Shown here: one piece after another, positions 1 through 64,000 of the stretch
How positions within the stretch are numbered: the stretch's first letter is position 1
Layout: every line of letters starts with the position of its first letter
DNA from: Canibacter zhuwentaonis
GTDB lineage: Bacteria > Actinomycetota > Actinomycetes > Actinomycetales > Microbacteriaceae
DNA length: 64,000 nucleotides
NCBI RefSeq assembly: GCF_018531145.1
Contig: NZ_JAHDSZ010000002.1
Coordinates: 1-64,000, forward strand
Reading direction: 5' to 3'
Made by a program: the position numbers and the translations under genes
The notes under the pieces: generated by a model
The model's database searches: none
What the model was told of the DNA's origin: nothing
The model's input: only the letters and a program-made list of their open reading frames with translations

Positions 1-1461
1 TATAACCAACAGTCACGTACGCTAACTGGTGGTTTACGTTCTTATCACAGTAAGGACGATGGCGCGGCGCAGTTGTTTGATGACACTGTTCTAATAAAAG
101 GTACTGCAACAAACCATATCGGGTCTCACACGGTTACCACTACCGCTGACGGAGTGATTGAGTTTCCTATCGGCAAACTTGGTGGTGCTGCCCATTCAGA
201 ATCTTTCACCGCCACTCCCTCTCAAGCCATGTTTACAATTGTTTCTCGTAAAACGGTGTTGAAGGCTTCGTTTCAGCCTGTGGGGCTTACTGAAGGACAG
301 GTTGTTGTAAGGGGTGATGTTGTGTGTACTTTTCCTGGTAGCCAGCCAAGCAGGAAAACTCTGATGTTTACTCTGAAACACAACCAGCTAGCAAACGGCA
401 GGTGGGAACGAGAATTGCATAACATGGTTGATGTGGGTAGTAATTGTGTGATAACTCTTAACAAGGGTATGGTTTCTGCTGGTTGGAGATGGAAAACGAA
501 TACACCTATTGTGGTAACAGAATCAAATATCATGTCTGAGCGTACTGTTCAAATACGGTTGGAGGTTGAGCGGATTCCTGTTGATGTTGCAGTTACTGCT
601 GCTGGTGGTGGTGTGAGTGTTAATGGTGGCGGGTCTGTGGCTGTGTCGTTTGTGGTAGCAGCTAGTGGGAACGAGGCAAGTAATGTGCCTGTTACTGTTC
701 AGCTACCACGTGATGGGTTTGTGAAAACAAACGCCACAGCCACACCAGCTTGTCAGTCTGCGAGGGGTGCTATGTGCCCTGCCGCATGGCGGTATGACGC
801 AGCTAACCACACGGTTACAGCAACAATACCGCGGATTCCTGCTGGGGGTAGTGTTACGGTGACTGTTACAGGTGAGGCTGGGTTGTTTGAGGCTAACAGC
901 CGTGATTTTACAGCTTCTGCGGTGTCTGCGTTTGCTGATGCTAACCAGGGTAATAATAGGGCTAGTCAGAAAGTTACTGTTAAGAATAAGCGGGTTGCTG
1001 TTTCGCTTGTGTTGCAGCCTGTGGGGGATTACCCCACCACGGGTGTTGTGACCGTGTCGGGTAGTGTCAACTGTGTTACCCCGTTTCGGCATAATACTAC
1101 TTTCATGCATATGGTTGATTATGCTGATCTTGTTAATTATGCTTCGTGGTCTGCTAAGGTTGTGGATAGTAGGGTGTGGGCTGGAAGCAACTGCACAGTA
1201 ACAGTACGCAACATAACAGCTCCTGATGGTTGGGAGTTTAAGGGCGTAACTATGAGTGAGCAAAAGCTTACGAAGGTTATGGGAGATACCCGGGTTGAAC
1301 ACGAGGTTCGTGTACAACGCAAATTCATGGCTGTTGCACCACCGCTGCCACTCACCGGAGGTGTCGCGTCCGACTGGCTGTATCTAGCAGGAGCAGGTGT
1401 GCTGATAGTTGGTGTTGCGGCGGGGCTTGTGGCACGCCGACGGTTACAGGCTCGCGTGTAA
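1..1461 (+). CDS. LPXTG-type cell-wall-anchored surface protein, 5' truncated by window edge
   Basis: The reading frame is open from base 1, so the N-terminus lies outside the window. The C-terminus is a classical sortase signal: LPLTG (about 1345-1359), a hydrophobic helix rich in G/V/L/A, then a short tail starting RRR. It should therefore be exported and linked to peptidoglycan or built into a pilus by a sortase. Two copies of a module of about 107-111 residues are visible, at about 256-576 and 991-1323. They share a QPVG start, a G-x-V-x-C strand, a GSNC motif and a GW pair. Between them lies a DUF11/CARDB-like beta domain with an N-rich, VTVTV-type strand pattern. Codon use is more T-ending than in the housekeeping genes downstream. 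The ligand or function is unknown. The sortase at 8879 is the obvious processing enzyme (inference). Confidence 0.85.
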   Translation, partial: YNQQSRTLTGGLRSYHSKDDGAAQLFDDTVLIKGTATNHIGSHTVTTTADGVIEFPIGKLGGAAHSESFTATPSQAMFTIVSRKTVLKASFQPVGLTEGQVVVRGDVVCTFPGSQPSRKTLMFTLKHNQLANGRWERELHNMVDVGSNCVITLNKGMVSAGWRWKTNTPIVVTESNIMSERTVQIRLEVERIPVDVAVTAAGGGVSVNGGGSVAVSFVVAASGNEASNVPVTVQLPRDGFVKTNATATPACQSARGAMCPAAWRYDAANHTVTATIPRIPAGGSVTVTVTGEAGLFEANSRDFTASAVSAFADANQGNNRASQKVTVKNKRVAVSLVLQPVGDYPTTGVVTVSGSVNCVTPFRHNTTFMHMVDYADLVNYASWSAKVVDSRVWAGSNCTVTVRNITAPDGWEFKGVTMSEQKLTKVMGDTRVEHEVRVQRKFMAVAPPLPLTGGVASDWLYLAGAGVLIVGVAAGLVARRRLQARV

Positions 1462-1668
1462 CACCCCACAAGCAGAAGCAACAGGCGGGTGGTTTGACCG
1501 CTCGGGTGTCAGCCCCTGGATGGCTAGCATAGGCGGGTGGTGTTGTGTTAACGCTGCCCGCGCCAGTTAAAGCACACCACACCTTGCACCAGCGAGGCTA
1601 CTAATGCCGGGCGTTAGTATCCGCCAGATACCGCGCCACAGGTGCAATCGAGCAGAACAAATTTTGGT

Positions 1669-1717
1669 CGCAGCTGAGTAAATGCCCCTAGCTTTAATAA
1701 GCATTTACTCAGCTGCG
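1669..1717. promoter_or_regulatory. Perfect 17-bp inverted repeat upstream of tpx
   Basis: The arms 1669-1685 and 1701-1717 are exact reverse complements (CGCAGCTGAGTAAATGC) with a 15-base loop. The right arm ends 6 bases before the tpx -10 and covers the place where a -35 would be. No T-run follows, so a regulator binding site is at least as likely as a terminator for the surface-protein gene. The remainder of the 274-base gap shows nothing else I can name. Confidence 0.6.
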
Positions 1718-1723
1718 TGCCGA

Positions 1724-1729
1724 TAAAAT
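1724..1729 (+). promoter_or_regulatory. -10 element of leaderless tpx promoter
   Basis: TAAAAT lies 6 bases before the ATG of tpx and there is no Shine-Dalgarno. This spacing puts the transcription start at or next to the start codon. The same arrangement recurs at several genes in this window. Confidence 0.6.
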
Positions 1730-1735
1730 AGCTGT

Positions 1736-2236
1736 ATGGCTAGATTAAAAGAGCACGGAAACGACGTTACAACGGTTGGCGAGCTGCCCAGTGTGGGCAC
1801 AAAGGCTCCCGATTTCACCCTTGTCGATCTTGACTTGAGGCAAAAGTCGCTTCAAAACTACGCTGGCAAACAGATAATTCTGAATATCTTTCCCAGCGTC
1901 GACACAAAAACCTGCGCAACAAGCGTGCGCCGCTTTAACGAGCGCGCGGCCGGTTTGCAAGAAACCGTCGTGCTTTGCATCTCTAAAGATTTGCCCTTTG
2001 CGCAAAAAAGATTCTGCGGGTCAGAGGGCATCGACAGTGTTGAGCCGTTATCCGCTTTCAAATCATCGTTCGGTGAAGACTACGGCATAACCCTGGCAGA
2101 GGGGCCACTGACCGGGTTTTTCGCGCGCGCCATAGTGGTTATTAGCGCCGCAGGCGAGATTGTTTACACCGAGCTGGTGCAAGAAGTTGCTGACGAACCC
2201 GACTACGAGGCGGCCTTTGCTGCCCTGCGCGGATAA
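1736..2236 (+). CDS. tpx: Thiol peroxidase (Tpx-type peroxiredoxin)
   Basis: This 166-residue protein has the usual Tpx length. Tpx enzymes are cytoplasmic peroxiredoxins that reduce H2O2 and alkyl hydroperoxides using thioredoxin. The peroxidatic Cys60 sits in the family motif PSVDTKTCATSVRRF. The resolving Cys94 is in RFCGSEGID, matching the atypical 2-Cys arrangement of E. coli Tpx. The N-terminal APDFTLVD segment is the standard peroxiredoxin opening. It is transcribed alone. Its ATG is preceded by a -10 hexamer at leaderless spacing and by a perfect 17-bp inverted repeat that may be a redox operator (inference). No anomaly is visible in the coding sequence. Confidence 0.95.
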   Translation: MARLKEHGNDVTTVGELPSVGTKAPDFTLVDLDLRQKSLQNYAGKQIILNIFPSVDTKTCATSVRRFNERAAGLQETVVLCISKDLPFAQKRFCGSEGIDSVEPLSAFKSSFGEDYGITLAEGPLTGFFARAIVVISAAGEIVYTELVQEVADEPDYEAAFAALRG

Positions 2237-2281
2237 GCATCGTCGCGACTCATGTTGCAATGTTTTTGAAGCTTTAAAACA

Positions 2282-2797
2282 GTGAATTCTATAAAAAACG
2301 ATCAGGCTAAATACGCAATTTTGCCGTGGATAACGGTTGGGGTTGTCACGATTATTGCCATTGCGCTGTCAACAATCCTGATTAAAATCGGTGAAGCGGG
2401 GCACACTAGAGAACAGGAAACCGCAGCACAACAGAAGGAGAGCGCACAAGAGAATGTGCCGCCAACAGTACACGTTCCGAAGCTTAAAACACCGCAGGTA
2501 AACCCCGGCAGCACCTACGCTTTTAGCATTACCCAGTGGGGTGTGACCGTTGATCTTTCGGCGAAGTTTGGCTCTGCCCGGTATGAGTTGAAAGACGGCG
2601 TGGCTATTTTAAGCAGTGACTTGATTAACTCGCTGCCGCAAGAGTGTGCGCCGTTGCGCGAGCAGTTCGGGTTTAAGCGCGAGGGCAGCAAGCTCACCGC
2701 CCTGAAACCCGCAGCGCAGTGTGAGGTGGCTCTCGAAGTTTACAATGAAATTTGGGGTCTGCTCGAGGCAGCGGTAACAACCCAGCGGGTCGAGTAA
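2282..2797 (+). CDS. Membrane-anchored protein of unknown function
   Basis: This 171-residue protein starts at GTG. A single hydrophobic segment spans about residues 14-36, after a short polar N-terminus with lysines, predicting an N-in/C-out anchor. A Gln/Glu-rich linker follows (about 40-62), then a compact extracytoplasmic domain of about 100 residues with two cysteines (PQECAPL and AAQCEVA) that could form a disulfide. I do not recognise a family. It follows tpx by 45 bases in the same direction and could be co-transcribed. A hairpin after its stop would end transcription before typA. It may be secreted by tethering rather than cleavage. Confidence 0.6.
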   Translation: MNSIKNDQAKYAILPWITVGVVTIIAIALSTILIKIGEAGHTREQETAAQQKESAQENVPPTVHVPKLKTPQVNPGSTYAFSITQWGVTVDLSAKFGSARYELKDGVAILSSDLINSLPQECAPLREQFGFKREGSKLTALKPAAQCEVALEVYNEIWGLLEAAVTTQRVE

Positions 2798-2802
2798 ACC
2801 CT

Positions 2803-2839
2803 TAGCACAGCCCGCTGCTCTGAGCGGGGCGTTGTGCTA
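2803..2839 (+). terminator. Imperfect hairpin after the 2282 gene
   Basis: TAGCACA (2803-2809) pairs with TGTGCTA (2833-2839), and the stem is extended by GCCCGCT with AGCGGGGC and a small bulge. The following bases are only weakly T-rich, so the efficiency is uncertain. The rest of the gap to typA holds only the typA promoter. Confidence 0.45.
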
Positions 2840-3036
2840 GCATCGGGTGCTCTTATTTAGACCGGCGCACCTGCGCGACCCCGCAACTTGGCACGCAAAA
2901 ACTTAGTGCGCGGAATAGACCTGTGCGCACAGGGCGAAGCTAGCGCGCTGAATAAACTGCAGCACCCGCTCGCGGCGGGGTGATCCGCACCAAACCGCGC
3001 TTTGCTTGCTACACATCGGCAAAACTCGAGCTGCGC

Positions 3037-3045
3037 TGGTAGAAT
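3037..3045 (+). promoter_or_regulatory. Extended -10 promoter of typA
   Basis: TGGTAGAAT fits an extended -10 (TGnTAnnnT). No good -35 is visible. The leader of about 35 bases carries AAGGAAA before the typA ATG. Confidence 0.45.
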
Positions 3046-3086
3046 GGGTAGCTGAATCAAATTGAAAACCTGTAAGGAAAACACAT

Positions 3087-4988
3087 ATGGCACTAGCCAA
3101 ACGCAGTGACTTGCGCAATGTCGCAATTGTGGCGCACGTTGATCACGGTAAAACAACCCTGGTTGACGCGATGCTCAAACAGACCAACAGCTTTGAAGCT
3201 CACGCTGATGTTGACGATCGGGTTATGGACTCAAACGATCTCGAGCGCGAAAAAGGCATTACAATTCTTGCCAAGAACACTGCCATCGCCTACGCGGGTG
3301 CGCACTCTGGAGGTAACACCATCACCATTAATGTGGTGGATACGCCCGGACACGCCGATTTTGGCGGCGAAGTTGAGCGGGCGCTCTCAATGGTTGACGG
3401 CGTTGTGCTGCTCGTTGACGCCTCAGAAGGTCCGCTGCCGCAGACGCGCTTTGTGCTGCGCAAAGCTCTGGAGGCGCACCTGCCGGTGATTCTCGCGGTA
3501 AACAAAACTGACCGCCCGGATGCGCGCATTGCAGCGGTGGAATCTGAAGCGCAAGATTTGCTGCTGGGGCTGGCTTCAGACCTCGCAGAAGATCAGCCAG
3601 AAATAGACGTTGATGCCGTGTTGAACGTGCCGACGGTGTACCTGTCAGGGCGCGCGGGGGCTGCCAGCCACAACCGTCCGGCCGATGGTGCGCTCCCAGA
3701 CAACGAAGATCTAGAGCCTCTGTTTGAAGCCATTGTGCGTCACGTGCCAGCGCCCGAGTATGACGACGAGCACCCGCTGCAGGCGCACGTCACAAACCTT
3801 GACTCGTCGCCGTTTCTGGGCAGAATCGCGCTTTTGCGTGTGCACCACGGCAATATTCGCAAAGGCGAGACCGTAGCGTGGGTGCGCAATGACGAAACCG
3901 TACAAAACGTGCGCGTAACCGAGCTGATGCTCACCAAAGCACTAACACGTTTCCCTGCAGAAACCGCAGGCCCGGGTGATATTGTAGCAATCGCGGGCAT
4001 TGACAACATTACCATTGGCGAGACAATAGCCGATAGCGAAGATGTGCGCCCCCTGCCCGTAATCACAGTAGATGATCCGGCAATCTCAATGACAATCGGA
4101 GCTAACACATCGCCTTTGGTTGGCAAGGTTAAAGGGCACAAACTCACAGCCCGCATGATTAAAGACCGCCTCGATCGCGAGCTGATTGGTAACGTGTCGC
4201 TTAGGGTTGAAGACATCGGTCGTCCTGATGCCTGGGAGGTACAGGGTCGCGGTGAGCTGGCGCTGGCGATTCTCGTTGAGAATATGCGCCGTGAGGGTTT
4301 CGAGCTGACCGTGGGCAAACCTCAGGTTGTTACAAAAACCATTGACGGGGCAGTGCATGAGCCGTTCGAGCACCTCACAATTGACGCTCCCGAGGAATAC
4401 TTGGGTGCGATCACGCAGCTGCTTGCGGCGCGCAAGGGGCGCATGGAAGGCATGAGCAATCACGGCACAGGCTGGGTGCGGATGGAGTTTATTGTGCCAT
4501 CGCGTGGGCTTATCGGCTTCAGATCAGAGTTTATGACAACAACTCGCGGCACGGGTATTGCAAACGCTATTTCGCACGGCTACGGTCCGTGGGCTGGGGT
4601 TATCACAACCCGTCAAAACGGTTCGATTATAGCCGACAGGTCGGGAGTTGCAACTCCGTTTGCAATTATGAACCTGCAGGAGCGGATGACATTCTTTGTG
4701 CAACCCGGTGAAGAGGTTTACGAGGGTATGGTTGTTGGCGAGAATTCGCGCGCTGACGATATGGAAGTAAACATTACAAAAGAGAAGAAGCTCACCAATA
4801 TGCGCTCTTCTAACGCCGATGTGATGGAAACAATGACCCCGCCAAAACAGCTTACGCTGGAAGAGTGCCTCGAGTTTGCCCGTGAAGACGAGTGTGTCGA
4901 GGTGACGCCCGAAATCGTGCGCATCCGTAAGGTTGAGCTCGACGCGAACGAGCGTAAAAAAGCGGCTAACAAGCTTAAAAACCAGTAG
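3087..4988 (+). CDS. typA: Ribosome-associated GTPase TypA/BipA
   Basis: This 633-residue protein matches the usual TypA length. Translational GTPase motifs are clear: P-loop AHVDHGKTT (16-24), the switch I region [22 protein letters not shown] (G3) and NKTDRPDAR (G4). EF-G-like beta-barrel and alpha/beta domains follow, and the family-specific C-terminal domain contains [18 protein letters not shown]. TypA binds the 70S ribosome and 50S assembly intermediates and supports growth under stress and cold in other bacteria. The ATG has an AAGGAA Shine-Dalgarno at proper distance. The gene has its own promoter and is followed after 85 bases by tsaE. No defects are seen. Confidence 0.97.
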
Positions 4989-5073
4989 TGTAAGCGGCAG
5001 GCGGATGTTTGAGACCCTGTGCCGCAGCCATCCGCTACCCACACCTCCCGCTAATTTGAGGATCTAAGCAGCT

Positions 5074-5769
5074 ATGAACACAACAACTTGGGAACAGATG
5101 GTTGCAACTCCGAGCCAGATGCACGCGTTGGGCGTGCGTCTGGGCGAGCTGCTGCGGGCGGGGGATCTGATTTTGCTCACGGGCGAGCTGGGCGCTGGCA
5201 AAACAACGTTGACGCGAGGCATCGGCGAGGGCGCGCGAGTGCTCGATAACATTAGCAGCCCGACTTTTATTATCGCGCGCACGCACAAAACCGTGGCGAA
5301 CGTTGATTTTGTGCACATTGACGCTTATCGGCTCGAGTCTAGCGCAGAGCTTGAAGATCTGGGTATTGATACCGCCAGCAGTATTATTGTTGCCGAGTGG
5401 GGTGCCGGGCTGGTATCCGACGACGAAATCGCGCTCGAGATTGTTATTACACGGAGCGTGGCGGATATGGCTGGTGCTGGCGTCGATGCATCTGGTGTTG
5501 CCGGTACACCGGTCGCCGGCCTTGCGGGTGCGGCAAGAGCGTCTAGCGAGGGCGCGGATGGCAACACGAGCACGGTGGGTGTTCAGGGTGCGACGGGTAG
5601 CCCAGACGCGGCAAACGCAGAAACCCCATATTTTAACGGCGAGGCTGTATTTGAGGGCGCAGAACCGCGTGTTTTACAGTTCACAGCGCGCGGCGAACGC
5701 TGGCAGCATCTTAAACAGCAGATTTTAGCGGCAGAACTAGTGGGAGAAGAGCGTGATTGTGCAGAGTGA
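5074..5769 (+). CDS. tsaE: tRNA t6A biosynthesis ATPase TsaE, with a long low-complexity insertion
   Basis: The first 125 residues are a standard TsaE/YjeE fold: P-loop GELGAGKTT (37-45), SSPTF, HIDAYRLES and VAEWG. With TsaB and TsaD, TsaE drives N6-threonylcarbamoyladenosine formation on ANN-decoding tRNAs. The protein is 231 residues, well above the usual 150-165. Residues about 130-195 are an Ala/Gly/Ser-rich stretch with no obvious fold, inserted before the normal C-terminal strand (RVLQFTARGERW). This looks like a flexible linker. The start has GAGGAT upstream. The 3' end overlaps tsaB by 17 bases, so the two are translationally coupled. Confidence 0.93.
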   Translation: MNTTTWEQMVATPSQMHALGVRLGELLRAGDLILLTGELGAGKTTLTRGIGEGARVLDNISSPTFIIARTHKTVANVDFVHIDAYRLESSAELEDLGIDTASSIIVAEWGAGLVSDDEIALEIVITRSVADMAGAGVDASGVAGTPVAGLAGAARASSEGADGNTSTVGVQGATGSPDAANAETPYFNGEAVFEGAEPRVLQFTARGERWQHLKQQILAAELVGEERDCAE

Positions 5770-6478
5770 AATTAGCGGCGAAGCGCTGCCAGAGCTGGCG
5801 CTTCCGACAGAAATATTAGGTCTAGTCTCTATAAACACTGCGACACGCCTGCGAGCAGAACCAGCGCTGCTCGCCATAGACACTTCACTCGGTACTGTTG
5901 TAAGTCTGAGCTGTGGCGTGAAAGTCTGGCAGAGCGTGAGCGACAACGCGATGGCGCACGCCGAGGTTGTGGGGGAAGTGATCCGCCACGCACTGGCGAA
6001 GGCAGAACTTACAGTCAGCGATATCGACGCGGTTGTAATGGGCACGGGACCTGGCTCGTTCACCGGGCTGCGGGTTGGAATGGCGGCGGCTGCGGCATTT
6101 GCGATCGGTCTTGCAAAACCGTTGCTGCCGGTGCTTTCGCACGAGGCTAGCGCAATTGAATTTTTTAACAGCAATCCGGCGGCGAGCACTGTGCGCATAG
6201 TGCAGGACGCGCGCCGCAAAGAGCTTTTTGTGACCGGGTACACTGCGCCGCAAGCTCTGCTCCCCGTAAACACCGTAGCACCGGCGGTGATTGCGCGCGC
6301 AGAGTTTACCGCTGCAGGCAGCGACCACACGCCAACCAGGGTTTCCGGCAGCGGTTTGCTGCAGGCCGCGCTTGTGCGGCTCGCATACGGGCTCGAGTTT
6401 GGCTCAAAACAACCCGTGTACCTGCGCGACCCCGATGTGCGCCAGCCGGTGCCCGTAAAATCTGTGTTTCAGCGATGA
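5753..6478 (+). CDS. tsaB: tRNA t6A biosynthesis protein TsaB
   Basis: TsaB is the inactive ASKHA-fold partner that dimerises with TsaD for t6A synthesis. The recognisable domain begins at LLAIDTSLGTVV (about residue 40). It contains AHAE and MGTGPGSFTGLRVGM, the family signature. About 38 residues precede the usual start. The GTG at 5753 is nonetheless supported by GGGAGAAG upstream, and no better downstream start lies before the conserved block. Length is 241 residues. It overlaps tsaE by 17 bases and rimI by 4 bases (ATGA), so the operon is tightly coupled. Confidence 0.93.
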   Translation: MIVQSEISGEALPELALPTEILGLVSINTATRLRAEPALLAIDTSLGTVVSLSCGVKVWQSVSDNAMAHAEVVGEVIRHALAKAELTVSDIDAVVMGTGPGSFTGLRVGMAAAAAFAIGLAKPLLPVLSHEASAIEFFNSNPAASTVRIVQDARRKELFVTGYTAPQALLPVNTVAPAVIARAEFTAAGSDHTPTRVSGSGLLQAALVRLAYGLEFGSKQPVYLRDPDVRQPVPVKSVFQR

Positions 6479-6933
6479 CTAGCGCGGCGCAAATCACGAT
6501 CCGTCAGGCAACTGTCGCAGATTGCGAGGCGATATTCGCGCTTGAACAGGAACTTTTTGGCACGGACGCGTGGAGTCAAAATCTTGTGCGCGACGAGCTA
6601 ACAGCCCCGCACCGCACATACTGGGTGCTCGAGACGGTCGCACATGAAATAGTGGGCTATGCTGGGTTGCTCGCGCTCGGCAGTGAAGCGGATCTGCAAA
6701 CAATCGCGGTTGCAGCACAGTATCAGGGCTGTGGCTTGGGGCAGCTGTTGCTAGATAAAATAGTAGCAAGCGCCTTGGCGGCGGGAGCGAAACAGCTATT
6801 TTTAGAGGTGCGCGCTGATAATCCGCCGGCGATTAAACTGTACCAGAAGAACGGCTTTGAGCAGATCGCGATTCGGCCGAAATATTATCAGCCAGCGGGC
6901 GTGGATGCGTTGATTATGCGAGCGTTTTTATAG
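6475..6933 (+). CDS. rimI: Ribosomal-protein alanine N-acetyltransferase RimI (GNAT family)
   Basis: This 152-residue GNAT acetyltransferase has the acetyl-CoA binding core LQTIAVAAQYQGCGLGQLLL and the C-terminal EVRADNPPAIKLYQKNGFE segment typical of RimI. The family acetylates the N-terminus of ribosomal protein bS18 and, in some actinobacteria, other N-termini. It overlaps tsaB by 4 bases and precedes tsaD. This tsaE-tsaB-rimI-tsaD order is widespread in Actinomycetota and supports the assignment. The substrate specificity is inferred from family and context only. Confidence 0.92.
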   Translation: MTSAAQITIRQATVADCEAIFALEQELFGTDAWSQNLVRDELTAPHRTYWVLETVAHEIVGYAGLLALGSEADLQTIAVAAQYQGCGLGQLLLDKIVASALAAGAKQLFLEVRADNPPAIKLYQKNGFEQIAIRPKYYQPAGVDALIMRAFL

Positions 6934-7043
6934 TGCGCACCGCGCGGAATGTGATCAGAAGTGCAAGATACAGCGCGTCTCGCGCAACAGAGGTTTGAAA
7001 GACAGCGTGCGCCGCGCAACAACAGGAGCAGAGGTTGGAAAGA

Positions 7044-8108
7044 ATGAACAGGCAAGAACCACTGGTGCTGGGCATTGAAACCAGCTGTGACGAGACGGGC
7101 GTGGGGATTGTGCGCGGCAGAAAACTGCTCGCCAACGTGATTGCCTCCTCGATGGCAGATCACGCTAAGTTTGGCGGGGTTGTGCCCGAGATTGCCGCCC
7201 GCGCGCACCTGGAGAGCTTGGAATCCGTGATTGCACAGGCCCTACGCGCCGCGCAAGTTGAGCTGCGCGAGATAGACGCGATCGCGGTGACTGCCGGGCC
7301 GGGGCTCGCGGGTGCGCTCATGGTTGGAGTGGCGGCCGCAAAAGCGCTCGCGCTGGCGCTGGGTGTGCCGTTGTACGGGGTGAATCACCTGGTCGCTCAC
7401 GTGGGCGCTGAGCTGCTCTCGAGCGCTGAGCCGCTGCACACGCCAACCGTGGCGCTGCTGGTTTCCGGCGGACACACTTCGCTGTTGCTGGTGCGTGATT
7501 TGGTTGACGATGTTGTGATGTTGGGCGAGACAATCGACGATGCGGCCGGCGAGGCTTTCGACAAGGTGGCGCGGGTGCTCGAGTTGCCGTACCCTGGCGG
7601 CCCTGAAATTGACAGAATCGCGGCGGATGGCGATCCGCTTGCTATTAGATTCCCGCGGGGGCTTGTGAAACCTGCGGATCTTGTGAAACACCGTTACGAT
7701 TTTTCTTTCTCCGGCTTAAAAACCTCGGTTGCGCGCTGGGTTGAGCGCGAGCTAGCGCAGGGCAGGACCGTTAATCGAGCAGACGTGGCTGCCAGCTTTC
7801 AGGAGGCGGTGGCGGATGTGCTGCTCCACAAAACGATTGATGCCTGCCTCACACGCGAGGTGTCGCACTTGATTCTGGGTGGCGGGGTGGTTGCCAACTC
7901 GCAAATCCGCTGGCGCGCAGAAAAACTCTGCGCCGCTCACAATATTACTTTGCGAGTGCCGCCGCTGTCACTGTGCACAGACAACGGCGCGATGATTGCC
8001 TCGCTCGGTGCGCAGCTGATTATTGCGGGCAAAGATCCGTCACTTTTGAACTTTAGCGCCCATTCAACCCTGCCGGTCACCAGTGTGATGGTCGGCGAGT
8101 CTAGATAA
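7044..8108 (+). CDS. tsaD: tRNA threonylcarbamoyltransferase catalytic subunit TsaD
   Basis: TsaD transfers the threonylcarbamoyl group to A37 of ANN-decoding tRNAs. Key features are [16 protein letters not shown] at the N-terminus, the metal-binding NHLVAH histidines, [10 protein letters not shown], and the C-terminal [12 protein letters not shown] and CTDNGAMIA motifs. I chose ATG at 7044. A TTG at 7035 (three residues longer, with AGGAG six bases upstream) is equally possible. A 110-base spacer separates it from rimI. It converges with the downstream lipoprotein gene, overlapping it by 8 bases at the stops. Length is 354 residues, as usual. Confidence 0.96.
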
Positions 8109-8679
8109 TATTGCCGTCGGCCGAGTCGATCAGTACCCGGGTGGTTGCCTGCGAATTCTGCTGTTGCACGGTCACTTTCCAGATTGGGTTCGCGCCGTGA
8201 CCCGACTCTAGCTCAATTTCAACGAGAAGTCCCGGTGTGTGCGCGAGCGCGGCATCAAGCGCCTGAGCGGCGGTTGTGCGGGCGTTTTGGGTGCGGATCG
8301 CATCATCGCGATCGGCTAATTTCGGGGTGTCTTTTGAAATAATGCGGCTGCCGTCGCCGCTCACGGTGAACTCGTGCTTGTAATCTTTACTAACCACTTC
8401 GATCTCCCACTCGGCATCTGAGGAGTCGTAGTCGAGCTTGGCGATTTTGCCGCCGCCTGATGCCTGCAACGCGAGCGAAATAGCGCTTTTTGCCGTTTCA
8501 GCGGTGCCACCCAGCGGGGTTTGTGACGGGGTTTGCGGTTGCGGCGCAGGGGTGCTTTGACCCGCAGGCGGATTGTTGTGAGAGCTGATCGGACTGGCGC
8601 TGTTATTAGCTGTGCATGCTGTGAGAGTTACTAGAGCAACTCCGGTAACAAGTCCGGTTGAGAAAAGTCTTTTTAGCAT
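8101..8679 (-). CDS. Lipoprotein with PepSY-like domains
   Basis: From the ATG at 8679 the protein has 192 residues. It starts MLKRLF, then a hydrophobic stretch ending in the lipobox LTAC, so it is a predicted lipid-anchored exported protein. A Pro/Gln/Ser/Thr-rich linker follows. Two segments resemble PepSY units: [11 protein letters not shown]...[10 protein letters not shown] and [14 protein letters not shown]...NPIWKVTVQ. PepSY domains are thought to bind or inhibit secreted proteases, but the role here is unknown. The start is supported by TATCTT six bases upstream (leaderless). A longer frame begins at 8736 but would put extra residues before the signal peptide. Confidence 0.75.
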
Positions 8680-8685
8680 AAAAGC

Positions 8686-8691
8686 AAGATA
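8686..8691 (-). promoter_or_regulatory. -10 element of leaderless lipoprotein promoter
   Basis: On the minus strand TATCTT is followed by six bases and then the ATG at 8679. No Shine-Dalgarno is present. This supports choosing 8679 as the start of the PepSY-like lipoprotein. Confidence 0.5.
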
Positions 8692-8878
8692 TAGCATGTA
8701 TCTGTGTGTATAATAGGAAAATATCGCCGCTTGCATTAAAGTCCGCGTGATTGTTTGCTATAGAATGTTTGGAATTCACATTTCGAGCTGGTGCGGTAGG
8801 ATATTCTGATGGATACTAGGTACGGGAAGGCTCGGTTTTCACTCGCTTAAAGCGACTGACTGTTAGAAATAGGGTTTT

Positions 8879-9862
8879 ATGTTTAGAAAAGTAAGGCGTA
8901 ACCTGCTGCCGATTCTTATTTCGCTGGTGTTAATAACCGGCGTAACGCTAATGCTGTATCCATCCACTTCCCAGTGGGTTTCTGCCTACAACCAGTCAAA
9001 AGTTACCAGCGACTATTCTAATGGAATTGACAAGGTTTTGCCGCCGCCAGATTCCCAGATTGAGGCGGCTTCGCTGTACAACGAAGCTCTGGTTTCGGGT
9101 GCGCTGGTTGCTTCTGGCGAGCGCTTCCCAACTGCCTTTGACGGCGAATCAAGCTTACCAGCAGGCGTGAAGCCGTACGAGCAGCAGCTGCAGGTGGGCA
9201 CAACGGGGCTTATGTCGCGCATTAAAATCTCTAAAATTAACGTTGATCTGCCCATTTACCACAGTGTGAGCGACGATGTTTTGCTGGTTGGTGCGGGGCA
9301 CCTTGAGGGTACCTCTCTGCCGGTTGGCGGCGATGGCACCCGTACGGTTGTGAGCGCGCACAGGGGCTTGGCGAGCGCGAGAATGTTTACGGATCTCGAC
9401 AGGCTCGAAAAGGGTGACATCTTTACTTTTGAGACTTTCGGGCAGGTTTTAACGTATCGCATCTCCGAGATTCAGGTTGTTGACCCAGATGATCGGCAGG
9501 CGATTTTGCCAGTTGCTGGCAAAGATCTGGCGACGCTCGTTACTTGCACGCCGCTGGGCATTAACAGTCACCGAATTCTTGTGACGGGCGAGCGCGTGAG
9601 TCCGACTCCAAAAAACGAAATCGAGGGTTTAAAAGACATTGACCCGGGTTTCCCGTGGTGGCTGATTATGTGGGTTGGTTCGATTGCGGGCGTGATTCTG
9701 GGTGTGCGCTATATGCTGTTTCCGACTAAGAAGAAAAAAGCGGATGCAGATGCTGGTGCAGATGCTGATGCTGAAGCTAATGCAGCTGCGGATGCTAATG
9801 CAGCTGCGGATGCTGGTGCAGATGCGGATGCGCAAGCCGCTGAGCTGGTTGGTGCGGGCTAA
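8879..9862 (+). CDS. Class C-like sortase with C-terminal membrane anchor and Ala/Asp repeat tail
   Basis: Sortases cleave LPXTG signals and join the protein to peptidoglycan or, for class C, polymerise pilins. The catalytic triad is visible: His161 in SAHRG, Cys223 in TLVTCTPLG, Arg232 in NSHRILVTG. The TCTP-x-G-NSHR signature, an N-terminal membrane helix (about 9-30) and a second helix near the C-terminus (about 259-281) fit class C. After KKKK the last 40 residues are almost only Ala, Asp, Gly, Asn and Glu, encoded by in-frame tandem repeats. No pilin gene is adjacent; the LPLTG protein at the left edge is a likely substrate. The total of 327 residues is normal apart from the tail. Confidence 0.9.
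   Translation: MFRKVRRNLLPILISLVLITGVTLMLYPSTSQWVSAYNQSKVTSDYSNGIDKVLPPPDSQIEAASLYNEALVSGALVASGERFPTAFDGESSLPAGVKPYEQQLQVGTTGLMSRIKISKINVDLPIYHSVSDDVLLVGAGHLEGTSLPVGGDGTRTVVSAHRGLASARMFTDLDRLEKGDIFTFETFGQVLTYRISEIQVVDPDDRQAILPVAGKDLATLVTCTPLGINSHRILVTGERVSPTPKNEIEGLKDIDPGFPWWLIMWVGSIAGVILGVRYMLFPTKKKKADADAGADADAEANAAADANAAADAGADADAQAAELVGAG
9776..9811 (+). repeat. 18-bp perfect tandem duplication inside the sortase gene
   Basis: GCTAATGCAGCTGCGGAT occurs twice back to back (9776-9793 and 9794-9811). It lies within a longer stretch of degenerate GCnGAT/GCnGGT hexamers, about 9750-9835. The unit is a multiple of three, so copy-number change would lengthen or shorten the protein tail without a frameshift. 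Confidence 0.8.
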
Positions 9863-10189
9863 CCTAGCGGGTGCGCACTTCGCCAGCGTGGGTGACTGCG
9901 ACGCGAGTAGAAAGCACGGACTCGGGGCGGGCACGGCTCAAACTCGCGCCCGCGCAAAGCAGAAAGTGCGATCGCGGGCGCGCAGCAAGTTGTATGCACG
10001 CGAAAGGCTGCAGAAAGCCTAAATAAGACTCCAACTGACGTTTTCGCCGCTAAAATAGTTTTGGAACGGGGGCTTAGTTACTGCTTTTAGTGGTTTGGCA
10101 AAGTGCTTATTCTGGCGTTATCTCGCTCAAAGGTATAGACTTGTTGAGTTATTTTGATACACTTTCGTGTTTTGTAGACGGAGGACAAT
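9863..10189. other. 327-base spacer between sortase and secY
   Basis: I see no gene here. It holds a GC-rich inverted repeat (9945-9954 CGCGCCCGCG with 9973-9982 CGCGGGCGCG, 18-base loop) and a small AGGCT/AGCCT hairpin near 10007. An AT-rich tail near 10140-10163 (TACACT as a candidate -10) precedes secY. The inverted repeat may end sortase transcription, although no T-run follows it. Confidence 0.5.
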
Positions 10190-11512
10190 TTGTTCAGGGC
10201 TATTAGTCGAGTTTTTCGCACACCAGATTTGAGACGTAAGATACTCTTTACGCTTGCAATCATGGCGGTATTTCGACTAGGCTCTTTCGTGCCTGCGCCG
10301 TTCGTTAACTTCAACAACGTGCAAGCTTGTTTGACCTCTGCGGAGAGCGCATCGGGGCTGTACCAGATGATCAACTTGTTTTCTGGTGGTGCACTGTTGC
10401 AGCTCTCTATTTTTGCGCTCGGCATTATGCCGTACATCACCGCGTCTATTATTACGCAGCTGTTGCGCGTTGTCATTCCACACTTTGAGTCGCTGCACCA
10501 GGAGGGTCAGGCAGGGCAGGCTAAACTCTCACAATACACGCGCTATCTCACAATTGGGCTTGCTATTTTGCAGGCAACAACCCTGCTGGTAACGGCTCGT
10601 TCAGGATTGCTTTTTGGTGCGGCACAGTCCGCCGCCTGCGAAAAAATCGTTGCTCCTGAGTGGTGGGCGATGCTGGTGCAGATTGTGACCATGACAGCCG
10701 GCACCGGGCTTGTGATGTGGCTTGGTGAGCTGATTACCGAGCGTGGTATCGGCAACGGTATGTCACTGCTTATTTTCACCTCGATTGCGGCCGGTTTCCC
10801 GGGTGCGTTGATGACAATCCAGCAGTCAAAAGGCTGGGAGATTTTCATATTCGTAATTCTTATCGGACTCGTTGTAATGCTCGCGGTTGTGTTTGTTGAG
10901 CAGTCGCAGCGTCGGATTCCTGTGCAATACGCGAAGCGTGTTATTGGTCGCCGCACTTACGGTGGCAGCAGCACGTACATTCCGATTAAGGTGAATATGG
11001 CTGGCGTTATCCCCGTTATCTTCGCGTCGTCGATTCTGTTTATTCCGCTGCTTATTACGCAGTTCAACACCCCAGCTCCGGGTAAAGAACCTGCCGAGTG
11101 GGTTGTGTGGATTCAAAACAATCTTGTTTACGGTGACCAGCCAATTTATATGGCGGTGTTCTTCCTGCTCACAATTGCGTTCGCGTTCTTCTACGTGGGA
11201 ATTACTTTTAACCCTGATGAGGTAGCTGGCAATATGAAACGCTACGGCGGTTTTATCCCGGGCATTCGCGCGGGTCAGCCAACAGCCGATTTCCTGCGCT
11301 ATGTGATCAACAGAATTACTTCAGCGGGTGCGTTGTACCTGGGCTTTATCGCGATGATCCCACTGTTTGCGCTGGCTTTGTTTAGCGCAAACCAGAACTT
11401 CCCATTTGGCGGATCTTCAATTCTGATTATTGTGGGTGTGGGTCTTGAGACTGTGAAACAGATTGACGCGCAGCTGCAGGAGCGCCACTACGAGGGGCTT
11501 ATAAAAAACTAG
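10190..11512 (+). CDS. secY: Protein translocase subunit SecY
   Basis: SecY is the channel of the Sec translocase in the cytoplasmic membrane. The 440-residue product begins at TTG with GGAGG five bases upstream, reading MFRAISRVFRTPDLRRKILF, a typical actinobacterial SecY N-terminus. Ten hydrophobic segments are visible. Family motifs include QLLRVVIPHFE, GNGMSLLIF, RRIPVQYAKR and NPDEVAGNMKRYGGFIPGIRAG. It leads secY-adk-map with gaps of only 3 bases. Ribosomal genes of the spc operon that normally precede secY (rplO) are absent upstream; a sortase is there instead. Confidence 0.98.
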   Translation: MFRAISRVFRTPDLRRKILFTLAIMAVFRLGSFVPAPFVNFNNVQACLTSAESASGLYQMINLFSGGALLQLSIFALGIMPYITASIITQLLRVVIPHFESLHQEGQAGQAKLSQYTRYLTIGLAILQATTLLVTARSGLLFGAAQSAACEKIVAPEWWAMLVQIVTMTAGTGLVMWLGELITERGIGNGMSLLIFTSIAAGFPGALMTIQQSKGWEIFIFVILIGLVVMLAVVFVEQSQRRIPVQYAKRVIGRRTYGGSSTYIPIKVNMAGVIPVIFASSILFIPLLITQFNTPAPGKEPAEWVVWIQNNLVYGDQPIYMAVFFLLTIAFAFFYVGITFNPDEVAGNMKRYGGFIPGIRAGQPTADFLRYVINRITSAGALYLGFIAMIPLFALALFSANQNFPFGGSSILIIVGVGLETVKQIDAQLQERHYEGLIKN

Positions 11513-11515
11513 GAT

Positions 11516-12112
11516 ATGACTGATAATTTGACTAAACTAAACCTGCTTATTATCGGCGCTCCTGGCGCAGGAAAAGGCACTCAGGCGCAGCTAATTGCCG
11601 AGAAATATCAGATTCCAACAATTTCGACCGGCGATATTTTCAGGGAAAATATTAAAACCGGTACCGAGCTCGGGCAAAAAGTGCAGCAGATTATTGCCGC
11701 CGGCGAGCTTGTGCCAGACTCGCTAACCAACGAGATTGTTGCTGACAGGCTGCAGCAGGATGATGTTGTAAACGGCTTTCTGCTTGACGGGTATCCACGC
11801 AACGAGGCTCAGGTTGTTGCTTTAGATCAGTTTTTAGCAGACCGCGGCGAGGTGCTCACCGCAGTAATCATGCTCGAGGCGGACACCGATGTTGTTGTGT
11901 CGCGCCTGTTACAGCGTGCATTCCGTGAGGGGCGTGCCGATGATACCGAAGAGGTGATCCGCCACCGGCAGAATGTTTACCGTGAGCAAACGGCTCCGCT
12001 TGTCGCTATTTTCAGCGAGCGTGGCATTTTGGTATCGGTTGACGGGCTGGGCAGCGTTGCAGAAATTGCGGAGCGCATTAATACTGCGCTCGCAGTTAAA
12101 CTGGGGTCGTAA
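11516..12112 (+). CDS. adk: Adenylate kinase
   Basis: Adk interconverts ATP + AMP and 2 ADP. The P-loop [10 protein letters not shown] lies at residues 14-23. AMP-binding elements STGDIFR and LLDGYPRN are present. At 198 residues it is the short-LID form typical of actinobacteria: no zinc-finger LID, only a short [13 protein letters not shown] turn. It starts 3 bases after secY and ends 3 bases before map, so all three are one transcription unit. No anomaly is visible. Confidence 0.97.
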
Positions 12113-12115
12113 GCT

Positions 12116-12952
12116 GTGCGCGGAGTTAGAAGGTCAATTTACAAGTCACCAGCGCAGCTGCGCTTAATGCTTGAGCCAAACCGAATCACTCGCGAGGCTT
12201 TGGAAGCTGCGAAGAGCGTTTGCAAAGCGGGAGCCACACTGCTTGACCTTGATCGAGCGGCGGAGGCGCGGATTCGCGAGCTGGGCGCAGCCTCTAATTT
12301 CATGCTCGAGCCCGGTTACAAGCACACAATTTGCGCTAATGTGAACGATGCTGTTGTGCACGCTGTGCCAACTGATTATGTGCTGCAGCCGGGAGATATT
12401 ATTTCCATTGACTGCGGCGCTGTGCTGGGAGGATGGAATGGGGATTCTGCGCTCACTGTTGTAATTCCAGATGCGGATCGCCCCGAGCTGGTGGCGGCAC
12501 GCGAAAGCCTGAGCGACCACACAAAGGAGGCCATGTGGCACGGTATTGCCGCCCTGGCAAAAGGAAAATACGTTAACGAAATAGGCGTTGCTGTGGAAGA
12601 CTACATCACTAAAAACACCGATTATAAAATTGTTGAAGAGTATATCGGGCACGGTATTGGGCGCTCTATGCACGAGGCTCCCCCCGTGTTCAATCACGCG
12701 GTCGCCGGGCGTAGCGAGCAGATTAAACCCGGTCTGGTGGTTGCGATTGAGCCGATTATTGCCGTTGACAATGCCGAGTGTGCGGTTGACTCTGCCGACG
12801 GCTGGACGGTGCGTTTGCGCAATGGTAAAGACAGCTGCCAGTGGGAGCACAGTGTTGCCGTGCACAAAGACGGCATTTGGGTGCTAACTGCTGAGGACGG
12901 CGGCGCGGCAGGGCTCGCGCCGTTTGGAATCACACCAACTCCTATTGCCTAG
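12116..12952 (+). CDS. map: Type I methionine aminopeptidase
   Basis: This enzyme removes the initiator Met from nascent proteins. All five metal ligands are visible: Asp99 (SIDCGA), Asp110 (WNGDSA), His179 (IGHGIG), Glu212 (AIEPI) and Glu244 (QWEHS). The substrate His82 (VVHAVP) is also present. The start is GTG at 12116, giving MRGVRRSIYKSPAQL and 278 residues, a normal length for actinobacterial Map. The gene is the last of secY-adk-map. A 150-base spacer with an AT-rich promoter-like stretch then precedes infA. Confidence 0.96.
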   Translation: MRGVRRSIYKSPAQLRLMLEPNRITREALEAAKSVCKAGATLLDLDRAAEARIRELGAASNFMLEPGYKHTICANVNDAVVHAVPTDYVLQPGDIISIDCGAVLGGWNGDSALTVVIPDADRPELVAARESLSDHTKEAMWHGIAALAKGKYVNEIGVAVEDYITKNTDYKIVEEYIGHGIGRSMHEAPPVFNHAVAGRSEQIKPGLVVAIEPIIAVDNAECAVDSADGWTVRLRNGKDSCQWEHSVAVHKDGIWVLTAEDGGAAGLAPFGITPTPIA

Positions 12953-13102
12953 CCTTGCTTACTAGCGGATCGCGCTCCGCGCGGTTTGCGGTTTATGCAC
13001 ACATCGCGTAGTATTGTTTGGTGGTGCTTTGTGCTGTTTGCTTTTGTAAGTAACACGAAGTGCTCGCATGCGTAGTTAATATTTGAAGCGATAATAGGAG
13101 AT

Positions 13103-13324
13103 ATGACTAAAAAAGAGGGTGTAATAGAGGTTGAGGGGCGCGTAGTCGAAGCATTGCGCAACGCTAACTTTCGTGTTGAACTAACCAACGGGCACGTTGT
13201 GCTCGCGCAGATATCAGGCAAAATGCGCAAGAACTATATTCGTATTCTGCCAGAAGATCGAGTAATTGTTGAACTCACACCTTACGATCTAACTCGTGGT
13301 CGTATCAGCTATCGCTACAAGTAA
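13103..13324 (+). CDS. infA: Translation initiation factor IF-1
   Basis: This 73-residue S1/OB-fold protein contains the full IF-1 sequence pattern ([50 protein letters not shown]). IF-1 binds the ribosomal A site during initiation together with IF-2 and IF-3. The ATG follows AGGAG by only 2 bases. A GATAAT sequence lies 7 bases upstream, so initiation could be either SD-led with short spacing or near-leaderless. It heads infA-rpmJ-rpsM-rpsK, the canonical order. Confidence 0.98.
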
Positions 13325-13390
13325 AGCTACAAAGTAACGGTTTGCGTGGTTAGCAGCGCATTCACGAGGACAGCGAGAAATGGAAACATT

Positions 13391-13504
13391 ATGAAAGTAA
13401 AACCAAGCGTTAAGAAGATTTGCGATAAGTGCAAAGTAATCCGCCGTCACGGTCGGGTTATGGTTATCTGCAGTAATCCACGCCACAAACAGCGCCAGGG
13501 CTAA
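13391..13504 (+). CDS. rpmJ: Large ribosomal subunit protein bL36
   Basis: This small gene encodes 37 residues beginning [20 protein letters not shown] and ending RHKQRQG. Three cysteines and a late histidine (C11, C14, C27, H32) form the zinc ribbon of the zinc-binding (C+) bL36 type. The start is ATG, with a weak GGA about six bases upstream. It lies between infA and rpsM as in most bacteria. A 147-base leader, without an evident gene, separates it from rpsM. Confidence 0.97.
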
Positions 13505-13651
13505 TCTTAGTCCAGGAACCATGCGCCCTCGGACGCACACTATGTAATATATCCGCGTATCTAAGAACTCAGCTTGCTGAAAACACCTTGAGATGAAGGC
13601 TCAGACACCTGATACGCTCCACACCTTCAAGAAACACCTAGGAGATGCCTT

Positions 13652-14020
13652 ATGGCACGTCTGGCCGGAGTTGATATTCCGCGTGAGAAGCGCGTAGAAG
13701 TAGCTCTTACATACATTTATGGCGTGGGTCGCACCCGCGCTCTGAAAACACTAGCTGAGACTGGTATTGACAAAAACACCCGCGTTAAAGACCTTAATGA
13801 TGATCAGCTTGTAGCGCTGCGCGATTATATCGAGGGTAACTTTAAAGTGGAGGGTGATCTGCGCCGTGAAGTGGCTGCGGATATCCGCCGTAAAGTAGAA
13901 ATTGGAAGTTACCAGGGCTTGCGTCATCGCAAGGGCTTGCCCGTGCACGGACAGCGCACGAAGACTAACGCTCGGACTCGTAAGGGACCAAAGCGCACCG
14001 TTGCAGGCAAGAAGAAGTAA
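13652..14020 (+). CDS. rpsM: Small ribosomal subunit protein uS13
   Basis: This 122-residue uS13 has the N-terminal [20 protein letters not shown] and the C-terminal basic tail [34 protein letters not shown] region. It sits in the 30S head, contacts the P-site tRNA and bridges to the 50S subunit. The ATG has AGGAG seven bases upstream. It is followed by rpsK after 33 bases, the standard alpha-operon order. The gene shows no irregularity. Confidence 0.98.
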
Positions 14021-14053
14021 CCCCACTCACACTAATTTTTCAAGGAGAACTTT

Positions 14054-14452
14054 ATGGCATCACCAAAATCTGCGGTGCGTAAGCCACGCCGCAAAGATAA
14101 AAAGAATGTTGCAGTGGGTCAGGCTCACATTAAGTCAACGTTTAACAACACGATCGTTTCTATTACTGACCCTACAGGTGCGGTTCTAAGCTGGGCTTCA
14201 TCCGGCGAATCGGGTTTCAAAGGCTCACGTAAATCAACTCCTTTTGCGGCGCAGCTTGCAGCTGAATCAGCTGCTAAAAAAGCGCAAGAGTTTGGCATGA
14301 AGAAAGTTGACGTTTTCGTTAAAGGTCCAGGATCAGGACGTGAAACTGCGATCCGCTCACTGCAGGCCGCAGGTCTTGAAGTTGGTTCTATTACCGATGT
14401 GACACCTCAGGCACATAACGGATGCCGCCCTTCAAAACGGCGTCGCGTTTAG
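14054..14452 (+). CDS. rpsK: Small ribosomal subunit protein uS11
   Basis: This 132-residue uS11 is identified by [41 protein letters not shown] and the C-terminal [18 protein letters not shown]. It forms part of the 30S platform near the mRNA exit. An AAGGAGA Shine-Dalgarno precedes the ATG. The usual rpsD between rpsK and rpoA is absent, as in many actinobacteria where rpsD is elsewhere. A hairpin follows the stop codon. Confidence 0.98.
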
Positions 14453-14463
14453 CTTTGAGCATC

Positions 14464-14486
14464 CCCCGCAGTGCTTTATTGCGGGG
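14464..14486 (+). terminator. Terminator or attenuator between rpsK and rpoA
   Basis: CCCCGCA (14464-14470) pairs with TGCGGGG (14480-14486), followed by CTTTT. It lies 12 bases after the rpsK stop and could reduce or end readthrough into rpoA. Confidence 0.7.
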
Positions 14487-14551
14487 CTTTTCCCTAACCC
14501 TTTAAACCGTATTGAGCCAGATAGTGGACTCTTTAACGAAAGGAATGAACA

Positions 14552-15556
14552 GTGCTCATAGCACAGCGACCTACACTTACAGAAGAAACAATTTCAGAGT
14601 TTCGTTCACGCTTTGTGTTCGAGCCTCTTGAACCAGGTTTCGGCTACACGCTAGGCAATTCCCTGCGTCGCACACTGCTTTCATCTATTCCGGGCGCGGC
14701 TGTTACAAGCGTTAGCTTTGAGGGTGTTGCGCACGAATTCACAACCATCCCGCATATTAGCGAAGATGTTACAGATATTATTCTCAACATCAAGGGTCTG
14801 GTTGTTTCTAGCGAGCACGACGAGCCCATTACCGCGCATCTGCGCAAATCAGGCGCCGGTGTAATCACCGCAGCTGATATTTCAACCCCTGCGGGTGTTG
14901 AAATCCACAACCCAGATTTGGTTATCGCAACTTGCAGTGCGGATGCGCAGTTCGAGCTTGATCTAACGATCGAGCGTGGTCGCGGTTACGTATCAGCGCA
15001 GCAGAACCGCAACGAAGACGCAGAGGTTGGTAGAATCCCGGTTGACTCTATCTACTCTCCAGTGCTTAAGGTTACATACGACGTTGAGGCAACCCGTGCG
15101 GGTGAGCGCACCGACTTCGATCGCCTCATCATTGACGTGGAAACCAAACCGGCTATTAGCCCGCGCGACGCGCTTGCCTCTGCGGGATCAACTCTTGTTG
15201 AGCTGTTCGGCATGGCGAGCGAGCTTAACCCCGCTGCGGAAGGTATTGAAATCGGTCAAAATCCGGTTGATCTTCCTGCGGATAGCGAACTTGCGATCCC
15301 AATTGAGGATCTCGATCTTTCAATGCGCAGCTACAACTGCCTGAAACGCGAGGGCATCGACACCGTAAGTCAGCTTGTGACACTGTCGCAAACAGAGCTG
15401 ACTAACATCAGAAACTTTGGCGCGAAATCGGTTGTGGAGGTTAACAGTAAGCTCGCTGAGCGCGGTCTTTCACTGAAAGATTCGATACCAGGGCTTGACG
15501 GAGCTAACTACTATAGCTACGAAGACGGCGACAATTTAGAGGCAGAGCAGCGGTAG
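14552..15556 (+). CDS. rpoA: RNA polymerase subunit alpha
   Basis: This 334-residue alpha subunit starts at GTG, with GAAAGGAA upstream. The N-terminal assembly domain contains [31 protein letters not shown]. The C-terminal domain for UP-element and activator contacts contains [16 protein letters not shown] and [17 protein letters not shown]. It initiates RNA polymerase assembly. rplQ follows after 28 bases. Nothing unusual is visible. Confidence 0.98.
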
Positions 15557-15584
15557 CGGCTCACTGAGATTTTAGGAGATAAAA

Positions 15585-16139
15585 ATGCCTAGACCAACTA
15601 AGGGGGCACGCCTTGGTGGTGGACCAACACATGAGCGTTTAATGCTCAACCAGCTGGCCTCACAGCTTTTTGAGCACAAGCGGATCAAAACAACTGAGAC
15701 CAAAGCAAAGCGCTTGCGTCCCGTTGCCGAGCGTCTTGTGACCTTCGCGAAGCGCGGCGACCTGCACTCACGCCGTCGCGTAATGCGTCAGATTCTTGAC
15801 AAATCAGTTGTGCATGAACTGTTCACAGATATTGCTCCGCTTGTTGCAGAGCGTGAGGGTGGCTACACACGCATTATTAAAACAACTCCTCGCAAGGGCG
15901 ATAACGCTCCCATGGCGATTATCGAGCTAGTGCTTGAGCCGGTTGCTAAAAAGGGTGCTGTTAAAGCCGCTCCTACTGCAACAGAGGCTGCTGTTGAAAG
16001 CGCTGACGAAACTGTGGCTGAAGGGGCTGTAGCAGCTGAAGAGGTTGCTGAGACCACAGCGGAAACAACTGCTGCGGCAACCGAGGTTGCCGCAGCAAGC
16101 GCGGATACGGAAGTAGAAACCGTAGCAGAAGTTAAATAA
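15585..16139 (+). CDS. rplQ: Large ribosomal subunit protein bL17 with acidic Ala-rich tail
   Basis: The bL17 core covers about residues 1-120: [20 protein letters not shown], then [14 protein letters not shown] and [22 protein letters not shown]. The last 60 residues are an Ala/Glu/Thr/Val-rich, negatively charged extension. Such C-terminal extensions are common in actinobacterial bL17. AGGAGA precedes the ATG. It is the last gene of the alpha operon and is followed by a strong terminator. The truA gene often found next is absent. Confidence 0.97.
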
Positions 16140-16178
16140 GCTATTTTGATTAAAGATCAGCTTCTGGTTCATAGCTGA

Positions 16179-16214
16179 AATAGCGCCGAGTGTTTTCAGT
16201 CGGCGCTATTTTTA
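16179..16214 (+). terminator. Rho-independent terminator after rplQ
   Basis: AATAGCGCCGA (16179-16189) pairs perfectly with TCGGCGCTATT (16200-16210), followed by a T-rich TTTAT run. The 11-bp GC-rich stem makes this a strong terminator for the alpha operon. The rest of the gap to 16390 shows no gene. Confidence 0.9.
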
Positions 16215-16390
16215 TGTGCGCTAAGAGCTTTAGAAGCGTGCGGTTTGGTGCTCTGTACGTTTTGGTCGGCTGTTCGTTTACCTGCGTGATCCTTTGTGGC
16301 AGTGGCTTTACAGGTTTGTAGTTTAACACTCTGAAAGTGGGGCTGACGTTTTAATATTGTAGCTCCGTGTTGCACGAGATTATCGGGCAG

Positions 16391-18376
16391 TTACTGCTCG
16401 AGCAAGTCGAACTGCGGCAGAATCTTACTGCGCTGCTCTGTTAGCTCGAGCAGATATGGGATTTTGGAGTTTTGCGGTTGTTCTGCGTGGCTGTTTAGGC
16501 GCTGCAGAGCATCCGCTACCGTCTTTGCATAAATTTCAGCTCCGGCAGGTTCCGGGTGAATTTCGTCGTCGGCGAGCTTTTCAAGGTGCGCGGCTATTGC
16601 CGCGTTCCAGTCTGCAAGGGTGACTCCGCGTCGCACCTGCGCAAAGTGCGCCAGTATCTGATTGTTCTCTGCAATCCATGACCTGTTAGCATACCCGGTC
16701 ACAACAACCATTTTGTGGCTGGTGCTAAACTCTGCGAGCCTGGTCAAATCTTCCGTTCTGATCGGGCCGTTCGTGGCCAGCGCCACGATCATATACTCGC
16801 GCAGCTCGCCGTTAGCGCGCAACTGTTCAAAAATGTCTATTCCGGTGCCAAAATGCCTGGAAACTGCCGCATCCACGGAAATATTGGGCAGCGCGGCTGT
16901 GAGCTCACCGGCTGACGCAAGCATAACAGAGTCGCCAACCGCACTCACCTTGTCACCGGTGATGGCGTGCGCTGTCGCGTTTTCTGTTGTGTGGGGGTGT
17001 TGTGCTGGATTGCCGGGCGGGCTATCCGGGGTGTCCGACTGCTTACCGGGGTCGCGAGGCTGCGCTGAGCGCTGCTGTTCTAATGCCTGCACGCCGCGCT
17101 CGATTGCGATTTGTGCTCTGCTGGCGCGCGGTTGCTGCGCCAGCGCAAACCCCGTGCCTGTTAGCGAAAGCAGCATCGCGCTCGTGATGCAGAACGCCAG
17201 CGCGCGGATCCGCGAAGGAGCCTGTGGTGACAGCGCAGCAGCCAGTTTTCTGAGTGAGTTTATAAATCCGCCCTGCCTGATCGGTTGCTCAATATAGCGG
17301 TACGAAAAAGTGGCCGCAACAAACGTTAACGGCAGCGTAACAAGGGGCACCAGCAAGGCGCGCCAATCGGGCGAGAGTTGCTCAAAAGCGGCGCTTGTAA
17401 TTAGTAGGAGCGGCCAGTGCCAGAGATAGATGCCGTACGATTTTTGCCCGATTTCTTTGAGCGGACCGCTGTCGAGAAGCTTGCCCGGTAGCGACCTGTA
17501 GCCTGTGACACACGTGATAATGCCGATGGTTGCGAATGTCGCCAGCAGAATACCACCCTGGAAACTCTCAGCCGAGCCCTCCTGCAGAATTAGAAACATT
17601 ATCAACAGCGCGATTAGACCTGAGCAGGTGCCCAGCATATAAACGATTTGCCGATACCAGCTCGGGGCTTTGTGACTGCCCGGTTTGCGATGCAGCGCGA
17701 GCGCCAGGGAAGCGCCCAGTAGCAGCCCAGAGCTGTGCGAGTCTGATCCAAAATAAATGCGGCTTGCGGAGACCCCGGCCGCGCTCATCGATGTCATCGC
17801 GAGCACCGAAGCGCCTCCGCACAGCAGAAAAACCGCCAGCCGTGCGTTATTGTTTGGCGCTCGTTTTAAGAGCAGCAGGAGCAACGGCAGCAGCAAATAA
17901 AACTGTTCTTCCACGCCCAGCGACCAGGTGTTGCGGAAAAGCTCGGGGGCGTCCTGCGTGAAGTAGTTGCTGCCCTTGATAATGTAGAACCAGTTTGCGG
18001 CAAAAAGTGCGCTGGAGAGCAGCTGCCCGCGCAGATTCAGGAGAATATCGCCTCCCAGAAGCCCTGCCAGCGATGCTGAGACCGCGAGCGTTACCGCGAG
18101 CGCTGGGAGCAGTCGCCGCGCGCGGCGCTTCCAGAACCCCGGCAGGTTAATACGACCCGTGAGCGAATACTCGCGCAGCAGCAGTGACGTGATCAAAAAC
18201 CCTGATACGCAGAAGAAAATATCCACTCCCAGAAAGCCACCGGGGAGCGCCTTGGGGAAGAAATGGTAGATAACAACCGCGATTACCGCGATTGCGCGTA
18301 GCCCGGTGAGACCCGGGAAAGGCGCATAACCTAGCGGGTTTCTGGCTTGTGTGGCGGATCGCGGATGAGTTTTCAT
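16391..18376 (-). CDS. Membrane acyltransferase 3 fused to an SGNH domain (OafA-type O-acyltransferase)
   Basis: This 661-residue protein has an acyltransferase-3 region of about ten membrane helices (residues 20-390). It contains GLRAIAVIAVVIYHFFP, GGFLGVDIFFCVSGFLIT, FWKRRARRLLPA, TWSLGVEEQFYLL and YGIYLWHWPLLL. After a Pro/Gln/Thr-rich linker there is an extracytoplasmic SGNH hydrolase-like domain with block I VGDSVML and a terminal DDEIHPEP Asp/His motif. Such two-domain enzymes move acetyl groups across the membrane onto cell-surface polysaccharide or peptidoglycan. The acceptor here is unknown. It stands alone, divergent from rplM. Confidence 0.92.
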   Translation of the reverse strand: MKTHPRSATQARNPLGYAPFPGLTGLRAIAVIAVVIYHFFPKALPGGFLGVDIFFCVSGFLITSLLLREYSLTGRINLPGFWKRRARRLLPALAVTLAVSASLAGLLGGDILLNLRGQLLSSALFAANWFYIIKGSNYFTQDAPELFRNTWSLGVEEQFYLLLPLLLLLLKRAPNNNARLAVFLLCGGASVLAMTSMSAAGVSASRIYFGSDSHSSGLLLGASLALALHRKPGSHKAPSWYRQIVYMLGTCSGLIALLIMFLILQEGSAESFQGGILLATFATIGIITCVTGYRSLPGKLLDSGPLKEIGQKSYGIYLWHWPLLLITSAAFEQLSPDWRALLVPLVTLPLTFVAATFSYRYIEQPIRQGGFINSLRKLAAALSPQAPSRIRALAFCITSAMLLSLTGTGFALAQQPRASRAQIAIERGVQALEQQRSAQPRDPGKQSDTPDSPPGNPAQHPHTTENATAHAITGDKVSAVGDSVMLASAGELTAALPNISVDAAVSRHFGTGIDIFEQLRANGELREYMIVALATNGPIRTEDLTRLAEFSTSHKMVVVTGYANRSWIAENNQILAHFAQVRRGVTLADWNAAIAAHLEKLADDEIHPEPAGAEIYAKTVADALQRLNSHAEQPQNSKIPYLLELTEQRSKILPQFDLLEQ

Positions 18377-18456
18377 ACCAGTACAACTTTAGTAGTTGTT
18401 ACTGTGTTTCGTCTTTAGCCCGGTCGGATTGTGTTGCCCCGCGCGTTATAGTGTGA

Positions 18457-18581
18457 TAGAGTGTCTAATTGGCGCATTTTTTGTGCCCCCGAATGTGAGC
18501 CCTCCGTTGCCACCGACGTAACACGAAGTGGCTGGAGTGGGATCCACGAACATCTCCATCTCGACAGAAAGCAGCACTTAA
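18457..18581 (+). promoter_or_regulatory. rplM-rpsI promoter and structured leader
   Basis: An extended -10 (TGATAGAGT, hexamer at 18457-18462) precedes a leader of about 110 bases. Within it CTCC...GCCAC (around 18501-18513) can pair with GTGGC...GGAG (around 18528-18538), leaving a loop that contains GTAACACGAAG. This could be an autoregulatory L13/S9 leader, but I see only the stem potential. Confidence 0.4.
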
Positions 18582-19028
18582 GTGACTCGCACATATACAC
18601 CTAAAGCAGCTGATCAGCAGCACGACTGGCTCGTTATTGACGCAGCAGGCGTGGTACTCGGTCGTCTTGCGTCACACGCCGCAGCTCTTTTGCGCGGTAA
18701 GCATAAAACAACCTTTGCTCCGCATATGGACATGGGTGATTACGTAATTATCATTAACGCTGATAAAGTTGTTCTTACCAACGGTAAAGCGGCTAAAAAA
18801 ATGGCGTACCGCCACTCGGGTTATCCGGGCGGCTTGCGAGCTGTAAGCTACACCGAGCTTTTGGCTGAACGCCCTGAGCGCGCTGTTGAAAAAGCCGTTC
18901 GAGGAATGTTGCCAAAGAACTCACTCGGTCGTGACCAGTTTCGCAAGCTTAAAGTTTATGCGGGATCTGAGCATCCACACGCTGCGCAGCAGCCAACCGA
19001 GTACACCATCGACCAGGTAGCGCAGTAG
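18582..19028 (+). CDS. rplM: Large ribosomal subunit protein uL13
   Basis: This 148-residue uL13 starts at GTG, reading [20 protein letters not shown]. Conserved elements are [26 protein letters not shown] and [24 protein letters not shown]. It is an early 50S assembly protein. AGAAAG lies upstream of the start. rpsI follows after 28 bases in the universal rplM-rpsI pair. No irregularities are visible. Confidence 0.98.
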
Positions 19029-19056
19029 CTGACGGCTGCGAGAGTAAAGGAACATC

Positions 19057-19542
19057 GTGATTGAAGAGCAGACTGTAGCAACCGAAAGCTACACATCAGA
19101 AACCCTAGCGAGCAGCAGCTCAACCGCTGCAGTAAGTGACCGTCCTGCGCTAAGTGTGCCGGGTGCGGCTGTTGGGCGTCGTAAGCAAGCTGTGGCGCGT
19201 GTGCGCCTTGTGCCTGGTAACGGTGAAATTAAAGTTAACGGTCGTGAGTTTGTGGATTACTTCCCAAACAAACTGCACCAGCAGCTAATTACCGATCCGT
19301 TCACAGTGCTTGAGCTTGGAGGCTCATACGACGTAATCGCGCGCATTGTCGGCGGTGGTCCGTCAGGTCAGGCTGGCGCGCTTCGTCTCGCTATTGCGCG
19401 TGCGCTAAATGAGATTGACGCAGAGCACAATCGCCCAACCCTTAAAAAGGCTGGCTTTTTGAGCCGTGACGCACGTATTAAAGAGCGTAAGAAGGCGGGT
19501 CTTAAGAAAGCTCGTAAAGCTCCGCAGTACTCAAAGCGTTAA
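19057..19542 (+). CDS. rpsI: Small ribosomal subunit protein uS9
   Basis: The uS9 core spans about residues 37-161, with [21 protein letters not shown]-like VNGREF, and the C-terminal [25 protein letters not shown] region whose tail reaches P-site tRNA. About 35 Ser/Thr/Ala-rich residues precede the core, a common extension in actinobacteria. It starts at GTG with AAAGGAA upstream. glmM begins only 23 bases after its stop, so it may be co-transcribed with rplM-rpsI. Confidence 0.98.
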
Positions 19543-19565
19543 TCTCTTACGACGAGTATTTTATT

Positions 19566-20918
19566 ATGGCGCGGCTGTTCGGAACAGACGGTGTAAGAGG
19601 TCTTGCGGGGGTAGATATTACCGCCGATCTGGCTCTTAACCTCTCCCGAGCAGCCGCGTTTGTTTTGGGCGATAGCGCACGCGCGCAGGGTAGGCACGCC
19701 ACCGCTGTAATTGCGCGGGATTCGCGTGTTTCCGGGGATTTTATTGGTGCGGCGGTTGCTGCCGGGCTTGCCAGCGCGGGCGTGCACGTGCTTGACGCAG
19801 GCGTTGTGCCAACCCCCGCCGCCGCTTATCTGGTGGCCGATCTGCGAGCTGATTTTGGGGTTATGATTTCAGCATCGCACAACCCCGCAGCAGATAACGG
19901 CATTAAATTTTTTGCGGTCGGTGGTGAAAAACTTTCTGATGAGCTGCAAAACAGAATAGAAGCCGCGATGGATCAGGAACATCTGCCCGTTACAGGGCGC
20001 GATGTTGGTAACATCAGCGTACTTGCTGATGCGGAGGAACGTTACACGCAGCACCTGCTGAGCACCCTGCACGGGCAGAGTCTAAAGGGACTGCGGATCG
20101 TGCTCGACTGCGCCCACGGCGCAGCCTCTCAGGTTTCGCCCGCGGTGTTTGCGCAGGCCGGGGCAGAGGTTGTTGTTATTGGCAACAGCCCGGATGGATT
20201 TAATATTAACGACGGTGTCGGTTCAACGCACCTTGCGCAGCTGCAGCAAAAAGTTGTTGCAACCGGCGCTGATTTGGGCATTGCGCACGACGGTGACGCC
20301 GATAGATGTCTGGCAATTGACGGTGCCGGGCGAGTTGTTGACGGCGATAAAATTATGGCGATTCTGGCCGTTGCTATGAACGAGCGCGGCGAGCTTGCTA
20401 AAAACACGCTTGCAACAACGGTGATGAGCAACCTCGGTTTGAAACTTGCTATGCAGCGCAACGGGATTGAGCTTGTGCAAACTGCGGTTGGCGACAGGTA
20501 TGTTTTGCAGGCGCTCGCTGAGGGGGGCTACACTCTAGGCGGTGAGCAGTCGGGGCACGTTGTGATGAGCGAGTATGCGACAACCGGCGATGGCGTGCTC
20601 ACGGGATTGCACCTGGCGGCAGAGGTTGTGCGCAGCGGCAAGTCGCTGGGGGAGCTTGCCGATGCGAGCATGACAGTGTATCCGCAGATCCTTGTGAACG
20701 TGAGCGGAGTGGATTGCGCAAAAGTTGCCAGCGACGAGCAGCTAGCCCGCGCTGTTGCGGAGGCGGAGGCTGAACTCGCAGGAAAAGGCAGGGTGCTGTT
20801 GCGCCCGAGTGGCACCGAGCCGTGTGTGCGCGTGATGGTTGAGGCAGCCACGGCTGAAAAGGCAGAAACTATCGCGAATCAGTTGGCAGAGGTTGTGAAA
20901 ACGCGGCTGGCTGTTTAG
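19566..20918 (+). CDS. glmM: Phosphoglucosamine mutase
   Basis: GlmM converts glucosamine-6-phosphate to glucosamine-1-phosphate for UDP-GlcNAc and peptidoglycan. The 450-residue protein has the phosphoserine loop [16 protein letters not shown] (catalytic Ser104), the metal loop DGDADRCL, the sugar loop GGEQSGHV and the phosphate loop [14 protein letters not shown]. It sits directly after rpsI, the common actinobacterial order. coaA lies convergently downstream; glmS, which makes its substrate, is 1.1 kb away. Length and motifs are normal. Confidence 0.97.
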
Positions 20919-21023
20919 CGGCGCTAAGCTTTGCAAGCGGATCGCTCTTGTGCAGCAGGTTTTTGCGCGCTGTGAGCAGTGTCTGTTCGCAGTGGACGCG
21001 TGGTGGTCTGTTATTGCTTACTG

Positions 21024-22019
21024 TCACAGTTTACGTAACAGGATTTTTTGCACGCTGTGATCCGTGTCTTTGCGCAGAATCAACGATGCTCTGCCGCGGG
21101 TTGGCTTAATATTCTGCTCGAGATTCGGGGCGTTTATTGTGTTCCAGTAGTATTTTGCCGTGGTAATAGCGTCCGCTTCACTTATCTGCGCGAGCGGGCG
21201 GAAAAAGGACTGTGGATCCTGAAAAGCGCTCGCCCGCAGGCGCAAAAAGCGCTTTAGATACCAGGTTTTAATGTCTTTGGTGCGCGCGTCAACGTAGATT
21301 GAAAAGTCGAAAAGATCACTTAGCGCGAGCGGGTTTTTTTTCGACGATGGCGGCTGCAGCACGTTAATGCCCTCAATAATGAGAATGTCGGGGCGGTTTA
21401 CAAGGGTGAATTTATCGGGCACAACATCGTAGACAAGGTGCGAATACACCGGAGCTTTTACCTCGGGCATCCCCGCTTTGACGCGGGCCACAAAGCGCAG
21501 CAGTGAGCGTCGGTCGTACGATTCGGGGAAGCCCTTGCGATCGAGCAGACCGCGCCGCTTGAGCTGGGCGTTAGAGTATAAAAACCCGTCGGTCGTTACC
21601 AGCGCAACGCGCGGAGTCTCGCTCCAGCGCGAGAGCAGCTCGCGCAACACCCTGGCAACGGTTGATTTGCCAACGGCAACCGACCCGGCAATTCCAATCA
21701 CAAAGGGCGACTTGGGTGCGTTTTTGTGCTGTAAGAAGTTGCGCGTGCGGCGGTGCATTTCAGCGGCAGATATTGCATACTGATTGAGCAGCCGGCTGAG
21801 TGGCAGATAAACCTCCGCGATTTCCTGCAGATTAAGCTTTTCACCGTAGCTGCTGAGTGCTGCGAGCTCGTGAGCCTGCAGCGGTGAGGCCAGATCCGCC
21901 GCCAAACTCGCCCATTGTGTGCGCGGAATATCGTTGAAAAGACTGGGCAGTTCAGCGTTCGACCTGACAGCTGTTGCAGCGTCGTAAGTTGCGTTGTTAC
22001 GTGGTTTTTCAGACATCAT
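21024..22019 (-). CDS. coaA: Type I pantothenate kinase
   Basis: CoaA phosphorylates pantothenate, the first step of coenzyme A synthesis. The 331-residue protein has the P-loop GIAGSVAVGKST and the family motifs TTDGFLYSN, GFPESYD and YSHLVYDVVPD, with IIEGINVLQ downstream. It is transcribed leftward, divergent from glmS across a spacer of only 27 bases. Two adjacent ATGs (22019 and 22016) could serve as start. coaD, acting later in the pathway, is at 37.9 kb. Confidence 0.96.
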   Translation of the reverse strand: MMSEKPRNNATYDAATAVRSNAELPSLFNDIPRTQWASLAADLASPLQAHELAALSSYGEKLNLQEIAEVYLPLSRLLNQYAISAAEMHRRTRNFLQHKNAPKSPFVIGIAGSVAVGKSTVARVLRELLSRWSETPRVALVTTDGFLYSNAQLKRRGLLDRKGFPESYDRRSLLRFVARVKAGMPEVKAPVYSHLVYDVVPDKFTLVNRPDILIIEGINVLQPPSSKKNPLALSDLFDFSIYVDARTKDIKTWYLKRFLRLRASAFQDPQSFFRPLAQISEADAITTAKYYWNTINAPNLEQNIKPTRGRASLILRKDTDHSVQKILLRKL

Positions 22020-22033
22020 AACTATCTTGCCAG

Positions 22034-22039
22034 TAAAAT
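22034..22039 (+). promoter_or_regulatory. -10 element of leaderless glmS promoter
   Basis: TAAAAT lies seven bases before the ATG at 22047. That ATG is fixed by biology: GlmS needs Cys as the residue after Met. This makes it the best-anchored example of leaderless spacing in the window. Confidence 0.65.
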
Positions 22040-22046
22040 GGCATTT

Positions 22047-23891
22047 ATGTGTGGAATTGTTGGTTATGTAGGATCGGGTGATACCGCAGGCGTGCTGTTG
22101 AGCGGTCTGGCTCGATTAGAGTACCGGGGGTATGATTCGGCGGGAATCGCGATCATTAATGATACCGGGGAGTCTTGCCTGCGTAAAAGCTCTGGCAAAC
22201 TTGCGCAGCTGCGGAAGCTGCTTGAAAGCTCGCCTGCGATAGCCGGAAGCACCGGGATCGGGCACACTCGCTGGGCAACTCACGGCGGTCCAACCGATGA
22301 GAACGCGCACCCGCACTACAGCGAAGACGGCAGCGTTGTGCTAATTCACAACGGTATTATCGAGAACTTTGCGCAGCTGCGTGACGAGCTGGCCGATGTA
22401 AAACTGCAGAGCGAAACTGACACCGAGGTTGTTGCGGTGTTGCTGGGGCGCGAGCTTGCGATCGTGGGAGATCTGGAAACAGCTTTTAGAAACGTTGTAA
22501 AACGGCTTAAGGGCACGTTTACCCTGTTGGCAGCTGCGGTTAGCGAGCCGGGCAAAATTGTTAGTGCTAGGCATCATTCACCGCTTGTTATCGGGCTTGG
22601 TGAGGGTGAAAGTTTCCTGGGCTCAGATGTTGCGGCGTTTGTTGAGCATACGAGGCGTGCTGTTGCGGTTGCAGACGATCGCATCGTGGTTATTACGGCC
22701 GACGGCGTGACGGTCACAGATTTTGATGGCAACCTAGCAGAGGTGAGCGAGTACGAGATTGCGTGGGATCCTGCTGCGGCGGATAAGGGCGGCTGGCCGT
22801 CCTTTATGGCGAAGGAAATCAGTGAGCAGCCGGCGGCGGTGGCGGATACGATCCGCGGTCGCGTTAATGACGGTGTTGTCGATATTCCAGAGCTCGCAGC
22901 TCTTGGTGACGAGTATTTGCAGCGCGTTAACAGGATTGTTATTTTGGCGTGTGGCACCGCAGCTTACGCGGGAATGATCGGGCGGTACGCGATTGAAGAG
23001 TGGGCGCGCGTGCCAGTTGAGGTGGAGCTGAGTCACGAGTTTAGGTATCGCAATCCAATTTTTGACGCTAACACGCTGGTGATTTCTGTGAGCCAGTCGG
23101 GCGAGACCATGGACACGTTGATGGCGGTTAATTTTGCGCGTGAGCAGGGTTTGAAGACGATTTCTGTGTGCAATACGCAAAGTGCCACGATTCCGCGCGA
23201 GTCGGACGCGGCGATTTACACGTATGCAGGTCCGGAGGTTGCGGTTGCCTCGACCAAGGCGTTTTTGAGCCAGATTGTTGCGCTGCAGCTGTTAGGTTTG
23301 CACCTGGCGAGGGTGCGCGGTGCGCTGACAACAGAAGCGCACCGGGAGACTGTTGCAGAGCTGCAGACCATCCCTGACAAGGTGGCCGAGGTTGTTGCCG
23401 TGCACAAGCAGGTTAAAGAGCTTGCGCACTGGATGGCGAACACCAACTCGGTGTTGTTTTTGGGGCGTCACGTTGGCTTCCCGACCGCGCTTGAGGGCGC
23501 GCTGAAGCTCAAAGAGATTGCGTACATTCACGCCGAGGGTTTTGCCGCTGGCGAGTTGAAACACGGTCCGATTGCGTTAATTGATCACGGTCAGCCGGTG
23601 TTTGTGCTGGTGCCAAGCCCGCGTACGAACTCTGTTATGCACTCGAAAGTTGTTTCTAACATTCAAGAGATCAGGGCGCGTGGGGCGCGGATTATCGCGA
23701 TTGTTGAAACGGGTGATACTGCGGTGCTGCCGTTTGCTGATGATGTGATCCGCGTGCCGTTAACGGATGTGCTGTTCGAGCCGCTGTTGCAGGTGGTTCC
23801 GATGCAGTGGTTTGCGCTTGAGCTGTCAACGGTTAAAGGGCTTGACGTAGATCAGCCGCGCAATCTAGCGAAATCTGTCACGGTCGAGTAA
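22047..23891 (+). CDS. glmS: Glutamine-fructose-6-phosphate aminotransferase (isomerizing)
   Basis: GlmS makes glucosamine-6-phosphate from fructose-6-phosphate and glutamine. The start at 22047 gives MCGIVGYVGSGD, placing the Ntn nucleophile Cys directly after the removed Met; a longer open frame upstream cannot be the real N-terminus. The glutaminase domain has RWATHGGPTDENAHPH and VLIHNGIIENF. Two SIS domains follow, with ACGTAAYAGM, SQSGETMDTL and the C-terminal DQPRNLAKSVTVE. Length is 614 residues. acpS follows after 6 bases. There is no Shine-Dalgarno; translation is probably leaderless. Confidence 0.97.
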   Translation: MCGIVGYVGSGDTAGVLLSGLARLEYRGYDSAGIAIINDTGESCLRKSSGKLAQLRKLLESSPAIAGSTGIGHTRWATHGGPTDENAHPHYSEDGSVVLIHNGIIENFAQLRDELADVKLQSETDTEVVAVLLGRELAIVGDLETAFRNVVKRLKGTFTLLAAAVSEPGKIVSARHHSPLVIGLGEGESFLGSDVAAFVEHTRRAVAVADDRIVVITADGVTVTDFDGNLAEVSEYEIAWDPAAADKGGWPSFMAKEISEQPAAVADTIRGRVNDGVVDIPELAALGDEYLQRVNRIVILACGTAAYAGMIGRYAIEEWARVPVEVELSHEFRYRNPIFDANTLVISVSQSGETMDTLMAVNFAREQGLKTISVCNTQSATIPRESDAAIYTYAGPEVAVASTKAFLSQIVALQLLGLHLARVRGALTTEAHRETVAELQTIPDKVAEVVAVHKQVKELAHWMANTNSVLFLGRHVGFPTALEGALKLKEIAYIHAEGFAAGELKHGPIALIDHGQPVFVLVPSPRTNSVMHSKVVSNIQEIRARGARIIAIVETGDTAVLPFADDVIRVPLTDVLFEPLLQVVPMQWFALELSTVKGLDVDQPRNLAKSVTVE

Positions 23892-23897
23892 CAGCTT

Positions 23898-24359
23898 GTG
23901 ATTTACGGAATTGGCTGTGACACTGTAGATGTAGACCGTTTTGTGACTAAAATCACGACTAATCAGCGGCTTTTGCAGCGTCTTTTCACGGGGCGCGAGC
24001 AGGATTTGCCAGTACGCTCGCTCGCGGCACGCTTTGCTGCAAAAGAGGCACTTGTGAAAGCGCTTGGAGGATCAAATTTTGCTGTGCCCGTGGGGGGTGT
24101 CGGTGATGAACACGAATTGAGTCTGAGCTGGCAGGACATCGAGATTTTACCGGCGAACGGCACCAAACCTGAGTTTAGCGCCACTCCGCGGTTGCTAGAG
24201 GTTTTTACAGACCTCGGTGTGACTCGCGCACATCTTTCGCTCAGTCATGACGGTGGGCACGCCGTTGCCGTTGTTGTTGCAGAGGCATTGCCAAACAACA
24301 GCGCCAGCGATATTTGCTGCATGCACGCGCATCCGCCAACGCCGAAGGCCGTACTGTGA
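23898..24359 (+). CDS. acpS: Holo-[acyl-carrier-protein] synthase
   Basis: AcpS transfers phosphopantetheine from CoA to apo-ACP. It starts at GTG: MIYGIGCDTVDVDRF with metal-binding Asp8, and RFAAKEALVKALG with Glu50. Length is 153 residues, longer than the usual 115-130, because of a C-terminal tail containing CCMHAHPPTPKAVL. Its stop overlaps the alr start (GTGA). The context glmS-acpS-alr is a common actinobacterial arrangement; the NAD(P)HX repair gene often found between acpS and alr is absent. Confidence 0.95.
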   Translation: MIYGIGCDTVDVDRFVTKITTNQRLLQRLFTGREQDLPVRSLAARFAAKEALVKALGGSNFAVPVGGVGDEHELSLSWQDIEILPANGTKPEFSATPRLLEVFTDLGVTRAHLSLSHDGGHAVAVVVAEALPNNSASDICCMHAHPPTPKAVL

Positions 24360-25558
24360 GCTGCGACAATTACAGGAATTCGGACCGACCGGGCTTGGCT
24401 ATGCGATCCGCTGAAATTTCCGTAACCGCGATTGCCCACAATGTGCGGCGTGTGCGGCAGATCACTAACTCGCAAGTGATCGCGGTAGTGAAGGCCAACG
24501 CGTACGGGCACGGGCTTCAGATCGCCGCGCGGGCAGCGCTCGCCGGCGGCGCGGCGATGCTGGGTGTTGCAGATATTGCGGAGGCGCTGGCACTGCGGCA
24601 GGCGGGAATTGCGGCTGATGTTGCTTCGATTCTGTGTTGGTTGCACGCTGCCGATCAGGATTTTACCGAGGCTGTGCAGCAGCGGATCGAACTCGGCGTG
24701 AGCGGCGCGTGGCAGCTAGAAAAAATAGCGGATGCGGTGCGGCGAGTGCGAGGCAGTGCGAGCGCTGAGGTGGTCGCACGCGCGCGGGTGCAGCTGAAAA
24801 TCAACACCGGACTGAGCCGCAACGGAGCTGATGAGCGCGAGCTGCGCGAGTTTTTTGAGCTGGCAGCGCGGCTTGAGCGCGCTGGAATTCTGACCGTCAC
24901 CGGCATTTTCAGTCACTTGGCAAACGCCGGAGAGCGTGCCGATAACGAGCAGGCTGCACGCTTCGACAGCGCGATTGAGCTGGCAGCTGCGGCCGGGCTA
25001 AACCCTAAAATGCAGCATTTGGCAGCTTCAGCGGCGAGCCTGGGCGGCAACAGCGCGCTCAGATACAACACCGTCCGGGTGGGGCTTGCCGTCTACGGGC
25101 TGAGCCCCTTTGCTAGCTGTAGCTCGCAAGATCTGGGGCTGCGCCCCGCGCTGCGACTAAAAGCGCAGATTGTCGCGCTGCGGCGCGTGCCAGCGGGCAC
25201 CGGAGTGTCGTATGGGCACAACTATGTCGCGCCGCGCGATACTGTGCTGGGACTGGTTCCGGTAGGATACGCGGACGGTATGCCGCGGGCGCTCAACAAC
25301 GCCAACGCGGAGGTCCTGATCGCGGGCGCAAGACGCCCGATTGTCGGACGCATAGGCATGGATCAGTGTATTATCGACCTGGGGCTCGAGCTGGGCGAAC
25401 GAGTGCACCTTGGCGATGAAGTTGTGCTGTTTGGCGACCCGGCGCGGGGCGAGCCTGCGGTGGAAGAGTGGGCTAAGTGCCTTGAAACCATTAACTACGA
25501 AATAATCGTGGGGCTCGGCGCGCGTATTTCACGGGTGCGTGTGGCAGCGGATCTGTAA
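24356..25558 (+). CDS. alr: Alanine racemase
   Basis: Alr is a PLP enzyme making D-alanine for peptidoglycan. PLP-binding Lys46 is in VVKANAYGHG, and the catalytic Tyr is in GVSYGHNYVA. PVGYADGMPR and GRIGMDQCIID are also present. I chose GTG at 24356, which overlaps the acpS stop by 4 bases (GTGA) and gives 400 residues. A longer open frame from 24314 would add residues inside acpS without a better ribosome site. Ddl at 31.4 kb uses its product. tRNA-Lys follows. Confidence 0.95.
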   Translation: MSCDNYRNSDRPGLAMRSAEISVTAIAHNVRRVRQITNSQVIAVVKANAYGHGLQIAARAALAGGAAMLGVADIAEALALRQAGIAADVASILCWLHAADQDFTEAVQQRIELGVSGAWQLEKIADAVRRVRGSASAEVVARARVQLKINTGLSRNGADERELREFFELAARLERAGILTVTGIFSHLANAGERADNEQAARFDSAIELAAAAGLNPKMQHLAASAASLGGNSALRYNTVRVGLAVYGLSPFASCSSQDLGLRPALRLKAQIVALRRVPAGTGVSYGHNYVAPRDTVLGLVPVGYADGMPRALNNANAEVLIAGARRPIVGRIGMDQCIIDLGLELGERVHLGDEVVLFGDPARGEPAVEEWAKCLETINYEIIVGLGARISRVRVAADL

Positions 25559-25581
25559 CGCCCGCGCAGTGATCGTATAGA

Positions 25582-25611
25582 TTGTGACCGTTGTTAAATA
25601 TGTGATAGAAT
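25582..25611 (+). promoter_or_regulatory. Promoter of tRNA-Lys
   Basis: TTGTGA (25582-25587), an 18-base spacer and TAGAAT (25606-25611, within an extended TGATAGAAT) lie 12 bases before the tRNA. This is the best two-element promoter in this part of the window. Confidence 0.7.
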
Positions 25612-25623
25612 ATTTTAGGCTTT

Positions 25624-25696
25624 GGGCCTTTAGCTCAGTTGGTAGAGCATCGGACTTTTAATCCGCGGGTCGCGAGTTCGAGCCTCGCAGGGCCCA
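25624..25696 (+). tRNA. tRNA-Lys (anticodon UUU)
   Basis: A complete 73-base cloverleaf: acceptor GGGCCTT with AGGGCCC (one G-U pair), D-arm AGCTCAGTTGGTAGAGC, anticodon loop CTTTTAA with TTT, T-arm with GTTCGAGCC, discriminator A. The 3' CCA is not encoded in full. UUU-anticodon tRNA-Lys decodes AAA/AAG and carries t6A at A37, made by the TsaB/D/E proteins of this window. Confidence 0.98.
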
Positions 25697-25703
25697 CCGG
25701 TTC

Positions 25704-25738
25704 AGTGTGGTTGTCATTTTACGGCAGCCACACTTTTC
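25704..25738 (+). terminator. Terminator of tRNA-Lys
   Basis: AGTGTGGTTG (25704-25713) pairs with CAGCCACACT (25725-25734, one wobble), followed by TTTTC. Confidence 0.85.
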
Positions 25739-25814
25739 ATATACAGCGCGGGTTTTGTGCGTGGCGGCGCTTGCACGGCTGCTGTACCGTCCGCGCTCCC
25801 GCCAGGCAGCCTTT

Positions 25815-26498
25815 TTAAACAGTGGGTGCGACAGCTTTGCGTTCGTGCCGCTTGATTTTGTTGATCACAAAAATCGTAACCGGCGAGATAATTATTTCAA
25901 CAATCGATTTGAAAACAAAACCAACGAACAGATACTGCAGGAAGACCTGGAAAGTATTGATGCCGATAGCAGTTGCTGCGATTGCGCAGAAAGTCAGCGT
26001 GTCCAGGAACTCGCCGAGCAGGGTTGAGAGCGCGATGCGTCCGAAAAGTTTTTTCTCACCGTTGCGGTTTTTTAGCTTCACCATCAACCAAGCGTTGCTG
26101 AGTTGCCCGATAACAAAAGCGAGCAGCGAGGCTGCAACAATAATGGGCACCACGCCGAGCGTGCGCGCGAGTGCTTCCTGCCCGTCATACCAGGGAGCCG
26201 GTGGCAGCGTGATAATCATCCAGTAGCAGAGGGCGGTGAAAATACTGAGCGCAAAAGTTGTTATAACGGCCAGGCGGCTCGCCTTGAACCCGTAAACCTC
26301 GCTGAGCACGTCGCCAACTATGTATGCCAGCGGGAACAAGAAGAATCCGCCGTCAAGGGGGATTTCCCAGATCGTAACGCCCTTTGAAGCGCCGATATTA
26401 GACAGAATTAGTGTCACGACCATAACGGCCACCAGAACGGTGTAAACGCGTGACCTGGTGGGAGCAAAAAAAGGTTTTGAAGCTATTGGGGCAGACAT
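25815..26498 (-). CDS. Queuosine-precursor transporter family protein (VUT/YhhQ, DUF165)
   Basis: From the ATG at 26498 (AAGGA upstream on the minus strand) the product has 227 residues and about six membrane helices. The family signature is clear: LSNIGASKGVTIW, GGFFLFPLAYIVGDVLSEVYGF and FGRIALSTLLGEFLDTLTFCAIA. Members in E. coli and other bacteria import preQ0/preQ1 or queuine for tRNA modification. No queuosine genes occur in this window, so substrate is inferred from family. A longer frame exists from 26588, but its extra residues look non-native. It is convergent with tRNA-Lys. Confidence 0.88.
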   Translation of the reverse strand: MSAPIASKPFFAPTRSRVYTVLVAVMVVTLILSNIGASKGVTIWEIPLDGGFFLFPLAYIVGDVLSEVYGFKASRLAVITTFALSIFTALCYWMIITLPPAPWYDGQEALARTLGVVPIIVAASLLAFVIGQLSNAWLMVKLKNRNGEKKLFGRIALSTLLGEFLDTLTFCAIAATAIGINTFQVFLQYLFVGFVFKSIVEIIISPVTIFVINKIKRHERKAVAPTV

Positions 26499-26758
26499 GA
26501 GATTCCTTGTAGTACAACAGTTACAAGCACGGCGGGTTGCCTCTGCGGCATCGCCAACACTCGCTGCCCCAAGTGGTGCTGATAACAATAATAGCGAAAA
26601 AATTTTGAGCCTTACAACCGGGGCAGGCGTGTTTCCCGCGCTTGCGGATAATCACTATTTAAGTGCGTCGCCTGGGGCTACGACCGATGAATTTCGATCC
26701 GTTATTTAGGCGCGCTGCCCTCGCCTGTGGATAATTATTTATGCCCTGCTATTTAAGA
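26499..26758. other. Spacer between the VUT transporter and the terC promoter
   Basis: This is a 260-base divergent region. It contains the minus-strand leader of the transporter and an AT-rich stretch leading to the terC -10. I see no gene. Confidence 0.4.
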
Positions 26759-26887
26759 TATAATATTTAGCTTGAAGAAGGGGAGCTCTCCGGTGCTAGC
26801 TGGTCACTGCCGGGCTGCGCGATTTGCGCGCGTTTGGCGGCGAAACTATCGGGAAGAGACCTGTTGCGCACACAAGAAGGAGCTCTG
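26759..26887 (+). promoter_or_regulatory. terC promoter and about 115-base leader, possible Mn-type (yybP-ykoY-like) riboswitch
   Basis: A perfect -10, TATAAT (26759-26764), starts a leader of about 115 bases. It begins GAAGAAGGGGAGCTC; GGGGAG is the conserved 5' element of yybP-ykoY manganese riboswitches, which commonly precede TerC-family genes. The palindrome GAGCTC at 26783-26788 is repeated at 26880-26885, overlapping the AAGGAG Shine-Dalgarno, so the two can pair and hide the ribosome site. I could not fold the full consensus, so the class is tentative. Confidence 0.4.
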
Positions 26888-27859
26888 TTGGAATCTGTAG
26901 TGCCGCAGTGGTTTGAAATCGGTTCGATCGCACTGCTCGTGATTGTTTTATTGGCGGATCTGCTGCTGATTATCCGCAAACCGCACGTGCCGAGTATGCG
27001 TGAAGCCTCCCTCTGGGTTGGGTTTTATGTGCTGTTGGCGTTGCTCTTTGCGGGCGCGCTGTTTTTGATGGTGGATGCGCAGCACGGCTCTGAGTTTTTG
27101 GCGGGCTGGCTTACCGAGTACAGTCTTTCAATTGATAATCTGTTTGTTTTTGTGCTGATTTTGATCGCGTTCAAAGTACCGCAGCAGTATGTGCAGCGTG
27201 CGCTGCTGATCGGTATTGTGCTGGCGCTGGTTTTCCGCGGTATCTTTATTCTTGCGGGCGCGGCGCTAATTGAGCATTTCAGTTGGATTTTCTATATTTT
27301 CGGCGCCTGGCTTATTTACACCGCGATTCAGCAGGCGCGCGGCGGTGACGATGAGCAGCCGCGCGAGGGCTGGGCGGTGCGCGTGATTAAAAAAGCGCTG
27401 CCTTTCACTGACGAGTTTCACGGCGGAAAACTCAGCGTCAAAAAAGATGGGAAACGTTATTTTACGCCGTTTCTGCTTGCGCTTTTGGCGCTCGGCTCAA
27501 CTGATGTGCTGTTTGCGCTCGACTCAATTCCCGCGATTTTCGGTATCACGCAGAGCCCGTTTATTGTGTTTACGGCAAACGTGTTTGCGCTTATGGGGCT
27601 ACGCCAGCTGTACTTCCTGCTGGGCGGGCTGCTCGAAAAACTCGAGTATCTGCACTACGGTATCGCGGCGATTCTAGGTTATATCGGCATTAAACTTGTT
27701 TTGCACGCGGCAAATCACAACGAGCTGAGCTTTATTAACGGCGGAGAGCCGATCACGGTTATTCCGGCGCCGAATACGTGGTTTTCGCTGAGCGTGATCG
27801 TGGTGTGCATGGTTGTTGCAACCGTAGCGAGTCTAATAAAAATGCGCAGAGACGAGTGA
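26888..27859 (+). CDS. TerC family integral membrane protein
   Basis: TerC/Alx family proteins are polytopic membrane proteins linked to metal export, notably Mn2+, and to tellurite resistance. I chose TTG at 26888, with AAGGAG five bases upstream, giving 323 residues starting MESVVPQWFEIGSIALLV. Seven or more helices are visible. Family hallmarks are LTEYSLSIDNLFVFVLI, the matching second half LGSTDVLFALDSIPAIFGIT, and TANVFALMGLRQLYFLL. The acidic intramembrane residues (SxDN, SxDS) are present. It stands alone behind a long leader that may sense metal. Confidence 0.9.
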   Translation: MESVVPQWFEIGSIALLVIVLLADLLLIIRKPHVPSMREASLWVGFYVLLALLFAGALFLMVDAQHGSEFLAGWLTEYSLSIDNLFVFVLILIAFKVPQQYVQRALLIGIVLALVFRGIFILAGAALIEHFSWIFYIFGAWLIYTAIQQARGGDDEQPREGWAVRVIKKALPFTDEFHGGKLSVKKDGKRYFTPFLLALLALGSTDVLFALDSIPAIFGITQSPFIVFTANVFALMGLRQLYFLLGGLLEKLEYLHYGIAAILGYIGIKLVLHAANHNELSFINGGEPITVIPAPNTWFSLSVIVVCMVVATVASLIKMRRDE

Positions 27860-28113
27860 GTGTTAGAAGGCTAAGCACCCCGCCCAGGGAGTTTTGGGTG
27901 ACCCGCGCGTGTTGAGATGTCCTTTGTGTTTTAACCAATCCCGCGCGTTTTGCACGGCGGATATAGTTACTTTCTAACTACCCGTTCCGCTGCCTCCCGT
28001 AGTCACATTTTTCGCAACTTGAGGTAGTAAAATCTAAATGAAATGTGAGCGTAGCCCAAATGCCGCGCGCAATAATGGCTCGCAGATTTTAGACACGGTA
28101 GGAGCGTAACGGC

Positions 28114-29496
28114 ATGAGCGAAACACAGGATAAAGGTCTGGCAGCGGATGCGCGCAGCGCCGGTGCGCGAGTTGGGCTAACCTCTGATCAGATTATCATT
28201 AACGGCGGTCGCCCGTTACGGGGGCGGATAGAGGTGCGCGGTGCCAAAAACCTCGCCACCAAAGCTATGGTGGCGGCTCTTTTGGGGCAGACAACCAGTG
28301 TTTTGCGCAACGTGCCGAATATTTCTGATGTGCGTGTTGTTGCCGGGCTTTTGGCGCTGCACGGGGTTGTTATCAGCAAGGGTGACGATGACGAGTGGAT
28401 TCTCAATCCCGAAAACGTGGAGCGCGCTCATATGGCAGATATTGACGCACACGCAGGGTCTTCGCGAATCCCGATTCTGTTCTGCGGTCCGCTTTTGCAC
28501 CGGCTCGGTGAGGCGTTTATTCCCGATTTGGGTGGTTGTCGCATAGGCGATCGCCCAATCGATTTTCACTTGAACGCGCTACGCAAATTTGGTGCGCAGG
28601 TTGCAAAACTCAGCAACGGCATTAGCCTCACAGCGCCTAACGGCTTAAAGGGCGCAAATATTGAGCTGCCTTATCCTTCTGTTGGCGCAACAGAGCAGGT
28701 GCTTTTAACTGCGGTTTTGGCGGACGGGCAAACAGAGCTGCGTAATGCGGCTATTGAGCCGGAAATTGTGGATCTAATTTGTGTGCTGCAAAAAATGGGC
28801 GCGATTATCACGATGGAGCCCAACCGCGTAATTTTTATTGAGGGTGTGAAATCGCTGCGGGGCTATAACCATCGGGCTATTTTTGACCGTAACGAGGTTG
28901 CAAGCTGGGCATCCGCTGCCCTTGCCACAAACGGAGATATTTTTGTTGTTGGTGCGAAACAGGAAGAAATGATGACGTTTCTTAACATTTATCGCAAGGT
29001 CGGGGGCGATTTTGCGATAGAAGATGACGGCATTAGGTTCTGGCGCGGCGCTAAAAAACTAACCCCGGTTGTTGTTGAAACGGATGTGCACCCAGGCTTT
29101 ATGACGGACTGGCAACAGCCGCTTGTGGTTGCGCTAACCATGGCGGAGGGGGTCTCAAAGATCCACGAAACGGTCTACGAAAACCGCTTTGGCTTTACTG
29201 ATGCGCTTAACAAAATGGGCGCAAAAATTGAGGTGTATAAAGACGGTCTTGACGATGGCACGCGGCGAGTTAAACGGCGCGAGTTTGAGCAGGCGGCAGT
29301 GATATCCGGGCCGACTAAGCTGACAGGCGCAAACATTGAGGTGCCAGATTTGCGCGGTGGTTTTAGCCACCTGATTGCGGCGCTAACCGCCACAGGGCAG
29401 AGCGAGGTGTCAAATATTGGCATTATTTCGCGCGGCTACGAGAACTTTATTGAGAAGCTGAAAACGCTCGGCGCTGACTTTATTTACGAGGGGTAG
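28114..29496 (+). CDS. murA: UDP-N-acetylglucosamine 1-carboxyvinyltransferase
   Basis: MurA transfers enolpyruvyl from PEP to UDP-GlcNAc, the first committed step of peptidoglycan synthesis and the target of fosfomycin. The catalytic Cys142 is present in DLGGCRIGDRPIDFH, so fosfomycin sensitivity by this residue is expected. GRIEVRGAKNLATK near the N-terminus and VPDLRGGFSHLIAAL near the C-terminus are standard. The 460-residue length includes about 27 extra N-terminal residues. GTAGGAG precedes the ATG. It heads murA-plsC-gpsA-ddl with overlaps or gaps of a few bases. A TAAAAT near 28027 is a candidate -10. Confidence 0.97.
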   Translation: MSETQDKGLAADARSAGARVGLTSDQIIINGGRPLRGRIEVRGAKNLATKAMVAALLGQTTSVLRNVPNISDVRVVAGLLALHGVVISKGDDDEWILNPENVERAHMADIDAHAGSSRIPILFCGPLLHRLGEAFIPDLGGCRIGDRPIDFHLNALRKFGAQVAKLSNGISLTAPNGLKGANIELPYPSVGATEQVLLTAVLADGQTELRNAAIEPEIVDLICVLQKMGAIITMEPNRVIFIEGVKSLRGYNHRAIFDRNEVASWASAALATNGDIFVVGAKQEEMMTFLNIYRKVGGDFAIEDDGIRFWRGAKKLTPVVVETDVHPGFMTDWQQPLVVALTMAEGVSKIHETVYENRFGFTDALNKMGAKIEVYKDGLDDGTRRVKRREFEQAAVISGPTKLTGANIEVPDLRGGFSHLIAALTATGQSEVSNIGIISRGYENFIEKLKTLGADFIYEG

Positions 29497-29497
29497 G

Positions 29498-30340
29498 GTG
29501 CGAGATATGGCTACAAAAGAAGCTGTGAGAGTTGTTAAACTAAAATCGATTAGTTCGGCTGAAAAGCGAAAACCGTCTGTTTTCTGGTTGCTGGCCGTTT
29601 TTGTGCTGCCGTTCTGGAATATGAGCGCAAAATACAGGTTCACACCCGGATCAAAACTGCCGCAGAACGAGCCGTTTATTTTGTGTCCCAACCACATGAG
29701 CGAGATCGATCCGGTTGCAATCGGGGTTGCAACCTGGAAACTGGGGCGTTTGCCGCGCTTTATGGCAAAGGCGAGCCTGTTTAGAGTGCCAGTGCTGGGC
29801 TGGTTAATGCGCGCGAGCGGGCAAATTCCTGTTGAACGCGTAAGTCGCGGCGCAGACAGCGCAAACCACGCCAGCAGCAGCACAAAAATGGCAAAAAAAT
29901 CCGCTCCCAAAGTCGGTCCGATCGGGGCGGCGAGTGAGCTTATTAGTAAGCGCGCTGGGGTTATTATCTACCCCGAGGGCACTCTCACGCGTGATCCTGA
30001 TATGTGGCCGATGCGCGGCAAAAGCGGGGCTGTGAGATTAGCTCTTGAGGGGCAAATCGCGCTGTATCCTGCGGCGCACTGGGGAGTACAGAATATTATG
30101 CCGCGCTACGGTAAAAAAGTGCACCTGTTCAAGCGCAAAACCATCTGCGTTGCAATCGGCGAGCCGATGAACCTCGAAAAATACCGTGGCGTTCCCGTGA
30201 CTCAGGAGCTTGTGGCACGGGTTACTGCTGAGCTGATGCAGGAAATAACACTGCTCCTGGCAAAACTGCGCGGCGAGAATGCGCCACACGAGCGGTGGAA
30301 TCCGCGCGAACACAACCAGACAGAAGCGGGAAGATTTTAA
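29498..30340 (+). CDS. 1-acyl-glycerol-3-phosphate acyltransferase (PlsC family)
   Basis: This 280-residue protein has a hydrophobic segment near the N-terminus and the PlsC acyltransferase blocks: NHMSEID (catalytic His/Asp of NHx4D) and the acyl-acceptor motif IIYPEGTLTRD. Members make phosphatidic acid from lysophosphatidic acid at the inner membrane face. The GTG start lies one base after the murA stop, and its stop overlaps the gpsA start. A gpsA neighbour, which makes glycerol-3-phosphate, supports a phospholipid role. Confidence 0.92.
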   Translation: MRDMATKEAVRVVKLKSISSAEKRKPSVFWLLAVFVLPFWNMSAKYRFTPGSKLPQNEPFILCPNHMSEIDPVAIGVATWKLGRLPRFMAKASLFRVPVLGWLMRASGQIPVERVSRGADSANHASSSTKMAKKSAPKVGPIGAASELISKRAGVIIYPEGTLTRDPDMWPMRGKSGAVRLALEGQIALYPAAHWGVQNIMPRYGKKVHLFKRKTICVAIGEPMNLEKYRGVPVTQELVARVTAELMQEITLLLAKLRGENAPHERWNPREHNQTEAGRF

Positions 30341-31449
30341 TGCGGACAGATAAAAAACAGCGCACACAAGTTGCGGTAATCGGAGCGGGCAGCTTCGGCA
30401 CAACATACGCGAAAATACTGTGCGATGCGGGCAATGACGTTGTGCTGTGGGCGCGGCGCGGCGCGGTTGTAAAAGAAATCAACAAAGCGCACCGTAACTC
30501 GCAGTATTTGCCTGAGATTGTGCTGCCCAAACAATTGCGCGCAGTGGATGATCTCGCAACCGCGGTGGCGGATGCTGAAATAGTTTTTCTTGCGATCCCC
30601 AGCAACTCACTGCGCGATAAGCTGCTCGCGATGGCGTCGTACTTGCGCGCAGATGCTGTTTTGGTGAGTCTTATGAAGGGGGTTGAAAAATCCACCGGAA
30701 TGCGTATGTCGCAGGTTATCACCGAAACTATCAACTGGAGCGTGGAACAGGTCGCGGTTGTGAGCGGACCGAATATCGCACTTGAAATTGCGCGAGAGCA
30801 GCCAACCGGAGCGGTGGCCTCGTGCGTTGAGCTGGCGGTGGCAAAAAAGGTCGCGCAGGTGTCAACAACCCCGTATTTCCGCACTTACATTAACACCGAT
30901 GTAACGGGCACCGAGCTCGGGGGTGTGCTTAAAAACCTGATTGCGATTGCGATCGGCATCGTTGACGGCGTGGGTTACGGTGAAAACACCAAAGCGTCAA
31001 TTATTACGCGCGGCATCGCTGAAATGACAGAGTTTGCGGTGGCATCGGGCGCATACCCAACAACTATGACAGGGCTTGCCGGGTTGGGTGATTTGATCAC
31101 CACCTGCCAGTCGCCGCTCTCGCGCAATTTCAGCGCGGGTAGGTTAATCGGGCAGCGCTATTCCAAAGAGCAAACAGCTGCAAAACTGGGGCAGCTCGCA
31201 GAGGGGCTAACATCGGTGGATCCGGTGCTGCGCCTTGCTGCGCAGCGCGGCATTGAAATGCCCATTGTGTCACAGGTCAAAATGGTGCTGGATGGCGATA
31301 TTCAGCCGCTCGAACTCGGTCCGCACCTGGCGGCAGAAGGCAGCGTTCCAGAGCCTGAGCTGAAACTCGACGCGAACGCCGAGTCGGAGGGAATCTGGCA
31401 TAAAACCAAATCGTTATTTAGAAAACAGAGTGACGGCGATGAGCAGTAA
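30340..31449 (+). CDS. gpsA: NAD(P)H-dependent glycerol-3-phosphate dehydrogenase
   Basis: GpsA reduces dihydroxyacetone phosphate to sn-glycerol-3-phosphate for phospholipids. I chose the ATG at 30340, which overlaps the plsC stop as TAATG. It gives the Rossmann motif VIGAGSFGTTYAKI near the N-terminus and 369 residues. Other family segments are SLMKGVE, VVSGPNIALEIA, GGVLKNLIAIAIGIVDG and GLGDLITTCQSPLSRN. About 40 charged residues extend the usual C-terminus. It overlaps ddl by 11 bases. Confidence 0.96.
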   Translation: MRTDKKQRTQVAVIGAGSFGTTYAKILCDAGNDVVLWARRGAVVKEINKAHRNSQYLPEIVLPKQLRAVDDLATAVADAEIVFLAIPSNSLRDKLLAMASYLRADAVLVSLMKGVEKSTGMRMSQVITETINWSVEQVAVVSGPNIALEIAREQPTGAVASCVELAVAKKVAQVSTTPYFRTYINTDVTGTELGGVLKNLIAIAIGIVDGVGYGENTKASIITRGIAEMTEFAVASGAYPTTMTGLAGLGDLITTCQSPLSRNFSAGRLIGQRYSKEQTAAKLGQLAEGLTSVDPVLRLAAQRGIEMPIVSQVKMVLDGDIQPLELGPHLAAEGSVPEPELKLDANAESEGIWHKTKSLFRKQSDGDEQ

Positions 31450-32539
31450 AAAAACAGTTGCGCTGATTTTTGGAGGCAGATCCAGCGAGCACGGCATTAG
31501 CTGTGTGACGGCCGCGAGCGTGTACAGCGCAATCGACAAAAACGCCTACGATGTTGTCTGTGTTGGCATCACAAAGCTTGGCGAGTTCGTGCCGGTGAGC
31601 GTTGCTGCGCTGCAAACTTTTAGGCTTGACTCGGAGTTTCTGCCAGAGATTGTAAAGGGCGATGAGGAGCTGATTTTCCCGCTCAGCACAAACGATCACA
31701 GACTGCGACTCCTTAACAAAGCGGGCACGGTTGAAACGCTCGCGCACTTGGATGTTGCGCTCATTATGATGCACGGTCGTTTCGGCGAAGACGGTACGGT
31801 GCAGGGGCTGTGCGAGCTAGCGGGGCTGCCGTATACGGGCAGCGGATCATTCGCCTCCGCGCTCTGCATGGACAAGCACGCTGCAAAGCTCGTGTTGCAG
31901 ACCTGCGGTGTGCGGGTTGCGCCGTGGCAGCTTGTGACGAGGGCTGAGTTTGCGGGCGGTTTGGCGGGTGCACGAGATCTTGATGCGGGGCTGTCTTATC
32001 CGCTGTTTGTCAAACCTGCGCGTGAAGGGTCGAGCGTGGGTGTTACTCGCGTGAGTGCTCCAGCGGATCTGCCCGTGGCGATTGAGACCGCGCTCGCAGC
32101 CGATAAAACCGCACTTTTGGAATCTGCTGTGATCGGGCGTGAGGTTGAAATTGGCGTGCTTGAGCGGCGCGACGGGAGCGTTCCGCTGACGAGCAGCGTG
32201 ATTGGTGAGATCGTGTTTAACGGGCGCGATTTCTACGACTTTGAGGCGAAATATATGGGCGCGGTCGGAGCCGATGTGGTTTTACCGGCGGATGTAACAG
32301 TCGCGGAGTATCAGCAGTTAAAAGACGCTGCGCTGCGGGCGTTTGAGGCCACCGGCTGCGCCGGATATGCGCGGGTTGATTTCTTTTTAACTGATTCTGG
32401 TCCGGTGTTAAACGAGATTAACACGCTGCCTGGTTTTACCCCGATATCGATGTATCCGCAGCTGATGCGCGAAAGTGGTGTTGACTACACGGCTTTAATT
32501 ACCGAGCTTATCGAGCTGGGCTTGTGCGCTGACAGATAG
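31439..32539 (+). CDS. ddl: D-alanine-D-alanine ligase
   Basis: Ddl joins two D-Ala for the peptidoglycan stem peptide. This is the long (DdlA-type) ATP-grasp enzyme of 366 residues. Features are FGGRSSEHGISCVTAASVY, MHGRFGEDGTVQGLCELAGLPYTGSG, FVKPAREGSSVGVTRV and the terminal NEINTLPGFTPISMYP. The ATG at 31439 was chosen; a GTG at 31430 is also possible. The overlap with gpsA couples the two genes. It converges with the DUF3515 gene, a common neighbour of ddl in actinobacteria. Confidence 0.96.
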   Translation: MSSKKTVALIFGGRSSEHGISCVTAASVYSAIDKNAYDVVCVGITKLGEFVPVSVAALQTFRLDSEFLPEIVKGDEELIFPLSTNDHRLRLLNKAGTVETLAHLDVALIMMHGRFGEDGTVQGLCELAGLPYTGSGSFASALCMDKHAAKLVLQTCGVRVAPWQLVTRAEFAGGLAGARDLDAGLSYPLFVKPAREGSSVGVTRVSAPADLPVAIETALAADKTALLESAVIGREVEIGVLERRDGSVPLTSSVIGEIVFNGRDFYDFEAKYMGAVGADVVLPADVTVAEYQQLKDAALRAFEATGCAGYARVDFFLTDSGPVLNEINTLPGFTPISMYPQLMRESGVDYTALITELIELGLCADR

Positions 32540-32673
32540 CGGCTGCGCCGGGCTACAGCTGTTGCGCGCCTGGGGTAGCGGTTGCGCCTGCACGGCTGCT
32601 ACGTCACGCAGTGTAGTGTGAAGCGCCGCAGAGCAGGGCGTAAGCGCCGACAGCTGGCGGCTGCGCGGCGCAC

Positions 32674-33180
32674 TTATTCGGCAGTAGCAGATTTGTCGGT
32701 TTGCTGCAGCTGATCCGCATCGAGCGTATCCCGGTGATTCAAACAGCGCCGTTTTTGGGGCAGCTGCTTCACCGCCTCGGATATGTCGAGCAGCGCATCT
32801 GTGCCGCTAACTTTCTCAGACTCTACAAAAACCTCAAGCCCCGGCTCGCGCCCGTAGGCTGTGAACCTGTAGCGGGGTTTCTGGCTGTCGTCAACAACCC
32901 AATCAACGTCGTTCACGCTAATACATGCGTTGACAGTTGGCGCTGTGGGTGGTAATCCGCACCGCGCAATCACCGCAGCGGGGTTGCCCCACGCGCCTGT
33001 TGCCTGCGATGTTGTGGAGCGTTTCGTGAGCTTTGCGAGCGTATCCGGCAGTCGCACAGTAACTTCCGCGCACAGTGGGTTGTTAGCGTCTGTGGCGGCC
33101 TCAACGGGTACGCTCGGAGTGCATCCGCTAAGCCCGACAAGAGCTGCTGCGCAGAGCGAGAAAAGTGTTTTTTTAGCCAC
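32674..33180 (-). CDS. DUF3515 lipoprotein
   Basis: This 168-residue protein has a lipoprotein signal: MAKKTLFSLCAAALVGLSGC with Cys20 in the lipobox LSGC. The body matches the actinobacterial DUF3515 pattern: WGNPAAVIARCGLPPTAP, ACISVNDVDWVVDD and RYRFTAYGREPGLEVFVE. The function is unknown. The family is typically found next to ddl, as here, hinting at an envelope role. The GTG start has no Shine-Dalgarno, but TAAACT lies six bases upstream (leaderless). Confidence 0.88.
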   Translation of the reverse strand: MAKKTLFSLCAAALVGLSGCTPSVPVEAATDANNPLCAEVTVRLPDTLAKLTKRSTTSQATGAWGNPAAVIARCGLPPTAPTVNACISVNDVDWVVDDSQKPRYRFTAYGREPGLEVFVESEKVSGTDALLDISEAVKQLPQKRRCLNHRDTLDADQLQQTDKSATAE

Positions 33181-33186
33181 CCTGCT

Positions 33187-33192
33187 AGTTTA
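33187..33192 (-). promoter_or_regulatory. -10 element of leaderless DUF3515 promoter
   Basis: TAAACT on the minus strand is separated from the GTG at 33180 by six bases (AGCAGG). Confidence 0.55.
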
Positions 33193-33293
33193 CTGCTATT
33201 GCAGTTTAAGCACTAACCCGGGATGGAGTGGTAACCTAGCCGTATAAGCGAGATTTGACCTGGCTTGAGACAACTAACTTTTGAAGGAGAATA

Positions 33294-34763
33294 ATGGCAC
33301 TTACTAGCGTGCAACAGCAGCTTTTGGATCGCGTTGAAAATCGTTTAGCGATCGGTGGTGAATGGGTTGACGCTGAAGGCGGTGCAACTATTGACGTTGT
33401 GGATCCGGCAACGGGCGAGGTGATCAAGACCGTTGCGGATGCGAGCGTTGCGGATGCGCAACGCGCCCTTGACGCGGCAGTTACTGCGCAGCGCGACTGG
33501 GCGAAAACAGCCCCGCGCGAGCGCTCGGTGATGCTACGTAAAGCCTGGGAGCTGCTGCAGGAGCGCGCTGATGATTTCGCGCTTTTGATGACTCTTGAAA
33601 TGGGCAAACCGCTCGCAGAGGCTCGTGGCGAGGTTGGCTACGGCGGCGAGTTCTTGCGCTGGTTCTCTGAGGAAGCGGTGCGTATTTCAGGGCGTTTTGG
33701 GAGTAACCCAGAGGGCACGGCGGATATGCTCGTGTCGAAGCTGCCGGTTGGTCCGTGCTATTTCATAACGCCGTGGAACTTCCCGCTGGCGATGGCAACC
33801 CGCAAAATTGCGCCCGCGCTGGCTGCAGGCTGCACTGTTGTTGTGAAACCCGCCGTGCTAACACCGCTCACCACTATTTATTTCCAGCAGTTGTTAGAGG
33901 ATGCAGGGCTGCCGCGTGGCGTTGTAAATGTTGTGCAGACATCTAAGTCTAGTGCGCAGTCATCCGCGCTGCTGGCGGATTCTCGCCTGCGCAAGCTCAG
34001 CTTCACCGGCTCAACTTCGGTTGGTGTGAAACTGCTTGAAGCTGCCGCGCAAAACGTTTTGCGCACCTCGATGGAGCTGGGCGGCAACGCGCCTCTAATC
34101 GTGTTTGCAGACGCTGATCTTGACGCGGCAGTGGACGCAATTATGCTCGCGAAGTTCCGTAACATAGGGCAGGCCTGCACCGCGGCCAACCGCATCTACG
34201 CGCACAACGATATCGCTGACGAGCTGCTTGCTAGAATCACTGAAAAAGTTAAACAGCTCAAAGTTGGTAAGGGCACCGAAGATGGCGTGCAGATTGGCGC
34301 GATGATTGAGGAGAAAGCTGTTGTAAACTCGGTGCGGCTGGTTGATGACGCTAAAAAGCGCGGCGCTGAAGTTGTAATTGGTGGCAACCGCATAGAGGGC
34401 AAGGGCTTCTTTTTTGAGCCGACTGTCGTTGATAAAATCACAAAAGATGCAGCGCTGTACAAAGAAGAAATTTTTGGTCCTATTCTTGCGGTTACCAGGT
34501 TCAGCACCGATGATGAGGCGATTGAGCTGGCTAATGACACTGAATACGGGCTGGCAAGCTACATCTTCACAGAAGATTTGCACCGCACACAGCGCATGAT
34601 TGCCGAGATCGAATCGGGCATGATGGCCGTTAACGCGGGTGTTATGTCTAACGCTGCGGCGCCGTTTGGCGGCGTGAAACAATCAGGTCTCGGGCGAGAG
34701 GGCAGTATTGAGGGCATCGAAGAGTTCTTGTCGGTGAAATACACTATGATTCCGCGCCGCTAG
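33294..34763 (+). CDS. gabD: NAD(P)-dependent succinate-semialdehyde dehydrogenase-type aldehyde dehydrogenase
   Basis: This 489-residue ALDH has catalytic Cys295 (IGQACTAANR) and Glu261 (MELGGNAP). It also has cofactor loop FTGSTSVG and the ITPWNFPLAMATRKIAPAL segment typical of GabD-like enzymes. GabD oxidises succinic semialdehyde to succinate. KPAVLTP has Val where many relatives have Glu or Ser next to the cofactor ribose, which may affect NAD/NADP choice. AAGGAG precedes the ATG. It is monocistronic. With Kgd and possible GABA production it could feed succinate into the TCA cycle (inference). Exact substrate is not proven by sequence. Confidence 0.87.
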   Translation: MALTSVQQQLLDRVENRLAIGGEWVDAEGGATIDVVDPATGEVIKTVADASVADAQRALDAAVTAQRDWAKTAPRERSVMLRKAWELLQERADDFALLMTLEMGKPLAEARGEVGYGGEFLRWFSEEAVRISGRFGSNPEGTADMLVSKLPVGPCYFITPWNFPLAMATRKIAPALAAGCTVVVKPAVLTPLTTIYFQQLLEDAGLPRGVVNVVQTSKSSAQSSALLADSRLRKLSFTGSTSVGVKLLEAAAQNVLRTSMELGGNAPLIVFADADLDAAVDAIMLAKFRNIGQACTAANRIYAHNDIADELLARITEKVKQLKVGKGTEDGVQIGAMIEEKAVVNSVRLVDDAKKRGAEVVIGGNRIEGKGFFFEPTVVDKITKDAALYKEEIFGPILAVTRFSTDDEAIELANDTEYGLASYIFTEDLHRTQRMIAEIESGMMAVNAGVMSNAAAPFGGVKQSGLGREGSIEGIEEFLSVKYTMIPRR

Positions 34764-34772
34764 CGTGCAGTA

Positions 34773-34821
34773 AACCTGTGCGCGCGACCGGTTAAAACCG
34801 TTTCCGTGCTGCGCGCGGGTT
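34773..34821. terminator. Hairpin between convergent gabD and rsmD
   Basis: AACC and GCGCGC on the left pair with GCGCGC and GGTT on the right, with a 3-base bulge, enclosing a small CGGTT/AACCG hairpin. CTGTTT follows on the plus strand. It may serve both genes. Confidence 0.45.
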
Positions 34822-34849
34822 CTGTTTAAGCGGGGTAATTTGTGGCGGA

Positions 34850-35434
34850 TCAGATCCGCTCAGCCCACCAGCAGCTCGTTTCGCCGTAGTTTTTGCGCTT
34901 CATTATGCGCAGAGACTGCGGCATAGCTGGCTCAGGGCTGCGCTTGCTGCGCTCGATCATAACGAGCGCGTCGGCTTTTAAGAGCGGCGTTAGCGAGGCG
35001 AGATTTTCGGCAATAACAGCGTCGCTAAAATCGTATGGCGGATCAATAAAAACCACGTCATAGCGTAGCTCCGGTGCTACTGGTGGGTGCGCTATTAAAA
35101 ACTTTTGCACGCTCTGCGTATAAATGCTGTGTGTTATTGTGCGCCCAGCAGCGCTTATTGCTGTGTGCGCAGCGGCGAAATTCTCGTCAATAATTTTTGC
35201 CGTCGGGGCATGTTTTTCAACAAATGTTGCGTGCTCAGCACCGCGGCTCAGAGCTTCAACGCCGAGCGCGCCCGATCCGGCATACAGATCGAGCACGCGA
35301 GTGTCTGTAAGATAGTTCCAGGCGTCAAGCGCTGAAAAAATAGCCTCTCGCACGCGATCGCTGGTGGGGCGCGTGCCCCGTTCTGGCACTTTCATGCGTA
35401 GAGAGCTGGCATCACCCGCGATAATTCTGGTCAT
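34850..35434 (-). CDS. rsmD: 16S rRNA (guanine(966)-N(2))-methyltransferase
   Basis: RsmD methylates G966 of 16S rRNA using S-adenosylmethionine. The 194-residue protein has MTRIIAGDASSLRMKVPE at the N-terminus, the RPTSDRVREAIFSAL block, the SAM loop LDLYAGSGALGVEALSRGA and the catalytic VFIDPPYDFS (DPPY). It is divergent from recG with only 30 bases between the start codons. Each gene has a -10 hexamer 6-7 bases before its ATG and no Shine-Dalgarno. The rsmD-coaD pair often seen is split here by recG. Confidence 0.95.
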   Translation of the reverse strand: MTRIIAGDASSLRMKVPERGTRPTSDRVREAIFSALDAWNYLTDTRVLDLYAGSGALGVEALSRGAEHATFVEKHAPTAKIIDENFAAAHTAISAAGRTITHSIYTQSVQKFLIAHPPVAPELRYDVVFIDPPYDFSDAVIAENLASLTPLLKADALVMIERSKRSPEPAMPQSLRIMKRKNYGETSCWWAERI

Positions 35435-35464
35435 AATTCAAGCATATCCGATAAACTCAAAGGC
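35435..35464. promoter_or_regulatory. 30-bp divergent double leaderless promoter (rsmD/recG)
   Basis: On the minus strand TATGCT (35446-35441) is followed by six bases and the rsmD ATG. On the plus strand TAAACT (35452-35457) is followed by seven bases and the recG ATG. The two -10 elements are only five bases apart, so two polymerases could not bind together. Confidence 0.6.
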
Positions 35465-37636
35465 ATGGAAACGCTTGCTTTAGAAACTTCTTTGCACAGG
35501 GTTCTGGGTGGCGCGACCGCGCAGGCGTTGCAGCGCGCGTTTGAATATGAGACGGTTAAAGATTTACTCTGGCATCTGCCACGCCGCTATGTTAGGCGCG
35601 GCGAGCTGACCGCGCTGTGCGATTTGCCTTTGAACGAACACGTCACAATTACAGGGCAGATTCTTGACGTGCAGCGCCGTGAAATGACGCGGCGCGGTGG
35701 GTCGTTGCTAAACGTGCGCGTTACGGACGGCACAGGGTTTATAACCCTCACTTTTTTTAATCAGGCCTGGCGCGAGGGCGAGCTGGTGCCGGGCAGACAA
35801 GGGCAGTTTGCCGGTAAGGTAAAAACGTATCAGGGGCAGCTGCAGCTGCAAAACCCCGATTATCAGCTGTTCACGCAGGAGCAGGTCAGTGCCAGCGGGG
35901 TTGATGCGCAGGCTATGCAGCGCGCCGAGGCGTTGGCGTTTTCGCGGGTTATAACCCCGGTTTATGCGGCAACTGCTAAAATCCCCTCGTGGGTTATTGC
36001 AAGCAGCATTAAAACGGTGCTCGATCATTTGCCTGTGCAGCCCGACAAAATCCCCGCCTGGGTGCGTAAAACCGCGGCAGTATGCGAGTTTGATGCGGCG
36101 CTGCGCGGCGTGCATATGCCGCAATCGCAGAGTGATATTAAACGCGCCCGTGCCAGCCTCAGGTTTCGAGAGGCTTTTGAACTGCAGCTGTCTCTTGTTG
36201 CGCGCGCTCGCAACACCGCCGCGCAGTTCACAGACGCCAGAAAGGCAGTGTCTGGCGGGTATTTAAGCGCTTTTGACGCGCAACTGCCGTTTCAGCTCAC
36301 GGCGGATCAGGTTACTGTCGGGGAAAAACTGCAGACCGCGCTCGCGCTCAACTCGCCAATGGCAAAACTGCTGCAGGGTGAGGTGGGATCTGGTAAAACG
36401 GTTGTTGCATTGCGCGCAATGCTGCAGGTTGCAGATAACGACGGGCAGAGCGTGCTGCTCGCACCAACCGAGGTACTCGCAGGGCAGCATCTGCTGTCGG
36501 TGCAGCAGCTGCTCGGTGATGAGCTAAGCTGCAAACTGCGTCCGGTTTTAATCACGGGGTCGATGAGCGCGGCGCAGCTAAAGGCGGCGCTGCTCGAGGT
36601 TGTTTCGGGCAGGTCAAAAATTGTGATCGGCACTCACGCGCTTTTTAACGACCGGGTTGCATTTTACGATCTGGGGTTGATTGTTATAGACGAGCAGCAC
36701 AGATTCGGAGTGGATCAGCGCGAAACACTGCGCCAGAAGGGCAAAAATCCACACCTGCTCGCGATGACAGCAACACCCATTCCGCGCACGGTTGCGCTCA
36801 CCGCGTTTGGTGAGCTGGAGGTTGTTACGCTGCGGCAGCTGCCCGCAAACCGTCCTCCCATTAGGAGTTTTGCGGTGCACATCCAGGAGAATCCAGAGCT
36901 TAATGTGCGCGCCTGGCAAAAGGCGCGCGAGGAGATCGTAGCGGGCAGGCAGGTGTATGTTGTGTGCCCGGCCATTGAGGGTGCGGAACAGGACGATCCG
37001 TTGTCAGTTTCCGGTGCAGTGAAGCGCCCGCGCGCGAGTGTTTACGATATTGAGGCGGGGCTTAAATCGCGAGCCGATTACGCCGGTGTGCGCATAGATG
37101 TTTTGACCGGGCAGCTTGAAACCGCCGAGAAAGAGCGCGTTATGCGTGAGTTTGCGGCGGGCGAGATTGACCTGCTGGTGGCAACAACGGTTGTTGAAGT
37201 GGGTGTTAATGTGCCCAATGCGACGGTTATGATCATAGTTGAGGCCGATAGGTTTGGGGTTTCGCAGCTGCACCAGTTGCGCGGTCGTATCGGCCGTGGT
37301 GAGCACGCGAGTATCTGCTTGCTGTTGACGGAAGCGGATCGCACCTCCAAGGCATGGCAGCGTGTGGAGGCGGTGGCGTGCACCTCTGACGGTTTTGCGC
37401 TTGCTGAAATTGACCTGGAGCAGCGCCGCGAGGGGGATATTTTAGGCACCGCGCAGTCGGGCGCTAAGGCTACCTTGAAGCTTTTAAGGGTGCTTTTTGA
37501 CGGCGAGGTGATTTTTCAGGCTCGCGCGCTTGCGGAGCAGCTTTTGGAAGCGGATCCGGAGCTTACAACCGCGCCCGGTTTGCGCGCCGAGCTTGTCACG
37601 GTCGCGGCTAAAGCCGCGGGGATTACTAAGACGTAG
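35465..37636 (+). CDS. recG: ATP-dependent DNA helicase RecG
   Basis: RecG remodels stalled replication forks and Holliday junctions. The 723-residue protein has an N-terminal OB-fold wedge domain (HVTITGQILDVQRREMTRRGG), Walker A GEVGSGKT, DEQH Walker B (IDEQHRFGVDQRE), TATPIPRTVAL, and C-terminal motifs TTVVEVGVNVPNATVMII and QLHQLRGRIGRGEH. These are all standard. It is divergent from rsmD and expressed from its own leaderless-type promoter. A terminator follows downstream. Confidence 0.96.
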   Translation: METLALETSLHRVLGGATAQALQRAFEYETVKDLLWHLPRRYVRRGELTALCDLPLNEHVTITGQILDVQRREMTRRGGSLLNVRVTDGTGFITLTFFNQAWREGELVPGRQGQFAGKVKTYQGQLQLQNPDYQLFTQEQVSASGVDAQAMQRAEALAFSRVITPVYAATAKIPSWVIASSIKTVLDHLPVQPDKIPAWVRKTAAVCEFDAALRGVHMPQSQSDIKRARASLRFREAFELQLSLVARARNTAAQFTDARKAVSGGYLSAFDAQLPFQLTADQVTVGEKLQTALALNSPMAKLLQGEVGSGKTVVALRAMLQVADNDGQSVLLAPTEVLAGQHLLSVQQLLGDELSCKLRPVLITGSMSAAQLKAALLEVVSGRSKIVIGTHALFNDRVAFYDLGLIVIDEQHRFGVDQRETLRQKGKNPHLLAMTATPIPRTVALTAFGELEVVTLRQLPANRPPIRSFAVHIQENPELNVRAWQKAREEIVAGRQVYVVCPAIEGAEQDDPLSVSGAVKRPRASVYDIEAGLKSRADYAGVRIDVLTGQLETAEKERVMREFAAGEIDLLVATTVVEVGVNVPNATVMIIVEADRFGVSQLHQLRGRIGRGEHASICLLLTEADRTSKAWQRVEAVACTSDGFALAEIDLEQRREGDILGTAQSGAKATLKLLRVLFDGEVIFQARALAEQLLEADPELTTAPGLRAELVTVAAKAAGITKT

Positions 37637-37774
37637 GGGTGCTGCTACCGAAAGTAATATATGCCGCGTTAGTTTCAGTGTCGTAGGTCATATGCATTGA
37701 TTTTATCCTGTGCCGCAGTTTATTGTCTTTATAGATGCACCTGTTATATTATCGAGCTTAATTTACTACAGTAT

Positions 37775-37805
37775 TGTGTATGCTAATTTTCGCATACGCG
37801 TTTTT
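37775..37805 (+). terminator. Rho-independent terminator downstream of recG
   Basis: TGTGTATGC pairs with GCATACGCG (9 bp with two wobbles) around an 8-base loop, followed by TTTTTC. It lies in a noticeably AT-rich 247-base spacer that otherwise shows only the coaD promoter. Confidence 0.7.
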
Positions 37806-37871
37806 CTTCGTAGTAGGTTACGGGATAGTGGTCGCACAGAGAAAAATATCCTCCAGCTAGTAAAAGCAGAG

Positions 37872-37877
37872 TAGAGT
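37872..37877 (+). promoter_or_regulatory. -10 element of leaderless coaD promoter
   Basis: TAGAGT is followed by six bases (TATTAT) and then the GTG at 37884. No Shine-Dalgarno is present. Confidence 0.55.
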
Positions 37878-37883
37878 TATTAT

Positions 37884-38381
37884 GTGAGTTTAACCGCTGT
37901 TGTGCCGGGATCTTTTGATCCGCTAACCCTCGGGCATCTAGATGTTGTGCGCCGCGCCAGCAAGATTTTCGACACGGTGCATGTGCTGGTCGTGACCAAC
38001 CCCGATAAAAAAAGTATGCTCGACATCGCAACTCGTGAGCGGTTGACAGCGGCAGCAATTGCAGATGCCGGGCTGCAAAATAGGGTGCTTGTGCGCAACT
38101 GGGAGAGCGGACTGCTCGTGGACTACTGCAAAAAAATCGGCGCGAGCGTGCTAGTCAAGGGCGTGCGCTCGCAGACGGACGTCGCCTACGAAGTGCCCAT
38201 GGTGCTGATGAACCGTTCGCTGGCCGATATTGAGACCGTGTTTTTGCTGCCTAACCCTGCTTATTCGATGGTGTCAAGCTCACTGGTGCGGCAGGTGCAC
38301 GCGCTCGGCGGAGACGTGCGCGAGTACGTGCCAGAGTCGGTGCTGCAGTATTTGCAGCGGGTGCGGGCGGCGGATCAATAG
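37884..38381 (+). CDS. coaD: Pantetheine-phosphate adenylyltransferase
   Basis: CoaD adenylates 4'-phosphopantetheine, the penultimate step of CoA synthesis. The 165-residue protein starts [20 protein letters not shown], carrying the nucleotidyltransferase HxGH-type motif (TLGH). ISSS-like [16 protein letters not shown] is near the C-terminus. The GTG start is leaderless by spacing. DUF177, rpmF, rnc and mutM follow in the same direction. Length and motifs are typical. Confidence 0.96.
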
Positions 38382-38421
38382 CGCCTTTGCTTAATTTGAC
38401 TCTTCAGGGTTTAATTGGTGT

Positions 38422-38949
38422 GTGAGTAAAAAACATATTTTTAGGTTCAATATCCGCGATATCTACAATCGCCCCGGGCAAATGCGAGAGCTGACGCACG
38501 AAGCGCAGCTGACAGAAACCTGGGGTGAGGGTATTTCGCGCGTGAAAGCAGGCGCTGAGGTTGGGCTGCAGATTCGTTTTGAGTCTGTTCACGAGGGAAT
38601 TTTGGCGACTGTGAGAGCTGCGACAGAGGCGGAATCTGAGTGCGCGAGATGCCTTAAAAACTTCACGCAAGACATTAAAGTCGATTTTACAGAACTTTTC
38701 GCGTATAATCTTACTGAAGATGAAGAATACGGGGTTCGTGGCGATCAGATTGATCTGGAATTCCCGCTGCGTGATGCGGTAGTGCTTGCACTTCCGTTCA
38801 CTCCTGTGTGTGACAGTGATTGCGAGGGTCTTGACCCGGCAACCGGTGAGCCATATGAGTCGGGCGTAGCAGTTGCAAAAGTGCCCGAGGTTGATCCTCG
38901 ATGGGCGGCTCTTGCTGATTTTTCCATTCGTACAGGCAGTAAAAACTAG
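38422..38949 (+). CDS. DUF177 (YceD) family protein
   Basis: This 175-residue protein starts at GTG: MSKKHIFRFNIRDIYNRPGQMREL. It has the DUF177 pattern: SECARCLKNFTQDIKVDFTELF, then QIDLEFPLRDAVVLALPFTPVCDSDCEGLDPATG, with paired cysteines (CxxC and CxxxC) that may bind zinc. The family almost always sits just before rpmF, as here, and in plants and E. coli is linked to 23S rRNA maturation. The exact function is unknown. It lies 40 bases after coaD. Confidence 0.93.
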   Translation: MSKKHIFRFNIRDIYNRPGQMRELTHEAQLTETWGEGISRVKAGAEVGLQIRFESVHEGILATVRAATEAESECARCLKNFTQDIKVDFTELFAYNLTEDEEYGVRGDQIDLEFPLRDAVVLALPFTPVCDSDCEGLDPATGEPYESGVAVAKVPEVDPRWAALADFSIRTGSKN

Positions 38950-38981
38950 ACTTTAGTTAAACTATTTAGAAAGAGAGCATC

Positions 38982-39185
38982 ATGGCAGTTCCAAAGCGTA
39001 GGTTATCTCGCTCAAACACGCGTCACCGTCGTTCTCAGTGGAAAGCAACGGCTCCAACCCTCGTGAAAACAGTTGAGAATGGTCGCACCGTTTACAGTGT
39101 GCCTCACCGTGCTCGTGTTGTTGAGGACGCGCAGGGTAACGCACTGTTTCTTGAGTATAAAGGTCGTCGCGTAGCTGACGCATAA
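38982..39185 (+). CDS. rpmF: Large ribosomal subunit protein bL32
   Basis: This 67-residue bL32 begins [21 protein letters not shown] and continues [16 protein letters not shown]. It has no cysteines, so it is the zinc-independent type, in contrast to the zinc-ribbon bL36 of this window. AGAGAG lies upstream of the ATG. The DUF177-rpmF-rnc order is conserved in many bacteria. Only 3 bases separate it from the first possible rnc start. Confidence 0.97.
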
Positions 39186-39188
39186 CGA

Positions 39189-40091
39189 GTGCTTCTTGTG
39201 AGCGCTAATAAAAACACTCAAAACTCGTCTGAAATTGCCGGTTATGCCGATATGAAGCATGATCTTGCAACTTCAGACGGGTTTTTTGCAAGGTTTGAAG
39301 TTAAGGTTGAGCAGCAGCTGCTAACTCAAGCGCTAACCCATAGGTCGTGGACGGCGGAGCATCCTGCTGATAAGCACTATGAGCGCCTGGAGTTTCTGGG
39401 TGATTCGGTGCTCGGTTATGTGGTGACCAGGTATATCTATAAAAATCATCGAGGTCTTAACGAGGGTGATCTTTCGCGTCTGCGAGCATCGCTCGTTTCT
39501 GAAGTGGCGCTTGCGTCCGTTGCAAAGCGTTTTGGCTTTGGCGAGTTTTTGCGTCTCGGCAAGGGAGAGGATAAAAACGGCGGCAGGGAGCGGAAAAAAC
39601 TGCTTGCAGACACTGTTGAATCTATAATTGCGGCGGTGCTTTTATCAACCGATATTGAGAAAGCAGTAAACTTTGTGCTCTACCTGTTAGACGAAGATTT
39701 ACTCTCGCAGAAACAGTTTCTTACTGTGGAAAACGATCCTAAAACCACGCTGCAAGAGAGGTGCGCAGTTGGCACAGCTCCTGTCTATGAGGTTGTTGCA
39801 GAAGAAGGTCCGCCGCACAATAAGAGATTCACGATTGTGGTTAAAGCTGTGGCTGTTGATGGGCGGGGTGTTTCGGGCACTGGTTCTGCCAGCAGCAAAA
39901 AAGCGGCTGAGACTCTTGCCGCGCAGAGTGCGCTTAGTAAAATGTCGACGGACTTTGCCCACTACACAGGTTATGTGAAAAAACATATTAGCAAGCAGGC
40001 GAGCAATAACAAAACAAACCTGCTAACACCGAGCAGAAGCCTATTAAAACCGAGCAAAAACTCACCAAATAGATGCGGATGCTCTGAATAA
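39189..40091 (+). CDS. rnc: Ribonuclease III
   Basis: RNase III cuts double-stranded RNA, including rRNA precursors. The endonuclease domain has LTHRSWTAEHPADKHYERLEFLGDSVLG (catalytic acidic residues in ERLEFLGDS) and KLLADTVESIIAAV. The dsRNA-binding domain runs from DPKTTLQERCA to SSKKAAETLAAQSAL. About 50 Ser/Asn/Lys-rich residues extend past it. The start is uncertain: GTG at 39189 or 39198, or ATG at 39252; none has a clear ribosome site. The stop overlaps mutM as TAATG. Confidence 0.94.
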   Translation: MLLVSANKNTQNSSEIAGYADMKHDLATSDGFFARFEVKVEQQLLTQALTHRSWTAEHPADKHYERLEFLGDSVLGYVVTRYIYKNHRGLNEGDLSRLRASLVSEVALASVAKRFGFGEFLRLGKGEDKNGGRERKKLLADTVESIIAAVLLSTDIEKAVNFVLYLLDEDLLSQKQFLTVENDPKTTLQERCAVGTAPVYEVVAEEGPPHNKRFTIVVKAVAVDGRGVSGTGSASSKKAAETLAAQSALSKMSTDFAHYTGYVKKHISKQASNNKTNLLTPSRSLLKPSKNSPNRCGCSE

Positions 40092-41065
40092 TGCCCGAAT
40101 TACCAGAAGTTGAGGTTGTGCGCGCGGGTTTGCAGCCTGCGGTGACAGGGGCGTGCGTGCTTAGCGCAAAAGTTTTTGATGCGCGCTCGCTAAAACGCCA
40201 CATTAGCCTAACGGAACGCAACAGCGGGCAGCTTGCTCCCTCTCACGGACGCACACTCGACGCTGCAACCCAGAGTCTGCGCGCCGCCGATTTTGAGCAA
40301 AGAATAACCGGCGTTAAACTCGCCGCACCCGTACGGCGGGGCAAGTTTCTGTGGATTCCCATAGCCGACAGCCCACAACCGCACACCGCGCTGTTTGCGC
40401 ACCTTGCGATGAGCGGGCAGCTGCTCTTGCGCGCGCCAGACGCGCCAGACGATAAACACGTGCGAATTAGAATCTTGCTGGAGAGCGCGGCGGGGCAGCT
40501 GATCCGCCTTGATTTCGCAGATCAGCGACGTTTTGGCTCGCTCGCGATTGATCCGCTTGTGCCAACCGCTGATGGCAGGGCTGCGGGGTGGGGCGATGAT
40601 GCCTGCGCAATACCGGCGCAGGCGGCGCATATTGCGCGAGATCTGCTTGATGCGGAGTTTGATTTTGCGCAGGTAGCGGCGCGTTTGAAACTGCGTAACA
40701 GCGCGATTAAAAAGTTGCTTTTGGAGCAGCAGCTATGCAGCGGAATCGGTAATATTTACGCGGATGAAGCTCTCTGGGAGGCGGCTATTCATCCGGAATT
40801 GAGGGCGTGCAGAATCAGTGTTGCGCGTTTGCGGCAGCTGCTCGCGGCGGCGGCGGATGTGATGGCGCGGGCGCTTATTGAGGGCGGCACGAGTTTTGAC
40901 GCACAGTATGTGAATGTTAATGGCGAGGCGGGCTATTTTGTGCGCAGTCTTAATGCGTACGGGCGCGCGGGCGAGCCTTGTAAACGGTGCGGGGAGATTA
41001 TGCGGCTGTCAAACGCGATTGGGCGGGCATCGCATTATTGTCCGCGGTGTCAGCGCAAGCGATAG
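40091..41065 (+). CDS. mutM: Formamidopyrimidine-DNA glycosylase (Fpg/MutM)
   Basis: Fpg removes 8-oxoguanine and other oxidised purines. MPELPEVEVVRAGL carries the catalytic Pro2 and Glu3. A conserved Lys is in RRGKFLWIP (Lys85). The C-terminal zinc finger is CKRCGEIMRL...HYCPRCQRK. At 324 residues it is longer than the usual 270-290, largely because of about 25 extra residues (roughly 38-65) before the RRGK strand. It overlaps rnc by one base, a common actinobacterial pair. Confidence 0.95.
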   Translation: MPELPEVEVVRAGLQPAVTGACVLSAKVFDARSLKRHISLTERNSGQLAPSHGRTLDAATQSLRAADFEQRITGVKLAAPVRRGKFLWIPIADSPQPHTALFAHLAMSGQLLLRAPDAPDDKHVRIRILLESAAGQLIRLDFADQRRFGSLAIDPLVPTADGRAAGWGDDACAIPAQAAHIARDLLDAEFDFAQVAARLKLRNSAIKKLLLEQQLCSGIGNIYADEALWEAAIHPELRACRISVARLRQLLAAAADVMARALIEGGTSFDAQYVNVNGEAGYFVRSLNAYGRAGEPCKRCGEIMRLSNAIGRASHYCPRCQRKR

Positions 41066-41123
41066 CTGGCCACGGCAAAGTTGCTGAGTAGTAAAAATTA
41101 AGAGTATCAACTAAAATTGACGG

Positions 41124-41540
41124 GTGCGCACTGAAACAGGAAACCAGCAGACTGACGGGTCGAAACATCGTAGCGCGGGCAAAATTTTAATCAGTTTTTA
41201 TTTAATTCTTGCGATCGCCGCCACGGGAAGATCTTGCTATCAGCTGCTGAGTAAATTTGAGCAGGCGCCTGTTGCCTACTCGCTTTCCGCAGTTGCCGCG
41301 GCTGTTTACATCGTTGCCACGGTTGCGCTTATTAAGGGCGTTAGGTGGCGCGCGGTGGCGCAGGCTGCGCTCGCCTTTGAGCTTGTGGGCGTGCTGGTTG
41401 TTGGCACTTTGAGCCTGACGCACAAAGAGCTTTTTGCGCATCCGAGCGTATGGTCGTATTTCGGGCAGGGCTACCTGTTTATTCCGCTGGTGTTGCCGGT
41501 TATTGGTATGTGGTGGCTGAAATCAGGGGTTGAAAGGTAG
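41124..41540 (+). CDS. Small four-helix membrane protein of unknown function
   Basis: This 138-residue protein has a polar N-terminus (about 20 residues) followed by four hydrophobic segments (about 22-38, 50-70, 78-96, 110-132). I do not recognise a named family beyond resemblance to small integral membrane proteins next to ribF in actinobacteria. The GTG start has TAAAAT six bases upstream and no Shine-Dalgarno, so it is a leaderless gene. ribF starts 2 bases after its stop, so the two are probably co-transcribed. Confidence 0.75.
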   Translation: MRTETGNQQTDGSKHRSAGKILISFYLILAIAATGRSCYQLLSKFEQAPVAYSLSAVAAAVYIVATVALIKGVRWRAVAQAALAFELVGVLVVGTLSLTHKELFAHPSVWSYFGQGYLFIPLVLPVIGMWWLKSGVER

Positions 41541-41542
41541 CT

Positions 41543-42517
41543 GTGCGCACGTTTAGAAGTTTTGCAGCCTTGCCGCAAGACGCGTTCACCTCTGCAACAG
41601 CGGTTGCAATAGGTAAGTTTGACGGCTTGCACCTGGGGCACAGAAAAATTATTACCGAGCTTATTAACACCGCCCGCCAGCGTGATTACGAGCCCTGTGT
41701 TTTCACCTTCACTGATAATCCGCTGGCAACTCTCGCACCCGAAAAGTGCCCGCGCGCGCTCGCTAGCACGGAACAGCGGATCGAGCTGCTCGCAAAAGCC
41801 GGTGTGAGCGCCACGCTGATGGTTGATTTTACGCGCGAGCTTGCCAGGCTAGAACCGGCGGAGTTTGTGTATCGCGTGCTGTTGCAGGGCATGAATGCGC
41901 GCGAAATACTTGTCGGACACGATTTTAAGTTTGGCAAAAACGGCTCAGGCGACGTGCAACTTTTGCGCGAGCTCGGGCAGCAGCACGGATTTGCTGTGCG
42001 GGTGCTCTCCGACATTGAAATTGACGGCGAACGGGTTTCGTCGACGCGGATCCGGGAGCTGTTGGAGCGGGCGGATGTGACGGGTGCCGCGAAACTGCTG
42101 GGTCGCACACAGAGTGTGCGCGGGCTTGTTGTGCATGGCGCGGCGCGCGGGCGCACGCTGGGGTTTCCTACCGCAAATATGCAGCCGAAGTATGCCGGGT
42201 TGGCTCCCGCCGACGGGGTTTACGCCGGATACGCAACGGTCGCTGGTGAAACTTACGCGGCGGCTATTTCTATCGGTGGCAACCCGACTTTCACGCCCGA
42301 TGCGCCCTCGCAGATCGAAGTGCATCTTTTAGACTTTAGCGGCAATATTTACGGTGAATTAATGACCCTGCAGTTTGTTGCGCACCTGCGCATGATGACC
42401 GCGTACCGGGGAATTGACGCGCTGGTTGCGCAGATTAGCGAAGACGTTGTGAACACGCGGCGTATAATCGCGCCGATCCTGGACGGGTTGGCGGATCAAC
42501 CGCAGGCAGCTAAATAG
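41543..42517 (+). CDS. ribF: Bifunctional riboflavin kinase/FAD synthetase
   Basis: RibF phosphorylates riboflavin to FMN and adenylates FMN to FAD. The N-terminal nucleotidyltransferase domain has VAIGKFDGLHLGHRKII and a later STRIRELLERADV. The C-terminal kinase domain has GRTLGFPTANMQP (with the PTAN motif), DGVYAGYATV and SIGGNPTF. It starts at GTG and has 324 residues. It is coupled to the small membrane protein upstream. Some actinobacteria place truB or rpsO nearby; here neither is seen. Confidence 0.96.
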   Translation: MRTFRSFAALPQDAFTSATAVAIGKFDGLHLGHRKIITELINTARQRDYEPCVFTFTDNPLATLAPEKCPRALASTEQRIELLAKAGVSATLMVDFTRELARLEPAEFVYRVLLQGMNAREILVGHDFKFGKNGSGDVQLLRELGQQHGFAVRVLSDIEIDGERVSSTRIRELLERADVTGAAKLLGRTQSVRGLVVHGAARGRTLGFPTANMQPKYAGLAPADGVYAGYATVAGETYAAAISIGGNPTFTPDAPSQIEVHLLDFSGNIYGELMTLQFVAHLRMMTAYRGIDALVAQISEDVVNTRRIIAPILDGLADQPQAAK

Positions 42518-42539
42518 CGGGGCGGGCGCACATAAACTA

Positions 42540-42569
42540 TTGTGCGAATCTATTATTTCCTGGTATTAT
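42540..42569 (+). promoter_or_regulatory. Promoter of the SNF2-type helicase gene
   Basis: TTGTGC (42540-42545), an 18-base spacer and TATTAT (42564-42569). The -35 overlaps the right arm of a CGCACA/TGTGCG inverted repeat (42527-42546), which may be the ribF terminator remnant or an operator. Confidence 0.5.
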
Positions 42570-42653
42570 TATGCAAAGGTATATATTTGTGCTTTTCACG
42601 CACATATTTGGTTAATTTTTGTAGCGTTATTACTTCTAAAATCTGGAGATTCT

Positions 42654-44807
42654 GTGACATCCACGGCTGATGCACGCTTGAAAAATCGTGCGACTGGCAA
42701 CAAGAACGGCATCCGTTCGCTTGTACGAGGAGGACGTGTGCTTAAAAACGAGGGGATCATCCCGCAGCTTGCGCTCGCGGTGCGCGAGGTTGAGGCTTCT
42801 GCCCGGCGCGGCAAAGCAACCCCGGCAAACAGGGTGCGTTTTCAGGTTGTTGCGCTGCTTGTGCGTGAGGAGCGTGCGCGGGTGCGCGACGGCACTGATA
42901 TCAGCGAGGCAGATCGCCAAGAAACCCTAAAAAGACTAGACGGCGTGGCTAATATTCTGGCGAGCGCGGCAAGCCACGATACTTCGCTAATTCCGCTGCT
43001 GCAGCCAGACGCTGTGATAACCGACGCAGCCTTGCAACTGCGCAAAACAATGCTTGAAAAAGCCGGGGTTACAGAGCCCGAAGAGCTTAGTGTTGAGGTT
43101 GCGTCTGCGCGTAAAATGGTCACAGAATCTAAACAGCGGCAGGTTGTGCCGCGGTCAATTGCGCGGCGCGCACGCGCAAATCCGTTCCTGCCGCCCCCGC
43201 AGGGCGTGATAAACCATGAGACTTTGCACACCGGGCTTGCTAACTGGGAGCTTATTGCGCCGCTGCTAAAGGCTTTTGAGCAGGGCGGGCAGGGCGAGTC
43301 GACAATGCAGCTGCCAGAGGCTCCTAAGCGAGACAGGTTTGCGCCTCCTAGGTCAGCTCTGATGCCGCACCAGGCGCGGCTTTTGGCGAGTGTGCGTGCG
43401 GGGCATCGGGAGTTTTTGCTGGCGGATGAGCCGGGTCTTGGCAAAACAGCGCAGTCGCTTTTGGCTGCCTCTGTTGCCGGTGCGTATCCGCTGCTTGTGG
43501 TTGCGCCGAACGTGGTAAAAATGAACTGGGCGCGCGAGGCCGCCAGCTGGACTCCGCAGCGTCGTGTGAGCGTGATTACCGGTGACGGTAAAGACGTGAA
43601 TCCGTTCGCCGATATTTTTATTATCAACTACGACATTCTTGAGCGGCATATTTCATGGCTTGCCGCCTTTGGGTTTAAGGGCATGGTTATTGACGAGGCG
43701 CACATGATTAAAAACGTGACCTCGCAGCGCTCTCGCAACACACTCGAGCTGTCCGCAAAAATTCGCGAGAGCGTGGTTGATCCGCTGTTGATTGCGCTAA
43801 CGGGCACGCCGCTCATTAATGATATTGAGGATTTCCGTGCGATCTGGCAGTTTTTGGGCTGGTTGCAGGGCGATGCGCCGGGCGCAAAACTGCTTAACGA
43901 GCTTGAGAAAAACGGGTACACCCCGGCAGATGGTGCGTTTTATCCGGCCGCGAGGCAGTCGGTTATTGATCTTGGAATTGTGCGCCGCCGTAAAATCGAC
44001 GTGGCAAAAGACCTGCCCGCAAAGCGGATTATTGACTTGCCGGTGGAGCTTGACACGGATGAAGCGCCAGATATTAAAGCGGCAGAACGGCAGCTCGCGA
44101 CTAAACTGTTTAACCAGTTTGCGAAACTTAAGCAGCGCAAACTGGGGCAGAAACTCAGCACTGAGCAGCTGATCCGCGCCGCTTGTATGCAGGAATACGA
44201 GATCGCCGCCGAAAGCGGGGGTGTTAGTGTTTTCACAATGGTGCGCCAAATCGGGCTGGCGAAGGCTGAACTTGCTGCCGATTATGCCGCGCAGTTGGCG
44301 CGCTCGGTTGGCAAAGTTGTTTTCTTTGCAAAGCACATTGAAGTTATGGATCGTGCGGAGGAGTTTATGCGCGCACGTGGGCTTGGCGTGAGTTCGATCC
44401 GTGGCTCGCAGAGTGCTATTGAGCGGCAGGAGGCGATTGACGCGTTCCAGAATGACCCGCGCGTGAACGTGATTGTGTGCTCTTTGACAGCTGCGGGCGT
44501 GGGTGTTAATTTGCAGGCCAGCTCGAACGTTGTGCTTGCCGAGCTGAGCTGGACCGATGCGGAGCAGACGCAGGCTATCGACCGCGTGCACCGCATAGGG
44601 CAGGAAGAACCCGTTACCGCGTGGCGGATCATTGCCGCGCAAACGGTGGATCAAAAAATCGCAGAGCTGATTGATTCCAAGGCCGGGCTTGCCGCGCGCG
44701 CGCTTGACGGCGCTGAGGCACAGGCGGAAAACAGCGATCCGGTGCAGCTGCGGGTGCTGATTGAGGTGCTGCGGCAAGAACTGCAGCGGCGTATTAGTAC
44801 AATATAA
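42654..44807 (+). CDS. SNF2-family DEAD/DEAH-box helicase
   Basis: I chose GTG at 42654, with TGGAG six bases upstream, giving 717 residues. An open frame continues further upstream but reads as hydrophobic non-native sequence. The helicase core starts near residue 215 with RSALMPHQARLLASV. It has Walker A DEPGLGKTAQS, DEAH box VIDEAHMIKN, LTGTPLINDIEDF and the C-terminal motif VI QAIDRVHRIGQEEPV, all diagnostic of SNF2. The first 200 residues are charged and helical without a recognised domain. SNF2 proteins translocate on double-stranded DNA to remodel protein-DNA complexes. The precise role here is unknown. Confidence 0.9.
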   Translation: MTSTADARLKNRATGNKNGIRSLVRGGRVLKNEGIIPQLALAVREVEASARRGKATPANRVRFQVVALLVREERARVRDGTDISEADRQETLKRLDGVANILASAASHDTSLIPLLQPDAVITDAALQLRKTMLEKAGVTEPEELSVEVASARKMVTESKQRQVVPRSIARRARANPFLPPPQGVINHETLHTGLANWELIAPLLKAFEQGGQGESTMQLPEAPKRDRFAPPRSALMPHQARLLASVRAGHREFLLADEPGLGKTAQSLLAASVAGAYPLLVVAPNVVKMNWAREAASWTPQRRVSVITGDGKDVNPFADIFIINYDILERHISWLAAFGFKGMVIDEAHMIKNVTSQRSRNTLELSAKIRESVVDPLLIALTGTPLINDIEDFRAIWQFLGWLQGDAPGAKLLNELEKNGYTPADGAFYPAARQSVIDLGIVRRRKIDVAKDLPAKRIIDLPVELDTDEAPDIKAAERQLATKLFNQFAKLKQRKLGQKLSTEQLIRAACMQEYEIAAESGGVSVFTMVRQIGLAKAELAADYAAQLARSVGKVVFFAKHIEVMDRAEEFMRARGLGVSSIRGSQSAIERQEAIDAFQNDPRVNVIVCSLTAAGVGVNLQASSNVVLAELSWTDAEQTQAIDRVHRIGQEEPVTAWRIIAAQTVDQKIAELIDSKAGLAARALDGAEAQAENSDPVQLRVLIEVLRQELQRRISTI
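44798..44803 (+). promoter_or_regulatory. -10 element of leaderless pfkA promoter
   Basis: TACAAT lies within the last codons of the helicase gene, six bases before the ATG of pfkA. pfkA can therefore be transcribed independently without a leader. Confidence 0.55.
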
Positions 44808-44809
44808 CC

Positions 44810-45838
44810 ATGCGAGTTGGAGTTTTGGTTTCGGGCGGTGATTGCCCGGGGCTGAATGCTGCTGTGCGCGGCGCTGTGCTGCGCGGAGTTGACGTTTACG
44901 GGTACGAGTATATTGGCTACCGGGACGGCTGGCGCGGAGTGCGCGATAACGAATTTATGCCGCTTAACAGGGCCGCTGTGCGCGGTATTGCGCCGCTCGG
45001 GGGCACAATTTTGGGCAGTAGCCGCGTGAGTCCGCTCGGTGACGGTGCGATCGGCGTGAGCGGCTTAAAACAGCATATGCGTGATAACGCGATTGACGGT
45101 TTTATTACAATCGGAGGCAACGGCACGCAAACGGTCGCCAATATGCTGTTTCAGGAGGGCATTCCCGTGCTGGGGCTGCCAAAAACAATCGATAACGACC
45201 TGGTTGGCACAGACTACAGTTTTGGGTTTGACACTGCAGTACACATTGCAACCGAGGCTATTGACCGGCTGCGCACAACCGGGCAGTCGCACAGGCGCTG
45301 CATGGTGCTCGAGGTAATGGGTCGAGATGCGGGATGGATCGCCCTGCACGCGGGCGTTGCCGCCGGTGCGCAGGTTATTCTCGTTGCTGAGCACAGTGAG
45401 AGCGTCGAACAGATAGCAGAGTGGGTGACAAAGGTTGATCAGCGGGGCAGAAGCGCGCTGGTTGTTGTTGCAGAAGGGTTTATTCCCTTGGGTTATGACA
45501 CCGAAATAACACGCGAGGGCAGCGACGGTTTTGGGCGCAAACGGCTCGGCGGGGTGGCTGAAATACTTGCCGCAGAAATCGAAAGAATATCGGGCATCGA
45601 AACAAGAGCGACCGTGCTCGGGCACGTGCAGCGCGGTGGCGTACCGACCGCGTTTGACAGGGTACTGGCAACCCGCGCCGGGATTCGGGTTGCGGATGCG
45701 GCAGCTGATGGTGAATGGGGCAAAATGGTTGCCGCGCGCGGCGAGCGGATGGAGCTTGTGCCGCTGGCAGAGGTTGGTGGCAAAACCAAGCACGTGCCAA
45801 AAGAGCGCTATCTGGAAGTGCGGCGCCTTTTTGGGTAG
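44810..45838 (+). CDS. pfkA: 6-phosphofructokinase (group A)
   Basis: PfkA phosphorylates fructose-6-phosphate in glycolysis. The 342-residue protein has GGDCPGLNAAVRG, the catalytic PKTIDNDLVGTD, VMGRDAGWIAL and LGHVQRGGVPTAFDR. The phosphoryl-donor loop reads IGGNGTQTV: Gly at position 105 with Lys125 (in PKTID) is the combination seen in ATP-using Streptomyces enzymes. PPi-users have Asp at the Gly position. Asn104, where Asp or Glu is usual, is atypical. It starts 2 bases after the helicase but has its own -10. Confidence 0.94.
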   Translation: MRVGVLVSGGDCPGLNAAVRGAVLRGVDVYGYEYIGYRDGWRGVRDNEFMPLNRAAVRGIAPLGGTILGSSRVSPLGDGAIGVSGLKQHMRDNAIDGFITIGGNGTQTVANMLFQEGIPVLGLPKTIDNDLVGTDYSFGFDTAVHIATEAIDRLRTTGQSHRRCMVLEVMGRDAGWIALHAGVAAGAQVILVAEHSESVEQIAEWVTKVDQRGRSALVVVAEGFIPLGYDTEITREGSDGFGRKRLGGVAEILAAEIERISGIETRATVLGHVQRGGVPTAFDRVLATRAGIRVADAAADGEWGKMVAARGERMELVPLAEVGGKTKHVPKERYLEVRRLFG

Positions 45839-45893
45839 CTGCTAAATAGCGCATTCCAGGCTATTGCTGAGTTTAGCGCGTATCTTTTTAGTC

Positions 45894-45899
45894 TAAAAT
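45894..45899 (+). promoter_or_regulatory. -10 element of leaderless AI-2E gene promoter
   Basis: TAAAAT is followed by seven bases and the GTG at 45907. No Shine-Dalgarno is visible. Confidence 0.55.
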
Positions 45900-45906
45900 T
45901 AACAGG

Positions 45907-47136
45907 GTGAACACCATATTAAATGCCTCAGAATCAGCGCCAAACAGTGAGGATTCTAAAAACGGAAATACCGTGCAAAGCGCGCCAGCGCAGGAGTATG
46001 TGCCCGCAGGGATGCGCATCGCAGCTGCCTGGTCGTGGCGGCTGCTGTTGGTTGGTGCGGCTATTGCGGTTACTTTTTGGTTAATCGCGCAGGTTTCCAC
46101 AATTGTAATTCCACTCTTTATTGCGGTGTTGCTCGCTGCGCTGCTGCAGCCGATTGTGCAGTTTGCGGTTAAAATAGGGCTGCCTAGGTGGCTCGGAATG
46201 CTTACGGCGCTAACGGTTATGGTGTCGTTCGTGTCGCTGCTTGTGTGGCTGATTGTGATTAATTTTCAGTCTGGTTTTGACGCGCTTGGGGTGCGGATCC
46301 AACTTGCTTGGAACGACTTCACCGAGTGGCTGACTACAAGCCCGCTGCCTTTTGACCTGAGCGATTTTAAGTTTAGTGTGAGTGACGCGATCCAGACGAT
46401 CCGCGAAAACCAAAACCGCTTACTGAGCGGTGCGCTCGGGTTTGCAACAACCGCCGGGCAGATTATGGCCGGTGCGCTGCTGGTTATTTTTTCGCTTATT
46501 TTTCTGCTGATAGACGGCAAGAAAATATGGTTCTGGGTGCTCGGTTTTCTGCCTGCCGCAGCTCACGCGCCCGTTAACGAGGCTGCAAAAGCCGGCTGGG
46601 AGTCCGTTGGGCACTATGTTCGAGTGCAGATTCTCGTGGCTTTTGTTGATGCCGTTGGCATTGCGCTGGGAGCGTGGATTCTCGGGGTGCCGCTTGTGAT
46701 CCCGATAGGCATTTCAGTTTTTTTAGCGTCGTTTATTCCGTTCTTGGGAGCGATTACAACGGGCGTGCTCGCCTGCGTTATCGCGCTTGTTTACAACGGA
46801 CCCACAATTGCGTTGCTAATGCTCGCGGTTGTTGTGCTGGTAAACCAGATTGAGGGCAATGTGATGCAGCCGCTCGTGATGGGTAATGCGGTTAGCGTGC
46901 ATCCGCTCGGGGTTGTTTTGGCCGTTACCATGGGCGCAATGTTTGCGGGCATTGCCGGGGCGTTGTTTGCCGTGCCAATTGCCGCGTGCGCGAATTCAAT
47001 GGTTAACACGCTCGCGTCGGGCAGCTGGCGAGGGCTGCCCGATCCGGTTAAAATATACCACGCTGATAAAGAGCAGGAGCGCGACAAGCGTGCTATTATC
47101 AGGGAGCTGGCGCGCAAAGTTAAAAGGAGGTCGTAG
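45907..47136 (+). CDS. AI-2E family transporter-like membrane protein
   Basis: This 409-residue polytopic membrane protein has about eight hydrophobic segments. Family features are the early helix pair (LLLVGAAIAVTFWLIAQV), IFLASFIPFLGAITTGV-like VFLASFIPFLGAI, and LVNQIEGNVMQPLVMGNAVSVHPL near the end. The family (TqsA/YdiK/PerM) has been linked to autoinducer-2 export or Na+/H+ exchange. The substrate here is unknown. The C-terminus is charged and cytoplasmic. It starts at a leaderless GTG. Its 3' end carries AAGGAGG, which serves as the ribosome site for ilvA. Confidence 0.88.
   Translation: MNTILNASESAPNSEDSKNGNTVQSAPAQEYVPAGMRIAAAWSWRLLLVGAAIAVTFWLIAQVSTIVIPLFIAVLLAALLQPIVQFAVKIGLPRWLGMLTALTVMVSFVSLLVWLIVINFQSGFDALGVRIQLAWNDFTEWLTTSPLPFDLSDFKFSVSDAIQTIRENQNRLLSGALGFATTAGQIMAGALLVIFSLIFLLIDGKKIWFWVLGFLPAAAHAPVNEAAKAGWESVGHYVRVQILVAFVDAVGIALGAWILGVPLVIPIGISVFLASFIPFLGAITTGVLACVIALVYNGPTIALLMLAVVVLVNQIEGNVMQPLVMGNAVSVHPLGVVLAVTMGAMFAGIAGALFAVPIAACANSMVNTLASGSWRGLPDPVKIYHADKEQERDKRAIIRELARKVKRRS
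47124..47130 (+). promoter_or_regulatory. Shine-Dalgarno that sets the ATT start of ilvA
   Basis: AAGGAGG is a near-perfect anti-16S match, 8 bases before the ATT at 47139. No ATG, GTG or TTG lies in frame between the upstream stop at 47121-47123 and GTG 47226. Confidence 0.75.
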
Positions 47137-47138
47137 CT

Positions 47139-48386
47139 ATTTCTGCGAAATACACACCACCAGAGTTATCAGAGTTCATAGCGGCGCAGCCGCAGGTTGC
47201 TAAGGTTGCACAGCGCACTCCGCTTGTGACATCTCGATTTTTAGCGGATCTGCTGCGCGTACCGGAGCTGTATCTAAAATGCGAGAACCTGCAGCGCACT
47301 GGCTCGTACAAGCTGCGCGGCGCGTACAACCACATCGCTAATTTAGCCAAAAGCAGTGGCGTCACCCACGTCGTGGCCGCTTCTGCGGGAAATCACGCGC
47401 AGGGCGTTGCGTATGCGGCGCGTGAGCTGGGTTTACAAGCAACTATTTTTATGCCGCGGGGTGTCGCACTGCCGAAGCTGCAGGCGACTCGTAACTACGG
47501 CGCAGACATTGTGCTCGGCGGAATTAACGTGGACGAGACTCTGGCCGCGGCAAATGTGTTTGCGGCTAAGGAGAGCGCGCACTTTGTGCCGCCCTTTGAC
47601 GATCACGATGTGATCATAGGGCAAGGAACTGTGGGGCTTGAAATGTTCACCGCCGCGCCAGAACTAGAAACCATTATTGTGCCCGTTGGTGGCGGCGGGT
47701 TAATCAGTGGAATTGCCGTTGTTGCAAAGCGTTTAACTGCTCGGCAGGGGCGGCACGTGCGGGTAATAGGGGTGCAGGCTGAGAACGTGGCATCGTTTGA
47801 AAACTCACTGGCGGCGGGTGAGCCGATTGCTGTTAATTCGAGCAACTCAACAATTGCTGACGGAATCGCGGTTTTTAAGCCCGGGCATCGTAACCTAGCG
47901 GTTGTGCGCGACTATGTTGATGAGATTGTAACCGTGAGCGACGAAGATATTGCGCGTGCAATTGTGATTCTGTTCGAGCGTGCAAAATTGGTTGTGGAAC
48001 CGGCGGGAGCTGCCGCAGTTGCCGCCATTGTTGCAGGCAAAGTGCATGCTACGGGAGTAACCGCCGTTGTTTTGTCGGGGGGTAATATCGATCCGCTGCT
48101 AATGCAGCGTGTTATTGGGCACGGTCTTGCGGCCGCGTCGCGGTATCTGAAGCTGCGTATTTTGTTGCCGGATCATCCCGGGCAGCTTGTGCGCACCGCC
48201 GAGATTGTGGCGCGGCAAAACGCGAACGTGGTGGAGGTGCTGCACACGCGTCACACAACGGAGCTGCCGGTTAGTGATGTGGAGCTGGAGCTGCACATTG
48301 AAACGCGTGGCGAGGAGCACGGGCGCGAGGTTGTGGATGCCCTGGAGAGCGCCGGGTATGTTGTGCGCGTGAGGGAGAGATACTAG
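47139..48386 (+). CDS. ilvA: Threonine ammonia-lyase (threonine deaminase) with ATT start codon
   Basis: This PLP enzyme converts threonine to 2-oxobutyrate, the first step of isoleucine synthesis. PLP Lys58 is in TGSYKLRGAYNH; AASAGNHAQGVAY and VPVGGGGLISG bind substrate and phosphate. A small ACT-like regulatory domain follows from about residue 335 (LRILLPDHPGQLVRTAEIV). The start I infer is ATT at 47139, eight bases after a strong AAGGAGG. It restores the conserved N-terminal block VAQRTPLVTSRFL. GTG at 47226 would begin after RTPL and delete it. Length is 415 residues. It ends at a bidirectional terminator shared with greA. Confidence 0.9.
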   Translation: MSAKYTPPELSEFIAAQPQVAKVAQRTPLVTSRFLADLLRVPELYLKCENLQRTGSYKLRGAYNHIANLAKSSGVTHVVAASAGNHAQGVAYAARELGLQATIFMPRGVALPKLQATRNYGADIVLGGINVDETLAAANVFAAKESAHFVPPFDDHDVIIGQGTVGLEMFTAAPELETIIVPVGGGGLISGIAVVAKRLTARQGRHVRVIGVQAENVASFENSLAAGEPIAVNSSNSTIADGIAVFKPGHRNLAVVRDYVDEIVTVSDEDIARAIVILFERAKLVVEPAGAAAVAAIVAGKVHATGVTAVVLSGGNIDPLLMQRVIGHGLAAASRYLKLRILLPDHPGQLVRTAEIVARQNANVVEVLHTRHTTELPVSDVELELHIETRGEEHGREVVDALESAGYVVRVRERY

Positions 48387-48403
48387 GAGTTTTAAGCATA
48401 CAA

Positions 48404-48436
48404 AAGCGGTGTTGCGTGAGTAACGCAACACCGCTT
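48404..48436. terminator. Bidirectional terminator between ilvA and greA
   Basis: AAGCGGTGTTGCGT (48404-48417) and ACGCAACACCGCTT (48423-48436) form a perfect 14-bp stem with a 5-base loop. T-rich flanks are present but short on both strands. Confidence 0.9.
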
Positions 48437-48454
48437 AGTTGGTTATAAGAGCGG

Positions 48455-48940
48455 TTAGTCTCTGAAGGTTTCTACGCCAACAATTTTTACGCTGATGTCG
48501 TTGCCGTTGGGTGCGGTGTAGCTCGCGGTTTCTCCCGCTTTAAGCCCGAGCACAGCTTTGCCGAGCGGGCTTTCTGGGCTGTACACGTCTAGTTCTGTGC
48601 CCTCTGCTATTTCGCGGCTGCCGAGCAGGAACTTTTCTTCCTCACCGAACAGTTCAACGGTGATGACCGTGCCAATTTCAACAACCCCGCTTGAAGTTGG
48701 TGCAGCGCTAACAACCGCGTTTTGTAGGAGTTCTTCGAGATTGCGAATCCGCGCCTCCATTTTACCCTGCTCGTCTTTTGCGGCGTGGTATCCGCCGTTT
48801 TCTTTGAGGTCGCCTTCTTCTCGCGCCGCTTCGATACGGGCTGCTATTTCACGCCGTCCCTCGCCTGAGAGCTGATCAAGCTCAGCTTTGAGACGATCGT
48901 AAGCGCTTTGCGTTAGCCATGTTTTGTTTGTTTCAGCCAC
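48455..48940 (-). CDS. greA: Transcription elongation factor GreA
   Basis: GreA rescues backtracked RNA polymerase by stimulating transcript cleavage. The 161-residue protein has the N-terminal coiled coil with the acidic tip EAAREEGDLKENGGYHAAKDEQ (Asp and Glu needed for cleavage) and the C-terminal FKBP-like domain ending LGLKAGETASYTAPNGN. It starts at GTG with AAGGAG seven bases upstream. In related genomes its upstream neighbour is DUF4307; here two small peptide genes intervene. Confidence 0.96.
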   Translation of the reverse strand: MAETNKTWLTQSAYDRLKAELDQLSGEGRREIAARIEAAREEGDLKENGGYHAAKDEQGKMEARIRNLEELLQNAVVSAAPTSSGVVEIGTVITVELFGEEEKFLLGSREIAEGTELDVYSPESPLGKAVLGLKAGETASYTAPNGNDISVKIVGVETFRD

Positions 48941-49126
48941 GCTTGCTCCTTAAATATTTGTGGATAAAAAAAATAGCAGTGTTGATAACATCAACACCCC
49001 TTTAACTCATCCATTATACAGCTAGTTTCTTGTTTTCTGGCTAATCAGTGTGATTGAGGAAGCAAAAAGCGGCGGCGAGCCCCACCAAAACGAAGCCCGC
49101 CGCCGAACTTGCGCGATCTATAAGAG

Positions 49127-49309
49127 CTACTCAGCAAGCTTATCTGCCTTAGCTGACCTGGAAGATTGCAGTTTTGCGTATATTAAACCCCCCAGCGCTA
49201 CGAAAAAACCTGTAATATGCAGAGATGCATCGCAGGTAACCCCCAAAAAATTATACAAAAAGATTCCAGCTGCTAGAATGCAGCCGCCAATTATACTGGT
49301 GATTTTCAT
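49127..49309 (-). CDS. Small two-helix membrane peptide (60 residues), second gene of a peptide cassette
   Basis: The product begins MKITSIIGGCILAAG. It has two hydrophobic segments (about 4-22 and 31-50, joined by a short turn containing VTCDAS) and a polar C-terminus rich in Lys, Arg and Ser. The ATG at 49309 has GGAG six bases upstream, inside the end of the preceding 35-residue gene. A GTG at 49327 is a longer alternative. I do not recognise a family. A small two-helix protein next to a tiny hydrophobic peptide would fit an immunity, antitoxin-like or export partner, but nothing in the sequence proves this. Confidence 0.65.
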   Translation of the reverse strand: MKITSIIGGCILAAGIFLYNFLGVTCDASLHITGFFVALGGLIYAKLQSSRSAKADKLAE

Positions 49310-49310
49310 T

Positions 49311-49418
49311 TTATGCTCCGAATCCACAAGCAGAAATTACCGCTCCGACAACGAGCAATTCTAGCAGAGCTTCTCTAAGACCCGAACTGGCCGCTGTAAA
49401 TATTTTTATTGTTTTCAT
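49311..49418 (-). CDS. 35-residue hydrophobic peptide, first gene of a peptide cassette
   Basis: The product starts MKTIKIFTAASSGLREALLE and ends VVGAVISACGFGA: a short basic head, then an amphipathic/hydrophobic stretch and a single Cys near the C-terminus. The ATG has AAGGAG seven bases upstream, a better ribosome site than most genes here. A promoter, palindrome and inverted repeat lie upstream. The stop codon is one base from the next ATG, so the pair is coupled. It may be a secreted or membrane-active peptide such as a signal, toxin or bacteriocin. This is inference; no family is recognised. Confidence 0.62.
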   Translation of the reverse strand: MKTIKIFTAASSGLREALLELLVVGAVISACGFGA

Positions 49419-49442
49419 TATGTGTCTCCTTGTGTGTCTCGT

Positions 49443-49459
49443 AACTAGCTGAGCTAGTT
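49443..49459 (-). promoter_or_regulatory. 17-bp palindrome in the leader of the peptide cassette
   Basis: AACTAGCT-G-AGCTAGTT is a perfect palindrome with one central base. It lies between the predicted transcription start (about 49490) and the Shine-Dalgarno (49426-49431), so it could be an operator or an RNA hairpin. Confidence 0.55.
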
Positions 49460-49496
49460 CTTCTGTTTCGTGATTGCCGGCAGTGCGACAATCGCG

Positions 49497-49526
49497 AGGA
49501 TAAGTTCCCACCCTTCTAGGTGTCAA
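49497..49526 (-). promoter_or_regulatory. Promoter of the peptide cassette
   Basis: On the minus strand TTGACA (perfect -35, 49526-49521), 18 bases, then TATCCT (49502-49497). It points at the 35-residue peptide gene with a leader of about 72 bases. Confidence 0.6.
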
Positions 49527-49532
49527 CTAAGA

Positions 49533-49568
49533 ATCAAGATACTTGGCGATTTTGTGAGTTATCTTGAT
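49533..49568. promoter_or_regulatory. 9-bp inverted repeat upstream of the cassette promoter
   Basis: ATCAAGATA (49533-49541) and TATCTTGAT (49560-49568) are perfect reverse complements, 18 bases apart, with the near edge 7 bases upstream of the -35. The position suits a dimeric activator. It could instead be a hairpin after the DUF4307 gene, but no T-run follows on the minus strand. Confidence 0.5.
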
Positions 49569-49583
49569 GGTTTTATGCCCCGG

Positions 49584-50039
49584 CTACGGTACTTCCCAGC
49601 AGTCGGTTGCGGTTACGGTGTTGGCGGTATTGAGGGTGCGCAATTCTGTTGTGATCCGCTGATGCTGTTTTGAGCTTGCGGGCAGCTCTATTATTTTGTA
49701 CCCGAGCGGCGCATAAGAAGTGCTTAGCGCCTGAATTTCACAGCGCAGTTTTGTCTGCGGGCGTGCGGTTGTGACATCGAAGGTTATTTTGGCGGTGTGC
49801 TTGTCGATAACAGAGTGGCTGATATCAGCAACTGAGATATTGCCAAAACTGTTTCTGAAAACCATTGCGTAGGTGAACCAGCCGAGCGAGACAACGAGCA
49901 TCGCGCCGAGCACCCAGGCGAGCGCGCGATCGCGTTTACGAGAGGCGCGCGCGCCGTAGCGATCCGCCAAATGGGGGGCGACAGTTGTGCACGCGGGCGG
50001 CTGATCTGCGCCCTCTGCTGCTTGATCGCTTAATAGCAC
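49584..50039 (-). CDS. DUF4307 domain membrane protein
   Basis: This 151-residue protein has DRYGARASRKRDRALAWVLG followed by a single membrane helix (about 40-60) and an extracytoplasmic beta-rich domain (ITFDVTTARPQTKLRCEIQAL) with two cysteines. This is the actinobacterial DUF4307 pattern, usually found beside greA. The function is unknown. The N-terminal 30 residues before DRYG are polar and cytoplasmic. It starts at GTG. The peptide cassette lies directly downstream on the same strand. Confidence 0.82.
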   Translation of the reverse strand: MLLSDQAAEGADQPPACTTVAPHLADRYGARASRKRDRALAWVLGAMLVVSLGWFTYAMVFRNSFGNISVADISHSVIDKHTAKITFDVTTARPQTKLRCEIQALSTSYAPLGYKIIELPASSKQHQRITTELRTLNTANTVTATDCWEVP

Positions 50040-50143
50040 TGCGGGTACTTTCGGGTTTTAGTAATAGAATTAACTTTAGACAGCATACTTTATGCGGCTG
50101 TAAACATTTTTTGCCGCCGTAGGTTTACCACAGGGGATTCAAA

Positions 50144-50404
50144 TTGTTTTTACCAGGTGTTTTTAGGGCGGTTGCGCTCGATCGGGTGCTGCCGCTGGAG
50201 ACGCCGCCCGAGTACGATTTTGACCCGGTTAGCGTCACCCCAGGAATCGTGGGCTTTGCCTTTATTGCGCTGCTCGTGCTGATTGTGATTGTGCTTTGCG
50301 TGTTTTTTGTGCGCACGCTGCGGCGGATCAATTACCGCGCACAGGTGCAGGAGCAAATCGTGCAGGAGCTGACCGCGCAGGGCACTAAACCGTCTGACAG
50401 TTAG
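50144..50404 (+). CDS. Small conserved single-helix membrane protein
   Basis: This 86-residue protein starts at TTG, following CAGGGGA about eleven bases upstream. A polar, acidic N-terminus (PEYDFDPVSVTPGIVGF) precedes one strong membrane helix (about 37-56) and a basic/acidic cytoplasmic tail (RTLRRINYRAQVQEQIVQEL). I recognise the VTPGIVGF-helix-RR layout from small proteins next to DUF4307 genes in Microbacteriaceae and relatives. No function is known. It is divergent from the DUF4307 gene. Confidence 0.7.
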   Translation: MFLPGVFRAVALDRVLPLETPPEYDFDPVSVTPGIVGFAFIALLVLIVIVLCVFFVRTLRRINYRAQVQEQIVQELTAQGTKPSDS

Positions 50405-50472
50405 TGACGCAGCTGCGGCGGATCGGGCTGCACGCCCGTGGAAGCTAGCGGCGGGTTCTATGCTCGCAGTAG

Positions 50473-51189
50473 CTAGCGCAGATACAGCGGGTTCAGCAGC
50501 GCCAGCAGCGCACCCACCCAGTGGCAGAAGAACGCGGCAACTGTACAGGCGTGAAAAAGCTCGTGGAAGCCGAAAAACTGATTATTGCGCAGTGGCCATT
50601 TGAAAGCGTAAAAAACCGCGCCGGCCGTGTAAATTAGCCCGCCTATTATTAGCAGAATCACGGTTGCGTTGTTTGCAGTAAACATTTTCGGCAGGAAGAA
50701 AACCGCCGCCCAGCCCATCGCAATATACAGCCCAACATACAGCAGGCGGGGAGCACCAAGCCAGAATACGCGGATCGCAACACCTGCAACAGCCGCCGCC
50801 CACACCGCGAATAGCAGAATCCTGGCATTATCAGTGGGGAGTGTGCCGACGGCAATTGGCGTGTAGGTGCCCGCGATTAGCAGGTAGATATTAGCGTGAT
50901 CGATCCGCCTTAAAATACGCTTGTTTTTAGCAGACCAGTTGAGGCGGTGATAGAGCGCGGAGTTGCCAAACAGCAAAACCGAGCTTACAAGATACACAAC
51001 GGCGCTCAGCTTGCTCGCCGTGCCGTGCGCGAACACGATCAGCAGCACGCCCGCCGCAATCGCAAGGGGAGTTGTGCCAGCGTGCAGCCAGCCCCGCAGC
51101 AGGGGTTTGTAAGGTTGGTTGGCGGAATGTTCTGCCCGCGGGGTTTGCGTGGTTGCCGTGGCGGCTGTCGGTTCAGTGTTTTGTTGCAA
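50473..51189 (-). CDS. Hemolysin III/YqfA family (PAQR-type) membrane protein
   Basis: This 238-residue protein has seven hydrophobic segments after a 30-residue polar N-terminus. It carries the family's conserved histidine and Ser/Asp motifs: LLFGNSALYHRLNW, RRIDHANIYLLIAGTYTP and GFHELFHACTVAAFFCHW. These residues form a zinc site in PAQR/hemolysin III proteins. The physiological role in bacteria is poorly known, with links to membrane lipid homeostasis. It lies 15 bases downstream of the agmatine deiminase gene and may be co-transcribed with it. Confidence 0.9.
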   Translation of the reverse strand: MQQNTEPTAATATTQTPRAEHSANQPYKPLLRGWLHAGTTPLAIAAGVLLIVFAHGTASKLSAVVYLVSSVLLFGNSALYHRLNWSAKNKRILRRIDHANIYLLIAGTYTPIAVGTLPTDNARILLFAVWAAAVAGVAIRVFWLGAPRLLYVGLYIAMGWAAVFFLPKMFTANNATVILLIIGGLIYTAGAVFYAFKWPLRNNQFFGFHELFHACTVAAFFCHWVGALLALLNPLYLR

Positions 51190-51204
51190 TGTCGCTTTTC
51201 TTTG

Positions 51205-52236
51205 TTAAACCGCTGGTTGTTGCTGTGTTATGCAGTGAATACCGCCGCCGCGAGTGAAAATATCGCGTGCGTCAAGGTTCACTATTTCTCGCCCGGGGTA
51301 AACCTCCGCCATAATCGAGTGGGCGCGCTGATCCGCCGCTTTCTCGCCGAAGCCGCAGGCAATTACCGCGTTGTTAATAACCAGGTGATTGATATAGCTG
51401 TAGTCAACAAAGCCTTCGCTGTCGCGGAGTATTTCGGGCGCTGGCAGGGTGAGAATAGCAGTTTTATCGCCGCGCTCCTGCAGCCAGCGTTGTGTAATTT
51501 CGATATTTTCTTTGGAAATGGCATAGTCGGGGTGTGCAGGGTTTGTCTGTTCGTGCATTAGCAGCACATCCTCGCTCGCAAAGGCGGCGAGAATATCAGA
51601 GTGCCCGCGAGTGCCGAACTCGTCAGAATCGCGGGTTAGACCGCGGGGCAGCCAGAGTGTGCCGGTGGTGCCGATTGTGCGGCGCAGCTCGTCTTCAACC
51701 TGGGCTTTGCTCCAACCCGGGTTACGCCCCGGGTCAAGCTGCACAGTGTCCGTTACGATAACGCGACCGATGCCGTCAACTTGGATTCCGCCGCCCTCGT
51801 TAACCATCTCAGAGTTGATTATCGTTGCCCCGGCAAGCTCGGCAACGATCTTGCCAACGTGTTGGTCTTTATCCCACTTTGCCCAGCGCTGCGCGCCCCA
51901 GCCGTTAAAAACGTAGTTTACAGCACCCAGCTCCCCGTTCTCGCCAATCACAAAACTCGGCCCGATGTCGCGCATCCACGCGTCATTGAGCGGAGCTGTT
52001 ACAAGCTCAACCTGCCTGGCAAGGTATTTTTTGGCGATTTTTTCGTCACCCGGGTTGACGAGCATTGTGAGATGTTCGTGCTCGGTAATTGCGTTAGCGA
52101 CGCTCGCCCACGCGGTATAAGCCTCTGCCGCGCTGGTTGCATCGGTAAAAAGATAGCCGCCGCTGGCAGGCCACGCCATAAACACGCGCTCCTGTGGATG
52201 CGATTCAATGGGCATTCTCCAGTTTGACACGGACAC
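51205..52236 (-). CDS. aguA: Agmatine deiminase
   Basis: AguA hydrolyses agmatine to N-carbamoylputrescine and ammonia, in putrescine synthesis or agmatine use. The 343-residue protein fits the peptidyl-arginine-deiminase-type fold. LNDAWMRDIGPSFVI, MVNEGGGIQVDG, GHSDILAAFASEDVLLMHEQ and catalytic Cys335 in GGGIHCITQQQP are all present. GAGGTG lies upstream of the ATG. No N-carbamoylputrescine amidase (AguB) or putrescine carbamoyltransferase is in this window, so the fate of the product is unknown. Confidence 0.94.
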   Translation of the reverse strand: MSVSNWRMPIESHPQERVFMAWPASGGYLFTDATSAAEAYTAWASVANAITEHEHLTMLVNPGDEKIAKKYLARQVELVTAPLNDAWMRDIGPSFVIGENGELGAVNYVFNGWGAQRWAKWDKDQHVGKIVAELAGATIINSEMVNEGGGIQVDGIGRVIVTDTVQLDPGRNPGWSKAQVEDELRRTIGTTGTLWLPRGLTRDSDEFGTRGHSDILAAFASEDVLLMHEQTNPAHPDYAISKENIEITQRWLQERGDKTAILTLPAPEILRDSEGFVDYSYINHLVINNAVIACGFGEKAADQRAHSIMAEVYPGREIVNLDARDIFTRGGGIHCITQQQPAV

Positions 52237-52935
52237 CTCTCTTGCTAAATTTTTAGTGCTTCCTCTAGCATAGCGCGCCTGCCTGACCCGTTTTTAATTA
52301 TTGCCAATTCGCGCCAGCAATTGGTAGTATTCAGCGAGTTTACACGTGCCCAAGCGCCGCACAGAGAGCGAAAGACGAAAGTTACAAGCGGCAGAATCGC
52401 AGCGGCAAACACGGCTCACAATTATTTCTGGCGGACGGTCTAATAGTTATAACCCTTGTTTTTTAGGGTTCTATTTCGGGTCTGCTGAAGTTGTTTTTTG
52501 ACCTGCTGCCACCGGTAACGCTTTCGGGCAAAGCAGTTACGCTGGGGGCGACAGGCGGATTCGCGCGTCATGCGCTGCTGCTTGAGAGCGTGCTGCGGTC
52601 GTTCATCTCGTACCTGCACAGAATCACTGTTAGCATTAGGGTTTATGGTGCAAAACCCGAGTGGGAGAGTGATTTTGAGCGGATCACGCCGCGTGCGCGT
52701 CGTGCGGGCGGCGAGCTAGCACGCTGGACGCAGCTTTTGCAGTGCCATAACACAGACGTGACAGCTAGCTGACTAGCGTGCTGAGGTGTTGATTAGTGCG
52801 TCGGGGCGGCGCGACTGTTAGCCCGCTAACTAATTTGTGAGCTAAGTAGTGTGCTGGATAGCCAGCTCACTGACCAACTTACGCAAAAAGCGGTCGCCTC
52901 CCACTCCTAAGGGAAGGTGACAGCTTAAAAACAGC
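52237..52935. other. 699-base low-information region between aguA and kgd
   Basis: It contains one weak open frame (52491-52772, listed separately). A small AACCCT/AGGGTT hairpin lies near 52451-52470, and the stretch before the kgd stop has a weak CCTTCCC/GGGAGG stem that could end kgd transcription. Several short GC-rich repeats also occur. It may be a decayed gene region, but I cannot identify a parent. Confidence 0.45.
52491..52772 (+). CDS. Doubtful 93-residue open frame, possible gene remnant
   Basis: The frame starts at TTG without a convincing ribosome site. It encodes a product with a Leu/Val-rich first half (ARHALLLESVLRSF) and a charged second half (ERITPRARRAGGELARWTQL). I recognise no family. 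The open frame continues upstream to a stop at 52464 or nearby. It could be a fragment of a decayed gene or chance. It is listed because it is the only sizeable frame in a 699-base gap. Confidence 0.2.
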   Translation: MFFDLLPPVTLSGKAVTLGATGGFARHALLLESVLRSFISYLHRITVSIRVYGAKPEWESDFERITPRARRAGGELARWTQLLQCHNTDVTAS

Positions 52936-55900
52936 TTAGCTAAGGTCTAGCGCAGCGTTAATCAGGCTTTCCTGCTCGGCGGCGTGCACTTTAGCCGACC
53001 CTGTTGAAGAGGCCGCAGAAGCATCACGGCAAATTGGACGTACGCTTTCAATGCCTGGCACTTTCGCAAAGCGCCTTACCAGGAACGACCACGCGCCCTG
53101 GTTCACCGGCTCGTCTTGCACCCATACAACCTCGGCGTTCGACTCGCTAAAGCGCGACAGCGCCTGCGCAAGCTCGCGTTTGGGCAGCGGATAAAACTGC
53201 TCTAGCCGAATCAGCGCGATTCTGTTTTCGTCGCGCTTTTCCATAGCGCTGCGCAGATCGTAGTAGATTTTGCCAGCTGTGAGGATGATCCGCTTTGTCT
53301 GCTTTGGATTCGCCTGCTCGTCGCCGATTACCGTCTGGAATTTGCCCGTTACGAAATCTGCAACATCGCTCGTCGCGCTGCGCAGCCGTAGCATCGATTT
53401 AGGCGTGAACACGATCAGCGGTTTGCGCGGTCTTGCGTACGCCTGCCTGCGCAACAGATGGAAGTAGTTGGCGGGCGTTGACGGCCTGGTAACAATCATA
53501 TTGTTCTGCGCGCACAGCTGCAAATAGCGTTCAATTCGAGCGGATGAGTGATCAGGACCCTGCCCCTCGTAACCGTGAGGGAGGAGCATCACAACAGACG
53601 AGCTCTGCCCCCATTTCTGCTCCGCAGAGGAGAGGAACTCATCGACCACGGTTTGCGCGCCATCGGCAAAATCACCAAACTGCGCCTCCCACAGCACAAG
53701 AGCTTCTTCGCGCTGTAGTGAATAGCCGTACTCGTAGGCGAGCGCAGCATACTCGGAGAGCAGCGAATCGTAAATCCAGAAACGAGCCTGGTCGTCGCTC
53801 AGGTTTGTGAGTGGTAGCCACTCTTGCCCGTTCTTACGATCGTGAAAAACAGCGTGTCGCTGCGCAAAAGTGCCGCGGCGGGCATCCTGCCCGGCAAAAC
53901 GCACCGGAATGTTCTCTTGCAGCAGCGTGCCCAGCGCGAGAATTTCGCCAAAGCCCCAGTCGATGCCGCCGTCACGGCTCATCTTGTGGCGTTTTTGCAG
54001 CAGTGCTTCAAGTTTCGGATGCACTGTGAAGCCAATCGGTTTGTTCAGGTGAGCATCACCAATCAGCTCAAGCTGGGCGCGTGACACAGCGGTTTCAACC
54101 TCGGTTGTTGCCGGCTGCTCGGTGACCTCCTCGATCCGTTCATCCAGATTGATAACCTGCACAGCGTCGGTGTTTTCTGCCTCGTGAGTCTCGTTAAAGG
54201 CCTGCTCGAGCTTCTGCTGGAAGTTGCGCTTTGCCTGCTCGTATTCCTCCTGCGTGATATCGCCGCGCCCAACAAGATCGGAGGTGTACAGGGTACGAGT
54301 GGAGCGTTTCGCCTCGATGAGATCATACATTAGCGGCTGCGTCATCGACGGCTCGTCGCCCTCGTTGTGACCCCTGCGACGGTAGCAGATCAGGTCGATA
54401 ATCACGTCACGGTGGAACTTCTGGCGGAACTGGTACGCCAGCTGCGCAACCCGCACAACAGACTCGGGATCATCGCCGTTAACATGGAAAATCGGTGTTT
54501 GCACGGTTTTACCAACGTCACTGGCGTACGTTGAGCTGCGCGAATCAATCGGCAGCGTTGTGAAACCAACCTGGTTATTAACAATAATGTGGATGGTGCC
54601 GCCTGTGCGGTAGCCGCGCAGCTGCGACATCTGCAGCGTTTCATAAACAATGCCCTGACCGGCAAAAGCCGCGTCGCCGTGGACGAGCACTGGCAGACTT
54701 GTGAAGGAGCCGATCGGCTTGAGATCCTGCTTAGCGCGCACAATACCGCTCAGCACGCCGTTCACAACCTCAAGGTGCGACGGGTTTGCCGCCAGGTGGA
54801 TCGGCACCTGCGTGCCGTTTGGCGCGGTGAAAACACCCGACGCGCCCAGGTGGTATTTAACGTCACCGGAAGACCCAGCGGCAGACTGCGACCCTTCAAA
54901 CTCACGGAAAATCTGCCCATAGCTCTTGCCTGCGATGTTAGAGAGCACGCTCAGCCGGCCGCGGTGAGCCATGCCGATATCAACAGAGTCAACACCGTGC
55001 TCGGCCGCCTCAATAAGCATTGCATCGAGCAACGGAATAAGCGACTCGCCGCCCTCAAGGCTGAAGCGTTTCTGACCCACGTATTTGGTTTGCAAAAATG
55101 TTTCAAAGGCCTCTGCCTCGTTGAGCTTCTCAAGAATCCGCAGCTGCACATCGTGGTGCGGTTTCTCGTAGCTCACCTCGAGCTGTGAGCGCAGCCACAG
55201 GCGCTGTTCCGGGTCGTGAATGTGCATATACTCAACACCGATTTTACGGCAGTACGAGTCACGCAAAACACCCAGAATATCGCGCAGCTTCATAAGCTTC
55301 TTGCCCGAAATTCCGCCGGTCACAAACTCGCGGTCAAGATCCCAGAATGTGAGCCCGTGCGTGGCAAGCTCAAGATCCGGGTGGGTGTGCTGTTGATACT
55401 CAAGCGGATCGGTATCCGCCATCAGATGTCCGCGCACGCGGAATGCGTTAATTAGCTCGAGCACACGGGCGTTTTTATCAACAGCGTCTTGCTGATCCAC
55501 GTAAATATCAGTTGCCCATTGCACAGGCGGATAGGGCAGCCGAAGAGCGGCGAAAATCTCTTCATAAAAGTTGTGCCTGCCAATTAGGCGCTCGTGCACG
55601 AGCTTCAAGAACTCGCCAGAGCCTGCGCCCTGAATAACCCTGTGATCGTAGGTGCTGGTGAGGGTAATAACCTTTGAAACACCCATTTGTGCCAGCGCCT
55701 CGGGGGATGCGCCCTGATACTGTGCAGGATACTCGAGCGCGCCAGCTCCTATAATACAGCCTTGCCCGTTCATAAGCCGCGGGATTGAGTGCTCGGTGCC
55801 GATGCCGCCCGGGTTGGTGAGCGTAATTGTTGCGCCCGCAAAATCAGCTGCAACGAGCTTGCCTGCGCGGGCGCGGGTGACAAGATCTTCGTATTCGGCT

Positions 55901-56616
55901 AGGAAATCGTTAAAAGCGAGAGTTTCAGCCTTTTTAACAGAGGGCACCATGAGCTGCCTGGTTCCGTCTGGCTTGGGCAGGTCAATCGCGATTCCCAGCC
56001 CGATGTGGGCGGGGGATACGCTCGCGGGTTTGCCGTCAATCTCGGTGTACGACACGTTTTGTGAGGGATACTCTTTAAGCGTTTGAATTATAGCCCAGCT
56101 GATTAGGTGAGTGAAAGAGACTTTACCACCGCGGGTGCGTTTTAGGTGATTGTTGATCACAATTCGGTTGTCGATCAGTAGTTTTGCTGGGATTACGCGT
56201 ACACTGGTTGCGGTTGGAATGCTCAGGCTGGCATCCATGTTTTTTGAAATCGTGCGCGCGATGCCTTTTAACTGGGTTACCTTATCGACGCTTGCAGTGT
56301 CTTCCGTCTGCTTTTCCGCTGCTTTCTGCGCTGCGGGGGTATCAGCTGGAATGGGAGTGCGCGGTGCGGTGTTCGTGGTTTTGGCGGCAACGGGAGATCC
56401 GCTAGCGGGTTTTGTGTCAGCGCTAGCAGCTGCCGCAGCCGGTTTTACAGCCGGTGAACTTGCGCTCTTACCGTTGGTTTTTATCTCTTCGAGTGTAGAC
56501 CACCAAGAACTATCAACAGAGTTTTTGTCGACGAGATATTGTTTGTAGAGTTCTTCGACAAGCCAGGCGTTAGCTCCAAAACGTGAGTCGCTTAATGGCT
56601 GGTTTGAGTCGGTCAC
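52936..56616 (-). CDS. kgd: Multifunctional 2-oxoglutarate metabolism enzyme (E1/E2 fusion, Kgd/OdhA type)
   Basis: This 1226-residue protein is the actinobacterial fusion of a 2-oxoglutarate dehydrogenase E1 with an E2 acyltransferase domain. An N-terminal segment (ANAWLVEELYKQYLVDKN) and an Ala/Pro linker precede the E2 catalytic core (TYDHRVIQGAGSGEF). The ThDP-dependent E1 follows, with GMAHRGRLSVL, HGDAAFAGQGIVYET and NNQVGFTT. No lipoyl domain is present, as in M. tuberculosis Kgd. I chose GTG at 56616, with AAGGAG ten bases upstream, because the N-terminus then matches known enzymes. A strong hairpin sits in the leader. Confidence 0.95.
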   Translation of the reverse strand: MTDSNQPLSDSRFGANAWLVEELYKQYLVDKNSVDSSWWSTLEEIKTNGKSASSPAVKPAAAAASADTKPASGSPVAAKTTNTAPRTPIPADTPAAQKAAEKQTEDTASVDKVTQLKGIARTISKNMDASLSIPTATSVRVIPAKLLIDNRIVINNHLKRTRGGKVSFTHLISWAIIQTLKEYPSQNVSYTEIDGKPASVSPAHIGLGIAIDLPKPDGTRQLMVPSVKKAETLAFNDFLAEYEDLVTRARAGKLVAADFAGATITLTNPGGIGTEHSIPRLMNGQGCIIGAGALEYPAQYQGASPEALAQMGVSKVITLTSTYDHRVIQGAGSGEFLKLVHERLIGRHNFYEEIFAALRLPYPPVQWATDIYVDQQDAVDKNARVLELINAFRVRGHLMADTDPLEYQQHTHPDLELATHGLTFWDLDREFVTGGISGKKLMKLRDILGVLRDSYCRKIGVEYMHIHDPEQRLWLRSQLEVSYEKPHHDVQLRILEKLNEAEAFETFLQTKYVGQKRFSLEGGESLIPLLDAMLIEAAEHGVDSVDIGMAHRGRLSVLSNIAGKSYGQIFREFEGSQSAAGSSGDVKYHLGASGVFTAPNGTQVPIHLAANPSHLEVVNGVLSGIVRAKQDLKPIGSFTSLPVLVHGDAAFAGQGIVYETLQMSQLRGYRTGGTIHIIVNNQVGFTTLPIDSRSSTYASDVGKTVQTPIFHVNGDDPESVVRVAQLAYQFRQKFHRDVIIDLICYRRRGHNEGDEPSMTQPLMYDLIEAKRSTRTLYTSDLVGRGDITQEEYEQAKRNFQQKLEQAFNETHEAENTDAVQVINLDERIEEVTEQPATTEVETAVSRAQLELIGDAHLNKPIGFTVHPKLEALLQKRHKMSRDGGIDWGFGEILALGTLLQENIPVRFAGQDARRGTFAQRHAVFHDRKNGQEWLPLTNLSDDQARFWIYDSLLSEYAALAYEYGYSLQREEALVLWEAQFGDFADGAQTVVDEFLSSAEQKWGQSSSVVMLLPHGYEGQGPDHSSARIERYLQLCAQNNMIVTRPSTPANYFHLLRRQAYARPRKPLIVFTPKSMLRLRSATSDVADFVTGKFQTVIGDEQANPKQTKRIILTAGKIYYDLRSAMEKRDENRIALIRLEQFYPLPKRELAQALSRFSESNAEVVWVQDEPVNQGAWSFLVRRFAKVPGIESVRPICRDASAASSTGSAKVHAAEQESLINAALDLS

Positions 56617-56644
56617 TGTCTGGGTGCTCCTTGTAGAAGAGTGG

Positions 56645-56676
56645 CTTGCGCTGATGCCCTCTGGCATCAGCGCAAG
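56645..56676 (-). promoter_or_regulatory. Strong hairpin in the kgd leader
   Basis: CTTGCGCTGATGCC and GGCATCAGCGCAAG form a perfect 14-bp stem with a 4-base loop. It lies between a TAGAAT -10 candidate (about 56695-56700, minus strand) and the AAGGAG site. It could protect the mRNA 5' end, block or slow polymerase, or be an operator. Confidence 0.6.
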
Positions 56677-56700
56677 AGAAAAAATGATAAACACATTCTA

Positions 56701-57058
56701 GTGGATATATCTGCAGGTATCTTGGGAAGCTCAGATTCTACACAGTGTAAGGGAGTTGGTGCGCGGTTGCTGTGGCGTGGTTTTGTGCAGCTGAGGGTGT
56801 TGGGACGTTAGCTGCCGCCGCGCTAGTGACCACTGGTTGGTTTCTGCCGCAATAGTTGCCGCCGCGCGCTTTGCACATCTTGCGAGTACTGCCGCACCTG
56901 TTGCTGATCCGGCTGCCGATCCGGCTGCTGTCGTAAACGAGTGTTTCGCAAACGGCTACCTATAGTAGAATTGTTACATTCATGGATACAGACTGTTTTA
57001 AGCCGCGCGGTAGTGCTGAGACTGCGTGCAGTAGCCGTTACACAAGCGGTGACTCACT
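56701..57058. other. Divergent spacer between kgd and the first CNNM gene
   Basis: There is no gene. A short direct repeat GATCCGGCTGC occurs twice (near 56920). TAGAAT near 56963 is a candidate -10 for the CNNM pair, giving a leader of about 90 bases. Confidence 0.4.
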
Positions 57059-58414
57059 GTGAGTGAGTGGTTATTGCTGGTAATCGGGGTGCTGTTAACG
57101 TTTGGCACCGGAGTTTTTGTTGCGGCAGAGTTCTCGCTCGTCGCCCTGGACAGGCACGAGCTCGAGCGTCGTCGGGCAACCGGTGAAAAAGGTCTCGGGG
57201 GCGTAATTAAAGCCCTTGCGCACACATCCACTCATCTTTCCGGCGCGCAACTCGGCATCACATTGACAACGCTGCTCGCCGGTTACACGCTTGAGCCAGC
57301 ACTCACAACCCTGCTGAGCGCGCCGCTGCTGAGCCTCGGAGTGACTTCGAGTGTGCTGCACATTGTAATGGCACCTGTTGCGGTGCTCTTAGCGACGCTG
57401 CTGTCAATGGTCGTTGGCGAGCTGGTTCCTAAAAACTTTGCAATCTCGCTGCCCGAGCGCACCGCAAAAATAGTTGTGCCGCTGCAAATCGGCTTCACAA
57501 CCGTGTTTAGACCCGCAATTGCGTTGCTCAACGGCAGCGCAAACAAGATTTTGCGAGTCTTTGGAATAGAGGTTAAAGAGGAGCTGTCGGGCGCGCGCAG
57601 CGCAGAAGAGCTTTCCGCGCTTGTGAAACACTCTGCTCTTGCCGGTGTTTTGGAAGCGGATACGGCAACCCTGCTTGAACGCACGCTGCGTTTTAACGCG
57701 CTCACCGCAATTGACGTGATGACCCCGCGACTGCAGATTGAGAGCGTTAACAAGGCGGAGATGCTCACCGAGCTGGTGCGCCAATCCGCTAACACTGGAT
57801 ACTCGCGGTTTCCCGTAATCGAAGACGACCGTGATGACGTTGTGGGCGTTGCGCACATTAAAAAAGCCGTTGCTGTGCCGCGGCAGAAGCGTGGCGAGGT
57901 GCGCATCGCCGTGATTCAAGAGGAAATTGTGCGCGTGCCAGAAACAATGCAGCTTGACGCGCTGCTGCGGGAGCTGCGCGCCGCTGTCTATCAGTGCGCA
58001 ATAGTTGTTGATGAGTACGGCGGCACGGCCGGGTTTGTGACGCTCGAAGATCTTGTTGAAGAGCTTGTTGGCGAGATCGCCGATGAGCACGACCGCAATC
58101 AGAGCGTGGTTGTTGGTAACTTTGAGAAGCTTATAATCCCGGGGAGTTTGCGCCCCGACCAGCTGTTCGAGCAAACCGGAATCGAAATTCCCGTGAACGC
58201 AGAATATGACACGGTGGCCGGTTATATGCTGCACGGTCTCGGGAAAATCCCGGAGGTGGGCGAAAGCCTGACGCTGCCAGACGGTGCGGTAATGCGAATT
58301 GCGCGCATGGACAGGCGGCGGATCGAGCTGATCCGCTACGAAGCGGCGCTTGTTGAGAGCGCTGACCGGGCAACGGGAGTTATTGAAATACCGGCTCAGG
58401 AGGGGCAGAAATAG
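57059..58414 (+). CDS. CNNM/CorC-type membrane protein with CBS domains (hemolysin family), full length
   Basis: This 451-residue protein has an N-terminal DUF21 membrane domain of about three or four helices ([37 protein letters not shown]). Next are two CBS domains ([11 protein letters not shown]... and [33 protein letters not shown]) and a C-terminal CorC_HlyC transporter-associated domain ending near [12 protein letters not shown]. Members are linked to Mg2+ or Co2+ transport or efflux. It starts at GTG. The stop overlaps the next paralogue as TAGTG, so the two form an operon. Confidence 0.92.
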
Positions 58415-59460
58415 TGTCGGACTGGGCTGGAATATTTTGGCTGGTCGTGCTGCTCTGCGTGAACGCCTTTTTTGTGGGAGCTGAGTTCGCCGTGATTTCA
58501 GCGCGGCGCTCGCAGATTGAGCCGCGCGCGCAGACCGGTTCAACAGCGGCCAAAACAGCGCTGTGGGCGATGGAGAACGCAACTCTGATGATGGCAACCT
58601 GCCAGCTCGGCATCACAGTGTGTTCGCTGCTGATTTTGAACGTTTCAGAGCCTGCTATTCACCATCTAGTCGAGGTGCCGCTCGGGCTAACCGGAATTAG
58701 TCACGAGCTGGTGAGCGTTATCGGGTTTGTGATAACACTGCTGCTGGTGAGCTATCTGCACGTTGTGTTTGGTGAGATGATGCCAAAAAACGCGGCTTTT
58801 TCAATGCCGGATCGCGCGGTGCTGCTGCTTGCGCCGCCGCTGGTTGCTATTTCTAAGGCGATCCGCCCCGTGATTTACGGCATGAACGCGGTTGCTAACG
58901 GGGTTCTGTGGCTTTTTAAGGTGGAGCCGCAGTCGGAGGCGAACAGCACCTTCACTCTTGAGGAGGTGGAGAATATCGTTGCTAACTCCACCCGTGAAGG
59001 GGTGCTGGCCGATAGCAGTGGTGCGCTGGCAGCGGCCTTTGAATTCACCAACAAAACCGCGCGGGATCTTTTTGTGCCGGCCACCGAGCTGGTTGTTTTG
59101 CCTGCCACAACGACGGTTCTTGAGCTGGAGGCAGCGGTGCAGCGGGACGGGTTTTCGCGCTATGTGCTGGCCGATTCTGCCGGTGCGCTGCTCGGGTACG
59201 TGCACATTAAAGACCTGCTGAAAACAGCGGAGTCGAAGCTGAACGAGCCGATCGACCGCGCGCTGGTGCGACCGATGCTCGCGGTAAGCGCTAAAACCGA
59301 CCTGGAAGACGTGCTGGCGCTGTTGCAGAATCAGGGCACGCACCTGGCGCGGGTGCACAACGAGACGGGCAAGCTGCTGGGCGTGATTTTCCTTGAGGAT
59401 GTTATCGAGGAGCTCGTCGGCGAAGTGAATGATGTCACAATCAGGCACCACGGCAGATAG
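58414..59460 (+). CDS. CNNM-type membrane protein with CBS domains, lacking the CorC_HlyC domain
   Basis: This second, shorter paralogue has 348 residues. The DUF21 domain has VNAFFVGAEFAVISARRSQIEPR, MATCQLGITVCSLLI and FGEMMPKNAAFSMPDR. CBS domains follow to EDVIEELVGEVNDVTIRHH, where it stops; there is no CorC_HlyC domain. Pairs of a long and a short CNNM protein are typical of actinobacteria and probably form a hetero-oligomer (inference). GTG start overlaps the stop of the first gene by one base. Confidence 0.92.
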   Translation: MSDWAGIFWLVVLLCVNAFFVGAEFAVISARRSQIEPRAQTGSTAAKTALWAMENATLMMATCQLGITVCSLLILNVSEPAIHHLVEVPLGLTGISHELVSVIGFVITLLLVSYLHVVFGEMMPKNAAFSMPDRAVLLLAPPLVAISKAIRPVIYGMNAVANGVLWLFKVEPQSEANSTFTLEEVENIVANSTREGVLADSSGALAAAFEFTNKTARDLFVPATELVVLPATTTVLELEAAVQRDGFSRYVLADSAGALLGYVHIKDLLKTAESKLNEPIDRALVRPMLAVSAKTDLEDVLALLQNQGTHLARVHNETGKLLGVIFLEDVIEELVGEVNDVTIRHHGR

Positions 59461-59619
59461 CGGGGGTTGCGCGGTCGTGATCTGTTGGTGTTTTGGTGGC
59501 GTGGCACGCTTTCGTTGGGCGACTCGCTGGTGCTGTGCGGTTGCGGATCGCTGGTGCTGTCTTGCTCTGGCGCGCTCGTGTCGTGCGGATCTAGCGGGCG
59601 TGGTTAGTGGCGGTGTTGT

Positions 59620-60396
59620 ATGGCGGTAAAAACTTCTGATTTAAGCCCCTTTGTACGTGAGGCGCTGCGAAAAAACAGGGTGGATCAATCCTGGTATCCG
59701 GCGCTGGCGCGGGTGTCCGCCGAACTTGAACAGGTGCTGCGAGTTGTTGCGCATGAGCGCAAGAGCGGAATTGGTGTTTTGCCCGATCCACAAAATGTGT
59801 TCAGAGCGTTGCGCACGCCCTTAGAGTTGGCGCGGGTCTTGATTTTGGGGCAGGATCCGTACCCCAACCGGGCGCACGCCACGGGTCTGGCATTTAGCGT
59901 CGACAGTGAGGCGGCGAGCCTGCCAGCATCACTGCGCAATATTTACGCTGAACTTGCTACCGATGTTGCGGTTAGACCCGTAACGGGCGATCTTAGTGGA
60001 TGGGTGAGTCAGGGTGTTTTACTGCTGAACACCGTGCTCACCGTGCGGGAGGGTGAGTCGCAGTCGCACAGCAAAATAGGCTGGCAGCCGATAGTGCGGC
60101 GGTTGGTGCGCGCCCTGGCGGAGCGCGAAAATGCGCCGCTTATGGCGGTTTTATGGGGCAAAAACGCGGCGGGGTTGCTGCCCGAGCTGGGGCTTGCAAA
60201 CACCGTGCCCGTTTTTGCGAACGTGCCGGGTGTGCGCGTCGAATATATGGGAGGTGTGAATTGTGCGGTGCATGCTCTGGCGTCGCCGCACCCGTCGCCG
60301 TTGTCCGCGCACCGCGGATTTTTTGGCTCGAAGCCGTTTAGCAGAGTGAATGAGCTGCTGATTGCTGCGGGAGTGGATGCTATCTACTGGGGGTAG
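59620..60396 (+). CDS. ung: Uracil-DNA glycosylase (family 1)
   Basis: Ung removes uracil from DNA. The water-activating motif appears as GQDPYPNRAHATGLAFSV, the actinobacterial form of GQDPYH. The DNA-intercalation and catalytic His motif is HPSPLSAHRGFFGSKPFSRVN. Length is 258 residues. The ATG lacks a strong ribosome site; GTTGT precedes it. It follows the CNNM pair by 159 bases of GC-rich sequence. A repeat-containing spacer follows. Confidence 0.94.
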   Translation: MAVKTSDLSPFVREALRKNRVDQSWYPALARVSAELEQVLRVVAHERKSGIGVLPDPQNVFRALRTPLELARVLILGQDPYPNRAHATGLAFSVDSEAASLPASLRNIYAELATDVAVRPVTGDLSGWVSQGVLLLNTVLTVREGESQSHSKIGWQPIVRRLVRALAERENAPLMAVLWGKNAAGLLPELGLANTVPVFANVPGVRVEYMGGVNCAVHALASPHPSPLSAHRGFFGSKPFSRVNELLIAAGVDAIYWG

Positions 60397-60447
60397 TGCC
60401 GCAGTGCTAGCGCGTATGTTCGGCGAGCGCTGACCGTTTAAGGGGAG

Positions 60448-60604
60448 TGTTTCACAAGTACGCTCGTGTAGATAGGAATGTTTCACAACTTAAAAGTGCG
60501 GGTGTTTTACGCGAGGAGCGCGAATATTTAGTAGCAGGGAATGATATTGTTTCACAGGTGCGCGCGTGTAAATAGGTGTGTTGCACAACTAAAAGTGCGG
60601 GTGT
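60448..60604. repeat. Two imperfect direct repeats of about 58 bp, 100 bp apart
   Basis: Copy A (60448-60505) and copy B (60548-60604) align over their whole length with about ten mismatches and one indel. Both begin TGTTTCACA and end AAAAGTGCGGGTGT. TGTTTCACA also occurs inside copy A near 60480, and a variant, TGTTGCACA, inside copy B. The copies lie in the 292-base spacer between ung and the convergent putA-like gene, which otherwise shows nothing. No known repeat class is recognised. Confidence 0.75.
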
Positions 60605-60688
60605 CCGGTTCTGAACGCACGCACTTAAATGCGATACGAGCTGCGTCTGTGGTTGCTAGTAAAGGCAGCTACAACTAGCTACTGTGAC

Positions 60689-63600
60689 TTAGATTATGCC
60701 CTCGCTAAGCTGGTTTGGGGTGCCGAACCTGTGTGCGGTAATCGACACAGCCTGCTCGCGCATAAACGGCAGCAGCTCAACCCGGCCCGCGCGCACAACA
60801 TCCGCCGCATAAACCGAAACATCTGGCGAACCTTCTGTTGCGGTGTACAGCGCGTTAAGCTCGGCTGATTTCTCCGCAGCGCTTCCGATTACGCGCACGC
60901 GATAATCCGCTGCCTGCTTTTGCGATAGCTCGCGCACAACGGTCTGGTTAAACTCCGCGGTGCTCTGCTGCTGGTGGGCAACATTGAGGTGCTCGAGCAG
61001 CTTCGCAACGTGCTCGGGGAGGCTCTCAGCAGTGCTAACTTTAAGCAGCGATCCTGCGGTAACACCCGCCGCAACAACTCGTAGCGTGTGCGTGAGCGGC
61101 GTGTTTGCGCTCACCCTGATAACAACCGGAGTTGGCAGATAGCGCAGGATATTGCGCTCTATACCAAGCTCTGAGGTGTCGCGGTTAATACCAAACTCCT
61201 GAGCAAAAGCCGCCGTATCGCTCGCGAGAGCGGACGCCAGCCACGCCACCTCGGTGTCGTTCGCGCCGGCCTCTTCTGCTGCGCGTGCGTAGTCAGAGTT
61301 GCGAGTGTGCAGTTTTGCGGGCGTTGCCTGCTGCGTTGGCGCATCCTGCCACTCCACTAGACCGTGCAGGTAGTTGGGACCGCCTGCCTTATAGCCAGCG
61401 CCGATGGCGCTCTTCTTCCAGCCGCCAAACGGCTGCCGGCGCACAATAGCGCCCGTAATTCCGCGGTTAATGTAGGCGTTGCCAACTTCGATGCGTGACA
61501 GCCACTGCGCCATTTCACCGCTGTCAAGCGAATGCAGACCGCCTGTTAGCCCGTATTCAATATCGTTCACAATAGATATTGCTTCGTCGAGCGTTGCCGC
61601 GGTCATAATGCCAAGAATCGGACCGAAATACTCGGTCAGGTGATACTCGCTGCCGCGTTTCACACCCGCGCGCACACCCGGACTCCAGAGCTTGGTTTCA
61701 CCGTTGGCGGTTTTAGAAAGCGGGCTGCTGTGCTGCAGCGGTTCGGGTTTAATAATCCATTTCTCGCCCGCGCTCAGTTCTGTGAGCCCGCGGAGCAGCT
61801 TGTCTTTAGGCGGCGCGATAACAGGACCCATCTGGGTGTCTAAGTCTTCTGGGCTGCCCACCTTGATTGACTTAACAGCGTCAAGCAGCTGATGCTTAAA
61901 GTGCTTAGAGTTCGCAACCGAGCCCACAAGAATTACTAGTGAGGCTGCGGAACACTTCTGCCCGGCGTGCCCAAACGCGCTCTGCGCAACGTCTTTTGCA
62001 GCCAGATCGAGATCTGCGTTCGGGGTTACGATAATCGCGTTCTTGCCGCTTGTTTCGGCGAGAATTGGCAGATCCTGACGCATTTTACGGAACTTAACCG
62101 CGGTTTCATACGAGCCGGTCAGAATTAGCCTGTCGATTTGTGGATCACTTACCAGCTCAGAGGCGAGGTTGTAGTTGCTAAACTGCACAAACTGCAGCAC
62201 ATTGCGTGGCACGCCAGCCTCCCACAGCGCGGCAACGATCAGCGCGCCGGTGCGAGCCGCGTTACTTGCTGGCTTCACAATAACGGATGCGCCAGATGCC
62301 AGACCCGCAAGAATACCGCCGGCAGTGATAGCGGCGGGAAAATTCCACGGCGGAATTACCGCAACGAGTTTTTGCGGCACAGTTTTTGCGCCGTCAACCC
62401 GCTCTAGCTGCTGCCCGAGCATAGCGTAGTAGTTAGCAAAATCGATCGCCTCAGAGATTTCAGGGTCGCTCTGATCGATAGTTTTGCCGCACTCAGATCC
62501 CATAACTTCGAGCAGCAGCGCGCGCTGCTGCTCGAGTATTTCACCGGCTTTGCACAGAATCTCGGCGCGCTTCTCCGCCCCTAGATTCTGCCATGAAGTT
62601 GCGGCTTTAACGCCGTCTGCGAGGATTTTATTAAGGGCTTGCGAGTCTTTCACAAAGGCTTTTGCGACCAGGTCTTTGCCCAGCTCGGAGCTAACCATGC
62701 GAGAGGCAATTTCACGCCCCCACTCGCGGTTTCCTGGCAGGTCAGGATCGGTGTCGGGGGTGTTGCTAAACTCGCCACGCTTGCCCGCCTCAACCTTGGC
62801 TTTGACTCGAGCGGCAAGACCGTCGCTGTCGTAGCTGCGGCGATCCTGTTGGCGATTTGGAACCGGTACGCTGTAGTTCTCGGGGTTACCATCCGCTGTG
62901 ATTTTTGCTAACTCAGCAAGAGACGCCAAGAAGCGGTCTTTTTCGCGCGCGAACAGCACACTGTTGCTGCTGATCTCAAATACCGCGCTCATAAAGTTTT
63001 CCTGGCTGGCGCCTTCTTCGAGGCGGCGGATCAGATAGGCGATTGCAACATCAAATTCCTGCGGTTTTACAACCGGAACGTACAGCAGCAGCGAGCCAAC
63101 CTCGCGTTTAATAACCTCGGCTTGTGCGGTTGCCATGCCGAGCAGCATTTCAAACTCGATACCGCTTACCGCGTTGCGTTTTTTAGCCAGCAGCCACGCC
63201 AGAGCGATGTCAAAGAGGTTGTGACCTGCAACACCGAGCCGTACGTTTTTAACGCGCTCAGGGTGCAGTGCGTAGTCGATAACTGCTTTGTAGCTGGTGT
63301 CTGACTCTTGTTTGGTGCTCCAGGTTGCGCTTTCCCAGCCGTGCAGGGTTGCGTCAACGATCTCCATGGGGAGGTTTGCGCCCTTCACAACGCGCACTTT
63401 AATTGGCGCGCCACCGTCAGTAACGCGCCGCTGCGCCCACTCTTGCAGCTCAATCATTGCGCTGAGAGCATCTGGCAGGTACGCCTGTAGCACAATACCT
63501 GCGGATAGCGACTTGAACTCGGGGCGTTCAAGAATCTTGGTGAAAACGGCGATGGTCAGGTCGAGATCTTTGTACTCTTCCATGTCAAGGTTGATGAACT

Positions 63601-64000
63601 TCTGCTTTGCCTGGTCTTTGATGGCCAGACGGTAGAGGGGGAGTAGCTCCTCTGTGATGTGCGCAACAGCTGCGTCGAATGCCCAGCGGTTGTGGGGGGC
63701 AACAGTTGCGGAAACCTTAATTGAAACATAGTCCACGTCGTCGCGAGCTAGAATCTCGGTTGTTCCCGCGAGTCGCCTGGTCGCCTCTTTCTGCCCGAGA
63801 ATAGCTTCTCCGAGGAGGTTGATGTTTAGACCTACTCCGCGCTGTTTGATTTTCGCGATTGCCCGCCCGAGTTTTGCGGGCGTTGCGTCAATAATCAGAT
63901 GGCTCACCATCTGGCGCAAAACCTTTTGTGCTATTGGCACAACAACCTGTGGTGCAAGAGGCGCAAGAGTGCCGCCCAGTTTCACTGCGCCGCGCAGTGG
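60689..64000 (-). CDS. putA: Bifunctional proline dehydrogenase / L-glutamate gamma-semialdehyde dehydrogenase, N-terminus beyond window
   Basis: The frame is open to the last base, so the start lies outside the window. The proline dehydrogenase barrel has NLLGEAILGQKEATRRL, YVSIKVSA, LDMEEYKDLDLT and RVVKGANLPMEI. The P5C dehydrogenase part has VAVIPPWNFPAAIT, LAETSGKNAI, catalytic Cys in FGHAGQKCSAASLVIL and YFGPILGIM. It oxidises proline to glutamate in two steps. An extra C-terminal segment of about 180 residues follows the ALDH domain, as in actinobacterial PutA proteins. No DNA-binding domain is seen in the visible part. Confidence 0.94.
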   Translation of the reverse strand, partial: PLRGAVKLGGTLAPLAPQVVVPIAQKVLRQMVSHLIIDATPAKLGRAIAKIKQRGVGLNINLLGEAILGQKEATRRLAGTTEILARDDVDYVSIKVSATVAPHNRWAFDAAVAHITEELLPLYRLAIKDQAKQKFINLDMEEYKDLDLTIAVFTKILERPEFKSLSAGIVLQAYLPDALSAMIELQEWAQRRVTDGGAPIKVRVVKGANLPMEIVDATLHGWESATWSTKQESDTSYKAVIDYALHPERVKNVRLGVAGHNLFDIALAWLLAKKRNAVSGIEFEMLLGMATAQAEVIKREVGSLLLYVPVVKPQEFDVAIAYLIRRLEEGASQENFMSAVFEISSNSVLFAREKDRFLASLAELAKITADGNPENYSVPVPNRQQDRRSYDSDGLAARVKAKVEAGKRGEFSNTPDTDPDLPGNREWGREIASRMVSSELGKDLVAKAFVKDSQALNKILADGVKAATSWQNLGAEKRAEILCKAGEILEQQRALLLEVMGSECGKTIDQSDPEISEAIDFANYYAMLGQQLERVDGAKTVPQKLVAVIPPWNFPAAITAGGILAGLASGASVIVKPASNAARTGALIVAALWEAGVPRNVLQFVQFSNYNLASELVSDPQIDRLILTGSYETAVKFRKMRQDLPILAETSGKNAIIVTPNADLDLAAKDVAQSAFGHAGQKCSAASLVILVGSVANSKHFKHQLLDAVKSIKVGSPEDLDTQMGPVIAPPKDKLLRGLTELSAGEKWIIKPEPLQHSSPLSKTANGETKLWSPGVRAGVKRGSEYHLTEYFGPILGIMTAATLDEAISIVNDIEYGLTGGLHSLDSGEMAQWLSRIEVGNAYINRGITGAIVRRQPFGGWKKSAIGAGYKAGGPNYLHGLVEWQDAPTQQATPAKLHTRNSDYARAAEEAGANDTEVAWLASALASDTAAFAQEFGINRDTSELGIERNILRYLPTPVVIRVSANTPLTHTLRVVAAGVTAGSLLKVSTAESLPEHVAKLLEHLNVAHQQQSTAEFNQTVVRELSQKQAADYRVRVIGSAAEKSAELNALYTATEGSPDVSVYAADVVRAGRVELLPFMREQAVSITAHRFGTPNQLSEGII

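What the first reader, a model, noticed from the sequence alone, without database searches (positions are those of the whole stretch)
49127..49570. Two-peptide cassette inserted between greA and DUF4307
Seen: two tiny genes (35 and 60 residues) each with a good Shine-Dalgarno, one base apart, behind TTGACA-N18-TATCCT, with a perfect palindrome in the leader and an inverted repeat upstream. The first product is a hydrophobic/amphipathic peptide with one Cys near its C-terminus; the second has two membrane helices. Known: greA and DUF4307 are usually direct neighbours in actinobacteria, so the cassette looks inserted. Inference: a peptide signal, toxin or bacteriocin with a membrane partner, or a type I-like toxin module.
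Basis: partly seen in the sequence, partly recalled or inferred. Interest (0 to 1): 0.75.

Follow-up and report, generated by a model that had tools for sequence, protein, structure and literature searches.

The report
Bacteriocin remnant with putative immunity gene
Two tiny genes between greA and DUF4307 look like what is left of a bacteriocin operon: the first keeps only the tail of a secreted toxin-like protein that is otherwise intact elsewhere in the same genome and in many Gram-positive bacteria, and the second is probably the retained protective membrane protein.

Summary
On the minus strand, between DUF4307 and greA, lie a 35-codon and a 60-codon ORF, each with a Shine-Dalgarno, one base apart, behind TTGACA-N18-TATCCT and ending at a strong terminator. 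Three relatives in the genus have greA and DUF4307 directly adjacent.
The 35-aa product is not an orphan. Its last 24-27 residues match the C-terminal end of an uncharacterised secreted family (phrog_25631). The same genome encodes a full-length 185-aa member on another contig, and others occur across Micrococcales and on small Bacillus and Staphylococcus plasmids (0 of 10,000 shuffles score as well, even without the own paralogue; substitutions between the two tails are synonymous-biased). Nearly every actinobacterial member is followed directly by a small two-helix membrane protein, as here.
Best reading: a bacteriocin-like operon whose precursor gene lost its middle, keeping a few signal-peptide-like residues and the tail, while the putative immunity gene stayed translatable. 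Two other actinobacteria show precursor decay beside an open partner. P0002 has no detectable sequence relatives, so "immunity" rests on position and topology. That the family is antibacterial is inference. A functional mini-peptide is not excluded.

The parts
49311..49418 (-). ORF1, 35 aa MKTIKIFTAASSGLREALLELLVVGAVISACGFGA; residues ~9-35 homologous to the C-terminus of phrog_25631-type secreted precursors
49127..49309 (-). ORF2, 60 aa small membrane protein; putative immunity protein by position and topology only (no sequence relatives)
49497..49526 (-). promoter-like TTGACA-N18-TATCCT
49533..49568 (.). inverted repeat ATCAAGATA-N18-TATCTTGAT just upstream of the -35 (possible regulator site; untested)
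49443..49459 (.). palindrome AACTAGCT-N-AGCTAGTT in the leader
49070..49105 (-). strong intrinsic terminator (16 pairs, then CTTTTTGCTT) that closes the cassette
49587..50039 (-). upstream neighbour: DUF4307 protein (PF14155, E 7.5e-20)
48455..48940 (-). downstream neighbour: greA (PF03449/PF01272)

Best explanation
The cassette is a horizontally acquired, internally deleted bacteriocin-like operon. In its relatives the first gene makes a Sec-secreted precursor of about 170-210 aa (signal peptide, pro-region, and a core that starts with Cys, carries a cationic AKILKIK..GG helix and ends in a hydrophobic helical segment plus a C-terminal Cys). The second gene makes a small two-helix membrane protein that presumably protects the producer. 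Here the precursor gene has lost everything between its first ~8-11 codons (MKTIKIFTAAS, resembling the start of a signal peptide) and its last ~24-27 codons. It can no longer make a secreted toxin. The short frame is still translated from its own Shine-Dalgarno and couples translation to ORF2, whose SD lies inside ORF1's last codons. The cell thus keeps expressing a membrane protein that guards against related bacteriocins. Shown: homology of the tail, gene order, insertion at this site, an intact paralogue in the genome, and two cases of precursor decay beside an open partner elsewhere. Inferred: that the family kills bacteria, that ORF2 is immunity, that a deletion rather than de novo assembly made ORF1, and the translational coupling.
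For: Tail homology: ORF1 residues 9-34 are 54% identical to the end of a 185-aa secreted protein on contig C20. A family-tail HMM scores ORF1 at 17.7 bits without the own paralogue; the best of 10,000 shuffles scores 14.0. The two tails are 65% identical in nucleotides with pS 0.61 and pN 0.25. Family: the C20 protein hits phrog_25631 at E 2.9e-20; relatives occur in Micrococcales, on Bacillus/Staphylococcus/Macrococcus plasmids down to 2.3-3.3 kb, and in Exiguobacterium, S. gallolyticus, Paenibacillus and Clavibacter. Gene order: a small membrane-protein ORF starts close after the precursor stop (mostly within about 50 nt, about 110 at most) in nearly all actinobacterial copies. Decay precedents: Actinomycetaceae zg-1166 has a precursor full of stops and an open 56-aa partner; G848 has lost the precursor's N-terminus and 40 internal codons, ending just before the same tail helix, beside an open partner. 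No other short form was found in 396 order genomes or 213 genomes of the related family, as expected of a one-off deletion. Published parallel: E. coli orphan immunity plasmids lack the toxin gene or carry a heavily truncated one (PMC12546727).
Against: ORF2 does not match the partner-protein profile (4772 of 5000 block shuffles score as well) and has no relative among 85k species. No genome with the undeleted version at this locus was available. ORF1 is a clean ORF with a good SD, which fits a functional peptide equally well. No experiment known to me in the held literature shows that the family is antibacterial.
Confidence: 0.58

Rival explanations
1. A functional miniature: ORF1 is a leaderless membrane-active peptide (one hydrophobic helix plus C-terminal Cys) that evolved from the precursor's last segment and works as a small bacteriocin, with ORF2 as its immunity protein.
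For: Clean ORF with SD, promoter and terminator; hydrophobic segment 17-33; tail conserved with synonymous bias.
Against: Lacks the Cys-start and cationic AKILKIK core that are the invariant parts of the family; net charge only about +1; no second example in about 600 genomes. The synonymous bias may predate the shortening.
Confidence: 0.2
2. ORF1 is only a translated leader or regulator for ORF2: its sequence no longer matters and the frame is kept for translational coupling, and ORF2 has its own unrelated membrane function.
For: One-base spacing, with ORF2's SD inside ORF1; ORF2 unrelated in sequence to the known partners.
Against: Would make the tail homology and the matching gene order accidental leftovers; no known function for ORF2.
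Confidence: 0.12
3. Type I-like toxin module: ORF1 is a single-helix membrane toxin held down by an antisense RNA.
For: Size, hydrophobicity, palindrome in the leader.
Against: No Rfam match; the only antisense promoter-like site is weak and within chance; homology is to a secreted precursor, not to type I toxins.
Confidence: 0.04
4. Peptide pheromone (AgrD-like) with a membrane processing partner.
For: Amphipathic N-terminus and a Cys near the C-terminus.
Against: ORF2 has no AgrB or peptidase family match; no kinase or regulator next to the cassette.
Confidence: 0.03

Closest known systems
phrog_25631 family (unknown function), including the full-length paralogue at G000:C20:71594-72151
   Same: C-terminal segment (R/K)xALLELFxxGAVxxAC; followed directly by a small membrane-protein gene
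   Different: Window ORF1 lacks the signal peptide, pro-region, first conserved Cys and AKILKIK..GG core; ORF2 is unrelated in sequence to the paralogue's partner
Decayed relatives: Actinomycetaceae zg-1166 (L091) and G848 (L127)
   Same: Precursor gene broken, small membrane partner still open
   Different: There the break is by stops/frameshift or by 5' loss plus a 40-codon deletion; here a clean short ORF with its own start remains
CmmAMP-I, 14-kDa secreted antimicrobial of Clavibacter michiganensis (from memory; Liu et al. 2013, not held)
   Same: Family members in Clavibacter have a calculated mature mass of 14.56 kDa and are Sec-type
Orphan bacteriocin immunity loci of E. coli plasmids (PMC12546727)
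   Same: Immunity gene kept beside an absent or heavily truncated toxin gene
   Different: Colicin/microcin families, plasmid-borne, cognate immunity recognised by sequence
SdpC/SDP cannibalism toxin of Bacillus (from memory)
   Same: Sec-secreted pro-protein, hydrophobic mature part, membrane immunity protein
   Different: No SdpC-type model matched; Cys placement differs; partner far smaller than SdpI

Membership tests
phrog_25631 precursor family | C-terminal hydrophobic segment ALLEfF.lG.V..aC | tested here: met
   HMM 17.7-21.3 bits, 0/10,000 shuffles; genome scan E 7.5e-9 (the searched model includes ORF1 itself)
phrog_25631 precursor family | N-terminal Sec signal peptide and pro-region with the IPDxV motif | tested here: not met
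   35 aa only; at most the first ~11 residues resemble the start of a signal peptide
phrog_25631 precursor family | Core beginning with Cys and AK(I/V).K(I/V)K...GG (columns P65, C94, K110, K113, G122, G123 invariant) | tested here: not met
   absent from ORF1
phrog_25631 precursor family | Small membrane protein gene directly downstream | tested here: met
   ORF2 starts 1 base after ORF1; the same order in nearly all actinobacterial members
Partner (putative immunity) proteins of that family | Sequence similarity to the partner-protein profile | tested here: not met
   P0002 -0.9 bits; 4772/5000 block shuffles as good
Bacteriocin | Antibacterial activity of the product and self-protection by the partner | not testable with these tools
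   needs experiment; inferred from architecture and from small plasmids carrying the gene
Type I toxin-antitoxin | Antisense RNA overlapping the toxin gene | tested here: inconclusive
   no Rfam hit; only chance-level promoter-like site
AgrD/AgrB peptide signalling | AgrB-type membrane protease as partner | tested here: not met
   no Pfam/NCBIfam match for P0002
CmmAMP-I | Sequence identity of Clavibacter family members with CmmAMP-I | not testable with these tools
   paper and sequence not held

The most novel reading that the evidence does not exclude
ORF1 is a working one-helix miniature of a large bacteriocin precursor: by internal deletion a 185-aa secreted protein became a 35-aa leaderless peptide that still acts (as bacteriocin, decoy or sensor ligand) together with its membrane partner.
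Probability: 0.2. Interest if true: 0.65.

Novelty: new variant of a known kind. Interest (0 to 1): 0.45.

Why it matters
It ties an apparently orphan peptide to a widespread, unannotated ('hypothetical protein') family of secreted, often plasmid-borne, probably antibacterial proteins with a small membrane partner, spanning Actinomycetota and Bacillota. It gives three independent cases (window, zg-1166, G848) in which the precursor decays while the partner stays open, the pattern expected if the partner is immunity. It makes simple tests possible: express a family member and ask whether the partner protects.

Tried and rejected
No Pfam, NCBIfam or PHROG match for ORF1 or ORF2 worth reporting; weak NCBIfam hits to JUQZ_fam_ocin are signal-peptide matches only. 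The match of ORF1 in G088 lies inside a long RNA-polymerase-like ORF and is chance. Corynaridin was considered and dropped: it is a linaridin. P0002 searches of 300 family genomes, viral contigs and 85k species genomes gave nothing above background. P0002 against the partner profile: negative. P0003 and the pBS32 member against phage records: no match although a PHROG exists. An AlphaFold model of a full-length member (L088, pLDDT 72.5, pTM 0.69, all helical) matched nothing in PDB or BFVD. Repeats at the insert borders (11/12 direct repeat 49309/49571) are about as frequent as chance and were not used.

Full report
What is there. On the minus strand of the window, DUF4307 (49584-50039) and greA (48455-48940), both confirmed by Pfam, are separated by 643 bp. 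In this gap lie TTGACA-N18-TATCCT (49526-49497), a leader with a perfect 8+1+8 palindrome (49443-49459), ORF1 (49418-49311, 35 aa), one base, ORF2 (49309-49127, 60 aa) and a strong terminator (49105-49070). A pair of small ORFs with SDs and this spacing was not seen in 3000 shuffles of the region, and the insert has unusually low GC (45.7% against 55.0%). The promoter match alone is at chance level (1.3 expected).

Whether it is inserted. The genome (1.41 Mb, 28 contigs) belongs to a genus with four other sequenced species, in the family that contains Clavibacter: contig G382:C19, kin 'same family', has the length of the C. tessellarius contig of L092 and matches it. I take this as Microbacteriaceae. 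In three of the four relatives greA and DUF4307 are direct neighbours with about 110-170 bp between them; the fourth contig ends there. Neither ORF is found in those relatives.

What ORF1 is. A search of the own genome found a second match for ORF1's tail (54% identity over residues 9-34): the last residues of a 185-aa protein on contig C20 with a Sec-type signal peptide. That protein belongs to phrog_25631 (E 2.9e-20), a family without assigned function in PHROGs and without a Pfam or NCBIfam model. Members occur in other Microbacteriaceae and Micrococcales, in Actinomycetaceae (family assignment of G773/G721/G848 inferred from the zg-1166 relative), and in Bacillota, often on small plasmids, for example 3.3 kb in S. 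pseudintermedius and 2.3 kb in S. agnetis, and on the 84-kb plasmid of B. subtilis NCIB 3610. The alignment shows an invariant Cys before a hydrophobic stretch, AK(I/V).K(I/V)K...GG, and a last segment (R/K).ALLE(F/L)F..G.V..C. ORF1 contains only this last segment. An HMM of the family tails gives ORF1 up to 21.3 bits, and 17.7 bits with the own paralogue left out; no shuffle of 10,000 reaches that. Between ORF1 and the C20 tail (27 codons) pS is 0.61 and pN 0.25, so the two shared a long history under selection, possibly before ORF1 was shortened.

What ORF2 is. In nearly all actinobacterial members a 50-110 aa protein with two hydrophobic helices is encoded directly after the precursor stop (starts from overlap to about 50 nt, once about 110 nt); S. 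gallolyticus has one too, and P. apiarius one further downstream. ORF2 stands in this place, with one strong and one marginal hydrophobic helix. Its sequence does not match the partner profile, and nothing similar exists in 300 family genomes, viral contigs or 85k species genomes. Immunity proteins of bacteriocins are often too divergent to align (general knowledge); between G773 and G721 the partner evolves much faster than the precursor core (dN/dS about 0.53 against 0.09). The immunity role therefore rests on position and topology.

How it came about. In Actinomycetaceae zg-1166 the same locus (kinase, regulator, precursor, partner) has a precursor broken by stops and frameshifts, while the partner ORF is open. 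In G848 the precursor has lost its N-terminus and 40 internal codons, with the right break just before the same tail helix, while the partner is open. ORF1 fits the same path: MKTIKIFTAAS reads like the first residues of a signal peptide and is joined to the tail. No other short form was found in 396 genomes of the order or 213 of the related family. E. coli orphan-immunity plasmids also carry absent or heavily truncated toxin genes (PMC12546727). I therefore favour 'deleted precursor, retained immunity gene' (0.58). The chief rival is a functional mini-peptide (0.2).

What is not shown. No activity data exist here. That the family is antibacterial is inferred from its build, its partner and its home on tiny plasmids. 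From memory, the Clavibacter antimicrobial protein CmmAMP-I (14 kDa, Sec-secreted) may be a member: a Clavibacter member has a calculated mature mass of 14.56 kDa. I could not obtain its sequence, and only 3 of 18 Clavibacter species genomes carry the gene. An AlphaFold model of a full-length member is all helical and resembles nothing solved.

Noticed in passing
window 48978-48998 (-), greA leader; also L025, L026, L028: Between the greA -10 box and its start codon a terminator-like hairpin followed by a U run is present here and, with different sequence, in three genus relatives: possible attenuation of greA, reminiscent (from memory) of the E. coli greA leader RNA.
   Followed up: partly
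G000:C20, L076 about 6840-7056 (+), 7041-8204 (+), 8122-8856 (+): A small secreted-peptide ORF ending DVLCRIFPYFPMCKKK precedes a membrane histidine kinase and a LuxR-type regulator, convergent with the full-length bacteriocin-like operon. zg-1166 has the same set with NVLCKLLLDLPTCKK but a 1-nt frameshift in the peptide: candidate peptide quorum-sensing control.
   Followed up: partly
L076 9844-10173 (-): A fragment of a phage terminase large subunit (PF20441, E 2.7e-13) lies just upstream of the full-length precursor gene: prophage remnant.
   Followed up: no
L003 2052-2073 (-): The full-length precursor has its SD (AAGGAG) 18 nt before the first ATG; the codon at normal distance is ATA followed by AAA AAA TCA, so translation may start at ATA or the start may be mutated.
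   Followed up: no
H62, H63: S. capitis plasmids NZ_CP098817.1, NZ_CP098821.1: Only the first 94 of 212 residues of a family member match, suggesting another truncated copy.
   Followed up: no
L127 (G848), upstream of the decayed precursor: The decayed copy starts just after what looks like a tRNA gene (sequence; not run through ARAGORN), as in integrated elements.
   Followed up: no
L031 2406-2741 (+): Next to a full-length member, on the other strand, is a second small secreted cationic protein (MRIRRSVLTAIVAGSLISG...) that could be another antimicrobial.
   Followed up: no
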